Assembly (NCBI GenBank): GCA_037576195.1
Contig: CM075101.1
Location: forward strand, 52,948,001-53,012,000
Source of the DNA: Phytoseiulus persimilis
Taxonomy: Eukaryota; Arthropoda; Arachnida; Mesostigmata; Phytoseiidae
Direction: 5' to 3'
DNA length: 64,000 nucleotides
Shown here piece by piece: positions 1 to 64,000 of the stretch. Each line of letters starts with the position of its first letter. Within the stretch, counting starts at the first letter, position 1. Below the pieces are notes generated by a model, which did no database searches, was not told the origin of the DNA, and was given only the letters and a program-made list of their open reading frames with translations. The position numbers were made by a program, and so were the translations under genes.

Positions 1-3000
1 GTCACAAACCGAGCCATTGTCCCGTCTGAGCGATCTCTCCTCGCTGGGAGCTCGACACGCGACATCGTCCGCAGTGGTAGAGCCAGACGCGGGGCTTCCG
101 AGCGAAGCACGCAAGCGTTCAACAAAGCAACGCCGTGGATCGAATCGAGATTGGCGCACAACGCAGTTGTCGGGAAACGGGGAGAAGAGAAGCGACCGAC
201 GCCGGTCATCCGCCTGCGCGGTCTTCGATCATTCTATCGCGGAACGGGTATTGTATCGACCGACGTTTATTAATGTGCGGCCAGCGAGGAAAATAGTCCT
301 GTCACCCTTAAAAATCGAGTCCGCTGCCGACGGTTTCAATCGAAAGGGCCATTGAGAGAGCTGCGAATCTGAAAGATTCATTCAGGGAGATTCCATCGGA
401 GCTCGAAAGAACGGCGGTGGGATCCTTGCCTCCGACACTCAGCTCAGCTCGGCTGTCGGAAATAGGTGGACTGCGAAGCCATCAACAGTTCGGAGAGCTT
501 GAACTTCCGGATGATATTCGTAACTCACGGGGCTTCATCCGGTTTCCGGGTCGCTCGCGAAACTCTTGCAATCAGAGCCGACTCTCTTTCGCGAGCCTGC
601 GGAACCGAACCAGGACATGCCGGGTGTTCCTGCGCGCGATAGGATCCCCGGATGGATCCGATCAGATGGATAGTGCGCGGGAGAGAAGCGACTGATAATT
701 GAAACCGGCCGGGATCTCACGCGGATGCTGTTGTTCGATGCAGTTTCCTCCGATATCGCCAATCACGATCCCGATAATGTTCTGTGTAGGTCTGCTATTA
801 ACCTCCGGTGATGATCTTCCGCCCGAGCGCGCCGATAGAAGAAGTTGCTCCCACAAAGGGAAAGAAGCCAAGATTGATGAACTCCGCGAACTCGAATCGA
901 GCGTCCCTACCGTCGCTTTCACTTCGTCTCCTCGGCGTTGTTCTTTCGCTCGACCGTAAACGTCCAGTCAACCCCCTAATGTTCATCCAAGGGCCGCGGG
1001 GGTCCCTCTGAAGCACACGACGAGGAAATTCGGGGAGAAACCTCGAACTAGAGAGACGAGCCAGAGCGCATCGCACGGCGATTGATCTCCGACTCCCTTG
1101 GTCGCTTGAAGCAGCAACTCCTCCGGTGTCGCGACGATTCCTCTTTCCAGCCTTCGGGCTCGCGGAAACTTTTCCCCACCAGAACGGCACGACTAACGAG
1201 CGCTACGCGAAGCACACATCGCCGCCGCGTCCTGAATCTCAACTCGTCGAGTGAGCAATAAATGCGTTGCTGATACCCAAGGTCATATTTCCGGTTGCGG
1301 TGTGAGCCTTCCGCAGTTCCTGCAATAAAAACATCGGCGCGTAACCGGCTCCGGCAGAATGTTCGATGTGGCGCCTCGTTGAACTAGGCCCCTGGGCAGG
1401 TCTCGGCCTCAGTTATTTGATTGGATTCCGCGCAAACTCTTTGCTGACCGCGTTGCCGACCGGGGAAAGTACCGAAAACACTGATGAGTGTCAGAATGTG
1501 TGGACGCTTTGAACCATGAAAGACAATCGGAACCGAGATTGCTGCTCTCGATGATCCCATGCCTGTGGTGAGATTCCATCCAACTGTGGGTTAACGCGGA
1601 CTCCAGTGAGCTCCCGCGGTAGGAAATGATTCTCCACGCATTTCCTCGGAGCTGCCGACGTCCCCTCAACAGACCGCTACTGAATTGGAATATTGTTGAC
1701 GCCAAATCCATGTTTACTAGAATCGAGAATAGATCTGTGTTTCCTCTAGGTCCGCGCGGGCCCCCAAGAGCATCCAAGTCCAACTCGAAATGAGAAACTC
1801 CTCAAATATTTGTCTCTATAGTCAGCTCAATCTCTGTCTGCTCGGAAAACCATGCAAGCGAACCAGACCCTGGGGCGGACCTGAGTTGGCAATCAGAAGC
1901 AACTCGGATCCAATCAGGCCACGACGATGTCACAAAGGAATGCTACCGACCCGAAAGCATGTTGAAAGTTGTTTTCTCAGTGCTTTTATCCCCTTTATCA
2001 CTCAAATTGAGAATAGAAGTCCTCATGGTAGAATGCGAGCGGAAAGTGGCTAACTTTGCGCCGATTGAGATCGACCGCCCTCCTGTAGGATGAATCCAGC
2101 TATGAAGTGGAGACACCTTGTAAGATCGGGTTTCAGACGATTGCCACACTGTTCCAAAGCCATCCTAAACGAAATTAGATGTTGAATGACGTGGGTGAGA
2201 TAACAGTCATCAATGAACCAAATGGACTCTCAACTAAGCGTTCCGGTGGCTTTTTGTCCTCGGGTTTCATTTTCGGCGATAATTTGGCATGTCCGAGCTT
2301 GAATTGATAGTCGGCAAGTCTTGAGAAACTCCACATCGGAATCATTGGTCGTTCGGTCTCCACGTCTCGATAAGATCGAGCCTTAAAACAGCCGAACTCG
2401 CGCTTTAATGAACCAGTTTACTGCGCTGGGGTACTCAGTTTGCGTGCGCAAATAGATTCTGCAGAGGATTTGGTATATTTTGAATCGCTCCATAAGAACA
2501 TTCTTCATGAAACGGGCCAATCGATCCAACGCTCGCGTTCCCGAGGTTTGGAGGTGTCGCGAGCCCCGTGGACGCGGTTTTCGAAACCGAAGCCGGACGG
2601 AAGCAAAACTAAAGCGACCGAGGAAATAAGAAGAGAAGACCCGCTCGAAAGAGAGATTGAGACGGAGCTAATTTCAATATTGCGACTCTCGAGTTTATTG
2701 CCAAAGGTCAATATGATTTGGAAGAAAACCAATATCGACCGATGGGACTCAACGAGATTTTGCGGAGCGGCTCCCGGAGTAGACTCTCACACACGCGCAC
2801 CCCGACGGCAGACACACACATCCACAAACATACATTCGCTCAACCGCCGAGTTCGTCCAAGGAGAAAACAGAAGGACACAGTCAGCGAAGGAGCGGTGGC
2901 AGACGCGGAGTGGTGTACTCCACCGGCTAAAAATTGAGGTTCCCTCTTTCGAATTCGCTAGAGACAGACTTCCGCCAACTTGCGCGGGAGAGCACAGCGC

Positions 3001-6000
3001 ACAAGACCTCTCATAGACTCGCCCGCGCCCACCTGCGGACCCGTCCCGATTTCCTTCGACTCAAACCGAGCAACAAGTCGTTGTAGGGTCCTCCACTGGC
3101 GAACGTACGCAGAGGACAGTCGAGCAAACGGTCTTACAGACTGCTCGGTGAACGTCAACGGCGGAAACTTCCCAGGCAGACGTCGAACGACGGTGTTGAC
3201 TCCTAATTCAATCGCATAGAGGAGTACGTTGTGGACGAGTGCGACGCATTGATGTTGGCGAAAGTTGTTAGCAACCACAGAATGCTGCTATGCTTGGCAG
3301 CTGCGCGCACGCGAGCTAGGCTCAGCTATTGGCCATAGGTCGAAGTTGACTGCGGAGAAGAAGGGAGTCGGGAATACTTTCCCGTGGCACGTAACGCGAG
3401 CCCTGCGCTGATCTGAATTTCTCAAGTTGCAGGGGAATAGGTTCCGATTTGCGTCAGATGTTCCACGGGAACCTTACTAAGGACGAACGAAGTAACAGAG
3501 GTCCATCGAGAAACGAGATTCTTCTTTTTATCAACTATATTATCGGGTTCTTGGGGAAGTTTTGAGTGCTGATACCCGAAAGCTCATAACTCCGCTTCCG
3601 GGAGGCGCAGAAGTCGATAAGATACTCAAAATGCGCGGAATTCAATAAGCTTTCACATGTTAAGTTCGTGTTGATCCAACGATCGGCCTGCCGACACCGA
3701 GCATGTCTCTAATCCAGGACCACGAGTTCGATTGCTCCGTCAGAGAGTATTGCTGGCTTTCTGACGATATTTCACATTCTCAGATGTTCAGACCACGGGG
3801 GCGACGCTGGGAACGGGGTAAATTACATTTTCGCTGACTTCGGACCCCAGCGACACTTCACGCAACGCGAAAACGGCGGAACGTTTTCGAGTGTGATTCC
3901 CGAGAGTTCTATCAGCGGTTCCGGATATATTCCCGTCCATGAGACAGTTCAATCGCCAGAAATTAATCACCGAAGAATCTCTGGAAAATCAGGTCTTCCG
4001 GAACCGCTATCCTCGCTTTTCAGCGGCTGAATCGCTCTTCTTTGTCTTCTTAAAACAGCTTCATTTTCGACCAACGCCATGGTGCTGAGGAGAAAGCAGG
4101 AGGTCGTAATCTCAGTTTTGCCGGGAGCGCAGAATCGCGATTTCTCGATCCTCGACCAGCTCGGTAAACCGACGCGGTGTTGGCAGGCCCTCAAGGCAAC
4201 CCTCGATTGCATCTGGAAGCTGAATGAATTCCGCGCATTTTATCAACTTCCGGGGCCTCCTGGAAGCGGAGTTATTAGCTCTCAGAGTTTAGCGCTCAGA
4301 ACTCATGCAAGCATCCGATATTGCCGGTATGAATATTTGCGATTAGGTTTCAGTAAGATTTCATTGCTTAACGGAATCATGTCCTGTTTTCCTCTCCGCT
4401 TCGCATTCGTCACAAAAATATTGAAGGAGCATCCTATTTGATGCGGTTGCCTCAGTCGATGCGGCTCCGCCGTACGGATGGAGAAACAATCAGGGTTTTC
4501 AGCGGCGTTGATCGGAGTCTTCGGGAGCCTATCATCTCTCAGATACCGTGCTCAATCTACTCCTGGACGACTTCAGCTCATTGTCATGAGTCAACGCGGG
4601 AGGAGGTACAGCTCCGGTCTGAATTACACGTACAGTTGGCTCGCTCGCGATAGGCATGACGGAGTTCTGGATCCGCGTGAATCGGTACTCATGAAGTTCG
4701 ATCTTCAGACCTGTACGAACAACGATTCGCCGAGCTCTGGGCAAGCTGCGGTCGGTTGTCCGAGGGTTCCACCATCGACGGTTGATGATCGAAGTTTGTG
4801 GAAGGCGACAGAGGTCTCGAGGAGGAGAATGACTTCCAGATGATTCAGCAAAGGAGGCAGTTTCCTCCCTCCGTGATTGCTTTTCAATCGAAACTAAGGA
4901 GAGTTCAGCCGGTTCCGCAATCTTCATCGGCACCAAGTTCTCGGACAGCTCCAGATCGGGGGTGGAAATGTCGAATAGAAGTCCGAAAAACGGCGTCCTT
5001 CTCCGCTTGTGCGGCACTGGAGTTCCTGGAGAAGACCCACCTTGAGGTCTCGGTGTTCAAATAAATAGGCTTCGACGGGACAGCCCAGAGCGAATTTTCT
5101 GCAGAATTCAAATCAAAGAGCCTCTCTGAAAATAAAACTCACTCACCCGCCGCCGAGCGCCATCCATCCTCCAAGAACATCGCCGCCGGCTCTGCAGGCG
5201 AACCTCCCGGCCTACCATGGATTCCGTCACTCACCCTGGCGACCGACCGACCCACCGCCCGCTTACCCGACCGATGGGCAGGACGCGCAATCGGGGAGCC
5301 GGCAGGCAAGACCAGGCCCCTCCGTTCTTCTGAGCTCACCGACCGCGTATTCGTTGGGTGTTTGGGAGAATCGATGGACCCGAAGAATCCATTCGCTATC
5401 AAATAGTGCTTCGCTATCAAGCAGCCACCACACTCCCTCAATATATCTGTGTGTCTGCTTGTCTGTTCGTCGAATCATCTATCGGTCGATCTATCTCTCT
5501 CTTCTCGAACACCAGCTACTTGTGTCTCTGCGAAGCCCACCCCACCCCATCGCACGCGTTCTGCGCGGAGGCTTCGAACAGGTCACTCAGCTCTTGCAGT
5601 TCCCGAGATCCGAGGGAAAGTTGATCTGCATTCCTCGTCTGTCAGAGCCCCCCAGTCACGACGAACGTAGGACATCCTCCCCGAGGAGAGGCTCGAGGGA
5701 AACACGAGGGTCGAGCTCTCTAGAGAGAATCCGGACCGCTCGCGCATTAAGTCCCGTGAATAAGACTCCGAAAAAGACAATCGCCAAGCTCGGGGTCAGC
5801 ACACCTTGCTGATGCAAACGATCCGCGATGGAGGATCGCGCCTTCGCCGCACTCTTCGAGGTCCGAAGACGCCGGCCCCACGCCACCGGGGTCAGACGGC
5901 TGCGCAGAACCGGAGTCGGAGATAGAGTGCTCTTCGATTCCGAACGCAATCAATGTTTCCATGGATGAGCGAGTGTCTAGGAATTGAGGATACCCGGATA

Positions 6001-9000
6001 AAACGAGAAACGGGGAAATTCCTCTGTAAGATGCTCCGTCGTTGCCGCCTCCTCCAAGATGGGTGCCGAGATGAAAAAGCAAAAGATAGCGTCGAGCGGG
6101 AAAGGAGGAGAGGGGAGAATGAGAAACGCGCACAATGAACTCAGTCAGATGAAAGCCACAGTCTGCCTGGAGCGTTGTTCGTAACTTCACCATGAACTTC
6201 TCAAAAGTGGTCAAACATCCTCGGAGCTATATCAGTAGGCTCACGTCGCTCAAGCAGAAACTAGCTGTTTCGGAACTGGTCGTTTGAAGCAGCTGGGTAC
6301 CGACGCCATCACTACAGCTATTGATCGGAGAGTGACAGCCAATTTTCACGCCTTACTTCAGAGAGCTGGGATGGCAGAGGAAATAGATATCGAAAACTAT
6401 GCTGTGAATGTCGGACAGTTTGAGGATCCCTCGAGAACCGAGTGTCGAATTAGCTGACGCAATTCACTCGTTCCTGTTCGGTCACACTTCCAACGATTCC
6501 ATCCTGGTTGATATTAATCTAATCCTACCGATCCACCACGACGACACCAGATATGCTCATTCTCGTGCGGGGAAGCATTGTTTAGCTCATCCATTTTTTC
6601 CCATGCCCTCCCCACATGAGAAGGAAGAAGCCGGATCATTGCGAATTTGAGTTCGCTTCACAGCGTTCGATGCCGGGGGGAAAGCATTGATCCGCCACAA
6701 AACCGAAGCCAATCATTTCGTAACCCTGAAAAATGTCGAGCAATCCTGTCCAGAAATTCCATGGTCTCAGGGACGGTTCGGGAATCGCATGGTCGCGAAT
6801 CGGATGAGGTTGGCTTCCGGGGAAAACCGAAAATGTCCCGGCTCGACTTGATTACTCCATACACGGGACCCTTGATTCATTCTGAGTAGCCTAAACTTGC
6901 GTTTATAACGAATCCCTTTCCGAGAGACAGAGGCTTCTCAGGGAGCGACTGCGGTCGGAACGCGCGAACCTCAATGAATCTTTACGGAAGCTTGGGATGA
7001 TGTATTTCAGCACGGAAATTGCTTCTTTCCCTCATTTCGAAGATGCTAGAAACCACGCTCTCCCTGAAGAAGAAATTCATCATACGTGGGAGTTTAGTGT
7101 GATTCTCACTGATGGAGGGGTCGTCAATTCACAACTTCATTCTCGGGGTTCCGATCAGATGATTCGATTCCGTTCCCCATCGAATGGCCGGTTTCCTCCT
7201 GCGCGTCGGATGTGAGCAAGCCGAACCGAATTAGATAGAGCCTGGCGGCTACCTGACCGTTCCGAGTAAGAGCACAAAAAAAAATTAAGATTCCACATCA
7301 GCTACCGTTTCTTGGAAGAACCTGTCGACGTTATGGCCGAAACGAAATACGGCTGGAAAGAGCCCTACCTAGAATAGCCACCTCGTGGAGCAACGAGTTT
7401 CAGGCAAAGGATATCCGACCGTTTCGGAGGGAGAATGCACGAGCTGGGAAGAAAAACGAAGATTTGCATTCTCTGTATCGAGTTGTCGATAGGCCTCAGC
7501 ACAGATTCTCATTGAAGTGATGTCTGATCCGGTGAATAAAGCCCGCCATTCCTCTGCCAGAAGTTTCTGAATGGGGCATCCTGCACTTCGTGCAACTGAT
7601 TGCTCGACTCCGCAACCCTCGAGGGAAGTATTAGCATACTGCATCGACCCTCCTCGATCCACCATTCGACGAGGTTCGAGAAGGGTCTCACGTTTGTCTC
7701 GAACTTCTCGAGATTCGGTCACGATATTAATGTCCAGCGGTGCTCTTCCGTCTCGCATGATACATTGACAGTTTGACAGGAGAGCCGCTCCGATCAGCCG
7801 TGGAACGAATCCCCGAGTTCTCCCAGGGAGGTGACCGGCTCACGCTGAGGACTTTGTTGCGGCTCTCCGATTGATGATACGCTTCCGAACCGTTCGTTGA
7901 ATGGCCGCATGCTCAGCTCGCGCTGTCGGAAAACAAGTGCGCGCGTTTGGAATAAAAAAGAAGGACACTCAACGATCGATTGAGCGGGGGGGGAAACAGC
8001 CTATTCCGGGGAAAATAGATTCAAACCCGACTGTGATTAGTTTTTTGAACTCTCCACTCCGGACTTGGGTGCGCGTTCTCGAGGAAAAAGGCGAAATACC
8101 AAGAAATTCTGAATTCTTTGGATAATTTCAAGGGAAGAGATGCGGATCAACGCCAAAGAATCCGGATGTACTGTACCCCTAAACAACCTCAGCAGCAGCC
8201 TCTCGACATTCACCGCCTCTCTCTCTCTCGGGATTTTGTGCGATACTGGGAAAGTGTCTTCGATGAGACAATGGGGGTATTGGTGCTCGCAGAACTTCGT
8301 CGAGGTCGTCGTCGAAGCCGGAGAAAGCTCGTCGGCCTCCCCCCTATCTGGAAAAGAGATGAACAGCGGAATTATATGGGTTTGACCGGAGTCACTTGGA
8401 TGATACTAATTCGCGTCCAATACGAAACCGTCAGCCGTGAACGCCTGAAAACATCCGTCCCTGGGAACTCTGCTATGGGCTACTCTGATTCCACGGCTAC
8501 TAGTCTTTGACTTTTCGATTCATGAGTCGACAACGCATCACCTCTGCGTGCCCCCAAGCAGAACTTGGAGGAGATTTCCCGCCGAAAATCGTGGGGCCCA
8601 ATCAGAGGATCATCTCGAGCTGAAGGATATTTTCGTGCATTTTTCAATCAGCCAGGAGGTTTCCGTCTGTCGACGAGCGCCCATCCGCATGATGAGTGTC
8701 GAGCATGGGAATTGTTCGCAGCTGTTGCATTGCTTAAGTTTCCTGATCCCGAGAAACCAGTGGACAAATATCGGGAGGATATGAGTCGGCATCGAGCATG
8801 CTTCCGGTGTTCGTGTTACTGAGCAAACTTATGGTCGCAGACAGAAAGCAAGTAATCTCATTTTCGTTCGAAGACCAGCGGGAAGTTTTTCCTTTGGCAC
8901 CCGTTCGTCTCCCTCTTGCTCAACAAGTTCGACTCGGCATTCGTGGCGTGAAGCCGTCGTTGCCGATGAACTGGAAAACTCCGATCGGCCCTAGGATGCA

Positions 9001-12000
9001 GACTCGAGAATCGCCAATTATCACATTAGTTCTAAACACCAATGTTCCGGAGACGAGTCCGAGAAAAGCCCCTATCATCATCGGTGCGCTCAGGACCGAT
9101 GTGACGGGAGATATTCACCGAGCAGCTTGAACAGAAGTCCAATGGTGGGTTTCGATCGCCCTTGGAAACCACCGTTCGCGATTTCCTCGGGAGCGGAAAT
9201 TCGTTACAAGGGAATTCCTCGTGTTAGAATTTGTCGAATTGAGAGTTCACCCACGTCCTCGTTACTAAGGAGCCGAAGTCTTGAAAGCTTCCTGCAAAGC
9301 CGAGCGAGACATTGCGACGACCTATTGCGGAATAACGATCTCGGAGAAGTAGATGTTTTCCTGTCAGGCATATGTCGGTCGTCTCGAGTCCAGGTCGACT
9401 GAGTGCGGCGCCTGAAAGGTGAACCGAGGTTGGTCGAAAAGACGGCTTATTTGTCGGGGTTAAGCTTGGAGGACACGGACGACTATGCAGTTGGCCTCAC
9501 TGTAGGCCTAGTTTATGGCTAATGGGGGTCCATTGGATGTCTCCTGGACGTCTTCCGGACGAAGCTGCGAAACACGCCAATGAGTCTGTGCGTCCCGCCT
9601 GCGGATAGAGGTCGTACGATTTGGTCATTTGACTGTACGCGAAACGCGATCGTAGGTTTTTTTCTCACATTGTGAAAGCGTTCTTGGCATTCGCTTCAGC
9701 AGAGAGGAGACCGTCTCTAAAGATGTCCGTCCCCGGTGCCTGAGAAGCCTCAGCGGACTCCGATATCCTCTCGGTTGAAAACGGTGACTCGTAAATTCCT
9801 TGATTGTTTCGCCGCAAAGCACCGCCAGAACTTGTGATACTCGAGGGCTCCTCTAAGCGAGATTTCTCGCTGTCAGCTGCCTGGAAGGTCCCTCTGTCCT
9901 TGATGCCAGGATTCGTGGATTAAAGCTTCGGAATAGAACTGAGAGTGAGTTCATCGTTTCTTCACCGTTTTCCCAGAGGACACGACTCTGGCGCTAAAGG
10001 GTCGCCGGAGAGCCTGAGTAGGCCGCCAGCCCCCGTACTAGGCTGAGAGCTCCGCTATTATAGTCTCGAAGTCCCCGCTCCCGTTACTGCCGATGCTCTG
10101 GCTGCTCATGGTATGGCCCAAAACGACGTCGACAACGGCGATCGCAATATTGGCTTAGTCAGGCCGGCAGCAAAACATCGCGTCTCAAGTCTAAACGACA
10201 CTACAGGGAACAGAGCAAATTGCGGCCAGAGAATCTCTATCCCGGATAATGCGCCGCAACCAAACACCTAGAAGCCAGCCGACCGACCGGCTGCCAAGTC
10301 CCAGTGGGGCCTACAGCGGGTCGCCGACGGACATGAGACGACAGGATCCGAGATAGATTGAGAGACATGGCGGGATTGCGACGGAAGAGATGCGACAGGA
10401 CGACAGCGATGCTCGAGTGTTTGTCCTCCATTTCTATGCATCTTCACTTAGACGAAGTTTGCTCGCAATTCTATTACAATCCTAAGCACAGGAACATTGC
10501 GTGCACTGGCAACACGCCCGCGACTCGCGTTCGAGGCTGGAGCTCCACGTGTGATCCGCTGTTCTCGGCGGAACTGTGATGGGAAGTTCTCGGAGCGTTC
10601 GATGGCCCGAGAGAACCCGAGCTCGGGCTGGACTACGATTGAACGAAAACAGTCGGAATATTCTCGTCATGCGGGCATTCAGGGACAACGTTGATGTTGC
10701 GAAGAGCGCATGCATCGTTACTATGGTTGGGGAACGAGTCGAGAGATGTCGCGCTATGAACATCGACTCCTCGCAGGCTTGGCGTTCCTCGCCGACGTTA
10801 TCGGAAGGCTCGACGGACTGGGCGCTTCCCTCCCCGATCGTGGGTCGCCAATATTATAGCACGAGGCTGCGTATCTCTGCACATCTCACAGTGCTCCCTA
10901 CAGCTCAACGTGAACGACGTTTCCGACTTCTGTAACTTTTTGATGGCCACAATCAATTCCCGCGGCTGGATTCGCCCGAAGCAACGCAGAAACGAGAAGT
11001 TGCTTTACGAGTGACGTTTTCCGTCCAGAAGCTCCGTACATTCGGAAGATCATCGCTACATGTATCGCTCTCGACGCGAAATAGATATTTCCCTCAGCTT
11101 GATTCTCGTTCCTTCTTGGATCGGCGATAATCTGAGCGGGTCACGCGACGTAACGTTTGCTAGAACGATCTTCATAACTCCTGCCAAGCCGTGGAGGCTG
11201 ACACATTCCACAACTGTACTTTTTGCTCACTACAATCCCCAAAACCCATCGGCAGATCCATCGCTCATCGCGGACGAGGATTCTGTTGTCGTCCCCTGCC
11301 CGCTGGTGACATCCGAAGAACAGAGAATAATGAATAGCTGCAGCAGGCGCAAATCCACGAAACGGCTGCACGGGGAATAACAAGCGGACCTCGGAGCGGT
11401 GACCCGAACGAACCCATATCGTTCAGAGACAACAAACTTCAGAGGCCCTCGGGGGTCGGCGGGTTGTTATCAGGTGGGGGGACGAAGGGGCCTTTCGCTA
11501 ACACCCCGACTCAAATCGGTCGGAAGAGCGGCCGTTCTGAGGGGGAAAGGACGGACGATCGGCGTTACAAAGCGGGCTGTCCGTTGTGATCAGTGTTTTC
11601 AACCGATTTCCCTCGGCGATGACGAGTCGCGCCGGATGTCTTCCAATCCGTTCCCGTTCCTCCCGCCTATCCGCGCCTCTTTGAGCTGCGGGGATGATGC
11701 AATGCTCGCGTGGAATCGACACGATCGAACCCGCTGGAGAGACTTTGTTGTCCTTACATGAAGCTGGTTTTCGCATCGACATTTCATGTGAGGTGAGGTG
11801 TTTCGGACCCCAACACTGAACCGGGACCACAGAGGGATTCATGACGACTCCTTGACAAATAGAATCCATGGAATCTCGTTTCAGATTGGACCTCGTATTG
11901 GGGATGTGTCCTCAATCTCGATTCTCGGGGATAGCGGAGGGGTTTTCCATCAGCTTTTCGGACTTCATCGTGAGGATTCGAAATGTTGAATCAAGGCAGA

Positions 12001-13875
12001 CAGGAAACGGCTTGGGAGCGTACATCATCCGAATCGGTCTGTGTGTTTTGGCGTCCCGCGCCAAGGGAATGAGATTCGACCCGATTCCAGACGAATCAGT
12101 TAAAACTTTTTTATGGCTGCGGGAGTAGAGAATCACATTGCAGTTGCTTCCGGATCCCCGCAAGAGGGCTGTAGCTTGTTCAGTCGGCTCCATGAGATGG
12201 GTCTGGAAGAAATTTAGAAGATGGCGAATGTTCTCTAGGCTGTGGAAACACAAGTTTCTTATGCGAGTTCCTGAACGTCTGCACTCGACCGCGCACCGGT
12301 CCGCGCTCAAACAAAGAAGGCGTTATTGCGAGTCCACTTAAATACTTGTCGACTGACTCAATGCTGCCACGTATGCTGATTATGCTCCTAAACAACTAGA
12401 CTCGAGGTGCACGTGAGCGTAAATAAGTTTGCTCGTGGAGAGGTCGGCCACCAGAGATGTTGTTCCCCTGATTGTTTTTTCTTCCGAAGATAGGGCTGGT
12501 TTTATCCCCTTGTCTCTGATGGCAATCCAATGTTTTGCTCGTTCTAGGACCTTCGCGAGCCGAGCCGCTGGAGTTGGATCTATGTGAACGCGTGAAGTTT
12601 CGAACGATTCCATCTGTCGAAGAACTCCACCTACGATTCCGAGAGGCTTGTCTTCTTCAAACCATCGTTGAGTTCTGATTCCAGTGAGACTCGGGATCGA
12701 TGACGGAAGTTCCCGATCCGCTCAAATCGGGCCTTCGCTCGAGAACCCCACTCCAACGTCAGCTATGCTCCGGGAGAGCATTCTCAAGACACTCCGGTCA
12801 GCTTCACAGAAGCACATCCCACATTCCGAGAAACGAAAGCTCTTTCGAGGTTTCATCAGGGAAGTCTTATCCGGCACCAGATTCTGACGGATAGAGTTCT
12901 CGAGAATGGAGAATGTTCAGCTTGAAATTTTCGGTTGTTTCTGGAAAATTTCCCTCGGAACGGAGCCTGCGGTTGTTCGGATATAGTATGCCGAAGCTCT
13001 CTGCCAACGATGCAAACTTATGCTCTGACCAAAACTGACTTCCGAAAACAGCTTTTGATGTAACGAGAGTTCTCGGAATCAACGTCATCGCGTCAACGTC
13101 TCCGTCATCGCCGTTGTTCAACGACGTTGTTCTTGCTCTGTTATACAGAGGACGATGACAGGCTGACTAGCTGCTGCTCGGTTGGCTAAGATCTCATTTT
13201 GTCTTCTCGTGACAACGGCACCCACCCCACTAATTTACACTTTTGTTCGCAACTCTCCGACCCCTCTCGCTCGGCTCCAGTTCCCGTTCAGCGTCTGTTC
13301 TTTCTTCCTATCGTCGCGACTGCCTTGGAACCCTCTCAGTTTTTCGTTCTCTTCTTGGTTCGCTCGTACGCGGCCGGCATTAGAGCGGGGCCTTCGGCAG
13401 CCGGGAGCCCCGGGCCCTGTAATTGAGTCAGTCAAGATTCTTGCGTCTGTGTCCTTAAGTGAAAGCGCGACGACAGAGGTCAAGTGAAGCGAGTCTTCCA
13501 GTGGGCAATACAATACAAGAGCCTCTTTTGTTCTTGATTCAAGCTGTACCAATAAGTTCCGTCTGCGCACAGGATTGAGCTTTCGAGTCGAACGACGGGA
13601 ATGCGCCTCTCAATGCTTTCTCCGTACGCAGACGCAGGTTCAAGACCTGTCTCGGGGATTTCTTGTCAACGAGGTTCCCACGAATCACCAGTTCTGATGG
13701 TAGTGGGTACCAGGATCGAAGGAGCGCATCTCGATAGATCGCGAGGAGCTTGTTTCCATGAGGGAGTCAAAAGCGATCGATTTTCGCCCATTGAGGGTGC
13801 GGTCGAAGCGGGGCACACCGTGCAGCCAGGCAGGAGGCTAGTAGAGCCTTATATGAATACACCCCGTCGCTGGGC
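1..13875. other. Non-coding DNA, no supportable gene
   Basis: No open frame here shows a recognisable domain, and all are short (under about 165 codons) with the arginine- and serine-rich look of random translation of mid-GC DNA. Short CA-rich low-complexity sequence sits near 2790-2830 and pyrimidine-rich TCTG/ATCT sequence near 5440-5520. A G-rich stretch with four G-runs lies near 11448-11490. I saw no transposon termini, long inverted repeats or RNA genes. Untranslated or intronic host sequence cannot be excluded from sequence alone. Confidence 0.5.
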
Positions 13876-13957
13876 CAGGGGTGGGCAAAGTGCCCACGAT
13901 GAGAATTTCTGTGCCCGCAGGCCAAAATGTGCCCGCGGGCCGCACCATGCTGCCAAC
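13876..13957. repeat. hAT-like transposon terminus, possible solo end
   Basis: The sequence begins CAGGGGTGGGCAAA, which matches the well-known terminal motif of many hAT-family elements. It is followed by repeated GTGCCC(A/G)C words and a GGCCGCAC stretch, the GC-rich subterminal sequence usual for such ends. I found no matching inverted end (TTTGCCCACCCCTG) in the following kilobase. It is therefore either a solo or truncated end, or a chance match in GC-rich DNA. Confidence 0.3.
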
Positions 13958-16900
13958 CCCCGATGTAGGCGCTCTCGGTATTTTTTCGATGTTGGTGTAT
14001 CTCGAGGCCGTTTACACGGTGTCACCGCTGTCCATTTTTCGTTTTCTTTTTTCGGCGAGGAACGACACGCCCTGGAAAGAAAAAAGTCTTATGTGACTCC
14101 TTTCAGAATCTGAGATTATGATGCGCAACTTTAGAGTGAACAGGGAACTCCTATGCTCGATGACTGTATGAAACCCCGTCGTTGCTTCTTTCAATCCTGG
14201 AAGCCTGGACTCATGATATCCCTGATTCAAATCCTTTGGAAGTTCCTACTGCCTATTTGTTTGTTTGAAGCCAAATCTATCATACAACCTTTCGGCATAC
14301 AAGGCCATGATGCTGGCATCCGGAGTGTTTCCAAATCACCCGGAATCGAGTCCCAACCGAGGTTCAACATGTTGCTCGAGATCAATGCGTACTGCTTGAC
14401 ATTGGATCGCGAATCCTGGCCTGATCATCGTTGTGCTTCTGCATAATTATTCATGCCATATTTGTTCCCATGAACGTGGAATTCCTGTTGGAGACAGTTC
14501 TTTTCCAGTTTTTCTCTGCCGCGGAGAACTTAAAATTCACAATCGCTGACTCATTGTCAGCGGTTCTCGCCATTCTCATTCGTAGCCGAGTTATGTGTAT
14601 CTCCTGTACATGGCGTCAAATTCAGTCCATGGTGGGAACACACGGAGAGGATCCTTCTCAGGGGAGGGCGAATGAGGCTTCTTTGGTCTGTCGATCGCAT
14701 CCCCGATGGGCAGCTTTGGTACTTTCCTCGTGAAGCGACAGGTTGTTGTTCTTCGGAAAACCGTCGGCAAGATATCGTTGAGAGTCGACGGGAGCGCATA
14801 GATATGCTGATGTTCGATATATGTTATCGATCTTTCGACAGAACCGGGCCGCACCCGCTAGCGAGCGCGACCGTCCGTAGGCGTCTGAGCCCTGCTTGCT
14901 CCCTGCCGGTGCGGCTCCTCTTTCGCAGAGGCCCAAGAGCTGAAACCGGTGGAGCGACTAATCTGAGCGGTTTTCGATATTTCTCCTCCTGGCACCGGTT
15001 TCAAGAAGTAGGATCTAAAATAGACCTTTGCGGGAGGGCGATGCCGGAAGAAAAAGGTATTTGTGGCTCGACCGAGAGATGGGAAAAGTTGCGTCAGAGG
15101 CTGAGGGTGTTTTCCTCTCCATTTGTCGAAGGAAACTTTTTGACAATCGCAGTTGGAGACCCTGGTATCCCCGATAGCTCTCCGATTGCATGATTGGACT
15201 CAGTGCTGACTGCTTCGAGGATCCCGAGGGATTCCCTTCAGGAAGTAGTCTTGAATATTTCATTATGCTCCCAGGAACACAATGCTGTGAGGGAGAAACT
15301 GCCTCTCGTGTGCTTAGCAAGTCGGCACTCGATGAATATTGTGCCCAAACCTACGTCCGCACACTTCGCCGGCCATCCCGCTCTCCAGCTCAGATCAATC
15401 GAGCTCTGGGCATCTACTTGAGCGGACAATGGACGAGAATAGCTCTTGTGTGAGCTCTCATCCTGTTCGAAGTGCGCGCGCACTCAGTGCTGTGCCTCGA
15501 GACTCTCTCGAATCCATTCAACTGTACTCACCTCGCTGCGAGCTTGTCAACCGAAAGTCATTTGACGTTAACTTCGACTTCAAAAAGCATGAACCAGAAC
15601 AATGAGGGCTTCCCGGCTATGTAGCCCGTGTTCAGCCTCAGAGAAGCTTTGACACGAGTGGAGGAACCTCAAGAGTTTTAGCATCAAGGGAAATGAGATA
15701 TTCCGATTCTCACAGCGAGGAGCAAATCCTGGATTCCTCGCAGTCAAGTGCTGTTTACCAGAGTGAACCTTTCAATCTGATTCGAGGAATCGATTCCTTT
15801 CCAGTCGAAGTTCCAGCAGCGGAACCAAGGTCATCCGCTTGCTCGCAGCACTGCTGGTCATCAGAGGATGAATGTTCTTGCTTCGACGAGTCCGTTTGGG
15901 AAGCTGGGGAGGGGGAGGCAGTACGAGGCCTATACAGAGAAGCTATAGCTGCTTCCCTGGTTCTGGGGTTCATTTAGTTGAGGCTGAGGTTTCAAACCGA
16001 AAACTCGGTTCCTGGGAAACTTTCCAAGCAAACCCCTCGAGAGGAAATTACAGCCTGCCTCGGGCGGGATACTTGGGCGCGCCCGCTGATGTGACATCCT
16101 CCTCGCTCGTTATGGTCACGGAGGGCTCTTTCTTCGAGCCTCCGGAACCTCGGGAAGACAACGATTCGGCAGCGGATAGCTGTTGACCGTGTGCATCGGG
16201 ATCGTCCCGAGCAATCTCGCCATCCCACGGCGGAATCGGGAAAAGCGAAGCTCGCAGTCCTTCGAGCCAGGAGTTCACTCTCGTATGGGAGTGGACTCAG
16301 AGAGCAAAGGAGTCGTCGGGCCGCGGCCCTGCTGCACTGCGAATCCCAGGGATGCGCGTTGTCTGGAAGCGTCGCTGCCTGCTCAAATAGCTCAGAGAAA
16401 CTTGCTATTGCTCCCCATGGAGACAAGTGGAGTTCATTCGGTTCTACTCGATCGCTAAATAGATTGATGGACGAAAAGATACCACTGCCGTGAACCATTG
16501 TCTAGAGTGCGAGCACCAACTTCGGCGGAAGCTCTTACTGTAACAGAAACCCTGGAGATCGAGAGAATCCGGGGAGCAAGGGACTGAGTAGAGAGGAGCC
16601 ACCATGGGGGCTGAGAAGAAGGATCGACGAGGTCGGAAAAACTTCTGACAGCTAGAACTACTCAACGCGTCACCAAACCAGCGGCAGCTCACTAGGTTAC
16701 AAGGAACCAAATCGAATGGCCTAAATGTGAAGGGGATTGAGGGTCTAGCCGAGGTCACGGCTGATGAACCGCGCAGTAGGACGGGCAAGTCGTCGTCGCA
16801 CCGCTCGGCAGTCGACCCGCGTGGTCCGAATTCACTGATGCTGTGTCTCGTAGGAGCTCTCTTGAAGCTCATGGGGCCTCATTACATCCGACTGAGCGAG

Positions 16901-17756
16901 CCCGCGGGCCGAGGTCCGAAAGCCTGGCAAACAACCGATGTTTTCCGCGAACCCAATTCACTAAATGGTGTATGATTCTCAAGTGATGTCGATGAAGAGA
17001 TCGAACGCCTCCCGTTCACCGCGCCCTTCGCTTTTCCCAACTCACTCATGGACTCGAGAATCAAACGTGAGAGCGAGCTACCGCCAATAGTGCCTCGTTG
17101 TGATCGAGCCGTAAGTTGAAATGAACGACTCTTTGCCAGCCGTGGAGCGTCAAACGAAGCTCACTGTGTGATCCGCAAGCCCTGTCGAGGGAGTGCGCTA
17201 ATGCACTGCGAGCTCTCTCCTCCGGTGACGCAGAAGAACAATGTCACAACAGCGGCGACACTTTAGCTCCAACGTCGAGGGAAAAAAACGATTCACAGCA
17301 AGCCAGCACGAGAGTAAAAGCCGGCGCTGAAGCCATTCCAAGCTGAGAGAAGCGACTGTTAATGGTTTTCGCAAGTCCAAAATACGGCAGAACGCATCGT
17401 TAAGTTTTGTCTGTTTGCACAGTTCATCCTTATTGTTTCCAACGTGATTTTCCCCTCTCCCTGCCAGTGACTCGGTTGATAATACAAGAGTATGATCGCG
17501 CCACGGGATTGTCTATCAGTCGAGTCAATAAATTCCGAGGAGTACGTTTGTAACGTTAACAAAAATCGTAACGTCATCCCACCTGAGAGGAGCTTAGGTT
17601 CTTGAGGCTTCCCGCCGGCGAAGCTCTTCATTCGCGAGAGACGAGTTTTGAGAGACTTGACGGAAGTAAGACTAGAACCGAAGGGAACGACGCCTTCCAG
17701 GAGTATCATTGAGCTTTGGGGTTTTCTCTCCGTTCTGCTCAAGAACTTCTCTATGC
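13958..17756. other. Non-coding DNA, nothing recognised
   Basis: The open frames here have no recognisable domains, and no repeat structure was seen by eye. Confidence 0.4.
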
Positions 17757-18140
17757 AGAACAGAATCTCGGTGGCGATGCATCTGTGGACAATCCGTACC
17801 CTTCGTGTTCACGGAAAACTCGTCCGATCAGCATGAGGCTTCGGGTCGAAAAGTATCTCCCATGGCGCATGGTGCCTAACCCGCGCGTTCACGGAAACGT
17901 CATCCGACCGAAATGAAGCTTTGGATTGAAAGCTGCCGGCGGGCACTCGAACCGTGTCCGTCCAATGGGCCTACGGCTGGGCATATGCTGAACCGCGGAA
18001 ACGACCGAAATGAAGCTTTAGGTTGAGGAGTATGTGGCCTTTGGCACGGTTTGTAATCCGCGTCTTCACGAGAGTGTCGTCAGACCAAGATTAAGCCTCA
18101 GCTTGTATAGCTTCCCACGTGCACAGCGTGTCTGTGATCT
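17757..18140. repeat. Degenerate tandem repeat, roughly 70-110 bp units
   Basis: About four imperfect copies of one unit follow each other. Each copy carries a TTCACGGAAA-like block, then a TCCGACC(G)AAATGAAGCTTT-like block, then GGTTGAAAAG and a CCATGGCGCA(C/T)GGT(T/G) block, then a TAA(T/C)CCGCG join into the next copy. Starts are near 17800, 17880, 17995 and 18058. The second copy carries extra internal sequence and the third has lost part of its first block. The copies differ at many positions, so the array is old. No coding potential is conserved between units. Confidence 0.5.
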
Positions 18141-20936
18141 TTATTCGTGGGAGACGGGATTCAGAAACTTCCGGGAGACCATTATAGAACCTCAGATGAG
18201 GACGGTTTTCGAGAGCCATGAATCGTGACCGAACTACTATTGTACTTCCGGTGGAAGAGTTTCTCGCTTAGCGCACGTTACGCAACCCACACGTATGCCG
18301 ATCTCTTCCAGCCCAGCGACGGATGACCATGAGCTGACATGCAAGATTCCCTCGCTGAATTCCCCTTCAATTGACATTGGGTGACCCTCTTCTTACAACG
18401 AAAACTCACTCGCTCAGCCGAAGTGAGAAACATCGCGTCGAATTCTGGAACTCGCTCGACATACTCATCATATCCTCGCTGATCGTGACGTCATATCCGC
18501 CGCGCAAACTTCCGTTACCGAGACTCATGGACTACGTCTGATAAGACGTATCCTACGTCAAAAAATGGGTCATCTCCGAAACCACTCCCTGGCAGCAATT
18601 TTCATCATACGCGCTCCAACGGGGGGATGCCTGGAAAAGCCGTCCAGAAGTCCCCCTTCGATGACTTCGAGATTTTTGAAAAAAATCCAAGAATTGACAA
18701 GGGGTCGACCAAAAAATCGGGCTCGAAAATTCCTGGCTTGAAATCGCAGCCTTGAACGACTCTCGGCATTAGAGTCCCCACGACTATACGAAATAGCGCC
18801 CAGAATAAGAACCACTTATTTGGATAGTGCCCGGCACGAGATAGTGCGGGCTTGATGCGGAAGGGACTCAAGCACTGCATACACTCAAAGAGACAGCGCT
18901 CCCGATACCGACACAGAGGTCGCGGTCGGAATTTTTCTCATCATTGAAACCCAACACTCGGATTCCGTACTCCCCGAATCATTATGCCCCAGTTGAGGTT
19001 CACATTCTCTGCCTCTCAATTTTCTCGCCAGGGGAGCACGATGGTTGGTGTACTGTACGACTTTGGGTCTGATCCCGCTGTTAGCGCACTTGAAGGGAAA
19101 TCGACGATTAGGCGTTTTTCCAGAGTTTTAGTCACCATTATAGGAATCGGGGACTCTGACGGGGGAATTATTATTCGGAGTACGGGATCCAAGAACGGTG
19201 CTTATGTATATCGGCTCAAGCGAACGTTTTTCTCCAATGAGTCACAGCAGAAACAAGGGAGCGCGTAACTTTGCAACAGAGTGTATGGACTCTCGATTCG
19301 TGGTGCGGTGCGATGACGGAAAATTCCAGAGTCGGAACCGCTCCGCGCATAATATAGAATATGGCCCCCTGGGATAACCTTCTCCAAGTCGGATGCCATG
19401 GGCTTCGAGCTCAGAATTTTCATCGTTACGTGACTCGCCAGAGGGGTCGCAGATACCCGGGTTCACGGACCCGAGGAATTATGGTCGGAATGACCCAGAA
19501 TCAACTCTTTATATCGGTAGTCGGGCATCGGAGGTCTAGCTCCGGATATACGGGCCCGAAACCAGGTATCAGACCCGGTTCTGCGACCCGCACTCGCCAG
19601 GTTCCCGATTTCGAAGACTTGACGTTCCTATCCAGCCCACTGTGTGTGTAATATGTATTTGGAGATCCCGATCCCGCGTCTGGTTCCGGGTATGAGATGT
19701 CCCAACCACATTGATCGCGGTTCTAAGCGGGCCCTGGAGTGGGCTATGATTCAGAGCTTCGGAACGGCCTCGAAGACGGTGACCATCGTGAGTCCCCCGA
19801 TCCACACGGAAGACTCGTCAGCTCCGTCAGAAATATCGTTACTTCCTATGAGGATCATCCCTCGAAGTCTTGGGCCATTGTCCTGAGTGTATGTGGGATT
19901 TGTCGGGAGTTCTCGGGAATCCCGGGGAGTCGCGGGCCCCAGCTTTGAACGGCGGAGAAACATCCGAATTACAGCTCGCAGCGTCCGGGAAGCACGTCGA
20001 GAGACGAAGTTTTCGGTTTGACGGAAGATGATATGATGGAGCATACTTCGACGAAGATTATCAGGAACCCTCATCAGAATCGCTTCAAACTCTTTAGGAA
20101 TACTTCCGAACCAAGGATTGAAAATTGTCTCGACGACTGCCCAGAGATATCAGCCCAATCACAGCGATGAGCGATAGGCTGTCCCTCGAGTGACGAGGAT
20201 GAAGAACCTCTTCTCGGAGTCCGAACGAGCTGCTTTCGTCTAGTTGAGAGTCATTTTCAACACAAAGGAATGATGAAATCGGAGGAAAATCCCTCAGGAG
20301 AGGTCCGGGAGGATTGTGACGAGTACAGGTTTGCTTCTGATACTACTCGAACTCCGAACGCACGGGGAGCCTAGTAATCATCGATGAACAATCATCACGA
20401 TCCCGTTGCCATCGATGATTGTTATCTCGATGATCGATCATAATTATTTTGTATCAAGCTGCTCGACTTGAGCTAGAGTCTCTTGGAAGACTTCCGACTA
20501 TGCATCGCGATGTCGTTGAGGTCTCATTTCTGGCTCATGTCATCTAGCTTCGCAATGAGACACAATTGGCCGAGCTGGTGCACCACCAAACGTTTTAAGG
20601 GATTCCTGCGCACTGAGTCGACTGAGTTTTTCTGGGTATATTCCTGTGCGATGGAAGCTCAGCGAAACGGTTCCGCTTTGATTGGTGCGAGTCTTGTTCT
20701 CCCAGCGCTCCCAAGCATCCCGTGAGTGTACTGCGAACATTCCTTGATTGAACCTCGCTCCTCCGGGAATAAAAACGCAGAAAGTTTCTGAGTTAGCAAA
20801 ACTACACCACAAAACCTTCTCTAACTCGGCAGAGCTTTCACGGCTCATGAACTAGAATAATTCCCCTCGAAAGCATCCTCACCGAATCAGAAACTGATAG
20901 TTTCTTCCTCAGACACAGTAACATAACCGGCTCGTT
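18141..20936. other. Non-coding DNA, short inverted words only
   Basis: No gene is recognisable. Between about 19430 and 19620 the words CCCGGGTT, ACCCGG and CGGGCCCG recur in a loosely repetitive way. Around 20375-20445 a GATGAACAATCATC block faces a GATGATTGTTATC block and could form a small hairpin in ATCGATGA-rich DNA. Confidence 0.35.
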
Positions 20937-21010
20937 GGCCGTGTGGCATAAACCAACGCCTTGGGTGCCACGCTAAGCTAGCAATCGCGGGTTCGATCCC
21001 CGGCCGGGAC
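20937..21010 (+). ncRNA. tRNA-derived sequence (tRNA pseudogene or SINE head)
   Basis: This 74-nt segment has the length of a tRNA. It carries a good B box (GGTTCGATCCC at 20990-21000) with a T-arm that pairs at four of five positions, plus an A-box-like GTGGCATAAACC at 20943-20954. The acceptor stem pairs poorly (about four of seven by eye) and I could not form a convincing D arm or assign an anticodon. It is therefore unlikely to be a working tRNA gene. A tRNA-derived SINE head or a decayed tRNA copy fits best. The sequence after it (AACAAATTTCTT) could be the start of a SINE body. Confidence 0.45.
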
Positions 21011-23640
21011 AACAAATTTCTTATGTGGTAAAAAGAGGATTTAATTTATATCAGAATTAAATCTGAACCATCTTAAGACCCAAGCCCACCGCCCGCAATG
21101 GGATTTGCGAGGCGATAGGAAGTGTCACTGAAGCAATACCGAAAAGGTGATTCCGGGACACTTCTGAGGGCTGGCTGAGAGGTTCAGCCGGAAAACAAAA
21201 AAAAAAGACACAGTAACATGACTCCCTCTTTTTCTTTTTCTGAGCTGGAGAGACTCTGAGAAAACTGAAACAAGATGCTCGTTTCAAGATGCTGCTCGCC
21301 GAATGTCTTTATATTTTTCCAAGCGAACAACGAATTCTGCTCGCATGAAATCTCAGGTGAAACTAGTGGAGGTGCAAAGCAAGACTTTGTGATCACCCTT
21401 AGGTCGGGAGAAGAAGGTCTTTCACGGAAGCTCTTATCAGAATGATGTTGCCACGTGGGTCGGTTGTGTCGACTCGACGGAAGTCCTGTTTGTCGAAAGA
21501 CGTCGAGCTCCGAGAGAGAGAATCCTGACAAGTGAAGGTCACGGTCAAGTCGATTACACCTCACCTCGTTCGTGACTCAAAATGAAACTCTCGACGGGAG
21601 ACAAGCGGCGCACTGTTTTTTTTTTCCCAGCAGCGGAATCCCTTCAGCGGAGTAACAGAGCAATTGGACGAAGAGAAGCGGCGGAAAGCGGGCAACGTGA
21701 ATGGAGCTGTCTACCCAAGAAACCCTCCCGACCCCCGACTGTCATGATCCCGTGTCGCAGCGGCGAAGAGCTTCTGATAGCGCTGTAATTTTTTGACACT
21801 AGCAGCTGGGGAGCTCGAGTTCCCCATAGCGAGCGTAGGGGGAGGACGATAGTATATCACGGTCTTTGCAGTTTTCGCCAAGAAACTCGGAGCGACACGC
21901 CGAGCTGTCGAGACCAATAATTGAAGGAGTCGTCCGTTCCCCGAGCAGGAGTGGAGCCCGTCGCCTCCTGGAGTGTGAGCGGGAGATCGGCGATACAGGA
22001 CTGACAGAGCCTTTAATCTGGTGAACATGTCTCCGAGTACGTGCCTTGTACGGAGCAATTAGCGTGCGACGGCTTCTCGCTATGTCTCGCCCGTCCGGCA
22101 AGCAGGCAAACTAGCTCGTCGTCCACGTAACCATTCGACCAATGGAGCGAGCGAGTTGTGCAACCGGGAGCTAACGGTTGAGCTGCCCGCGGCCTCTCGA
22201 CCCACGCTCGGTCAGTCTTGGCTCCTCTCCCATACCCTCATACCAGCTTCTCGGTCCTCTTTTTCTCCACTCCAGCGTTCGTTCCAGCTGTCCATCCCTC
22301 TTTCCTCGCTATGGGAGCTCTATCTAACTGTCGGAGCTTACTGACTAGCTGCAGTCCCTTGGGCAGTCCCCGCCCAGACTTCGTTCTTGGAGAGCCTTCG
22401 TCGCGTGTGGGTCTTCTGCTCGATCACTCGTATGAACGAGCGTTGCCCACTCACATCCCCTGCCTTGCCCACTTGCCAACTCCGCTCGGCCGTGGGTCCC
22501 ATGCAGGCCACTGGGCCCGTCCTGCTCCTGTCCGCTCATGCCCAAACCTGAGAGAAAACGAGTTTCCCATACTTAGTTGCCGCCCGACAGAAAGTTCCCC
22601 GACTGCACCTTGCCACCCACGCCGCAAAATGCTCGCTGAGCTGTTGTTCGTTGAACCTTGCTTAGTACGTCCATCTGTCAGTGTTCCTTTCGATCGATAG
22701 GTTGCGAGTGTACGCGGCGTCGATCGGAGCTCCATATTCGCAACGGGCTCTTTTTCTCTTCGCAGCCCATCATATCGCCCTCGTATGCAAGCTGTCAGCG
22801 GACATGGGAACGTTATTCCTTTTCCGTCCTTGCTCACGAACGGGCGGAGTGTTGTTCCTCATATGCATGCAACAAATTGATTTTTCAACAAGATTGCGTC
22901 CATTGTTCCATGCCTAGCTTTTCCTGATGGCTGTGATGGCTGTCTGCTGATGATGCATTCCTCCACCCTCCCCTCAACGGAGCCGCCGCCGGAATTAGCG
23001 ATAGAATTGACGGAGATCAAAATGGGGGAAGCGTGAGTTTACGACGGTGCTGCCCGGCGGGGGAAATCAAGCAAACAACTCGGCGAGGAACGACTCTTAA
23101 TCCGATGAATGTGACATTAGTTCGGTCGGCTCCGCTCTGCTCATGTCCAGTGGATCCTAAGCAGGAGGTCCAGGAGCCGAGAACATATAACAGGAATCAT
23201 AGCCGTTGACTTGCGAATAGAGGGTCATGTGGCTACAACCACAGCATTTGCATATCGGCCCGTGTCTAACTCAGTTGAGCGCTACCCCTGCCATGTGTTA
23301 ACTCGAAGTAGGAGACTTCCTGAACATACTGTACAGGACAACGGTATATTAATATTTGATGTCGATAACATCGTTCTCAAGGACTTCGCGATATGATTCG
23401 AACGGCGGAGGGAAAATCTCGGGATATTCCAGTGGAAGAATCTCGTATGTAATCATATTCAAGCCAAATAAAAAGCATCATCAGGTGAAAACATCCAGCT
23501 CATCGGAGTAACGGTGTGGCGTTAACTCGGAAGAGGGATGAGCACAATACGATGCTTGCGAAGAGGAAGAGACATCGCTGTCGTGGAAATTCGAAACCAT
23601 GCAACCTCTCTGTTCCGGTCTGCACAATTGTCTTTCTAGA

Positions 23641-23660
23641 GGGGGGGGGGGGGGGGGGGG
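23641..23660. repeat. Homopolymer G20
   Basis: Twenty consecutive guanines are followed by a purine run (AAGAAAAAAAA). Such tracts are hard to sequence accurately, so the true length may differ. The purine-only strand could form unusual structures, but nothing nearby suggests a role. Confidence 0.9.
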
Positions 23661-26600
23661 AAGAAAAAAAAGAGCTGTCGATGCCATTTCTCACCGGTTC
23701 GTGCTCACCGCCGTGACGCCGAGAACAAGCGTGATGAACGACGTTCTCAGTTAGGAATATTCAGCTGGTAACAACAGCAAGCACCAACAGTTGCGTTCAG
23801 AACAGAGGAGAAGGTTTCGAAATGGATTTCGCGCTCGTTATTATGCCAAACTTGAGATGTCAAACGTGACTCTGCACAGAATATCGAACTCATTGTTGCT
23901 ACTAATTCCCTGAACGGATGCGCGACGCATTCGTTCTGAAAGGACTAACCTACCTAACCAGAAGACTTTCCAGCTGTGATTCACTTCGAGCCAGTCATCA
24001 AATGCTCACACGTATTGAGTGGGGGAAGCCCAACTTCACCCGTCTTCTACTCCCCGTGAGACTTCTCGCCGACGACTCTGCTCCGTAAATGAAACCTCGC
24101 AAGCCAGTCGCACCCAATATTTTTCGGCTGGGACAGCTCTTGCTGAGCTCACGAATTACTCGAAACTGATCGGAATGCATACTGCACTGCAAGATGGCGG
24201 TAAGCGTACCGCCGTACATCTTCCTCTGTCCCGCACGCTCTCTACTATCCCCCATTTCGCCTACGAAGTTCGGTTTTTTAGTCATATTTCGCACGAATAG
24301 CCCAATTCGCGACAACGCGGTGTTTCTCATGCAGCGACGACGCCGAGCTCCTGTGATTGGGATGAATTGACTGAAGTCGTCCAATATCGAACAGAGGTAT
24401 CTCCAATACGCCGACGGTCTCGCTTCGATTAGGAACGCAACACGTGTCGCAGCCGTGACGGCGGGAGTGCGAGGTTGAGCGTTGCACTGACATCTCAAGG
24501 CGGCGCGGATTCTAATTCAGATCGAATTCCTGGGATATAGGCAGGGAATTAGATCGAAAACCGCTCTGATTCTCCCGGCATTCCGAGAACTTGAGAGTCG
24601 CTGTGAGCGACGATCTCTAGAATCCGTCGCTCAAGTGATACGTCAGCGTGGAGAGAAAATGATTGCGGGCAGGATTCCTGCCTCAAATTAGTAGGAATCG
24701 TTCTCCGGGTCATTGAACTCCACAATATGCTCAGGTCACAGCCGCAGCACGTTTGATTCCGCGAGAAGTCTAGGGTTTCTCTTCCTGATCAGAGGTTCTG
24801 GGGCTGGTTCCCCCAGCCGGGCAAACACACTCGGGAGAAAACCCGGTGCCTGTTAGGATCGCTCCATGTGAAACACGCAGAACACTCGCTAACCCCCTGG
24901 GTTGAGCGCGGGCCGCTTTTCTCTGGTTTCTTCCACGAAGAGCTGCGAGCTCAGAGGCGACCTCACGTTTGGTATGTCTTCCATGAGTGAATGTGAGTGC
25001 TTGCTCGCTTATTCATGACTGGTTATATTCTGTCTGTCTTCCTCTCTGCTATTGTCTGGAGCTGTCCGCTCGGGTTCTCATGGAACTCTGTGTTCTGGAG
25101 CAACATTGGAGAATTCCTGTCGCGACAGTTGGAAGCGGATGAGGCTGTTTGGACGTGACAAACTGAAGAATCAATTCCTGAAGCTCCATTCTGGATGGAA
25201 AGCCCAAATCAGCTATACAGGTTTTTCGTCGCAAAGGCTTTGAAACTCTCTTCCACAGAATCCGAACGACGAGGAAGCGAGTGACGCTGAGTCATCTTCA
25301 TTTGTCCGGTCAAAGAGGAGGATCTTACAGATTGTCGCAAGTTTCTAAAGAGAGTTCCACCGATGTTTCCGAAGAGTTTCGCTTCGACAGCCTAGGGAAT
25401 AGGGGCTCTTTCTCAATTTATCTTACGAAGATCTTGTGACTCCAACAAGAGATTCTCCGTAGTTCCCTGGATAACCACACTTTTCGTTGAAGCTGATTTT
25501 CCGACATGAGCTTTACGTGGGCAGACCGTGCGGCGATCCCAGGGGCTGATAATGAGGGGCACGTGTGCAGATTGCCACCGGCTCCCAGCGCCTGAACAAT
25601 ATTTACGAGAGCATCACGTCACGCACGCGCATGCCCGTTGCTCACCGTGCGCTCAAATCAAACATTTGGGCAGAGCAATTCTTGTTCCGTGGTCAGCTTT
25701 CGGTGCTTCGGCAGCGATTTGCTCGGTTCCGATCTCCCCAGATGACAGTAGACAGACACTAGGTGATCCTCTCTGCTTCGCGAAAACGATTCCATGGGGG
25801 ACTGGAAGAACGGAGCAGTTTGTGATTCGCTTTTGTAGGCGAGCGAATCACCAAAATATGGAGCTTGAGTGACCCCCGTTCCTATTCTCCGAGATCTCGA
25901 AGAGATTTCCTCCGCGATGGATCTGACTCTTCTAGGGCTGACGGGATTTTCGCGGAATCGCGGAGAGATCAAGAGGTACAGTAATCCGGCTCTAAGACCC
26001 GTTGTTCCGGAAAGACGACGTGCCGGCACGGTACAGCAGATTTGAGATTGGATTCGAGGTTTTATATCCGAAACAATCCCCTGACCCGATTGACCGCCGA
26101 CATACAGCCCGAGCAAAATGCTGTGTGTGCCACCATCGATGACCGAGGAAAAGGAGCTCCCCTTCTGACTGGATGAGCACAGTCGACGAGAATCAATTAG
26201 TCTCCTCTTCCGCAGAGAGCGGCAGGGCGTTCTCCTTTCACGGCATTGGAAGCCGATCCTAGCGACAAGAGATTCGGGGGCCTCTTCAAGTTCATGGAGA
26301 AGCCTTTCCCGGTCGGCTTGAGGATCGAATCACACCCAGGTGAAGAATCTAGAAGGCAATTAGAGGAATCCTAAAACATGCCGACGGTCTCCTCGCCATG
26401 AGACGGCCTGACCAGGTGCATTCCCTGAAGTCGAACCACCATGAGTGCCACTACCGCAGGGTGTTCCGACACCAAACCCCGGTTTCATTGATTGAGGCTC
26501 CATTGAAGCCAGCGGCATGCGACTCATTCAGAAATGATCTCCACCATTCCCCAAACGAGGCATAATCAACCATTCTCTTGCTGGAGAAGTATAGTATGAA

Positions 26601-29600
26601 TTGAAGAACTTCTGGAAAGAGAAGCACGACCGGCGAGAGGACCGGAGGGGAGTCGGAACGAGGTCGACCTCCAAGAGAACCATCAAATGCAGCCGGGTCT
26701 ATTCAAAGTATGACAGCGTACCTGCTCGCGAGCGAGTGTCGAATGCCGAGGTCAGAAAAATACGTTTCTCAGTCTTCGCACAACTGTGCCATGAGGTTTC
26801 CGTCAGTTCAAACGTTCTCTGACACCCCTCGAGGGGCAATCTGTCCTGCGTGCTCGGAGGAGTTGTGGGTAGTCCATGGTTGATCCTTCACTGCCATCGC
26901 AACCGTTCGCATCGAGAACGTTCGCTGTGAATCTGCCACACAAGCGCACAACAGTCGCAAATGAGGAGGCTCTCGATAGCCTTATTCCCGTTACGTGTCG
27001 GGAATTCTCTCAGTCATCTATTTGACCTCCCACTTCGTTCAGTTTCTCGAAGCTTTTCGGAGATCGCCTGTGGGTCGTGTCACAACATGAAGAGGCAAAC
27101 CTGATCCTCCATGTTCCAGAGTGGTTGCCTTTTAGGTCAATCGAATGCTAGAATATGAGAAGCAAGTTATTCTTGGAGATCATTTTGAGCTGAACGATGG
27201 TTTCGCAGCGGCGAGCCCGCGCTTGATTCGTTCACTATGGCCTCAATAATCCTTTCACCTCGGGAGCGATCCTGAGGTTATCCCCTCGCGCTCGGTCAAG
27301 AATTTGCCATCAACACGATCATCTTGGATTTCTCGCTCATCTCGCGGTTTCTGAGCACCACTTGGCCTGTGCGCCGAGAAGAACTAACCGATGGGATTGC
27401 GCACAGAGAAATTGATACTGGCGTTGCGAGTGGAGACGGAGATTGCTCCGAGTGGGAAAACTCATACACTCACCCGCGCCGTCGTTCCCGCTTGTAGGAT
27501 CGGAATGTCTGTGGCATGGAGAGTTCCTTTCATGATGGAATCTTCTCGCGAAGTTTTGCTCTGATTATCCGATGCACCTGAGAATACAGGTTGTCCGGTG
27601 TGAGATTGGGATTTTCGTCATCCATTATATTCTTTCGGCAACTAATTCCCTGAATAGATACCCGGAGAGGTTAACCTGCCGCGTTCCCGGATTCCCGGAG
27701 AGCTCAGGTGAGGCCGTCTGTCTTGCTCAGGGCGGGTGAAGCGCTCGAATTACTGAAACAACTTTTTCGGAAGGACGGAAGCTGCGGAGAACACACCCTG
27801 AAAGAGTATATGCTCTGCGGTACATTGGATGTGCCGGGAGATAAAAAGGTGAAATTCTCTGGGCCGAAGAAAAACCAGGATCTGCACGAGAAGAAGAAGG
27901 AGTACCCTGCCAGTGTCATTGTCGTTGGAGTCGGCGTGTTACCTCGATGTATGGGACGGAGACGGAGGAAAAAGTTCGCTTTTTTCTTCCAACACCGTTC
28001 CCGTGTCCCCGTGGGTGATGGCCACTCGACCTTCCCGTTCCAGTCGAGGAGCCGTCGCGTCTGTGCGGTGGCTCCTCCGCCACGGTCTGGATCTTTCAAC
28101 GAAACATCTTTACTCTTCCACGTTGGTGAGGTATCTTGACAGCGGCTGCCGAGAGATAACGGTAGACCATCCTCTCGTTACAGTACATCGAGCTCCGAGA
28201 ATCTGTTGAACCGAAGATCGTTATCTCGTTCAAGTGAATTCCATTGTTTCCAAGGATCGAATCATGATGATTCGAGATGATTCAATGTCCTCTCCTTTCC
28301 CTCTCTAGGAGTTACTACCGTTTCCAGGAATGGTCCGGAGGAAATTCGAGATATGATCGCTCGTCATTTTCAGAGGCGTCGAGATAGCTTCAATCGGTTT
28401 CCCGGCTCGTGACCGGCTTTCTTTTGCGCGTCGAACGCAAATCCGATGGACTTTGACGTTTTTCCGATCATTTTCAGGAAGACTCGGTGAAAAAAAGTCG
28501 GTCACTTTCGGAGCCACCTCCTGGCCGCAATTTTCATCGTATCCACTCAAACAGGAAACCAAAACGACCACCTCAGAATCCGGCACTGAGCACTCTGTGA
28601 TCCTTGCTCCTGCTGTCTGTTGAAGATCGTCAGCCTTGCCCGCTGTTCCTTCCCCGGAGTGGCTTGACGATCCCGTCTTCCTCACTCCGAGGTGGTGGTA
28701 CTCCCCGTTTCTGGCTGTCCGCTTGCCAGTCCGTAAATGTCTGATTCGTTGATTGACTTTGCGGCGGATATCATCCGGGGTTTGCCGCTCGGTGACGTTG
28801 GAATGAGACTTCTAGGCATCACACAAATGATGGTATGAGGGAGGAAGACGCGGAATTGAATTGTCCGAAAGCAATCTGCCGCCTGTCAACGGGCATCCGC
28901 GGAGAACCGGCAAGTCCTCGAGTCAAATCCAGACGACACGTTCTCGAACCTCTTTTGCTCCCTCACCGGATTCCCTTCCAGCCGTTCGCCATTCTCACTT
29001 CCACTCGTCAATCTTAGAACTTTCCATCATCGGCTTGCAGCAGTTCCTGCTTTCTTGTACCACAGGGTCTATCATGCGAGTCTGTATCTAATGGAATAGG
29101 GAGGGATGACCGAGAGGCCCGTGCGGGCCGGGATGGCTAGTTTTTCGGTGTTCTGTTAATTGATACTGTTAGCGACAGGCGACGGGCGCCGGAGTTCGCA
29201 GAGGTACGGTACCTGGCCAAGGCGTGCCCTCGATCTCGAGTGACACGGGCAGCGACGGTCGGCCCACATTCGGACTGGAACAGAGCCGCTGATCGACGTA
29301 CGCTCGACGGCTGCTCCGTATATATTTGGCGAAACGTGAGAAGACTTCTGTATCTCCTCCGTCCGCACTCTGTCACGGCTTTTATTCTTCTGCCGTTTGT
29401 TCGTCGACGGCCAAATAGCAAACGCTGCGTATGAAGAAGAGATGCTGCCCGCTTCGTGGTCTGGCGAGGACCGTGTCAAACGAGAAAGAAACGTCGATAT
29501 ACAACGCTGGGAGGAGTGCTCGCTCGCCTTCCCCCGATCGTCCCGATGCTGCTCGTTCATCTGAGACGTTGTCAGTTTGTGAACTCCAGCTCGGAATTTC

Positions 29601-30820
29601 TCGACGCTCGGGGCTCCCCTTCCAAAAAACGTGCAGGAAAATGAACGTTGGGTTGATCATAGCCTGACGAGTTCCAACAGCCGCTGGCTATTCTCGTTCC
29701 GCGTTTATGACGACCCAACGACGACGTGCATCCGACAAACATGTACTCATATGTGTTCGTTTGTGTGTGCTCGAATTCTTCCGTTCGTTTGTTCTTGCGA
29801 TGTTTGCTGGGAGGCGCAATTTCGACCAAATGATGCCAGGTAGGACGTCAATCGATGTTTCCTAAAAACTTCATCTGTATACCACGACCTCGTGCAGCGC
29901 GTCGTATTCAACATCAATCTCTCAGAGCGGGAATCTCCGGGATCGAGTTATTCCTCGTGCGAATGGAACTGGTAGCGGTGTCGCACTCGTCCATCAGGGA
30001 TCCCAATGCATTCATGGCGCGCGAGCGGGCATGGAACGATTTTGAGCCATCGTTGGATTCTAGGAAACTCGTATTTCCATGTGCAGTCGAGGGATGCAGG
30101 ACGCCAGAGAAAATATGGGGGGGAGGCAGTATGGCAGGGTCATGTTGGGATGAAAATCGGCGGCTAGAAGCAATTAGCAAGCAGAAGAGGAGGAGATCGA
30201 ACACGCTTGAATAATAATGTGGCAGAGGTGAGGAGGGCGCAGAAATGAACGGAAGGTGCTTGAAGTCTAAGATGAGACGCTGATGATGGTCGAATAGACC
30301 CGTGAGGTCTGGGAAACAAATGGACAAACGCTGTCCTTCGATTCCAGGAGCGTCGCGGTATTCGGTATATCAAACTATTAATTAAGTCAGTCAGATAGAC
30401 AAGAAGGGCGCTCTTCGTCGCACTGATGCATCACTTCCATCTGTCGTTCATCCACTGAAAGTCTTTCATTGTCTCAGAGACGCTCTTTTGTTGGGAGGAA
30501 AAGAGGCCTTGAGCTCAGTGGGAGTTCTTTGATCGCGGACCGGGCAGTTCATCACCACTGTAACAATAGATTTCCTCGCTATCTCCTTCACAACGGACGA
30601 TTTGATTAGGACAGATTGGCAACGGAAACGGTCTTCGGAGCCAAGTCTGATTGATTTTCGCACTCAACTCTGCCTCACTAGCGACTGTCCGAGATGACGT
30701 TGCGGCCAAATACATTAACCTTGCGCGAGCGTTAGACCCGGAAGTACGGCGCCAGAAGACATGGAAGAAAACCCTCATTGCTGGAGAATGAGAGGCTATG
30801 GTTTTTTCTATACGGATTCA

Positions 30821-30841
30821 CCCCCCTCCCCCCCCCCCCCC
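30821..30841. repeat. C-rich homopolymer (C6-T-C14)
   Basis: A cytosine run is interrupted by one thymine at 30827. Mononucleotide tracts of this type also occur at 23641 (G20) and 61373 (C17). No gene context is visible. Confidence 0.9.
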
Positions 30842-32127
30842 TTCAGATATTTCCGCCACGAGGTCAGGCCGGGAACCTGGGTCGACTGGGCGCCCGGTCT
30901 GGCTCTTGCGTGAGCCGTTCGAGTGCCCAGAGCATGGAACGCCGTTCCAGCGACGATTGGTCATGAAAGCAGGACTCATGAGCCGACGCGGAGTATCGTT
31001 GAGCAGAAGCAACCTGCGGACTCAGATGGAGACTGGAGAGGAGCTCAGTGAAAATAAGTAGAATGCGCGTTGTAACGCCGAGGAACGCATGACCGCCGCG
31101 AGCTACAATGGAATTTTGACGCTGACCGGCGAACCGGTCGGCCGAACATTGACAAGCTGAGAATGCTGTCGCTTGTCACAGACCGAAGTCATATCGGTCG
31201 ACATGACCTCTAAAGGCTTTCGTCCCATTTTTCTTCAGTTGGAGTGCTCGTACCTGTTCGACTTGGCATTCGATTAGAGTTTGGCAGGCCGAAAAGCTTT
31301 TTGAAAGCTGTTGCCCAACTTGATACGTTGGACTGACTGTTGTCCTTGGAGGCTGCATGGGCGCTGAGTTGCCGAAACGAAACAGAGACTACATAGCTCC
31401 ACGAACCATATGCTCAGGTCGGAGGGATGGTCTCAGCCCCTTGGTTGATAGGAAATCAGCCGCGGGCTTCTTTCCAGCTCCCCTGAATCTGTCCAACCTC
31501 GTCAGGAGATTCGGGCTATTTGAGTCTGAACGACGACTCTCTCGTAGATTTAATCATCGATTCGGCGCGCACGCTGGTTTGGGATGAAATTCGAAACTTT
31601 ACGGAGGCCTCCAGAGTTTTTAGCTCCGTTCTGCATATTTGAAATCCGACGCTGTGTCATCGAACATGCGGGGGACAACAGAATATAGGAGACGGCGCCA
31701 TCGTTTTTTCTCGTCCTTTGAAATATAGAGATGAGTCTGGACAGGATCTTGGCAGAATTTTCCGCGTCTCTCGGAGCACGTCTCCGGCTCGTGACCAGGG
31801 AGGTGGAATGACATCGTACGTCGAAACCTCATCCCATGTTGTGAGCTTCTTCAAGTGCGAGAGTAGCATCTCAAACTTCGAAAGTCTTCTGTTCGATTTC
31901 TTCACCCGCGCGCCGCCCATATCCACGATCTGTAGAGGGTTGCGAGGAGAGCCTCCCCGAAGCAGACGGCTCTCAGAAACCATTGCTTGGGAGAGAAATC
32001 TACACCAGAGATCGACTTCACCTGACTCGTACGTAACCCAGACCAACATCTGGAAGCTCACGGAGAAGGCACGAAACCTAATATGGCGTGAGAGAGGAGG
32101 CTGAGTCCGCTAAGACCCACAGCAGAG

Positions 32128-32525
32128 TGGGGCGGATTCGAATCATTCTGATTTGAATGACTTTCTATTCGAAATCAGATGATTCGGATTTAAGAACATC
32201 GAATCGAAATTGATTAGAGTCAAAAACCGTCGAATCAGGCCGATTCGAATCAAACGAGTCGAATCAGAGAATCATTCGAATAAAAAAACGATACGGATCT
32301 AAAAATATTCCGTATCGGAAAATATTCCGTATCGAAAAATGATTCCGATCAATTTCATCAGAGAGCTCGAAATCGTTTTCAAGTGTTTGCTTCAAAAACC
32401 TCAGCCTGGAATCCTGTGATTCGGTGATATTGATTCAAATAATTTTCGGAGTCGACTCAGAATCATTTTATGAGTCAAATCAGAATAACTTTTCGAGTCG
32501 AATCAGGATCATCGACTCAAAAATG
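32128..32525. repeat. AT-rich cryptic repeat of GATTCGA/TCGAATC words
   Basis: The words GAATC, TCGAATC, GATTCG and CGAATCA recur dozens of times on both strands with variable spacing, which makes the segment quasi-palindromic. Within it, TATTCCGTATCG(G/A)AAAA is repeated in tandem near 32307-32340. Base composition is clearly more AT-rich than the flanks. It could be an old satellite or the decayed core of a foldback element. No terminal inverted repeat or target duplication could be defined. Confidence 0.55.
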
Positions 32526-35500
32526 ATCGAACCACGGAGTCGGATCTGCCCAACTCTGACCCACTGCTCGAGCGACTGGGGGATGATTCAAGAATAGCGT
32601 TGAGCGACGACGACGAGTAACGTCAAGTTCACGTTGCTGCTCACTCGTAAGCGACCTGGCGCCTGATGTCTCCCGTCGTGCCATTGTGGAGCCCCACAGG
32701 ATGGACGACGTCATCTTCGAATGGATTTCGCCTCGAGCACGAGATCCTCGAGAATCAATAAGGTCCGTGAGAGAGTGATTTCGACGAAATAGCTGGAATT
32801 TATTCTCGTTTTGACCCGATCAACCCAATAGAAACACATCTTTCTGATTCGAAGCTCGATGGAAACCAATCAGCGATCTGGGATCAATTTTCGTGTTGAG
32901 AAATCTTCCGAATGAACTTGTCGCTCGGTTGCCACAATTTCCAACGAGCTCGTTGCCGCAGATGCTGTTGCAGCAGGGGGATGTCGCTCTTGCTGTGGCG
33001 GAGCAGAAAGCCGACGAAATGTTCGAGTCTGGCAGCGTTTGGCTCTAAAAAAAACATTAAGGAACGGCTCTCAAGGTCGTCAGCCGGATCCCTCTCTCCC
33101 TCGTTGGTTTGTCGGTTGGTTGGTTGGCAGGCCGAGCGGCCGGCCGGCCGTCTGGTTGGGGCTTTGCTCGCCGCAGTCTTTCAAGGCGTTCTGCAGATAC
33201 CCTCCGCTAGGTCTGCGGCTGAAAAGTCTGTTTGACTCCCAGGCTCATTGAGACGGCGGGACGGCGGCGCGTCATCGGGAGAGCTCCAAAAACGAGAAAA
33301 AAAAACCCTGCTCTCAAAACGCCCCAGCTCTCTCGGCAAGAGGCCCCTTTAATGGAAGCTTTCAACAAAGTATTCATCGGGTTTTGATTTTATACGCCTA
33401 CACTTTCCTGTCCCCGCTCTCCCGCGACGCAATCCCGCCTCGTTCCTTCCGAGCATTTCGACTCCGCCTCACGACGTCGTGACCTCGCTTTTTGTCCTCC
33501 CTCATTGGATTGCAACTTCGAAACTTCCCTTCGCGTTCGAGCCCGCTGTAGTTTTCGACGTCTCCGCGCTGCGTTTGTTGCTCCTTTTGCAGAACAAGCA
33601 ACAATCGAACCCGGATGCAATCGTGAAAGATCTGTGTGATTGCCCACCGTGATCCTTCGAAGTTATCGGAAGAGTCCAATTTTTATGTCCAGAACTCGGT
33701 ATATAGCGGCTGAATATTGAACGCTCTTGGATAGCGGGGTGAGCGGCAAGTTAGAGTGGGACGCAGTGCTTCAGAGAACCCTGAACGCTTCAAGAAGGCA
33801 GCCCGATACCTGGAAGCTGCTCGAGATAGCCTGTCCAAGGCGTCTGTTCTGTATATCATCTGTGCAGAACGGTCCTTATCTATAATTCATGATTTCGATA
33901 CGCCATACCTCTGCTCTTTGCATTCCTGCTCTTTCTCGTTATTCCCACTCTCTCAGTCCACGTCGAAAAATCCAAGACTGAACATATTTTCCCTTCGCCG
34001 GTTCGGTACATATTAATCGAACCTCACATCTCGTGTGAGACTGGGTTGATTTTTCCTGGGAGAAACCAAGCCGCTACTGTTTCTCGCCGGCTTTCGGAAA
34101 CGGAATATTCACGACCTCCCGCGAACGAACTCGCGCCCGAGAAGCGGAAAGCGATACTTCTCTCTCTCGGAACAGGAGAAACATGAGCTGGAAGCCTATG
34201 GACTCGTCGGAAAGTAGGCTAACGACTCGAGCGAAAAACATGCTTCGCGATCGGACCGAAAGACGGGACGAGGAAACATCTCACCGACTAGGAGTTGTGT
34301 ACCTAAGGATAGCGGGAGTGATCGAACAATAACAACAGCTGCAGTGAGATCAGAAGATGCACTCGCCGTTACACATCCCTGCTCGCCCTGCACCGCTCCC
34401 CTCTCATCGAGACCGTCTCTCTCCGGAGGCTCCCAGCAACGCTTGACGTCCGTTGTCACAGTTCGTCTTCGGAGATCGTGCACGTCGGGGTTTCCAGATT
34501 TTTTTCCCGTGCCTCACCTCTGGAGGCCACTATCACCCAAATGTGGGCAGCTTGCCTAGCTTCGAGAACTTCGGTCCACGTGACGACGCAAACCAGTGAA
34601 GAGAGGAATGACGCAAGCATCGACGACCAAAAGGCACGTCTCTCCGTGCGCCAGCCAGAACTGATTCATACACAGACCTCATCACTTTGCCCTGACAAGG
34701 GAGCGTGACACTCGCTTCTATTCCAATACCGTTCAGAATGTGAATCGCCGCTGTCCGCCGATAAACGACAGCCTGCCGAGCTAGAAAGGAGTTCAAGAGA
34801 GAATAAAAGTTATCCACCTGCCCCGCGTGCAATTATTTCATCGATGCTGTCTAACGCTGCGCCCGCCTCAAGATGGAGGTGGATCCTCTCTGGGAACCTT
34901 TCCCCCCATGTGATTTGCGGAGCATCTGTTACACGAGCATCCGATCACGTTGCAAGCGGAGAGACGATCAATGTTCAACCACAGACTGTTGCAGTTCCTC
35001 TCCCGGACGATCGACGACCTTGCCATTCTTCTCAGCTTGTTCTTGGAACTAAGGGAGCGAATATTCCGTCGTTCTTAACAAGCTTACTCAAACATGCCAG
35101 CCAAAACCGAACCTCTTCGGGCGTAGTTCGTTGTCAGAAAACCTGAATTTATGGGCTTCTAAGCTTCTAACTCTCCTCATAAACAAGAACGAGTATCTCG
35201 ATCGGTACGCGCCTTGCTGTCGATGCTTTACCTAGGAGCGCAAGGTATTCTCCGACAGGCTCATCTGTTGATGTTCTTGATTGGTGACTCGAGTTTTTGA
35301 GCCTGAATTAGTGACTGATGTGGGGAGTACGCACTGAGATCGACTAGACACTCACTCCTTCCCCTGGATCGTTTTCGACCGAGCGGCAGCCTGATATGAC
35401 TTGTCCTTGCGTTCATGATCTTGGATTAGCTTCGACGTCCTGAGGACGACGGGAGGAACTCCGATCAAGAGAAAGGGCGCAAGAAATTACAAGCAAACAT

Positions 35501-36169
35501 ATTCTGTAGCATTGCTCTCCCAAGTTTTGTTGATGACACCAAGAAAAACTTCGCATATGTAAGCGGCATGGTATTAAATGGGCTAAACACCTGTTGAAGA
35601 CTGTGCCTCATAGGTCACCCAGGATATTACTTTCCGCTCTGAGTTAGGTGAAACAAGATTCACTCGATCTCTCTGTGTACTACCTAGTCCAGTCATTGAC
35701 TCAGAGTCGGAAACTCTTGTCTCTAGTCAGATATGGGGTCGGCCCTAGAAGGCCGAAAAATGTCATTTTTCCGAGTTTCGGGCTCCTCGAGAAAAATTAC
35801 ACGGATCCATTGAAGACGATCAACTGCGGGCCCGAACATGGGCCCGAACATGGCCCCGCATAGACTGCCGAACGGGCACCTTCTCATCCAAATGTGGGTG
35901 TTACACTTCGTATAGTTCCCTTGTTAGTATACATGGTATCCTGTTCCCTCATGTGGGTCCTGATGGAGTTCTCAATTCAGATCAATCAGTTGTCGGCTTC
36001 GATCATCAGCACTTGGGAACGCGGAAAATCTTCTTGAACCGCGCGAGATCGATGGCGATTTCGGAACGGTTGCAGCTAGAAAACGCTGAGCCGACTCCCT
36101 AGGAAGGTGGCCGTTCTCGGGTTCGAGGAGACCATTCGAGATCTACTTTCTCCCACATGGCTGAGGTTC
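32526..36169. other. Non-coding DNA, nothing recognised
   Basis: A short GGTTGGTTGGTTGG / GGCCGGCCGG simple-sequence patch lies near 33110-33150. A duplicated GGGCCCGAACAT word lies near 35829-35850. No coding region is supportable. Confidence 0.4.
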
Positions 36170-37290
36170 GGTGTCGAGGGGGACTATGAGTCTGCGACGT
36201 CATCCTCACTCGAATCCAAACCAAGTTCCCAGGTTAATCTTTGATTTCCACCGACCGCACGGGCTCCTGCCCACGCTCTACTCGGAGAATCGAGCGATCG
36301 GCTGTGGGACCTGTGTCTTCGCGAGGGACCTCCCAGGTCCGCTCTTTTCTGCTCCGCGCTGCAGAGACTTCTGTCTCTCAAGAGTCGGAGCTTGAGCTCT
36401 CGATTCATGATCTACGGCGACTTCGTAGGCTCTCCTCAGTCGTTCACAACCGACATCAAAAAGTTGGACGGCTCTGCCCGTGTCTCAGGATTGGACCTCA
36501 ATGGTGCCAGATGCCAGATAATTGCACCCTCAAACGCTTCAGTGCGCGCCGAAGATTCTCCAGAGTCACCTCCGAGCCAATTCGCGATCGCAGCTATGTA
36601 GTCGAAGCACTTTCCAACAACCGCTCCGTCGGAGGAGCTCCGACGGGGAACTCGGTCTTGCTCAACCTGTTGAGCTCCAGATTTTCAGTGTTGTATCCGA
36701 TCCGATGTTTTCCCTCCGTCCCAGACGCCCTGCACGCCCTGTATCACCGACTCGGCGACCAGCTCACACCGGAGCTTCTTGTGAAAATTCCGAGTGTCGC
36801 AGCCCACCTCGAGGTAAGGATCGAGGCGCAGTCCAATGAATTTCTGAGCGTTGCCACGCCATACCGGGCGAGATATGACAGACCGGTCTGGACAGGGTCG
36901 TAACTGCGGCTTGTCACTCGGACCTGACTCACGCGGCTTCCGGTGACATGGAGACGAACAAGACTCAACGCTACCCTCCATCCAAGGAGCGGAAAGTGGC
37001 TCTATACCCTTCGCTTACCGTCGATAGACACGACCTGGACAATAACACACTCGCATCGCTGTTGGCCTCCGCCTGGGAGTGCCGATCGGCACTCTTTACC
37101 TTTGTGCGAGGTGGAACTTCCCGGTCTCGGCTTCCGGTAACCATGGACCAAGCTGATCACGCAGCACGGGCTGCCTTCGCTTCGCTGCGATCGCCAACGA
37201 CCTTGAGCGGTCATGGTCGTCGGGAAAAACGTCGGGCAACGCCACCGTCTGTGACTTGTTCGAACCCCATGGTTCTCATCCTGCGAGGCT
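36170..37290 (+). pseudogene. Decayed reverse-transcriptase element (same family as the right-edge copy)
   Basis: Segments homologous to the element at 62.7-64.0 kb follow in the same order but in changing frames. First comes an RT fingers/palm piece near 36310-36350 that reads like a decayed QQGDPLGPLLF motif. Next is the active-site region at about 36396-36530, where MIYGDF stands in place of WFLDDG. Then come a segment near 36785-36840 matching the VNAHLGSRID region, the RTRLNATLHPRSGKWL segment near 36953-37005, and the DNNTL...RIAVGLRLG segment near 37040-37090. Last is a zinc-finger-like stretch in which cysteines are lost, with an in-frame stop. The second catalytic aspartate is not preserved, and several single-base frameshifts and stops are present. 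It is a dead non-LTR-type copy on the plus strand. The endonuclease tail is lost or unreadable beyond about 37290. Confidence 0.6.
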
Positions 37291-37847
37291 CGCTATGCTG
37301 TTGCAAACATGGCAAACACAGCCAAACTGACAGAGTATCCCAAGCTCGAAGCCCAACTCATCGTCCGACCCATCGCCATAGACCTCGGAACACTTGCTCG
37401 TCCTCCGGAGTGATTCTTCCAAGACTTCGAAGAAGGAATCGGGATGGGGTGTGGGACAAGAAGGCGAGAGAATCTTGCTGCAAAGAACCGCCATTGGGTA
37501 GAGTGGGAATTTTGAAGAACCTGGTCGATCGCCACCAGCCGAAGAGGCTCTTGCCGGAATCGGTTGAGCTGCTCACCGTGTGAAAACACTCGAAATCATG
37601 AAGGCTGAAGACAAAAAAGACCGGTTCCACTTCAGTTTACGACCCAAGTTATCGGTCCGTAGTGCTACGCGATGTGAGTTGCGTTTTCTACTCAATATCT
37701 CTTTCATAATCCTGCATGGACTCCAGATCTTCTACTCAGCTTCTGGAAACGGTCGTCGATTTTGGTCAAGTTCACGGAGGACTAAAAGCAACGATCAGGG
37801 CTGGGAGAAAATCGCGGCCTCCTCCGCGATTTCTATAGTTTCCTGCA

Positions 37848-38234
37848 TTGACCGCGACAACCGAGAACGCTCGAATCATTGCATCAGCCCCTGAGTATGT
37901 CTCCGAGCATATTCCCTGGTTCGACGAAGATGACTTGGCGACGGCGGAGCTTAGAATGTTTTTGAACTCGATCGAGGACTCCAATAGCTTCAGTCACCCT
38001 TGGGACATCCGGCTTGCCTTGGACCAACGCTTCCCGAAATTTCCTCAAATAGCTTCGATTTTCTGCAGTGTTCCAGCCGGCAGTGTCGCCGCGAAGCGGT
38101 CTTTCAGCATGTACACGAATGTAGTGAGAAATGACCGCCGTAGCATCGCTGAGCCAAATTCAGTCGTCTACTATATGCTTAATCAGAACGTCGGTATGCT
38201 CCAGAGCTTTGATACGAATCAAGTTCAGCGCTAA
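37848..38234 (+). pseudogene. hAT transposase C-terminal dimerisation-domain remnant
   Basis: The frame carries the pattern of the hAT C-terminal dimerisation domain. An acidic lead-in (PWFDEDDLATAEL) is followed by FPKFPQIASIFCSVPAGSVA, then KRSFSMYTNVV and RNDRRS, matching the family's P.L...A...L.ipa.S...ER.FS......R scheme. The usual ER before FS is KR here. Only the last 110 or so residues of a transposase are visible, and the DDE core upstream is not recognisable. The frame has no supported ATG of its own. It ends 75 bp left of the SWIM-domain element. It is probably a truncated fossil. Confidence 0.55.
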
Positions 38235-38300
38235 TCTACATTTCCATATTTTAAGCCAAATCCGTCCTCATCGTCTGAGGTGGACGAATTTTCAGGCTGT

Positions 38301-38309
38301 GATAGGAAC
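38301..38309. repeat. Candidate degraded 9-bp target duplication, left
   Basis: GATAGGAAC directly precedes the first base of the left inverted arm. GACAGGTTC directly follows the right arm (40427-40435). Six of nine positions agree. This is compatible with an old 9-bp duplication of MULE type but not proof of it. Confidence 0.35.
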
Positions 38310-38715
38310 GAAATGGGTGACATTCTTTGAACGCTTACTGTGCAACAACGGAGAATGTTAGAGACTCGCCGTTCAACGCGCTAGAAAGCTGGATGAAAAC
38401 CCTACAAAATATTGATTCGAACTGCAAAAAGCTTCTCGCCGATGAGAACCAATCGATTCTAGAGCCAAAACATGGAATTTTTGGGTTTTGGGCTCTAAAA
38501 GTACCTGCACGGCGAAAGAAGTGGTCAGAATTTTTTTTCCGGCATCCCCTCAAACGTGCGGAGCTGCTCAAACAAAACCCGTTCTCTTCTGTCATCTTCC
38601 GTTGCTCTACTGCTCGTTTTTTCGAAGTGGAATGCCGGTTTCGAGGAAAATGTCGTCCACGATAACGGGAACCGCATTCGACCTTCCCACTGAAAAGCCT
38701 CAGCTAGGTTGATGT
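38310..38715 (+). repeat. Left inverted arm of the SWIM element
   Basis: The arm matches the reverse complement of 40020-40426 throughout, including the words TGACATTCTTTGAACG, ACTGTGCAACAACG, GCTGGATGAAAACCCTACAA, GCCAAAACATGGAATTTT and CCCCTCAAACGTGCGGAGCT. Substitutions and one- to three-base indels are scattered evenly, so the two arms have diverged since they were copied together. Both arms can be read as a similar short peptide, but shared ancestry explains that without coding function. Confidence 0.8.
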
Positions 38716-39130
38716 TTCAGGGGAGTGATCTCATATGAATTGTTGGCCCTGGAAAGTGCCGTTATTTTGGCCCTGAGGAGGGCTTTTTGCGACCCTATTG
38801 ACGGAGCCGTCGCATCGGTTGAACACGGTAGGTTATACCATTCCTCGTCAATCTTCATTATCAGTGTCTTCCTCGATGACCGGAACAATGGATCGATCTT
38901 TAAAGAGTCAAGTCAGATGGTCCGCTGGTCTGAGGATTCCCGACAGATATCGCGCGTGAGAAGGATAGTAGATGACGGCCGCGACATGCGAACAGCAGCC
39001 TACAGTTCGATTTCCGCTGCGGCACTCGCAATAATGGCGCCGGATTACTGCGGAACCGATTGAGTCTGCAGTATAGTCGATGTAGCACCAATACTGAAGG
39101 ATGTTGCTTCTCTAGCGGTGATACCAAAGA

Positions 39131-39139
39131 TTCTCTGAG
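39131..39139. repeat. 9-bp target-site duplication, left copy
   Basis: TTCTCTGAG directly precedes the MITE. The identical nonamer directly follows it at 39497-39505. Confidence 0.85.
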
Positions 39140-39147
39140 GGGAGCGC

Positions 39148-39240
39148 GTCAGCTGGGCCGCGGCGTCAACTGGGCTTCGCCGTCAACTGGGCTTCGCCGT
39201 CAACTGGGCCCCGGCGTCAACTGGGTCTCGCCGTCAACTT
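39148..39240 (+). repeat. 17-bp tandem array, left arm of the MITE
   Basis: Five full units and one partial unit of GTCAACTGGGCTTCGCC-type sequence follow head to tail. Two internal units are identical. The others differ at the 3' half (CCGCGGC, CCCCGGC, TCTCGCC). Confidence 0.85.
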
Positions 39241-39394
39241 CCGAGCGGACCGGCAGGCAGCGGACTTGAAGCGGATTGGGAGATTGGGTGAGGTTAGGTT
39301 AGGGCTCGGGCGAGCGAGCGGAGCGATGCGAGCAGATCGACAGCCAGCGCACTCGAAATCGTGCGGAGGAATCCGGTGAGATCAGGTTAAGGCC

Positions 39395-39490
39395 CCTGTC
39401 GACCCCGTGGCCCGGTTGACGCCATGGCTCAGTTGACGGCGAAGCCCAGTTGACGGCGAAGCCCAGTTGACGCCGCGGCCCAGTTGACGG
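39395..39490 (-). repeat. 17-bp tandem array, right arm of the MITE (inverted)
   Basis: Read on the minus strand, this is the same GTCAACTGGGCTTCGCC array as at 39148-39240. It starts with a CCGCGGC-type unit and two identical TTCGCC-type units, then degrades inward (CATGGC, CACGGG). Unit order is mirrored between the arms, so the two arms probably derive from one inverted copy rather than from independent expansion. Confidence 0.8.
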
Positions 39491-39496
39491 GCACCC

Positions 39497-39505
39497 TTCT
39501 CTGAG
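39497..39505. repeat. 9-bp target-site duplication, right copy
   Basis: TTCTCTGAG follows the right end of the MITE and is identical to 39131-39139. Confidence 0.85.
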
Positions 39506-40019
39506 ATGGTTCCATGAGCGTCGCTTATGTCAGCAAGATACGACACAGACTGGCCCAGCTGGAACGTCCCAGTGAAAAATATCTCGAGCTCTCTATCGGT
39601 CAGTCTTGGAAAGCCGAGGATGGAGCTAGAATCTGCCGGTGTCCATGGTCTCCGGACTGTGTTCCAGTTGTTTTCTCGGACCTCTTCGCCCAACGTGTTC
39701 AAGGTGTCCTTCAATTGTAACATACGTACGGCCACCTCATTGAATATGGTTCCATCCAACGCCTGCCATAAACGTTGTTCAAGTGACTCCCGATTCTCAA
39801 CAAGGTTGTGACATCTAGGGGAGCATGTTGTTGTCGATCCGGTGATGGAAGAATCCGCAGAGGGCGTGTCTGTCTTAGAAGCGGGAAACTCCGAACAGGA
39901 TGTCAACGGTGTTGGCAATGCTTGTGAATGTGCCCTCCAAGGAATCTGAAGCGGAGTGGAAACTCGAAGGAATGGCGCTTCTCAGGACCAATATCTCTAA
40001 TTAGCTCGCTTGCCTGAAT

Positions 40020-40426
40020 CATCGACTCAGCGGAGACTTTTTAGAGTGAAATTCGATTGCGGCTCAAAGTTTTCTGGACCACAGTATCCTCGGAACGGGC
40101 GTTTCAGTCCGGAAAAAAAACGATCAATAGAGCAACGGACGATGGCAAAACGGTTCTTGTTCGAGCAGCTCCGCACGTTTGAGGGGGTGCCGATAAGATT
40201 TTTTTTGCTCAGTTCTTCCGTCGTGCAGGTACTTTCCGAGCCAGAAGCACCCGAAAATTCCATGTTTTGGCTTCAGAATCGATCGGTCCTCATCGGCAAA
40301 AAGCTTATTGTAGTTCAAATCAATATGATTTTGTAGGGTTTTCATCCAGCTTTTGAACGCGTTGAACCGCGAGGCTGACAATCTTCGTTGTTGCACAGTG
40401 ATCGTTCAAAGAATGTCACTCATTTC
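40020..40426 (-). repeat. Right inverted arm of the SWIM element
   Basis: This is the inverted partner of 38310-38715. The innermost aligned words are CCGCAATCGAA / CCGCATTCGAC and CCGCTGAG / CCTCAGCTAG, which set the arm length at a little over 400 bp. Confidence 0.8.
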
Positions 40427-40435
40427 GACAGGTTC

Positions 40436-41654
40436 GTCGCTCTCTTTTGCATGGATCATAGGTAATCCAGGGAATCGAATGCATCAATCACGTCAGCTGG
40501 TTCAGTGGTAATAAACCACAGTTCATCCTTCCGGGATGATTTCACCAAACATGGAAGCATCTTATTGTAAGCCACTTCAACAGGAGTTAATTGAGTGTAA
40601 TCCATGGAGAAATCTTAGGCATCGTGGGTCAGTGGTGTCTAAGCAGAAAGGCTGTACCGGAGAGGCCGGGAAAAGTCGTAGAAGACGATTTCGTCGATTC
40701 AGTTGGCGGTAAACCTCGAGGTGTCTTCTGAACACGATTCAGCTTGTTCCTCATAGCTCCGATCGATTTGTTGGGCTAAGCTTTTTGTGCTAAGTGAGAG
40801 CCGTCCTTCGACAATTCAGGCGGCGGACTCCCAGGCGTTTCAGCTTAAAACCGGGATGGGCAAGCTGACTCCCGCTACACTGACATCCGTGAATAGCACC
40901 TCTGAACTCCGCGTGAAATGACGTAAGCCTACGTTACGAATATTTCAGTACGTTCTGGTTGCATGCAAATATGGCATAAGCAAGTGCTAACCGTCTTGAA
41001 GTCGCCCGAATCGTGTGAAAGTACACTGCAGTTCCTTGGGTAAGACGGCAATGGGGCCCTTGGTAGCCGGAGTCGCCTCGCCGTCTTCTGATCCTCCACG
41101 AGAGACGTTTCGAATCGGCAGAGCACACGGTAGCCACAGCTCACTCTCAGGAGCTCATATATTTATGCCGTTCCACACGTAGGCGATGCGGCTCGCGATT
41201 TGCTATTGCGACTGCCCTCATTGTCAGACCAGAAGGGCCTGATATTTTCGCATCCCGCCGACTGCGCGGAAACCGGTGCCGATCCCTTTTCTCCACGTTC
41301 AGCCGTGCAGTGAGGAGCTAGCTCTGGTGTCAGACCCCGTTGTCATGCGTCGCATGTGTTTGTTTTACACAACTTCCAGGAATACTACTGGAGGAACGCG
41401 AGAAACGATCGGACTTGGCTCGATCGTGGACTTCAATGTCGTGCATGACTCAATGACGTTACTTCGTTATGTGCATCTGCTCCGCCGAAGTACGTGTTCT
41501 CTTGTAACGGATCATATATATTCAGGCTGCTCAACGTAACTACTGAAGTTTATTGCCATCTCTTCTTCCGCTCATCACTGTGTGTTTCGTCGGAAGTGAA
41601 CCGGTCGAGCTCGTATTGATTCCCTCGGATGCAGGGAAGGATTCCATCAATCTG
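40436..41654. other. Non-coding DNA, nothing recognised
   Basis: No coding region or repeat structure could be supported here. Confidence 0.4.
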
Positions 41655-41744
41655 CAATTACGAATAGCGAGAATCGGTTCAATCACAGATTCATGAGAGG
41701 AAGAAGAAAAGGAGAGAAAATTCCCAAATTACGTTGACCGCCCG
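41655..41744. repeat. Possible end fragment of the foldback MITE family
   Basis: The last part, GGAGAGAAAATTCCCAAATT followed by ACGTTGACCGCCCG and TA, resembles the right end of the foldback element at 46.1 kb. There GAGAGTAAGAAAATTTCCGAC is followed by TTACGATGATCACCTTG and TA. The similarity fades inward within about 90 bp, and no partner arm was found. It may be a decayed solo end of the same family. Confidence 0.3.
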
Positions 41745-41746
41745 TA

Positions 41747-44700
41747 AGTTTCGTTATTCTTCCTCAAAGGGAGCTGCGGAGATCAGGAGGTCGAGAAAAG
41801 GGTTCGCAAAAATCCATGAGTCCGAGTCAAGGTGAGGACGCAAATTCTCGCATACGAGTTCGTACCCGCGCGGCTCCCGCTGCCATCAAAGCATCGGACC
41901 CTAGTGCACCCGAACGTTAACTCTCATCTCTCTGGGTCACGGAAGCCACCGACGATATCCGATCGCGCAGAATCGGAGCATCACTCCGCATCTAATTGTC
42001 GACCTTCGGAGCCAACGATCGATATCTAGGTGATCTCCCTGCCTCATCCGGGCCTTTGCTCAGCTTTGAATTTTGGCTAAGACACTCAGAAAATTTACTC
42101 ACTGAGTCCCTTGTCTCGGCAGTTGCCCCGAGGTGCGCTCTCGTCGTCCTCACTCTCGGAGCGGTCCGATGGCAAACAGAGCACCGCAACAGGATGCGGC
42201 ACCCGAACGACAAGGCTGTAAGAATCCGGATTTCAGTCTGGGAATTCGACTGCTTTGTGACCCCGCCCCTCGCGTCGCTCTCGATCGGGATCGTCCGGAA
42301 ACGTCGTCTGACGGCGTCTTACGAGACTGCAGGCAGCCGGATGGACACTCGAACTTTTGCAGCTACTTCGAGAATCACTGTCCTTCTGCGCCAACGGATC
42401 GAGCCGCGAAATGCAATCAATTCGGAAGTGGCATTCCAATGGAATCACCGCTCCTCGTTGAGTTCTATTGCGGATCGAGCTGTCATCCCGTCCTTCAACT
42501 CGGATATATTCTGAGTAATGGCCCGCGATACGTATTCACCATCGATTCCTGACCGCCACAGAGCGATCCGATCGGGCTTCTTGGTGCGCTCTTTGTCGGG
42601 AAGAGAGCAAGACACTCACTGGACTGCCCGTCCCGTTTTGCCAGGCGTTTCACGCATCAAAACTGTGCCGATCCCACTTCGACTGGCCTCAGCGCCGACG
42701 ATGCGAGCTGCACCTACGCCGTTGTGAATCGGAAGAATTTCCGATCAGGGAAGTTGTTGTCGTCGTTGCTTCTGATGGGTAGAAATCAACTGAAAGATAC
42801 TCGGGGCTGTGTCGAGTTGCGTAGTTTTGCGTAGGACACGTTCCTGGACCTCGCCCGCCTTGCCAGCGTTTCAGCCGGCCTGCTGTCAGCCTCCTGGCAG
42901 TCAGCCGCCGACTTCTGATGTTCGGTACTGGCTCCTTCGCGAGACAGAGTCCTAGGATGTTCCGGTTGACTGTTTTGTCAGCCGGGGGCATCCAAGGGTA
43001 AAGGCGACGAATTACACCCACTGGTTGAAAATCGGGGCATGATTTTCGGGGAACAGTGCTTATATCCGTCTATGAGTCAAGCTGATCGCTCGTGGTGAAG
43101 CCGCATCGTTATCGAAGAAGATGAGGAGTTCATTATCTCTCCTGTCACTCCTCACCAAGAATGACGATTCCTGCGTCGCCTACAGATCCGCGAATAATCC
43201 GGGTTCGGAACCGGATACGTACCCGATTCCTGATACCCGGCTATTTGCGACCCCTAGTCGTGCCGCTCTCGAGACTCAGTGACAAAGCGAACACCGAAAG
43301 ATTAGGTGCGGTGTACTGATTCATACACCCGGAATATGGCCCTTGATTTTGAAAGAGCGCAAACATGTGGAGGCGCGAACAACGCAGAGCAAACGATCGC
43401 ATTGCCGCAGCCTTGACTAGACCCCAAGAAAAGAGAAGTGACTCGCTGGGAGAAATTACGATTGGGCTGTATCGCAGCATCGGGACCGAGCTGACCTCTA
43501 TGGAGGAAGGATTGGTCGATTAATCGTCGAGGTTGCGTGCACGCCGTTTTGTCTGATTGATGTTCCAGGCTGTGATGTCAATGGTATCGAAGATTCGATT
43601 GTCTTCCAGAACTCCTGGAACCTAGAGTTCAGACTCGCTAACTACGTGAGATTCGCTGGGTCTCCGGAGTTCCTCAGCCACGAAGTAGGCTCTCGAACCA
43701 AACTTCGGGGAAGAAAAACTGGTTGTAGTCTGTTTGGCTACCGCAGCTCTGTTTTTGGCAACTTGAGGCTACAAAAGCGCGCCGACACAGGAAGCGATCT
43801 CGAACATGCAGCGGAGTCTCGGAAACGACGCAGCGGCGAACCGCGCGTGGATTCAAAGTTTCCACGGCGGCGGACTTCACAGGAGAGAAAATGAATCTGA
43901 TCAAACGGCGTCATGCTTTCCGTGTGAGCTGTCGTCTCCCCCGTGCTTCAAGATGCTGATGAAGAATCTGATGCAAGCTTCGAAGACCGACAAAGAGGGC
44001 TCTTATTTTCTGAATTCCCACAAACTCATCCCTACAACTCCATTCGGTGAAAATGTTATAGAATGCAGCGCGTGGCTATCGCGTGAGTCGATAACGTCGT
44101 TTCAAGTACGGCTGCCGCCAAGATTTGGGACTGCTCCGTGTAGAAGAGGGTCCGCGCTCGGGTTCTAAGGTTCGGATTCCAATAGCTAAGGGTCTCCCCG
44201 ACCTGTCTAGGCACGTGTCCCTGTTTACTTGAAGCCTTCCTTCTCCCCTCCTGCGCTGGCTCGCCGGCCATGCCCTGTGCGCTAGTCTCTTTGGCTCCCG
44301 CGTTTTATGGAGCGGGCTCGAAAAGTGCCGTTTTGGCGACATATTCTTGCGGTAGCCAAGCAGACTAGTACCAAAAAACTTCGCTTTCGCGAGGTTCAAG
44401 GTCGGAATGGAATCGGGAGGCTCATGGCTCACCAGCGTGCAAACTTTCTAACGAGCTCCACGCAATAGCGACGCATCTGAGCTACAAACAGAGAATGAGA
44501 TACGGAACCCCCATAGGGCGTCTCTGAGTGGAAGCTCCTGATCGTTTTTGTTATCTTCACGACTTGTTTGGTCGACCCTGTACTTCTACGTGGCAGAGGC
44601 TGCGATACGGGTACTGTATTTCGTGTGTCAATCGCTCCCAAAGAACGTCTGAATTCCAGCAGCTTGATTCATCCTGATCTGCTCGTCGGCCGTACATATA

Positions 44701-45086
44701 CCTGACCCAGACGAGGGTCGTCACGGCGGCTCACGGAACGTTGCTGATAGCACAGATCTTCCCATGATTTGCTCACGAGCTCTTTGTTAAGTAGAGTTCA
44801 CTACGTCGCACAGCATAGAGGAAAATCCAGTTCTGGAATCAAATGGAACGAGGCTGTGTTGAGGACTCCGAAGACGTGGGCGAGATAGACGTCGCAGTTG
44901 AGAACCCTCGGAACAGTGCCAGAGAGTCTAATCTTGACTCTTGAGCTTTGCTATGTGGCCCATAAGACTGGAGTCAAACTGCTAAGAGCTCCAGAGATCG
45001 AGGCTGGAATTGTCGGTTTGAATGCTTGGCGTTCTGTACTCATCTCAGAGGAACTCCAGTTACGGAAACGTGGAGAACTAGGACTA
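41747..45086. other. Non-coding DNA, nothing recognised
   Basis: Several open frames of 100-170 codons occur around 42.0-42.6 and 43.8-44.4 kb on both strands. None has a recognisable domain, and overlapping frames on both strands argue against coding. Confidence 0.4.
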
Positions 45087-45088
45087 TA
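45087..45088. repeat. TA target duplication, left of the foldback MITE
   Basis: TA precedes the first terminal base (C at 45089) and is repeated at 46145-46146, as expected for a Tc1/mariner-type insertion. A dinucleotide match alone is weak evidence; its position exactly at both arm ends supports it. Confidence 0.6.
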
Positions 45089-46144
45089 CAGGGTGGTCAT
45101 CGTAAGTCGGGAATTTTCTTACTCTCCCTTCTTTTGCTCTTATATCGGTGGAAAATTATCCGATTCTGGGATGTTTTTTGCGTTCGATAGCTGGAAGATT
45201 GGCACATCGTCCTCGATTTTCTCGAACCCGTAGAAAATTGAGTTTCGCAAATCAGCTCAAAGATTGCCTTTTTTTCTATTCAACTTTTCTCAAAAAGAAC
45301 AGTCGACGAACTTTTGAAGTCGGCCGTTCGAATTCGGGAGTGCTAGGGTCGAGGCAGGATAGGATGCTTTCCAAATGCCCGGCAACTCCAGATTCCTTGC
45401 TCAGGATCTGTGAGAAGGACGAAGGATCGTTTCAACCTCGACCTCAAAATCGACCTCCTAACAAGATCGCGTCCTCTTTGCATTTTGGCCCGTAACTCCT
45501 CAGGGAAGCCGAATCCGGAAAATTTTCTGATGGCAGAAAGTTCTGAGATTGATCCAATCTACCTGACAAAGAAGCTCACGGGCCAATCCGACAACTTTTT
45601 CAAAAAATTGAGATGATGGGATTTTCGGGTGGGAAAAAAAATTGTCGGATCGACCCGAAAACTCCTTGGTAGTCTGGACCAATCTGAGAACTTTTTGCCA
45701 TCGGAAAATTTCCCGACCTCGGCTTCCCTGAGGAGTTACGGGCCAAAATGCAAAGAGGACGCGATCTTGTCAGGAGGTCGATCTTGAGGTCAAGGTTGAA
45801 ACGATCTTCCGTCCTTCTCACAGATCCTGAGCTAGAAATCTGGAGTTGCCGGGCGTTCGAGCAGCATGCCATCCTGCGTCGACCTTGGCACTTCCGAATT
45901 CCATCGGTCGACTTCAGAAGTTTGTCGACTGTTTCTTTGAGAAAACTCAAGAAAAAAGCAATCTTTGAGCCGATTTACGAAACTCAATTTCCGACCGATT
46001 CGAGAAAATCGGGGAGAATAAGAGGCGCTGTCCTTCCAGCTATCGAGAGCGAGAAGAAATTCCAGAATCGGATGATTTTCCATCGATTTAAGAGCAGAAG
46101 GAGAGAGAGAGTAAGAAAATTTCCGACTTACGATGATCACCTTG
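45089..46144. mobile_element. Foldback MITE, about 1.06 kb, nearly all inverted repeat
   Basis: The left arm (45089 to about 45605) and right arm (about 45630 to 46144) are inverted copies of one sequence. They start CAGGGTGGTCATCGTAAGTC and CAAGGTGATCATCGTAAGTC at the two outer ends. The match runs to the centre, where CCGACAACTTTTTCAAA faces TGGGAAAAAAAATTGTCGG. The short loop is near 45607-45630. Identity is about four of five positions by eye. The ends resemble the CAGGGTG termini common in Tc1/mariner-type MITEs, and TA flanks both sides. No open frame in it looks like protein; the matching peptides read on the two strands follow from the inversion. A transcript through it would fold into a long hairpin. 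Confidence 0.8.
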
Positions 46145-46146
46145 TA

Positions 46147-49100
46147 CAACCCGACTTCATCTCGAAAATGGACTCACCCTCGTTTAAAGTCGATTGACGA
46201 CCTATGACCTCCTTGAGCGAGGACAAATAGGTCCTCCGTGCAGTTCTACAAAACGATCGGTGAAAACTCCTCGAATATAGCTCAGCCCCAGTGAAGCATC
46301 CATTTATATCAACCTGAAGACTCATCGGATGTAAACTTTCGCTTTCACCGGAATCAAAGGCAGAGTTCGTTCCAGGGCGCGTTTGAGGGGGAGAAATCGG
46401 CAGGAATAAGATTGGGAATCTTCAAATGTTTCATTGCAACAGAGCCTGTATTAATCTTGGTGAGAGCGAGTTTGATGCTGGAATGCCTTCGTGAATGCTC
46501 CATGCAGAGCTTGGGGCTCGCGTTCATGGTGGAATTCAGGAGCATTCTCGGCTCTGAACGACTGATCAGGACAGAGAATCCAGTGAGGCCACCTGAGGCA
46601 TCCAGCGATACGCCATGAGTCGGAGTTATGCACGGGGGATATGCTCGTTAATCACCACAATCGTTTTTTCCTTCTCTTTGTCACGGGCTGTCTTCCCTAC
46701 TTTACCCTCCTCTCCCGCGTGCGCATCTGACTACATTTCTCGAGTGTGGATGAAGATCTGGGAGTGTTGAATGGGGAAGGGAATAGCTAGTCAGTTCGTC
46801 GTTTGCTGCCGTAATTTGGAGTCCAGAATCACCTAGAAGCAGTGCTGGCAGTGGTGCCGCAAGAGAGACGCCAACCAGCAAGGCGGACGAGCGAATTCTC
46901 TACGTACACAACCACCGAGCCAGGATGGCGGCAGGAAGAGAAAGGAACGACATTAAATCCTGCTTTACGAGCTTTCGGGGCTATTCGTAAGGTTAATGCT
47001 GCTTCCAACTACGTCCTGTTTCCCTTCTCCTTCTTCTACACTTTTTCTGCCTCTTTTTCTACCACCGAGTCTGACGGGCGGGCGGACCGGCCGGCAGGCT
47101 GCCTCCTCTCGACGTCGTTTTCCGGTAGTCAGACGACGCAAGAAAATATGGAACCCATGTAGGTCACATTGGACGCGACCGAGCCATTCATTTGAATGGC
47201 CAAGCTTTGCGGAGAAAAAGAGACCAACTACGTCTTTTGCCGCCACTGTTCTCGTTCCGACCTCGGTGGTCTAAGCACTCCTCCAACTCGGAATCGAGAC
47301 AGCTCCACAGCTCGCTCACAAACAACGGAAGTGGATCCGGACGGGCTCGTCTTTCAGCTCGCGTTCTGCTTTCCCCCGAGCTAAAAATGGGCGACGGAGA
47401 ACAGTTAGCTCTACGACCAAAACGGGGTCGGAGAAGACTGCTTCCAGGTCAGCGAGTCTGGAGAAACACGACTGTCAAACTCGGTTTGAAAACAAAAGCG
47501 CCCACTGCCAGTCGCCCGCAGTTTCCCATGACTGGCTGTCTCTCTTCCGGTGCTATCCTGTTGTTAACTTCATTGATTGATTTGTTTGTTGACCATTCTG
47601 TCAACATAGACATCTCGTTGCAGGACGGACCGCGCAAGTATTATCCACTCCAGAGGTCGTCGATCTTTCCCGATATGGCACCCCAAGGAGCCGCAGCCGT
47701 AGCCCACCGAGGAGAAGCTGAGTGGAGCCGAGCCGTATAACCACAGCGGGGCGAAATTATCTTCAGAGTACCATGGGAATGAGGTAAGGCATCGTTTGGC
47801 CTCATCCGACATCCCTTGCCAGCCCCGGTAGCCTTGGCACCCCGCAGCACGCAATCCGACGACATAATTCTCGGAATAATGATAGAACTCTTGGAGAATA
47901 GGTTCTCCGTGGAGTCCGCGGGAGATGCCGTATTTTTGTGGGAGAGATCACTCCCGGATGACCGTCACGGATGGCAGCCATAACTCGGCGGCGGAAGGTC
48001 TTGAAGCCGAAGTGTCCCGGGGCTGAAATTCCCCGCTGCCGGAAAGTCATACACCTTGTTTCTTCGAATGATCTTCCGACGAGTTTTGAGCTCCCGCCTC
48101 TTCCAAAAATCCGCAATTATATAAACCAACGCGGAGGAGATGGGAATTCAGTGTGTTTGGCTTATGTTTTGACCTGATTCAGGCTTACGAACACCGGGAA
48201 CGAGGGTTATGTCTCATGGACCACTTGGCGAACGAGAATCCTGGGAGTGACCTACCTGACATGACTCCATTCGGTCAACGGACGCGACTCCGTTCCAGCA
48301 TAGAGGAACCAGTTCCCTGAGGAAAAGTAGCGAAACCGGTGTGCGGAAATTCCCGATGGGTGAGGAGCTTCTTCTTGAGTTTCCGCTCTCAACTGGCTCT
48401 GGTACTTCGGGACATTGAGAGCGTCCTGCCTGGGGAAAAATTTAAGACCGCTGTTTTCATTCATCAACTTTCATTGCCCTGAAGCGCCAGATGGATGATA
48501 AGCATTGAACTCGACACGCGAATTGGAGTTGAGCTTTCTAGCGAGGAAGGATTCGATAACGATCCTTGAAAATGTGTATGAAGCATGAAAAGGCATGCAC
48601 GGACTGCAGCGGGGAAACGACCCTGTGAACCGGTTGCGACCCTGGGTGGGTCGATGTGAGCTCCATGGAGGTAGACGTATTCATCTGCCTGCTTCGCGAA
48701 TGCATGAAAAGACGGGGAAGCTCCAGCGAACAATTCATGCTCGTCTGAGTTGACGGTGCAGATAATTTCAAATATGGGCAATCAGAGAGCAACAACGAGA
48801 GCGCAAATTTCAAGTTGTTCGAGATTTACGCATCGGAATGTCACCAATTTTCGGAAGACCTGGATGGAATCCATGAGAGGAAAGCACGGGCCGACATCCC
48901 TGGGGAACCAAGTTCTGAATTGTATCAATTTCCGGCGAATCACCAGAGGGAGTGAGCTGGAGCGATGCGAAGCAGGAGAGAGGAAAGTGCTCGGGGCCCA
49001 TTTCAAGGCAAACTCGGGAATTAAGTTGAAAAGGAGTCGGTTGTCTCGCTGCAGGGAAAGGGACAGTTGACAGAGAAAGAGAAAAAATCGTGGAGTGCTA

Positions 49101-49718
49101 ATTTATTTCAGAGACCAAGGTCCACCCTGCCAAGGTCGAATTCGTCGCTGGTGCTGCTGCCGACGTCGTTGTCGTCTCGCGTCATTTCAGGAGCGCCTGG
49201 CTGAGAAATATTCCTGCAATAAACCTAACGATCGTCTCATTCTCTAAATGTGAACCAATTCCAGCCGCTTCTCTGACGGACCTACCGTCGACGAACGGAC
49301 GAAAGGACTGAGAGACGTCGTTTTCAAGTTCGACCGTGGACGCGGTGTCGTCGACGCTTTTTACTGCTTCCTCTCCTTCTTCGATGATTCCGTCGTCTTC
49401 GTAATTGGAAGCCCAGAGGGGAGCGCGGACGGCTTCGCAAAAGGCGACGATCTTCTGACGACTTCATCGCTCAGATACGAATCTCGAAGGCCCCGCCTCA
49501 CTTCGAAAGAGGCGTAAAGGGAGAATATTTTCGTGAATCCCAGCAGAAGTGATGATTTACCGCGTTTGCCATCTGAAATCGCGAAGCTGTCTCGCTCCCA
49601 ACTCCCTGCGGACCAGTGAGGAGCGATTTCAATTCGATTACAGAGACATCGCTCATGACAGATCGGGGGAGGGGAACGATTTCTCCTCGCGCTTGATCCG
49701 TGGTGAAGACTTCCTTGC
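46147..49718. other. Non-coding DNA, nothing recognised
   Basis: No gene is recognisable. A GGGCGGGCGGACCGGCCGG patch lies near 47078-47097. The unoccupied target site of the LTR retrotransposon lies at the right end of this stretch. Confidence 0.4.
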
Positions 49719-49723
49719 AGTAG
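49719..49723. repeat. 5-bp target-site duplication, left copy
   Basis: AGTAG precedes the 5' LTR and is repeated at 54332-54336. Five bases is the usual duplication for Ty3/gypsy integrases. Confidence 0.85.
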
Positions 49724-49844
49724 TGTCGTGGAAAGCGGCCTAGCAGACGAACCATCTAGTAAATAAACGCAAGAGATATAGCAGTCGCTCGCCGGCTCCC
49801 TGACCCGAGACTTGTGTGCTCTTATGGAATGACCCATCTTGACA
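49724..49844 (+). repeat. 5' LTR (121 bp)
   Basis: The LTR starts TGTCGTGGAA and ends CCATCTTGACA, with a 4-bp TGTC/GACA terminal inverted repeat. It contains AATAAA at 49762-49767, a likely polyadenylation signal, and a GATATA word at 49773-49778. At 121 bp it is among the short LTRs, as in the Mag lineage, leaving little room for separate U3, R and U5 regions. Confidence 0.95.
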
Positions 49845-49857
49845 TGGTGGCAGCGGT
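49845..49857 (+). other. Putative primer-binding site
   Basis: TGGTGGCAGCGGT lies directly after the CA end of the 5' LTR. TGG pairs with the CCA tail of a tRNA, so reverse transcription probably starts here. I cannot assign the tRNA species without comparing it with the host tRNA set. Confidence 0.7.
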
Positions 49858-49915
49858 AATATAACTTGAAAAGAAAGTGAGTGACGCCCAATCAAGGTTC
49901 AAAAGGTCAGCCGTC

Positions 49916-52900
49916 ATGGAGAAACTAGAAGTGATCAAGGATATAGCGGTGAAGACGAAGACCGCGGAAGAATGGCGCAGGTTTCGGGACGTGTTCGAGA
50001 CGTATCTGCTGGCAACAGAGAAATCGGAGAAAGCTGAAGCAGTAAAGATCGCTTTGCTCAAGGTGCTAGGAGGAAGAATTGTGCTAGACGAATTCAACAA
50101 CTTCTTCAGAGACAGGAACCCGCTCACCCTGAGCGAGGCGTTGGATTCAATGGAAACGCGATTTAAAATCGGCGAATCGGAACATTTTGTGTCACATGTG
50201 TTCTGGACAAGGTCCCAAGCATCCAATGAGAGGATAGACGAATGGATAATCGACCTCAGGAGAAAAGCAGCTCCGTGCAAATTCAAAGAGGAAGATCGAA
50301 TGATTCGAGACCGAATTGTGGCCGGAGTGAACTGTAACCAGACCCGAAGAGAGCTGTTGAAGCAAAAGACGTTAACGCTGCAAGAGGCAATGGACATTTG
50401 TCTGGCGATGGAGAGCTCCAGGGAGCAACTGCGAAGCTTTCAGCCTGAAAAAAGCGCGCGGTTGGACAGAGGAGAAAGTGCGGAAGATGACGAGGCGAGT
50501 ACGGATGCAGCGGCCGAGGCGTTTGCTCTGACGGGAAGAGGAGGTTTTCCAACCCGCCGAAACAGTCAATGGAGACCGTCGAATAACAACAACAGCAACT
50601 ACGGCAGCCGAACAGCAGCGGCAAACGCGTTCACGCAGAGATGCAAGCAGTGCAGTAGGCGCCACCGATTGGGTGAGGCGAATTGCCCCGCGAAGGGCAA
50701 GCAGTGTTCAAAGTGCGGACGGTACAATCACTTCGCTATCATGTGCTTTGGAAGACCACAGCGGATTGACGCGCTGGAGATATCTGAGCGTATGAGCTTC
50801 AGGGAGGCCGGAGAAGACGAATTTGTGGAGGCAGTATACTCTCTGGGAGACAAAAAGAAACAAATGATATATATCAACTGTGAAGTTCGAGAGAACCGGA
50901 ACCTAACAACGAGGTTCCAAATTGACTGTGGCGCGACTTGTAACGTGATCCCACGGTCAATGGTTCCGTTCGCTCGAATAGACACCTCAAGCCGACCACT
51001 GCTCCGGGCATACAACAAACGAGTAGTCCGGTCACTCGGCAAGACAACATTGGAGATTAAACAAACCAAAGTGAACAGAAAACATCGGGTCGAATTCGTC
51101 GTGATCGAAGAGGAACTGCAACCCATCATAGGGAGGTACCTAGCCGAGCATCTCGGCGTCATCAAGGTCGACTACAGCCAGATCGATTCCCTGCAGGACG
51201 TGGAGGAAGAAATCGCGAAAACGAAGAAGGCAAGTGAAAGTGTGGAACAGCTGGTGAAACGATTTCCGCGAGTGTTCGATGGGGAACTCGGGGAATTCCC
51301 GGGCGAGGTGACGCTGACGCTGAAACCACAGACCTCTCCGTCGTGCAACGTGTCGTGTAGTGTGCCCCCACACCTCAGGATACAGCTGAAGAACAAGCTG
51401 CAGGAACTGATGCACCGGAAGGTAATCGAACGGGTCAATCTTCCCTCCCAGTGGGTAAATAGACTCTCCATACAATTGAAGAAAAACGGTGATCTCAGAA
51501 TATGTCTCGATCCCAGAAAGCTGAACGAGGCACTCATCAGGGAAGTGTATCACACCCCAGCATTTGACGAAATTCTTCCCGACCTGAGCAGGGCACGAGT
51601 GTTCTCAAAGTTCGATCTATCCGATGGGTTTTGGCACTGCAGGCTGGACGACAAAAGCAGCGAGATGACAACGTTTCAAACCCCCTTCGGCCGATTTCGC
51701 TTCATCAGGATGCCGTTCGGTCTCAGCGTGGCCCCGGAGATCTTTTACAAGAACCTGGTGCATCTCTTGGAGGGTCTGCGGGGAACCTACGCATTGGCGG
51801 ACGACGTCCTGATTTGTGGCCGGGGCGAGACAATCACAGAAGCAGAGAGGGACCACGATCGAAACCTACACCAGTTTCTACAGCGCTGTGAAGAAAGGGG
51901 CATCAAACTCAACAAGCAGAAAACTACCTTGAGAACGCCAAACACCAAATTCTTTGGATTTGTGCTGACAAAAAAAGGGCTTCAAATCGACCCGGATAAG
52001 CAAAAGCAAATCGCCACAATGAAAGCACCGAAGGATGTCACCGGCCTGAAAAGTTTTCTGGGCATGCTGGCGCACATTTCAAGATTTCTCCCGGACCTGG
52101 CGCAAGTTCTGACACCCTTGCGAGAGCTGTGCAGATCAGGGCAAGAATGGCAATGGGGATCGGCGCAGAAGGAGGCATTCGAAAAGGCGACGACACTAGT
52201 AAGTCGAAGCCCGATACTCGCGTTTTTCGATGTAGAGAAGAACGTGGAGATAGAATGTGATGCAAGCAAGGACGCAATTGGAGCGGCCTTGGTTCAGGAC
52301 GACAAACCAGTGTACTTTGCGTCCAGAACGATGACAACGACGGAAAGCCGGTACGCCCAAATCGAGAAGGAGCTGTTGGCGATCAAATACGCAGTGAGCC
52401 GGTTCCACTACTTCATTTACCCAAAGCCAGTCGTGGTCTACACCGACCACAGACCGCTCATTAATATCATGAGAAAACCATTGGATGATGTTCCCCTGCG
52501 ACTCCAGCGCATGCTCCTGTCAATACAACGATACAATGTCAAGCTCGTTTACAGACCCGGTCGGGAAATGCGATTCGCGGACGCGCTGTCTCGCTGCCCG
52601 ATGGAGGAGCCACCAGCGAACACCGAGGAAATCAAAGTCATCAAATTGTTGCCGATGAGAGATGTCACCGTGGAACTCCTAAGAAAGCAGGCGCGAGAAA
52701 GTGAGCAGTACAAACAACTAGTCGAGACGGTGCGACAAGGATGGCCGGAGTCGAAGCGGAAACTATCAGCGGCCACGGCTGAGCTCTATCCCTTCAGATC
52801 ACGACTCACTGTTGAGGATGATCTGGTTTTACATGGAGACACCATTGTGGTTCCGCAAGAGCTCAGGAAAGAATTCGTCAAACGTTCCTGTTACGCACAC

Positions 52901-54157
52901 ATGGCCGCTGACGCAACCTGGCGGCGAGTCAGATCGTGTATTTTCTGGCCTCGCATCCAACAAGACATAGAGTCGCATGTGGAACAATGCACTGGCTGCC
53001 AGGCGTACCCGAATCCGCCGAAAAAAGAGACGATGATACCGCATGAGATTCCGAGCAGACCCTGGCAGAAGATAGCCATGGACATCGCCACGATCGGCAC
53101 AACAAAGCTCCTCGTCGTGGTCTGCTACTATTCAAACCTAGTTATAGCAATGCGGCTGCCAGAGCGGCCGACCTCCAGGAGCGTTACGATCAGGCTCAGA
53201 CAGCTCTTCATGACGTTCGGTCTCTGCGAGGTCTTGATCACGGATGCAGATCCACTGTTCCGAGCCGAAGGGTTTCAGGAGTTCGCAAAAGACTGGAGCT
53301 TTCGGCATGTGATGTCATCACCGATCTACCATCAGAGTAACGGAAAGGCGGAAGCGGCGGTGGCAATCGTCAAAAAGATTATATATAGATCTGGAGCCGC
53401 AAGTCAGGCCTGGGAGCGAGGAGTCATGGCATATAACGACACTCCGCAGCATAAGCTCGGGGGAGCTACGCCGAGTCAAATGTTCTTCTCGAGAAGACTG
53501 AAGACAGACCTGCCGGCAAGACAGCGTTGGCTCCGGCCAGAGATTAAGTGGCATCGCAACGCGATTAAGGCAAGAAAAAAGCACGTTGAAGAAATGAAGA
53601 GAGCGTATGACAAAGGAGCGTGCGATCTTCCCCCGCTGCGGCCAGGCGACAACGTGAGGATCAGGCCCGCCAAGCTGGGAGTGAAGGAATGGACGCAGGG
53701 CCGGGTTCTCAGGAATCTGCCGTATAGGCGGCACCTGGTCCAGCTGAACAACGGATCCCTTTTGTATCGCAACCGGCGACACTTGGTCAAACAGCAAGGA
53801 AGAACGCGGGAAATCGAGAGGAGTCCGGAAACCGAGGAACGGATAAGAATCCCGGACCGGGCTTGCTCGCTGATGTCGTTCTGGGACTTGGTGGAGGTAC
53901 CAGAGCCGGAAAACCAAGGTCGACGAGCCCCTCAAGAAGAAACGGCAACACGAGCACCACAACACACGGCGAGTCCGAGAGCGCCGCCGATACAGGAGGA
54001 CCCAAACACAATAGCAAGCTCCGAAGATGAATATGGAAGCACAGAGGAGAATCCGGAGGATCCAGAGAGGAAGGAGGGCGCGCAAGCTGGGAAAATGGTT
54101 CTTCGAAATCGAGCGACGCTCCTACGGCCCCAAAGATATGGATGTGACAATAATTGA
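49916..54157 (+). CDS. gag-pol: Gag-Pol polyprotein of the Mag-like retrotransposon
   Basis: Counting from the first ATG at 49916, the frame has 1413 codons. It is open 13 codons further upstream, but only from a GTG at 49877. Residues 1-235 are Gag. Two zinc knuckles follow: a non-classical C243-x2-C-x3-H-x6-C257 and a CCHC at 264-277. The protease has DCGA at 337-340, where the family usually has DTGA or DSGA. RT has its first aspartate at D567 (KFDLSDGFW) and LADD at 627-630. RNase H carries D782, E819 and D844. The integrase zinc site reads C992-x2-H995...C1025-x2-C1028, with cysteine where histidine is usual. The catalytic triad is D1056, D1110 and E1146, with exactly 35 residues between the last two. 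A basic GPY/F-like module near 1240-1290 and a low-complexity tail end the protein. Gag and Pol share one frame without a stop or shift. No envelope gene follows. Large minus-strand open frames over it are shadows. Confidence 0.95.
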   Translation: MEKLEVIKDIAVKTKTAEEWRRFRDVFETYLLATEKSEKAEAVKIALLKVLGGRIVLDEFNNFFRDRNPLTLSEALDSMETRFKIGESEHFVSHVFWTRSQASNERIDEWIIDLRRKAAPCKFKEEDRMIRDRIVAGVNCNQTRRELLKQKTLTLQEAMDICLAMESSREQLRSFQPEKSARLDRGESAEDDEASTDAAAEAFALTGRGGFPTRRNSQWRPSNNNNSNYGSRTAAANAFTQRCKQCSRRHRLGEANCPAKGKQCSKCGRYNHFAIMCFGRPQRIDALEISERMSFREAGEDEFVEAVYSLGDKKKQMIYINCEVRENRNLTTRFQIDCGATCNVIPRSMVPFARIDTSSRPLLRAYNKRVVRSLGKTTLEIKQTKVNRKHRVEFVVIEEELQPIIGRYLAEHLGVIKVDYSQIDSLQDVEEEIAKTKKASESVEQLVKRFPRVFDGELGEFPGEVTLTLKPQTSPSCNVSCSVPPHLRIQLKNKLQELMHRKVIERVNLPSQWVNRLSIQLKKNGDLRICLDPRKLNEALIREVYHTPAFDEILPDLSRARVFSKFDLSDGFWHCRLDDKSSEMTTFQTPFGRFRFIRMPFGLSVAPEIFYKNLVHLLEGLRGTYALADDVLICGRGETITEAERDHDRNLHQFLQRCEERGIKLNKQKTTLRTPNTKFFGFVLTKKGLQIDPDKQKQIATMKAPKDVTGLKSFLGMLAHISRFLPDLAQVLTPLRELCRSGQEWQWGSAQKEAFEKATTLVSRSPILAFFDVEKNVEIECDASKDAIGAALVQDDKPVYFASRTMTTTESRYAQIEKELLAIKYAVSRFHYFIYPKPVVVYTDHRPLINIMRKPLDDVPLRLQRMLLSIQRYNVKLVYRPGREMRFADALSRCPMEEPPANTEEIKVIKLLPMRDVTVELLRKQARESEQYKQLVETVRQGWPESKRKLSAATAELYPFRSRLTVEDDLVLHGDTIVVPQELRKEFVKRSCYAHMAADATWRRVRSCIFWPRIQQDIESHVEQCTGCQAYPNPPKKETMIPHEIPSRPWQKIAMDIATIGTTKLLVVVCYYSNLVIAMRLPERPTSRSVTIRLRQLFMTFGLCEVLITDADPLFRAEGFQEFAKDWSFRHVMSSPIYHQSNGKAEAAVAIVKKIIYRSGAASQAWERGVMAYNDTPQHKLGGATPSQMFFSRRLKTDLPARQRWLRPEIKWHRNAIKARKKHVEEMKRAYDKGACDLPPLRPGDNVRIRPAKLGVKEWTQGRVLRNLPYRRHLVQLNNGSLLYRNRRHLVKQQGRTREIERSPETEERIRIPDRACSLMSFWDLVEVPEPENQGRRAPQEETATRAPQHTASPRAPPIQEDPNTIASSEDEYGSTEENPEDPERKEGAQAGKMVLRNRATLLRPQRYGCDNN

Positions 54158-54196
54158 CGATAATTGTGCTACCCGTCAGACGGGATAACTAATCTA

Positions 54197-54210
54197 GAAG
54201 AAAAGGGAGA
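54197..54210 (+). other. Polypurine tract
   Basis: GAAGAAAAGGGAGA is all purine and ends one base before the 3' LTR. It is the expected primer for plus-strand DNA synthesis. Confidence 0.9.
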
Positions 54211-54331
54211 TGTCGTGGAAAGCGGCCTAGCAGACGAACCATCTAGTAAATAAACGCAAGAGATATAGCAGTCGCTCGCCGGCTCCCTGACCCGAGACTT
54301 GTGTGCTCTTATGGAATGACCCATCTTGACA
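54211..54331 (+). repeat. 3' LTR (121 bp)
   Basis: I compared it with 49724-49844 and saw no difference. It is followed by AGTAG (54332-54336), the second copy of the target duplication, and then by a G-rich stretch with a G10 run. Confidence 0.95.
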
Positions 54332-54336
54332 AGTAG

Positions 54337-54694
54337 CGTAGGGAGGGGGGGGGGCTGCAGACTCTACAAACTCAGCCAGTTGTCCCTGCCCCGCCAAGGG
54401 CCAAACGCTTGGGCGATAGCCGATATCCGAGACGCTTCATGGCGACGACCTATTCCGAACGCTCAAGCAGCCCGCTCAGACCGCAACGGAAGGTTGTTCC
54501 AACGGTTTTGCGCGAGCCATTCAGCTGCCATCTTGCCATGACTCCCAAAGTTCTCTAAGAGAACGCATTGTCGATCCGCTCGAATCTGAGACTAATTGGA
54601 GCTCCCTTCTTAGAACTACATTGGGGAAATTAGACAGTGGTTCCACCGCGGGGAAGCCTGTGGAGATGATATAGTATTCATTCGTCGATGGGAG
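54337..54694. other. Non-coding flank between two transposons
   Basis: It starts with a G-rich patch (G10 at 54345-54354). Nothing else is recognisable in it. Confidence 0.5.
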
Positions 54695-54696
54695 TA

Positions 54697-54964
54697 CAGT
54701 TCAACCTCGATTATTTCAACCGATCGATGCCGATTAGGGTTGAAATGTTCAAAAGTTGAAGTAATCAAGGTTGAAATGATCGAGGTCACAGTTTATTCGA
54801 AATTCAAATAATCCGGTCTGTATTGTAATCGAAGTTGAAATAATCTAGGTTGTACTGCGATTGAAGTACAGATAATCGAGGTAAGAATCCGACAGATTGC
54901 GATAATCGGGGTTGAAAAAATCGAGGTGAGAATCCGAAGGATCGAAATAATCGAGGTCTTACTG
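54697..54964. mobile_element. pogo/Tigger-like MITE (268 bp)
   Basis: The ends are inverted: CAGTTCAACCTCGATTATTT on the left and CAGTAAGACCTCGATTATTT on the right (reverse complement). TA flanks each side (54695-54696 and 54965-54966). A CAGT...ACCTCG terminus with TA duplication is typical of pogo/Tigger elements. The interior is built almost wholly from degenerate copies of an (A)TAATCGAGGTTGAA unit, some inverted, and has no coding capacity. Confidence 0.7.
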
Positions 54965-54966
54965 TA

Positions 54967-55845
54967 TTGCGATCAATGCTGCGAAATGTTCACTATCTAT
55001 CTTGACCTTGCCGGAGAAATGAAGAAGCAAAGGTTTGAACGCCATTCAGGAACGGGAAACAGTGCTCTCCCAGAACAAGATCAGAGCCGCAACATGACCC
55101 TCCGGATGGTCATTGAGGCTTACGGAGCATTGGAATTTCTATGGATGAGGGGAAAACAACCGAGTGGCAACGCCAATCGCGAGAAAAGGAAAGCGAGAGA
55201 GAGAAGCAACAGAAAAGTGCAGGCATCATGATCAGATTCACCCAAACTAGCGTTACCGCCAATGAGGGCTCACCAGCACTTCGCGAGTCCGGAAATGCTT
55301 CGAATCCCGCATCGAGCAGCAACGCTCCCGTACAGCTATGCGAGCGTGGGTTCCCAAAGAGCTTCCTCATACCAACATCAAAGATCGCCATTCCAAATTG
55401 TGTCTGGAGGGGCGAACAGTGTCGGAACCGGGAGGCAAACGGCCAGAGTATCCGAAAAACGCTGTCCAGACGGCGTATTAAGCGAAGTCAGCATCAAGGA
55501 GTTCGCTGATGCTGATTCAGATACAGACCACTGAAAACATGGTTTTCGGAATCTGTCGATACTTACGAATCCGTCTCCTTCTGGTCAAGCGAAGCTGCAC
55601 CGCTGCGCAGAGTATGAACTCTGATTCCTCAGAGACTGCTGGGCTGCGGTCCTACACGAAGGGCTCTCGAAGAATGCTGACTTCAGACTGGTTTTTCGGG
55701 AGCCTCCCAAGGAGCGAAAAGTAGTGCGTACGTTTTATGGTGCACTCGGAAGCAGAATCTTCGTTGCATTGTTTCTGTTGTCGTCTTTCCGAAAATCGTT
55801 CCGCGACGACATCGTGAGTAAAAGGTCGTGATGAAAATATAAACT
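54967..55845. other. Non-coding DNA, possibly upstream part of the hAT fossil
   Basis: No domain was recognised. The hAT-like homology begins at about 55846, and decayed 5' sequence of that element may extend left into this stretch. Confidence 0.35.
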
Positions 55846-56925
55846 CGAGTCGGGGAAATTTCCTCGAGCTCGTGGAGCTCCAGAAGAAATATAACAGTGA
55901 CTTGAATACACATCTCAAGGAGCTGGGATCAACTCGCAAGAAGTCCATCGTCTCCTACATACCACCTCAGGTACAAAACGAGTGTACAAACGTTTTGGTG
56001 AATATATCATCGGTAGTACGCCAGATTTTTCCGAAGGAGACTCCTAGAATGTACCAATACAAGATGCTACGGATTGCTCGCGCAGTGGAAATACAACGCT
56101 CGTGGAACGGCAGCTCCTATTTCAGCCTGGACTCCTCTGGAAGACCCATCATATTCTTGCCCCCCTCAGGTTCGTCACATCGAACCCTCCTTCGTCGAGC
56201 GCACGTCAAATCATAGAGTATTTTTCAGTCGATGGCTGCGTGGTGGTGACGGGATCCCTCGTGGACTTCATTGAAACCCACGGGGAGAAAGGTGTGGACA
56301 TTGCAAACATCAAAATTAGACGAACTTTCCACCGACGGACCAAATGTTGTGGATTGTAGAGGCAGAATTGTTCGACAACGCCGCTGCAATGGCCGGCGAG
56401 GAATCAGGCCTCCAGGCTCGCATTAGAGTTAGTATTCCGAGAGCGACGATTGTTGCTCATATGAATCATTCCCTCAATCTGGTACTGGCACACGCGGCTG
56501 CGCAAACTCCGCGCTCTGTTCAATCCCGCGAGAGGTCAGAGGAAGTATCCGTGTTCTTTCCTTCGGTGATGAATCGCAGGATCAAGCTGGCTAGTATCAT
56601 CGGCCACGGCGTCAAACGTGTCATGGGGACTCCTTTGAGTTCACGACAGGACGGTCGTAGTGCCGAAGAAGCATTCCCCGGCTGTTTTGTTGTTTCACAG
56701 GAATCCGCCACCGACCCAAGTCAACCCCGCCAACCGGATCGTAGGCTGGCGCGCTCCTGGAGGGTTTTCAGACCTTCTCCTCCATGTGCTCCCTCGGTCT
56801 CCGGAGCCCTGTTCTGGAGAAGTTGATGAGGCTCAAGAATCCCTTCAAACCCAAGGCCTTGATCTGGAACGATGTGGAACGATGCGACTACCCCATGATT
56901 CCAATTCAGACAAGAGACGTGTACC
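55846..56925 (+). pseudogene. ZMYM1-like hAT transposase fossil (DUF4371 type)
   Basis: Pieces in the family order appear in changing plus-strand frames. First is GNFLELVELQKKYNSDLNTH with ...SYIPPQVQNE (55849 to about 55980), the DUF4371 start. Next is DFIETHGEKGVDIANIKI near 56258-56318, then a VVDCRGR word near 56346-56366. DNAAAMAGEESGLQARIR follows near 56374-56430, then the HSLNLVLAHAA word near 56466-56500. RRIKLASIIGHGVKRVMG follows near 56575-56630, and LQTQGLDLERCG ends the series near 56845-56885. This matches zinc finger MYM-type protein 1-like transposases of the hAT superfamily. At least three frameshifts and several stops make it inactive. The C-terminal dimerisation domain is not visible here. 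Confidence 0.65.
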
Positions 56926-57268
56926 GCGGAGCTTCCAATGAATGAGATAACTTTACTCGAGAACGAACTTCACGAAGAACTCAACCATCGCTTGGCCGGG
57001 CTCATGCAGTGGCGAACATTGCGATAATCCACCTCGTTTTTCAAATATTCTCTGTGAGAAGACAGAAGAGGGGCCTCTAGAATCCACTGAATAGTTTGTT
57101 CTCACGTGAGGGCAACAATCCTCGGGTTCTGTTTTGAAAAGATAGGATTGAACTGCTTCAGCTTGAAAAGAGTTTTCGGCGCGGATTTTGGGGCAAGGCC
57201 AGCAGCAGAATCCGAAGGAAAACCAAGACTATCATCAGGGAATGCTACCAATTACTTTTCCTCAATAT

Positions 57269-58390
57269 TCAGTCGTTGACTGAAACGTCCCGGAGGCTCA
57301 TCAACATGGAGTCTACGAGCACTTTTACGGATGGGGGCTCAAAATAGCGCCAACACTCATTTATTGAGTCCTTGAACTCTCGAATCGACTGATAGTGCTC
57401 CCCCTTCCCGTAAAACGATCTCACAAGGATGCTCTCCCAGCTGTTTCCTATAAGATTCAGATAGGGACTTCTTGCAGGATGATCCAGCAATCGCAATCGA
57501 TGCTGCTCAAACCGTGCTCTCGTCGACCTTGCCCAGTGTATCGACGCGTTATCTTGCATGAAAATGAAATTCCCCTGATGGTAACGATCCACGAACGGAA
57601 CGAGGAAGTTCTCCAAAGTCGATTAATCATCCTCGGATGTTTGCCTGGCGAGAGGAACGCGATCTCCGATTCTCCGTTGTAGGAAATCGCAGCCCAAATC
57701 ATGACTGATCCGCCACCGAAGCTGCGGCTCAAAATTCGGCGCGTGTCTCACCGCAGATCTCGCCCGTAATGATGGAGGCCGTCAGCTCCGTTAAGATTGA
57801 ACTCTCCCTCATCCGAGAAGATGACCGTGCGCCACTGATCACTGAGTTGCAATGCCGAAGTCGCAAAATTGATTCTTTCAATAGTATGGAACGTTGACTT
57901 GAACTTCCGCGGAAGCGGGAAGTTTCCGCCATTCTCCTCAGCGCGAAGTGTTTCTCACTCCTGAGAAGTCTCAAGTGTCGCGGTGAAACAGGAAGATGGA
58001 GTTCGCCTGTCAGTTCCGACGAACTGCGGCCGGATTTCGATGCCGGCTCGATCAATCTACTTCGACAACGAATTGAATGCACTCGAATCCCAGGTTGAAC
58101 AGTTTTTTCGCCGTTATTCTCGGGGTCCTATAGGAAGTCGCGGCTGGCACACCTCGAGCGACCCATCCAACGCTCGATGTCATTCTTTGAAACGCCATGT
58201 TGCTGATGGCTGAGGATTGAAGCCTTTCCAGGCTCACTCCTACCATGCTTCGGAGATCGAGAAAACTGCACGGCACACGACCACCTCGGTGTGCTACGAT
58301 GAACTTTCCGAAGCAACTCCGTTGTCTCGACGATACGACTCGATTTCGACGGGAATAACCGCGGAACACGCTGGTGGTCTCATCCGAATG
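57269..58390 (-). pseudogene. Tc3-like Tc1/mariner transposase fossil
   Basis: On the minus strand the order is a helix-turn-helix-like GVSKNDIERW word near 58160-58190, then the first catalytic aspartate in VIFSDEGEFNLNG (codon 57811-57813). GGGSVMIWAAISYNG and AFLS follow, then ENFLVPFVDRYHQ, the second aspartate in FMQDNASIH (codon 57551-57553), and SPYLNLIGNSWE. Thirty-four residues separate the second aspartate from the position of the catalytic glutamate, the Tc1-type DD34E spacing. The glutamate itself is glycine here (codon 57446-57448). An in-frame TGA (57748-57750), a frameshift near 57640 and further N-terminal stops confirm that it is dead. The FNL-G-DG and YGRDLR words resemble Tc3. 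I found no clear terminal inverted repeats. Confidence 0.7.
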
Positions 58391-61300
58391 TCCAGCTAAG
58401 AACTCGTTTTTTCGATATAAATAAATTTAATTCCATTTCTTCAAAATTAAACTCAGGGATTATCGTGCTCGCACGCGAACTTGTCGGTCGATTCTAGAGG
58501 CGCCTCTTTCGTTTTTCCGCGGCGAATTTCGAATAGGTGGCGTTATCCCAATGTTCACCACTGTAGGCGTGATCAGAACGAGTTTTGAACAGCTTTAGGA
58601 TTCGAGCCAAAAATTAGCGTTCCTGGAAGATTCATCGGAGTGACATCGGAGCGCCTAATATAATAAAACTAGAGGTCTGCGAAATGCGTTCAGGCGGCAT
58701 TTTCTGAACTTTACCTCATGCGGGGCATCAGATCAAGGATCCGCCCCCGGCATCACCGAGGGTCGCTGCGCTAATGCTTCCTTGGGATTCCGCTACGGTT
58801 GTCCAGTCAGTGATTCCGGAAGCCACCGAGAGCATTCATGCATTCACTTCCGATCATCTGATTTCGTCGAGGTATCGAAGTGCAGCACGTGGGGAATGCT
58901 TCAGAGCTCGATCGCAGGTTTTCTGACTGGACCACTGGTCAATGACTGGCAACCCATGGCAACATGGAACGCTTGAGTTTTCTGGGTTGAGAGAAACTGA
59001 TATCTCCACAGGGTCGCTCTAACGCTGTGCAACGACGAATCACAAGTTTTCGATGATTCTCTCCGGACGGAACTCGGTTTGGAGCCAGTACAAGTGGGGC
59101 AGCCTTGAAGACTCCAGAACCATCGAGTGGGTGTCAGAAAGAAGGGGGCGAAAAGGGAGGGGCGTCACGTCAAACTCATAAATTCCAGGAAGAGCTGCTT
59201 GTCGAAGCGTCGCTGTGAAAGTCCTTTGAGCTGACTGCCTTAGAACCAACGCAGGGAACTTTATCATTAGATCGGCTATCGAGGCGAGCAACTTCGAGAG
59301 AGCCGCCAAGACTTTTCGACATCGAATTACTCCAAGCCCCCTCTCAAAACCAGAACTGTGCCTCGAATCATCAAGGAAGTAAACAACAAAGTTTCCTTGG
59401 AATCGAATCATTGGTTCTCATCCCAAGCGATGTCCGGGATCACCTCTTCCGAGCTTCGGATGAAATCCGAATGAGGAATTCAGTTTAAAAATACGGCAAT
59501 CCTCCTTGTAACAAGTAAATAAAGGCGGGTAAATAACAAGTTTCAATGGCGGCTCTGTGGACAAGCGAAGCGATCCAACGAAGAAAAGTTGCGCTTTCAG
59601 TAAATGTGTATTTGATGGCACAAGAGTAGCTTGTATCGTTCAATGCTTACCATAGACAGCGTCAGTTGCTCCTGTCTCTCACACACTACAACAACGGATA
59701 TATTTTCCCGTTCTTTGGCTTGATAGAGTCTGGGGAATAGGCTCGATGAGCTCTCCACGCGGAATGCCGATGGAAATCCATCGTGAACAACTTGTCTTCA
59801 AAGTTTAGTGAACTGATACTACGACTCTGACCGGAACGCAGTTATCTTGCAAGGGTCCCAGGAATTCTCCAATTCCCAAAATCGAAGAATAGTTCTCCCG
59901 AAGTACTACTTGAAACACAAGCATTCTGAGGGTTGTTTTTTTTCTTCGTCTCTCGGAAGCGAAGCCCTCGAGGTTTAATTGGAACCGCACTCAAAAAGTT
60001 CTCCAAGTTCAGGCGAGGCGCTTCTGCTGTATTACAGTCGATGAGTTCGGATAGGGATCCTGACGACCATTCCGTTTGCGAGAATATTTTCCTCGGAGAA
60101 TATTCAGAGCCCGCGGGATCCTTCCCCAGTCTTATGAACTCCTGTGTATGCAGTCGAACTGAGAGATCGACGGAACATTCGAGCTCCGACATCATGTCTG
60201 GAATGCTCGGGGCTTAGAAAGTGGAGCCTCTATTCTCCCGTCAGATTCGGAACCAGTCTTCATCGACGATTCATGAACAATCATGAATCCCTTACAGCCA
60301 CACCTTTCCGGAAAGTCGGACTATCAGCTGTTTGCTTCTGCTGATGACGTATCTTTTCAGAGTTGCTGAAATGGGAGTGGGATGTGACCCCACCCCTCCC
60401 CCAACCCTCCTCGATCTACCTCTCCGTTGCTCCTGACCTCTGGTGCCTTCACTCGTTTGTGGGAGATGGCGGAAGTAATGACCACTCGTAACATGATTGG
60501 CACAGCTAATGTTGTTCTGCTGCAACTGCCGCTGTGGCTGTGGTTGTTGTTGGTGCTCACGGAGGTGGAGTCAGTCAGGGTGGTGGAAACTGACTTTGAT
60601 GATGAGAAATGGTGTTGCTGGAAGCAGCGTCGACAGCAAGAAAGAGCTTGGAAGAGGAGCCGATCTGCTACCTAGCTCAGCGGTCCGGCGGACGGGCAGC
60701 CGGCCAAGCGAGCATTTAGCTCGCATGCTTTGCTCTGAGGAAGACTGTTCGTTTTTCCAACGCCACAGATCTTCCTGCGGGATGGCCGCGTTACTCTGGC
60801 CCGGATCTGTCTGCCAGTCTGAGAGGCTGCCATTGACTTTATCAGCGCTAAGGATGCGTCAAATGATATCTCTGAAGCATCAATTACTCTCACTTCCTCA
60901 CGAACAGTTGTTGTGCCTCTGGCAGGCACCCCTGTTCGAAGCTATACTGACTTCGTCTGCTCACTGTGAGCATGAGTACATAGATTCTCAATTGTTGCCC
61001 CATCTTTCGATTCGTAATCAACTCGCATGGGAGCCGCTCCGAGGCCACAAGGAGGAAGTGTGGTCTCCGCTCGAACAACGATCGGCTTCCTTGTACACGT
61101 GAGAGGATTGCTCGGGAGAACTTCCCGTGTCAGTGGGTTCTGAACTCTCTATACCAGACGATTCCTCATCAGGACGCGAGAGCAGAGCTGATACTTGAAC
61201 TTTCTTGCTCACTATCTAACTCTAGTCAAATGTTCCCGGTCGGCTTTGAGATTTTTCCGAAAGTCAGGATTGGGTCGCGATTCTCAATGCATTTCCCAGA

Positions 61301-62698
61301 CTCTTCTGCAGGCTGGCCTGGACATCCCTTGGAACTGAATTTGCAGATCCAAATGAGGACTCCATGCATCCGCCCCCCCCCCCCCCCCCGCGGCGGAAAA
61401 TCTCGTGGGACGAGCCGGTATGGTCCGATAAGATTCAACGACCATTTCGTTCACACTGCACCGAACTAGTCCTGTTGACCCGCGCAAGCTTGATTTGAGG
61501 AAACTCGTGATTTCCTCATCGCTCCATGAACGACCGCACCGGTCTGTTGTTAGATAACGTGGTTCGACTGCATTTGCATCCGATAGACTCCCACTCATCC
61601 TTCGTGTTTCGCGGCTCTGTTGATCCTAATTACTCTCTGGCACTTCATTCCGTAAGTTGTATCCCTTCCGTATCGATTCCGCGATTTCCATGAACGGGTC
61701 ATGCGGCTCTCCTCGTCCCATCGGCTAAGTATTACCTCCGTCCTTCTTGAGACTCCACGATCTAGTTCTCCCAGAAGCTCTGTTCTCCCCGGAAGCAATG
61801 GCGTCCCCAGTTCAAGCCGCGTCCGAGGCGACCAGGCAGAAAAACACCACCCCCGCTCCTCCTTGAACCCACACGAAAAATAGATGGGGAATCAGAAGAG
61901 TTTCTTGAGGTTGAAAACAATATCATGTTCACTCGATGCTATCACGATACTGTGATGTCTTCAATCCCGCACGACTGGTCTTGAAAGCTTGGATGGATCG
62001 ACAGATCATTCGGCAGCGGCTTGATTTCTCAAGTCGTTTCATTTGGCTTCTCGATCTCAGCTGTTGAAGAGCGCTTTCATCGGTCATCGTGAACTTATAT
62101 GGATGTTGTAGCAACTGTGGAAACTGTGGAAGAAGAGGGACATGGAAGACACCGCAACCGACACCGTGCAATATTCACAACACCTATCCGATTCATCGAT
62201 AACAAATAAAGCATCGGATGGCCCTCTTCGGACCATTTACCTTCACCCATTCAGAGCGATCTGTCACTGCGCGAGGGTTACCTTCGAACATATTTCAGCA
62301 ACAGGGCCACAAGACATGAAAAGATACGGCGGAGGGGCCATAGGACAAAAAAAAATGAGGGAGAGTCACTACGGATTCCTACGAGAAAGTGACTGAAGGA
62401 GATATTCACTTCTCTGACGCAACAAGAGTGGAACCCATACGAATATACAGAGTCGTGTGCGTGCAATGAAGGCGAATACAAATATATCTTGAGAATCATG
62501 ATCATCCCGACGGCATTTTTGTCGAGAAATCCGCGATTTATGAGATACTGATAAGTAGCTCATGATCATAACTGGTAAGCGCCCGACCATGTGCGAGGCC
62601 CGATAACCAAAGACGATCGAGATGATACATCGGTCGTTCGTTGTTCTTCTAATAATTGAGGAGCCCAGATCCAAAACGTCGTTTCTCATTATATTCAG
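58391..62698. other. Non-coding DNA with a C17 tract
   Basis: No gene is recognisable. The longest open frame (60497-61102, about 200 codons) is overlapped on the opposite strand and has no familiar motif. Confidence 0.4.
61373..61389. repeat. Homopolymer C17
   Basis: Seventeen cytosines run on into CGCGGCGG. This is the third long G/C homopolymer in the window, and its exact length is uncertain for sequencing reasons. Confidence 0.9.
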
Positions 62699-64000
62699 CC
62701 TTGGTTTCTAGATGACGGGACGCTGGGTGGATCGGTGGAGTCGGTGTTGGCTGACATCCAGAGAGTCAGGAGGTTCGCCGCGGACTCGGGCTTGCATCTC
62801 AACGAGGCCAAGTGCGAAGTGGCCGTTCTTTCGGACGACGCTCAAACACGTTCCGAATGCCTTCGGAGCGTGCGGGACTCACTTCCTGACGCTCGACTCC
62901 TTGAGGACTCACAGCTCGAGCTGCTCGGGGCTCCCCTGGGCAGCCTGTCTGTCGCCGAGGCGCTCGATAAGAAGCTGGCGCTCATGGACCTGTGGTGCTC
63001 CAGACTGCCCAGCCTTGACGCTCATCCCGCTCTCTATCTGATCCGCTGCAGCCTCTCGGCCCCTCGCCTGTTGTACGTGATGCGTTGTGCGGACACCAGC
63101 GCTTTCCGGGACCATCTCCAACAGTTCGACGCAAAGATGCGCGCCTGCCTGACCTTGGTGCTCAACCTCGACCTTACATCCGCCGCCGACGCCTGGAGGC
63201 AGGCCTCCTTGCCGGTCTCTGTTGGCGGTTTGGGGATTCGCTCCGTTGAGGACCTCGCCACGCCTGCTCACCTGAGCTCCATGTGCCGATTCAGAGAGCT
63301 AGCCGCTAGCTTCTCACCACCAGCCGTTAATGCCCACCTCGGATCGAGAATCGACAGCCAACTCCAGGCTTTCCGGGATCGCTGGCACGCCACTCCGGAC
63401 AAGATCTCCCAGGCGGCACTTGACGGTATTGTCATTGAGGCGCGTCGGGCTGAGCTCATTGAGGCCGCCTCTGGGGACCGTGAGCGCGCAAGACTCAACG
63501 CGGCATTCCATCCCAGTAGCGGCAAATGGCTCTTCGCGATTCCTTCACCCTCCGTTGGCACGATGCTGGACAACAACACACTCCGCATCGCTGCCGGGCT
63601 CCGTCTGGGGTTGCCTTTGTGCTCACCACATATATGCGCCAGATGTAACTCTTGGGTGTCCGCGATGGGCGATCACGGCCTCAGCTGTTCGCGAAGCGCA
63701 GGTCGTCACCCTCGCCATAGGGCCCTGAACGCCGTCATCTCCCGCGCGCTTGGCTCCGCGATGATTGCCAACCAGCTGGAGCCCACCGGCCTCTCGCGGA
63801 GCTCAGCTCTCCGCCCCGACGGCATAACACTGACGTCGTGGGCCAGAGGAAAGTCGCTCGTCTGGGACGCCACCGTGTGGGATACCCTCGCGCCATCACA
63901 CCTCACCGCTGCAGCTAGAGAGGCCGGTGCGGTTGCTTGTCTCGCCGAGAACAACAAATTCACGAAACATCGAGAGTTCGAGAGCCGCTATATCGTGCAG
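62699..64000 (+). CDS. Reverse-transcriptase element protein with CCHC finger and restriction-like endonuclease, partial
   Basis: The frame is open for all 434 codons from 62699 to the right edge and has no stop, so it continues beyond the window. Counting from 62699, residues 2-9 (WFLDDGTL) are the RT active site (F/Y-x-D-D). The thumb-like part follows (GLHLNEAKCE; LEDSQLELLGAPLGS). Next come DNNTLRIAAGLRLG and a finger C313-x2-C-x9-H-x3-C. R372-P373-D374 is then followed by D390 in VWDAT. RPD followed by D is the signature spacing of R2-type restriction-like endonucleases, so I read this as a non-LTR element with a C-terminal endonuclease. The frame begins in mid-RT with no ATG, and a TGA lies upstream at 62657-62659. 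It is therefore 5'-truncated, as non-LTR copies often are, or is an exon. A TTCTCATTATATTCAG sequence just before 62699 resembles a splice acceptor. Confidence 0.7.

What the first reader, a model, noticed from the sequence alone, without database searches (positions are those of the whole stretch)
38310..40426. Long-TIR element whose only recognisable gene is a SWIM zinc-finger protein
Two inverted arms of about 406 bp enclose a minus-strand gene with a clear SWIM finger (HYCECRSGNRTVGCCSHVAA) and no DDE transposase. SWIM fingers are known in Mutator-like transposases, normally downstream of the catalytic core. Here the finger sits alone with its own N-terminal domain and an acidic tail. This could be a non-autonomous MULE that keeps a DNA-binding accessory protein, or a distinct long-TIR family that carries the widespread arthropod SWIM gene. 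Linking that protein family to defined element boundaries is the most useful observation in the window.
Basis: partly seen in the sequence, partly recalled or inferred. Interest (0 to 1): 0.75.

Follow-up and report, generated by a model that had tools for sequence, protein, structure and literature searches.

The report
Broken Spy transposon with leftover zinc finger
The stretch is a decayed, internally deleted copy of a known type of jumping gene called Spy; the zinc-finger "gene" is only the tail end of that element's transposase, so the locus itself is ordinary, although the zinc finger appears to be a constant and little-noted part of Spy transposases.

Summary
The arms and the SWIM finger are real, but the reading changes. 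Relatives in the same genome encode one ~700-aa protein: a DDE_Tnp_4 catalytic core followed by the SWIM finger. Eight such elements lie between host AAA and TTT, 16 of 16 ends. For one of them, paralogous empty sites show no target duplication. These are hallmarks of the Spy group of the PHIS superfamily. The four SWIM ligands, the second Asp and the Glu are invariant in 55 of 55 picked relatives.

The window copy is a dead, non-autonomous derivative. It has lost the N-terminus and the DDE triad, lost both element ends, lies inside a hAT-like repeat, and carries a 357-bp nested insertion. Its "own N-terminal domain" is out of frame. Variable sites in the four copies sharing its deletion are spread evenly over codon positions (50/45/59), while full-length transposases show a strong third-position excess. 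So nothing indicates that a SWIM-only protein was maintained.

It is not a MULE. The useful by-product: SWIM is a fixed C-terminal module of Spy transposases, a word absent from the main texts of the two Spy papers searched.

The parts
38308..40473 (-). Spy-derived remnant (DDE-less subfamily), truncated at both ends
   Evidence: Flanking repeat copies stop at ~38307 and resume at ~40474; homology to other Spy-type copies lies between
38309..38720 (+). left arm, inner part only; about 170 bp of outer arm missing
   Evidence: 411 bp at 79% to the right arm, E 6.6e-92; outer arm absent
40014..40476 (-). right arm, inner part; about 110 bp of outer arm missing
39502..39850 (-). remnant of the transposase segment just after the catalytic Glu (residues ~512-629 of the L036 frame), frameshifted near its start
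   Evidence: tblastn with full-length transposase; nucleotide alignment of copies
38848..39111 (-). transposase C-terminus: SWIM finger and acidic tail, interrupted by a stop
   Evidence: tblastn 44-58% to full-length transposases; translation
38986..39030 (-). SWIM zinc finger CxCx9CxH
   Evidence: translation; ligands invariant in 55 of 55 aligned homologues
39140..39496 (.). nested 357-bp palindromic insertion with 17-bp minisatellite arms; 39 other genome copies scored
   Evidence: repeats, genome copies (40 of 292 candidates scored)
39131..39139 (+). left copy of the 9-bp target duplication of the nested insertion
39497..39505 (+). right copy of the 9-bp target duplication of the nested insertion
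37839..38307 (+). hAT-like repeat left of the remnant (the name hAT rests on a recalled resemblance of its ORF)
   Evidence: ORF, genome copies ending at ~38307
40474..40936 (+). continuation of the same hAT-like repeat right of the remnant

Best explanation
The stretch is a dead, non-autonomous derivative of a Spy transposon (PHIS superfamily). Full-length relatives in this genome have long inverted arms and one ~700-aa protein: N-terminal cysteine pairs, an RNase H-type DDE core, and a C-terminal SWIM finger with an acidic tail. From the Spy literature and the flanks seen here, they cut and paste between AAA and TTT without duplicating the target. In the window's subfamily an internal deletion removed the N-terminus and the catalytic triad and left the post-Glu segment, the SWIM finger and the arms. 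Such copies could be moved only by a full-length transposase in trans; this step is inferred. They then decayed neutrally. The window copy lost both outer arm ends, occupies a gap in a hAT-like repeat, and received a 357-bp insertion with a 9-bp duplication.
Against: The window copy lacks both element ends, so its own target site cannot be checked. Window-type copies show exact AAA/TTT at 5 of 10 ends seen. The empty site was tested for one element only. No intact full-length element with window-type arms was found. No reference Spy sequence was in hand for a tree; the match to Spy rests on flanks, architecture and species. The window peptide is 37% identical to the first full-length protein. 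Pfam SWIM passes its cut-off in only 1 of 3 full-length relatives and is precomputed for only 1 of 120 listed homologues, so the finger rests on the conserved CxCx9CxH. Over all 14 copies of the wider family, informative sites lean to the third position, 46/38/63, p 0.036, so some constraint before the deletions is likely.
Confidence: 0.92

Rival explanations
1. A non-autonomous Mutator-like element that keeps a SWIM-bearing piece of a MULE transposase.
For: SWIM fingers occur in MULE-derived proteins (PMC8616336 passages); long inverted arms are also typical of MULEs (recalled).
Against: Three full-length relatives hit DDE_Tnp_4 and DDE_Tnp_1, and no MULE domain at E<=1. The flanks show no 8-12 bp duplication.
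Confidence: 0.02
2. The SWIM-only product is a maintained accessory or repressor protein that the short elements carry because it helps, or restrains, mobilisation by full-length Spy.
For: At least four copies share one deletion junction and keep at least part of the region; median pairwise dN/dS over the wider family is 0.61.
Against: In the four junction-sharing copies variable sites are 50/45/59 over codon positions (p 0.38), and in seven DDE-less copies singletons are 65/44/57 (p 0.13). All 13 copies mapped carry at least one stop in the mapped codons. dN/dS below 1 can come from ancestors that still made full transposase.
Confidence: 0.05
3. Another PHIS group (ISL2EU or PIF/Harbinger) rather than Spy.
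For: Similar DDE-domain transposases across PHIS groups (PMC4482050 abstract and passages); ISL2EU is the sister clade of Spy (PMC11304231 section 6).
Against: Those groups make AT or TWA duplications; here AAA|element|TTT with no duplication, and a single ~700-aa ORF.
Confidence: 0.04

Closest known systems
Spy transposons (PHIS superfamily; PMC11304231, PMC4482050)
   Same: Single ~700-aa transposase, DDE core, long arms, AAA/TTT flanks and no target duplication in the full-length relatives; mainly arthropod distribution
   Different: The window copy lacks N-terminus, DDE and both ends. The C-terminal SWIM finger, with ligands invariant in 55 of 55 aligned proteins, is not mentioned in the main text of either paper by word search (supplements not seen). 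L040 has arms of about 990 bp, longer than the 5-691 bp given in PMC11304231
cgSpy of Colletes gigas (PMC11304231)
   Same: 467-bp arms, ~700-aa transposase (passages); a 370-aa C. gigas protein (P0115) is 48% identical to the L036 transposase over 51% of it and has the same SWIM finger
   Different: cgSpy is active; whether P0115 comes from a cgSpy copy was not established
Mutator-like elements with SWIM fingers
   Same: SWIM finger downstream of a DDE core; long arms (recalled)
   Different: Different DDE family; target duplications of 9-12 bp per PMC11304231, none here

Membership tests
Spy (PHIS) | Insertion between AAA and TTT | tested here: met
   Full-length type: 16 of 16 ends in 8 copies. 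Window-type copies: 5 of 10 ends exact. Not testable on the window copy itself, whose ends are lost
Spy (PHIS) | No target site duplication | tested here: met
   L042: joined flanks match an uninterrupted paralogous site, 282/300, no gaps; one element only
Spy (PHIS) | Single ORF of >500 aa with DDE core | tested here: met
   L036 733, L038 695, L040 703 aa stop to stop. For the window copy itself: not met, core deleted, hence 'derivative'
Spy (PHIS) | DDE domain clusters with Spy in a tree | not tested
   No reference Spy sequences held; only species overlap of homologues
Mutator-like element | MULE-type transposase core | tested here: not met
   Pfam scan of three full-length relatives gives DDE_Tnp_4/DDE_Tnp_1 above cut-off and no MULE domain
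Mutator-like element | 8-12 bp target duplication | tested here: not met
ISL2EU | AT target duplication | tested here: not met
   Empty site shows no duplication
PIF/Harbinger | TWA target duplication | tested here: not met
   Empty site shows no duplication

The most novel reading that the evidence does not exclude
The invariant C-terminal SWIM finger is a functional module of Spy transposases that helps set their unusual reaction: AAATTT target choice and joining without a duplication. Deletion derivatives that keep only this module and the arms could then act as competitors of full-length Spy.
Probability: 0.12. Interest if true: 0.6.

Novelty: new member of a known kind. Interest (0 to 1): 0.27.

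Why it matters
It assigns a widespread arthropod "SWIM-type domain" protein family to a known transposon group, so those genes need not be read as host zinc-finger proteins. It also points to a fixed, poorly described module in Spy transposases. Spy is the group that inserts without target duplication and is being developed as a gene-transfer tool (PMC11304231), so whether this finger is needed for target choice is directly testable. The window locus itself is a relic.

Tried and rejected
Rejected: a MULE origin; a maintained SWIM-only gene; arms as true ends. A look for a window-type autonomous parent (L058, L059) gave only broken or distant copies. Solved-structure search by sequence found nothing meaningful (best E 0.47). 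Foldseek against PDB gave one match at E<=0.001, Mos1 at 4.5e-4 with low TM-scores; the second look by VIA-align mainly covers residues 291-489, so the N-terminal and SWIM parts are untested by fold. Literature searches for SWIM with Spy, Harbinger, ISL2EU, PHIS or arthropod/mite DDE transposases returned two papers in all: PMC8616336, whose passages use SWIM for MULE-derived proteins, and PMC4746887, seen only as a listing. Papers: PMC4482050, abstract and 12 of 29 places found; PMC11304231, section 6 whole and passages; supplements of neither.

Full report
Observation. The window (G000:C1:52948001-53012000 of a 181-Mb, 127-contig genome) holds two inverted arms, 38310-38720 and 40014-40426, 79% alike over 411 bp (E 6.6e-92). 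Between them on the minus strand lies a SWIM finger, CECRSGNRTVGCCSH, at 38986-39030. The reading frame is not intact. A 357-bp insertion (39140-39496) with arms made of a 17-bp minisatellite and a 9-bp duplication TTCTCTGAG on both sides splits it, and a stop remains. Besides itself, 39 further copies of that insertion were scored in the genome (40 of 292 candidates scored).

Which transposon group. Seven A-type copies (L035, L036, L037, L039, L041, L042, L044; some with broken frames) begin GGGTCTCGG and end CCGAGACCC, and all fourteen ends are bordered by host AAA or TTT. L040 does the same with GGGTCTGGGC; L043 agrees by eye except for a substitution near its right end; L038 was not checked, its arms being tandem repeats. 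For L042 the flanks, joined, match C3:22462857-22463156 over 300 bp at 94% without gaps, and a second site over 271 bp at 92%. The empty sites read AAATGT where the joined flanks read AAATTT, so AAA and TTT are host bases and there is no duplication. Spy transposons are described as inserting within AAATTT without duplication (PMC4482050, passages), with ~700-aa transposases (PMC11304231, passages) and arms of 5-691 bp (section 6). Homologues found here come from species named there (C. felis, C. splendana, C. gigas). The word SWIM does not occur in the main text of either paper.

The window's subfamily. The 46 arm matches form 31 clusters, 16 of them with one of the 150 listed SWIM matches within 1.5 kb. 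Two further clusters (L050, L052) show weak SWIM remnants by tblastn. Two clusters are of MITE size, 432 and 542 bp. L034 (2068 bp) begins GGGTACAGCG and ends CGCTGTACCC between AAA and TTT. Over the 10 ends seen in window-type copies, 5 are exact AAA or TTT and the other 5 differ from it by one base. The window, L029, L034 and L055 share one internal deletion: upstream of the sequence that follows the catalytic Glu they carry a common leader with a shared stop in the transposase frame. L032 is a different deletion: it keeps what looks like a piece of the N-terminal domain joined to the SWIM part. L048 and L030, with window-type arms, keep the second Asp and Glu regions. They also carry an inverted copy of the last 37 (L048) and of 20 (L030) tail codons in the opposite arm, which looks like duplication of the 3' end in place of the 5' end (inference).

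Is the SWIM remnant maintained? In the four junction-sharing copies, 147 codons covered by at least three copies give variable sites 50/45/59 at positions 1/2/3 (p 0.38); L055 contributes only 34 codons. In seven DDE-less copies (window, L029, L031, L032, L033, L034, L055; not all with the same junction) singletons are 65/44/57 (p 0.13) and informative sites 9/4/9 (p 0.32). Pairs of full-length elements give 37/28/99 (L040-L038), 68/54/135 (L040-L036) and 66/53/137 (L038-L036); the near-identical L038-L043 pair, 4/1/3, says nothing. Over all 14 copies examined, informative sites lean to the third position, 46/38/63 (p 0.036), and median pairwise dN/dS over pairs sharing 50 or more codons among 13 copies is 0.61. 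The codons come from tblastn pieces, a choice that favours conserved stretches. The simplest reading is constraint while the ancestors still made full transposase, and drift since.

The window copy's ends. Of 39 other left-flank copies, 36 stop at window 38303-38309 (40 of 132 candidates scored). Of 39 right-flank repeat copies, 23 start at window 40472-40474, none earlier; two further matches there are Spy arms that end at about that point. In L063, L064 and L065 both flanks lie in one repeat with about 415-690 bp between them, and that middle has no match at E<=0.01 to six Spy-type loci or to window 37001-42000. So the remnant occupies a gap in a hAT-like repeat, either after an insertion followed by deletions at both sides or as captured filler; this was not settled. 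No other scored copy of the left flank continues into the arm.

Verdict. An ordinary decayed Spy derivative. What is worth keeping is the constant SWIM finger of Spy transposases and the resolution of a widespread "SWIM-type" arthropod family as transposase.

Noticed in passing
window 39140-39496: Nested 357-bp palindromic element with 17-bp minisatellite arms and 9-bp target duplication; scored copies 88-99% alike over most of their length. Looks like a young MULE-type MITE family (family name is inference).
   Followed up: partly
window 37613-38307 and 40474-40936: hAT-like repeat interrupted by the Spy remnant; three other copies read have 415-690 bp of unrelated sequence at that place.
   Followed up: partly
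L040:2869-7645: Spy-type element of about 4.8 kb with an open 703-aa frame and ~990-bp arms 99% alike, flanked by AAA and TTT; its arms exceed the published range of 5-691 bp.
   Followed up: partly
L036 protein (from its Met), residues 5-149: Conserved N-terminal cysteine pairs (C46/C49, C111/C114, C146/H149; 50-51 of 55) suggest zinc-binding modules.
   Followed up: no
L030 and L048: Inverted copy of the transposase 3' coding end in the opposite arm, suggesting arms grew by 3'-end inverted duplication.
   Followed up: partly
L058:2401-3375: 325-aa open frame that looks like a MULE transposase core beside a Spy fragment (recalled resemblance only).
   Followed up: no
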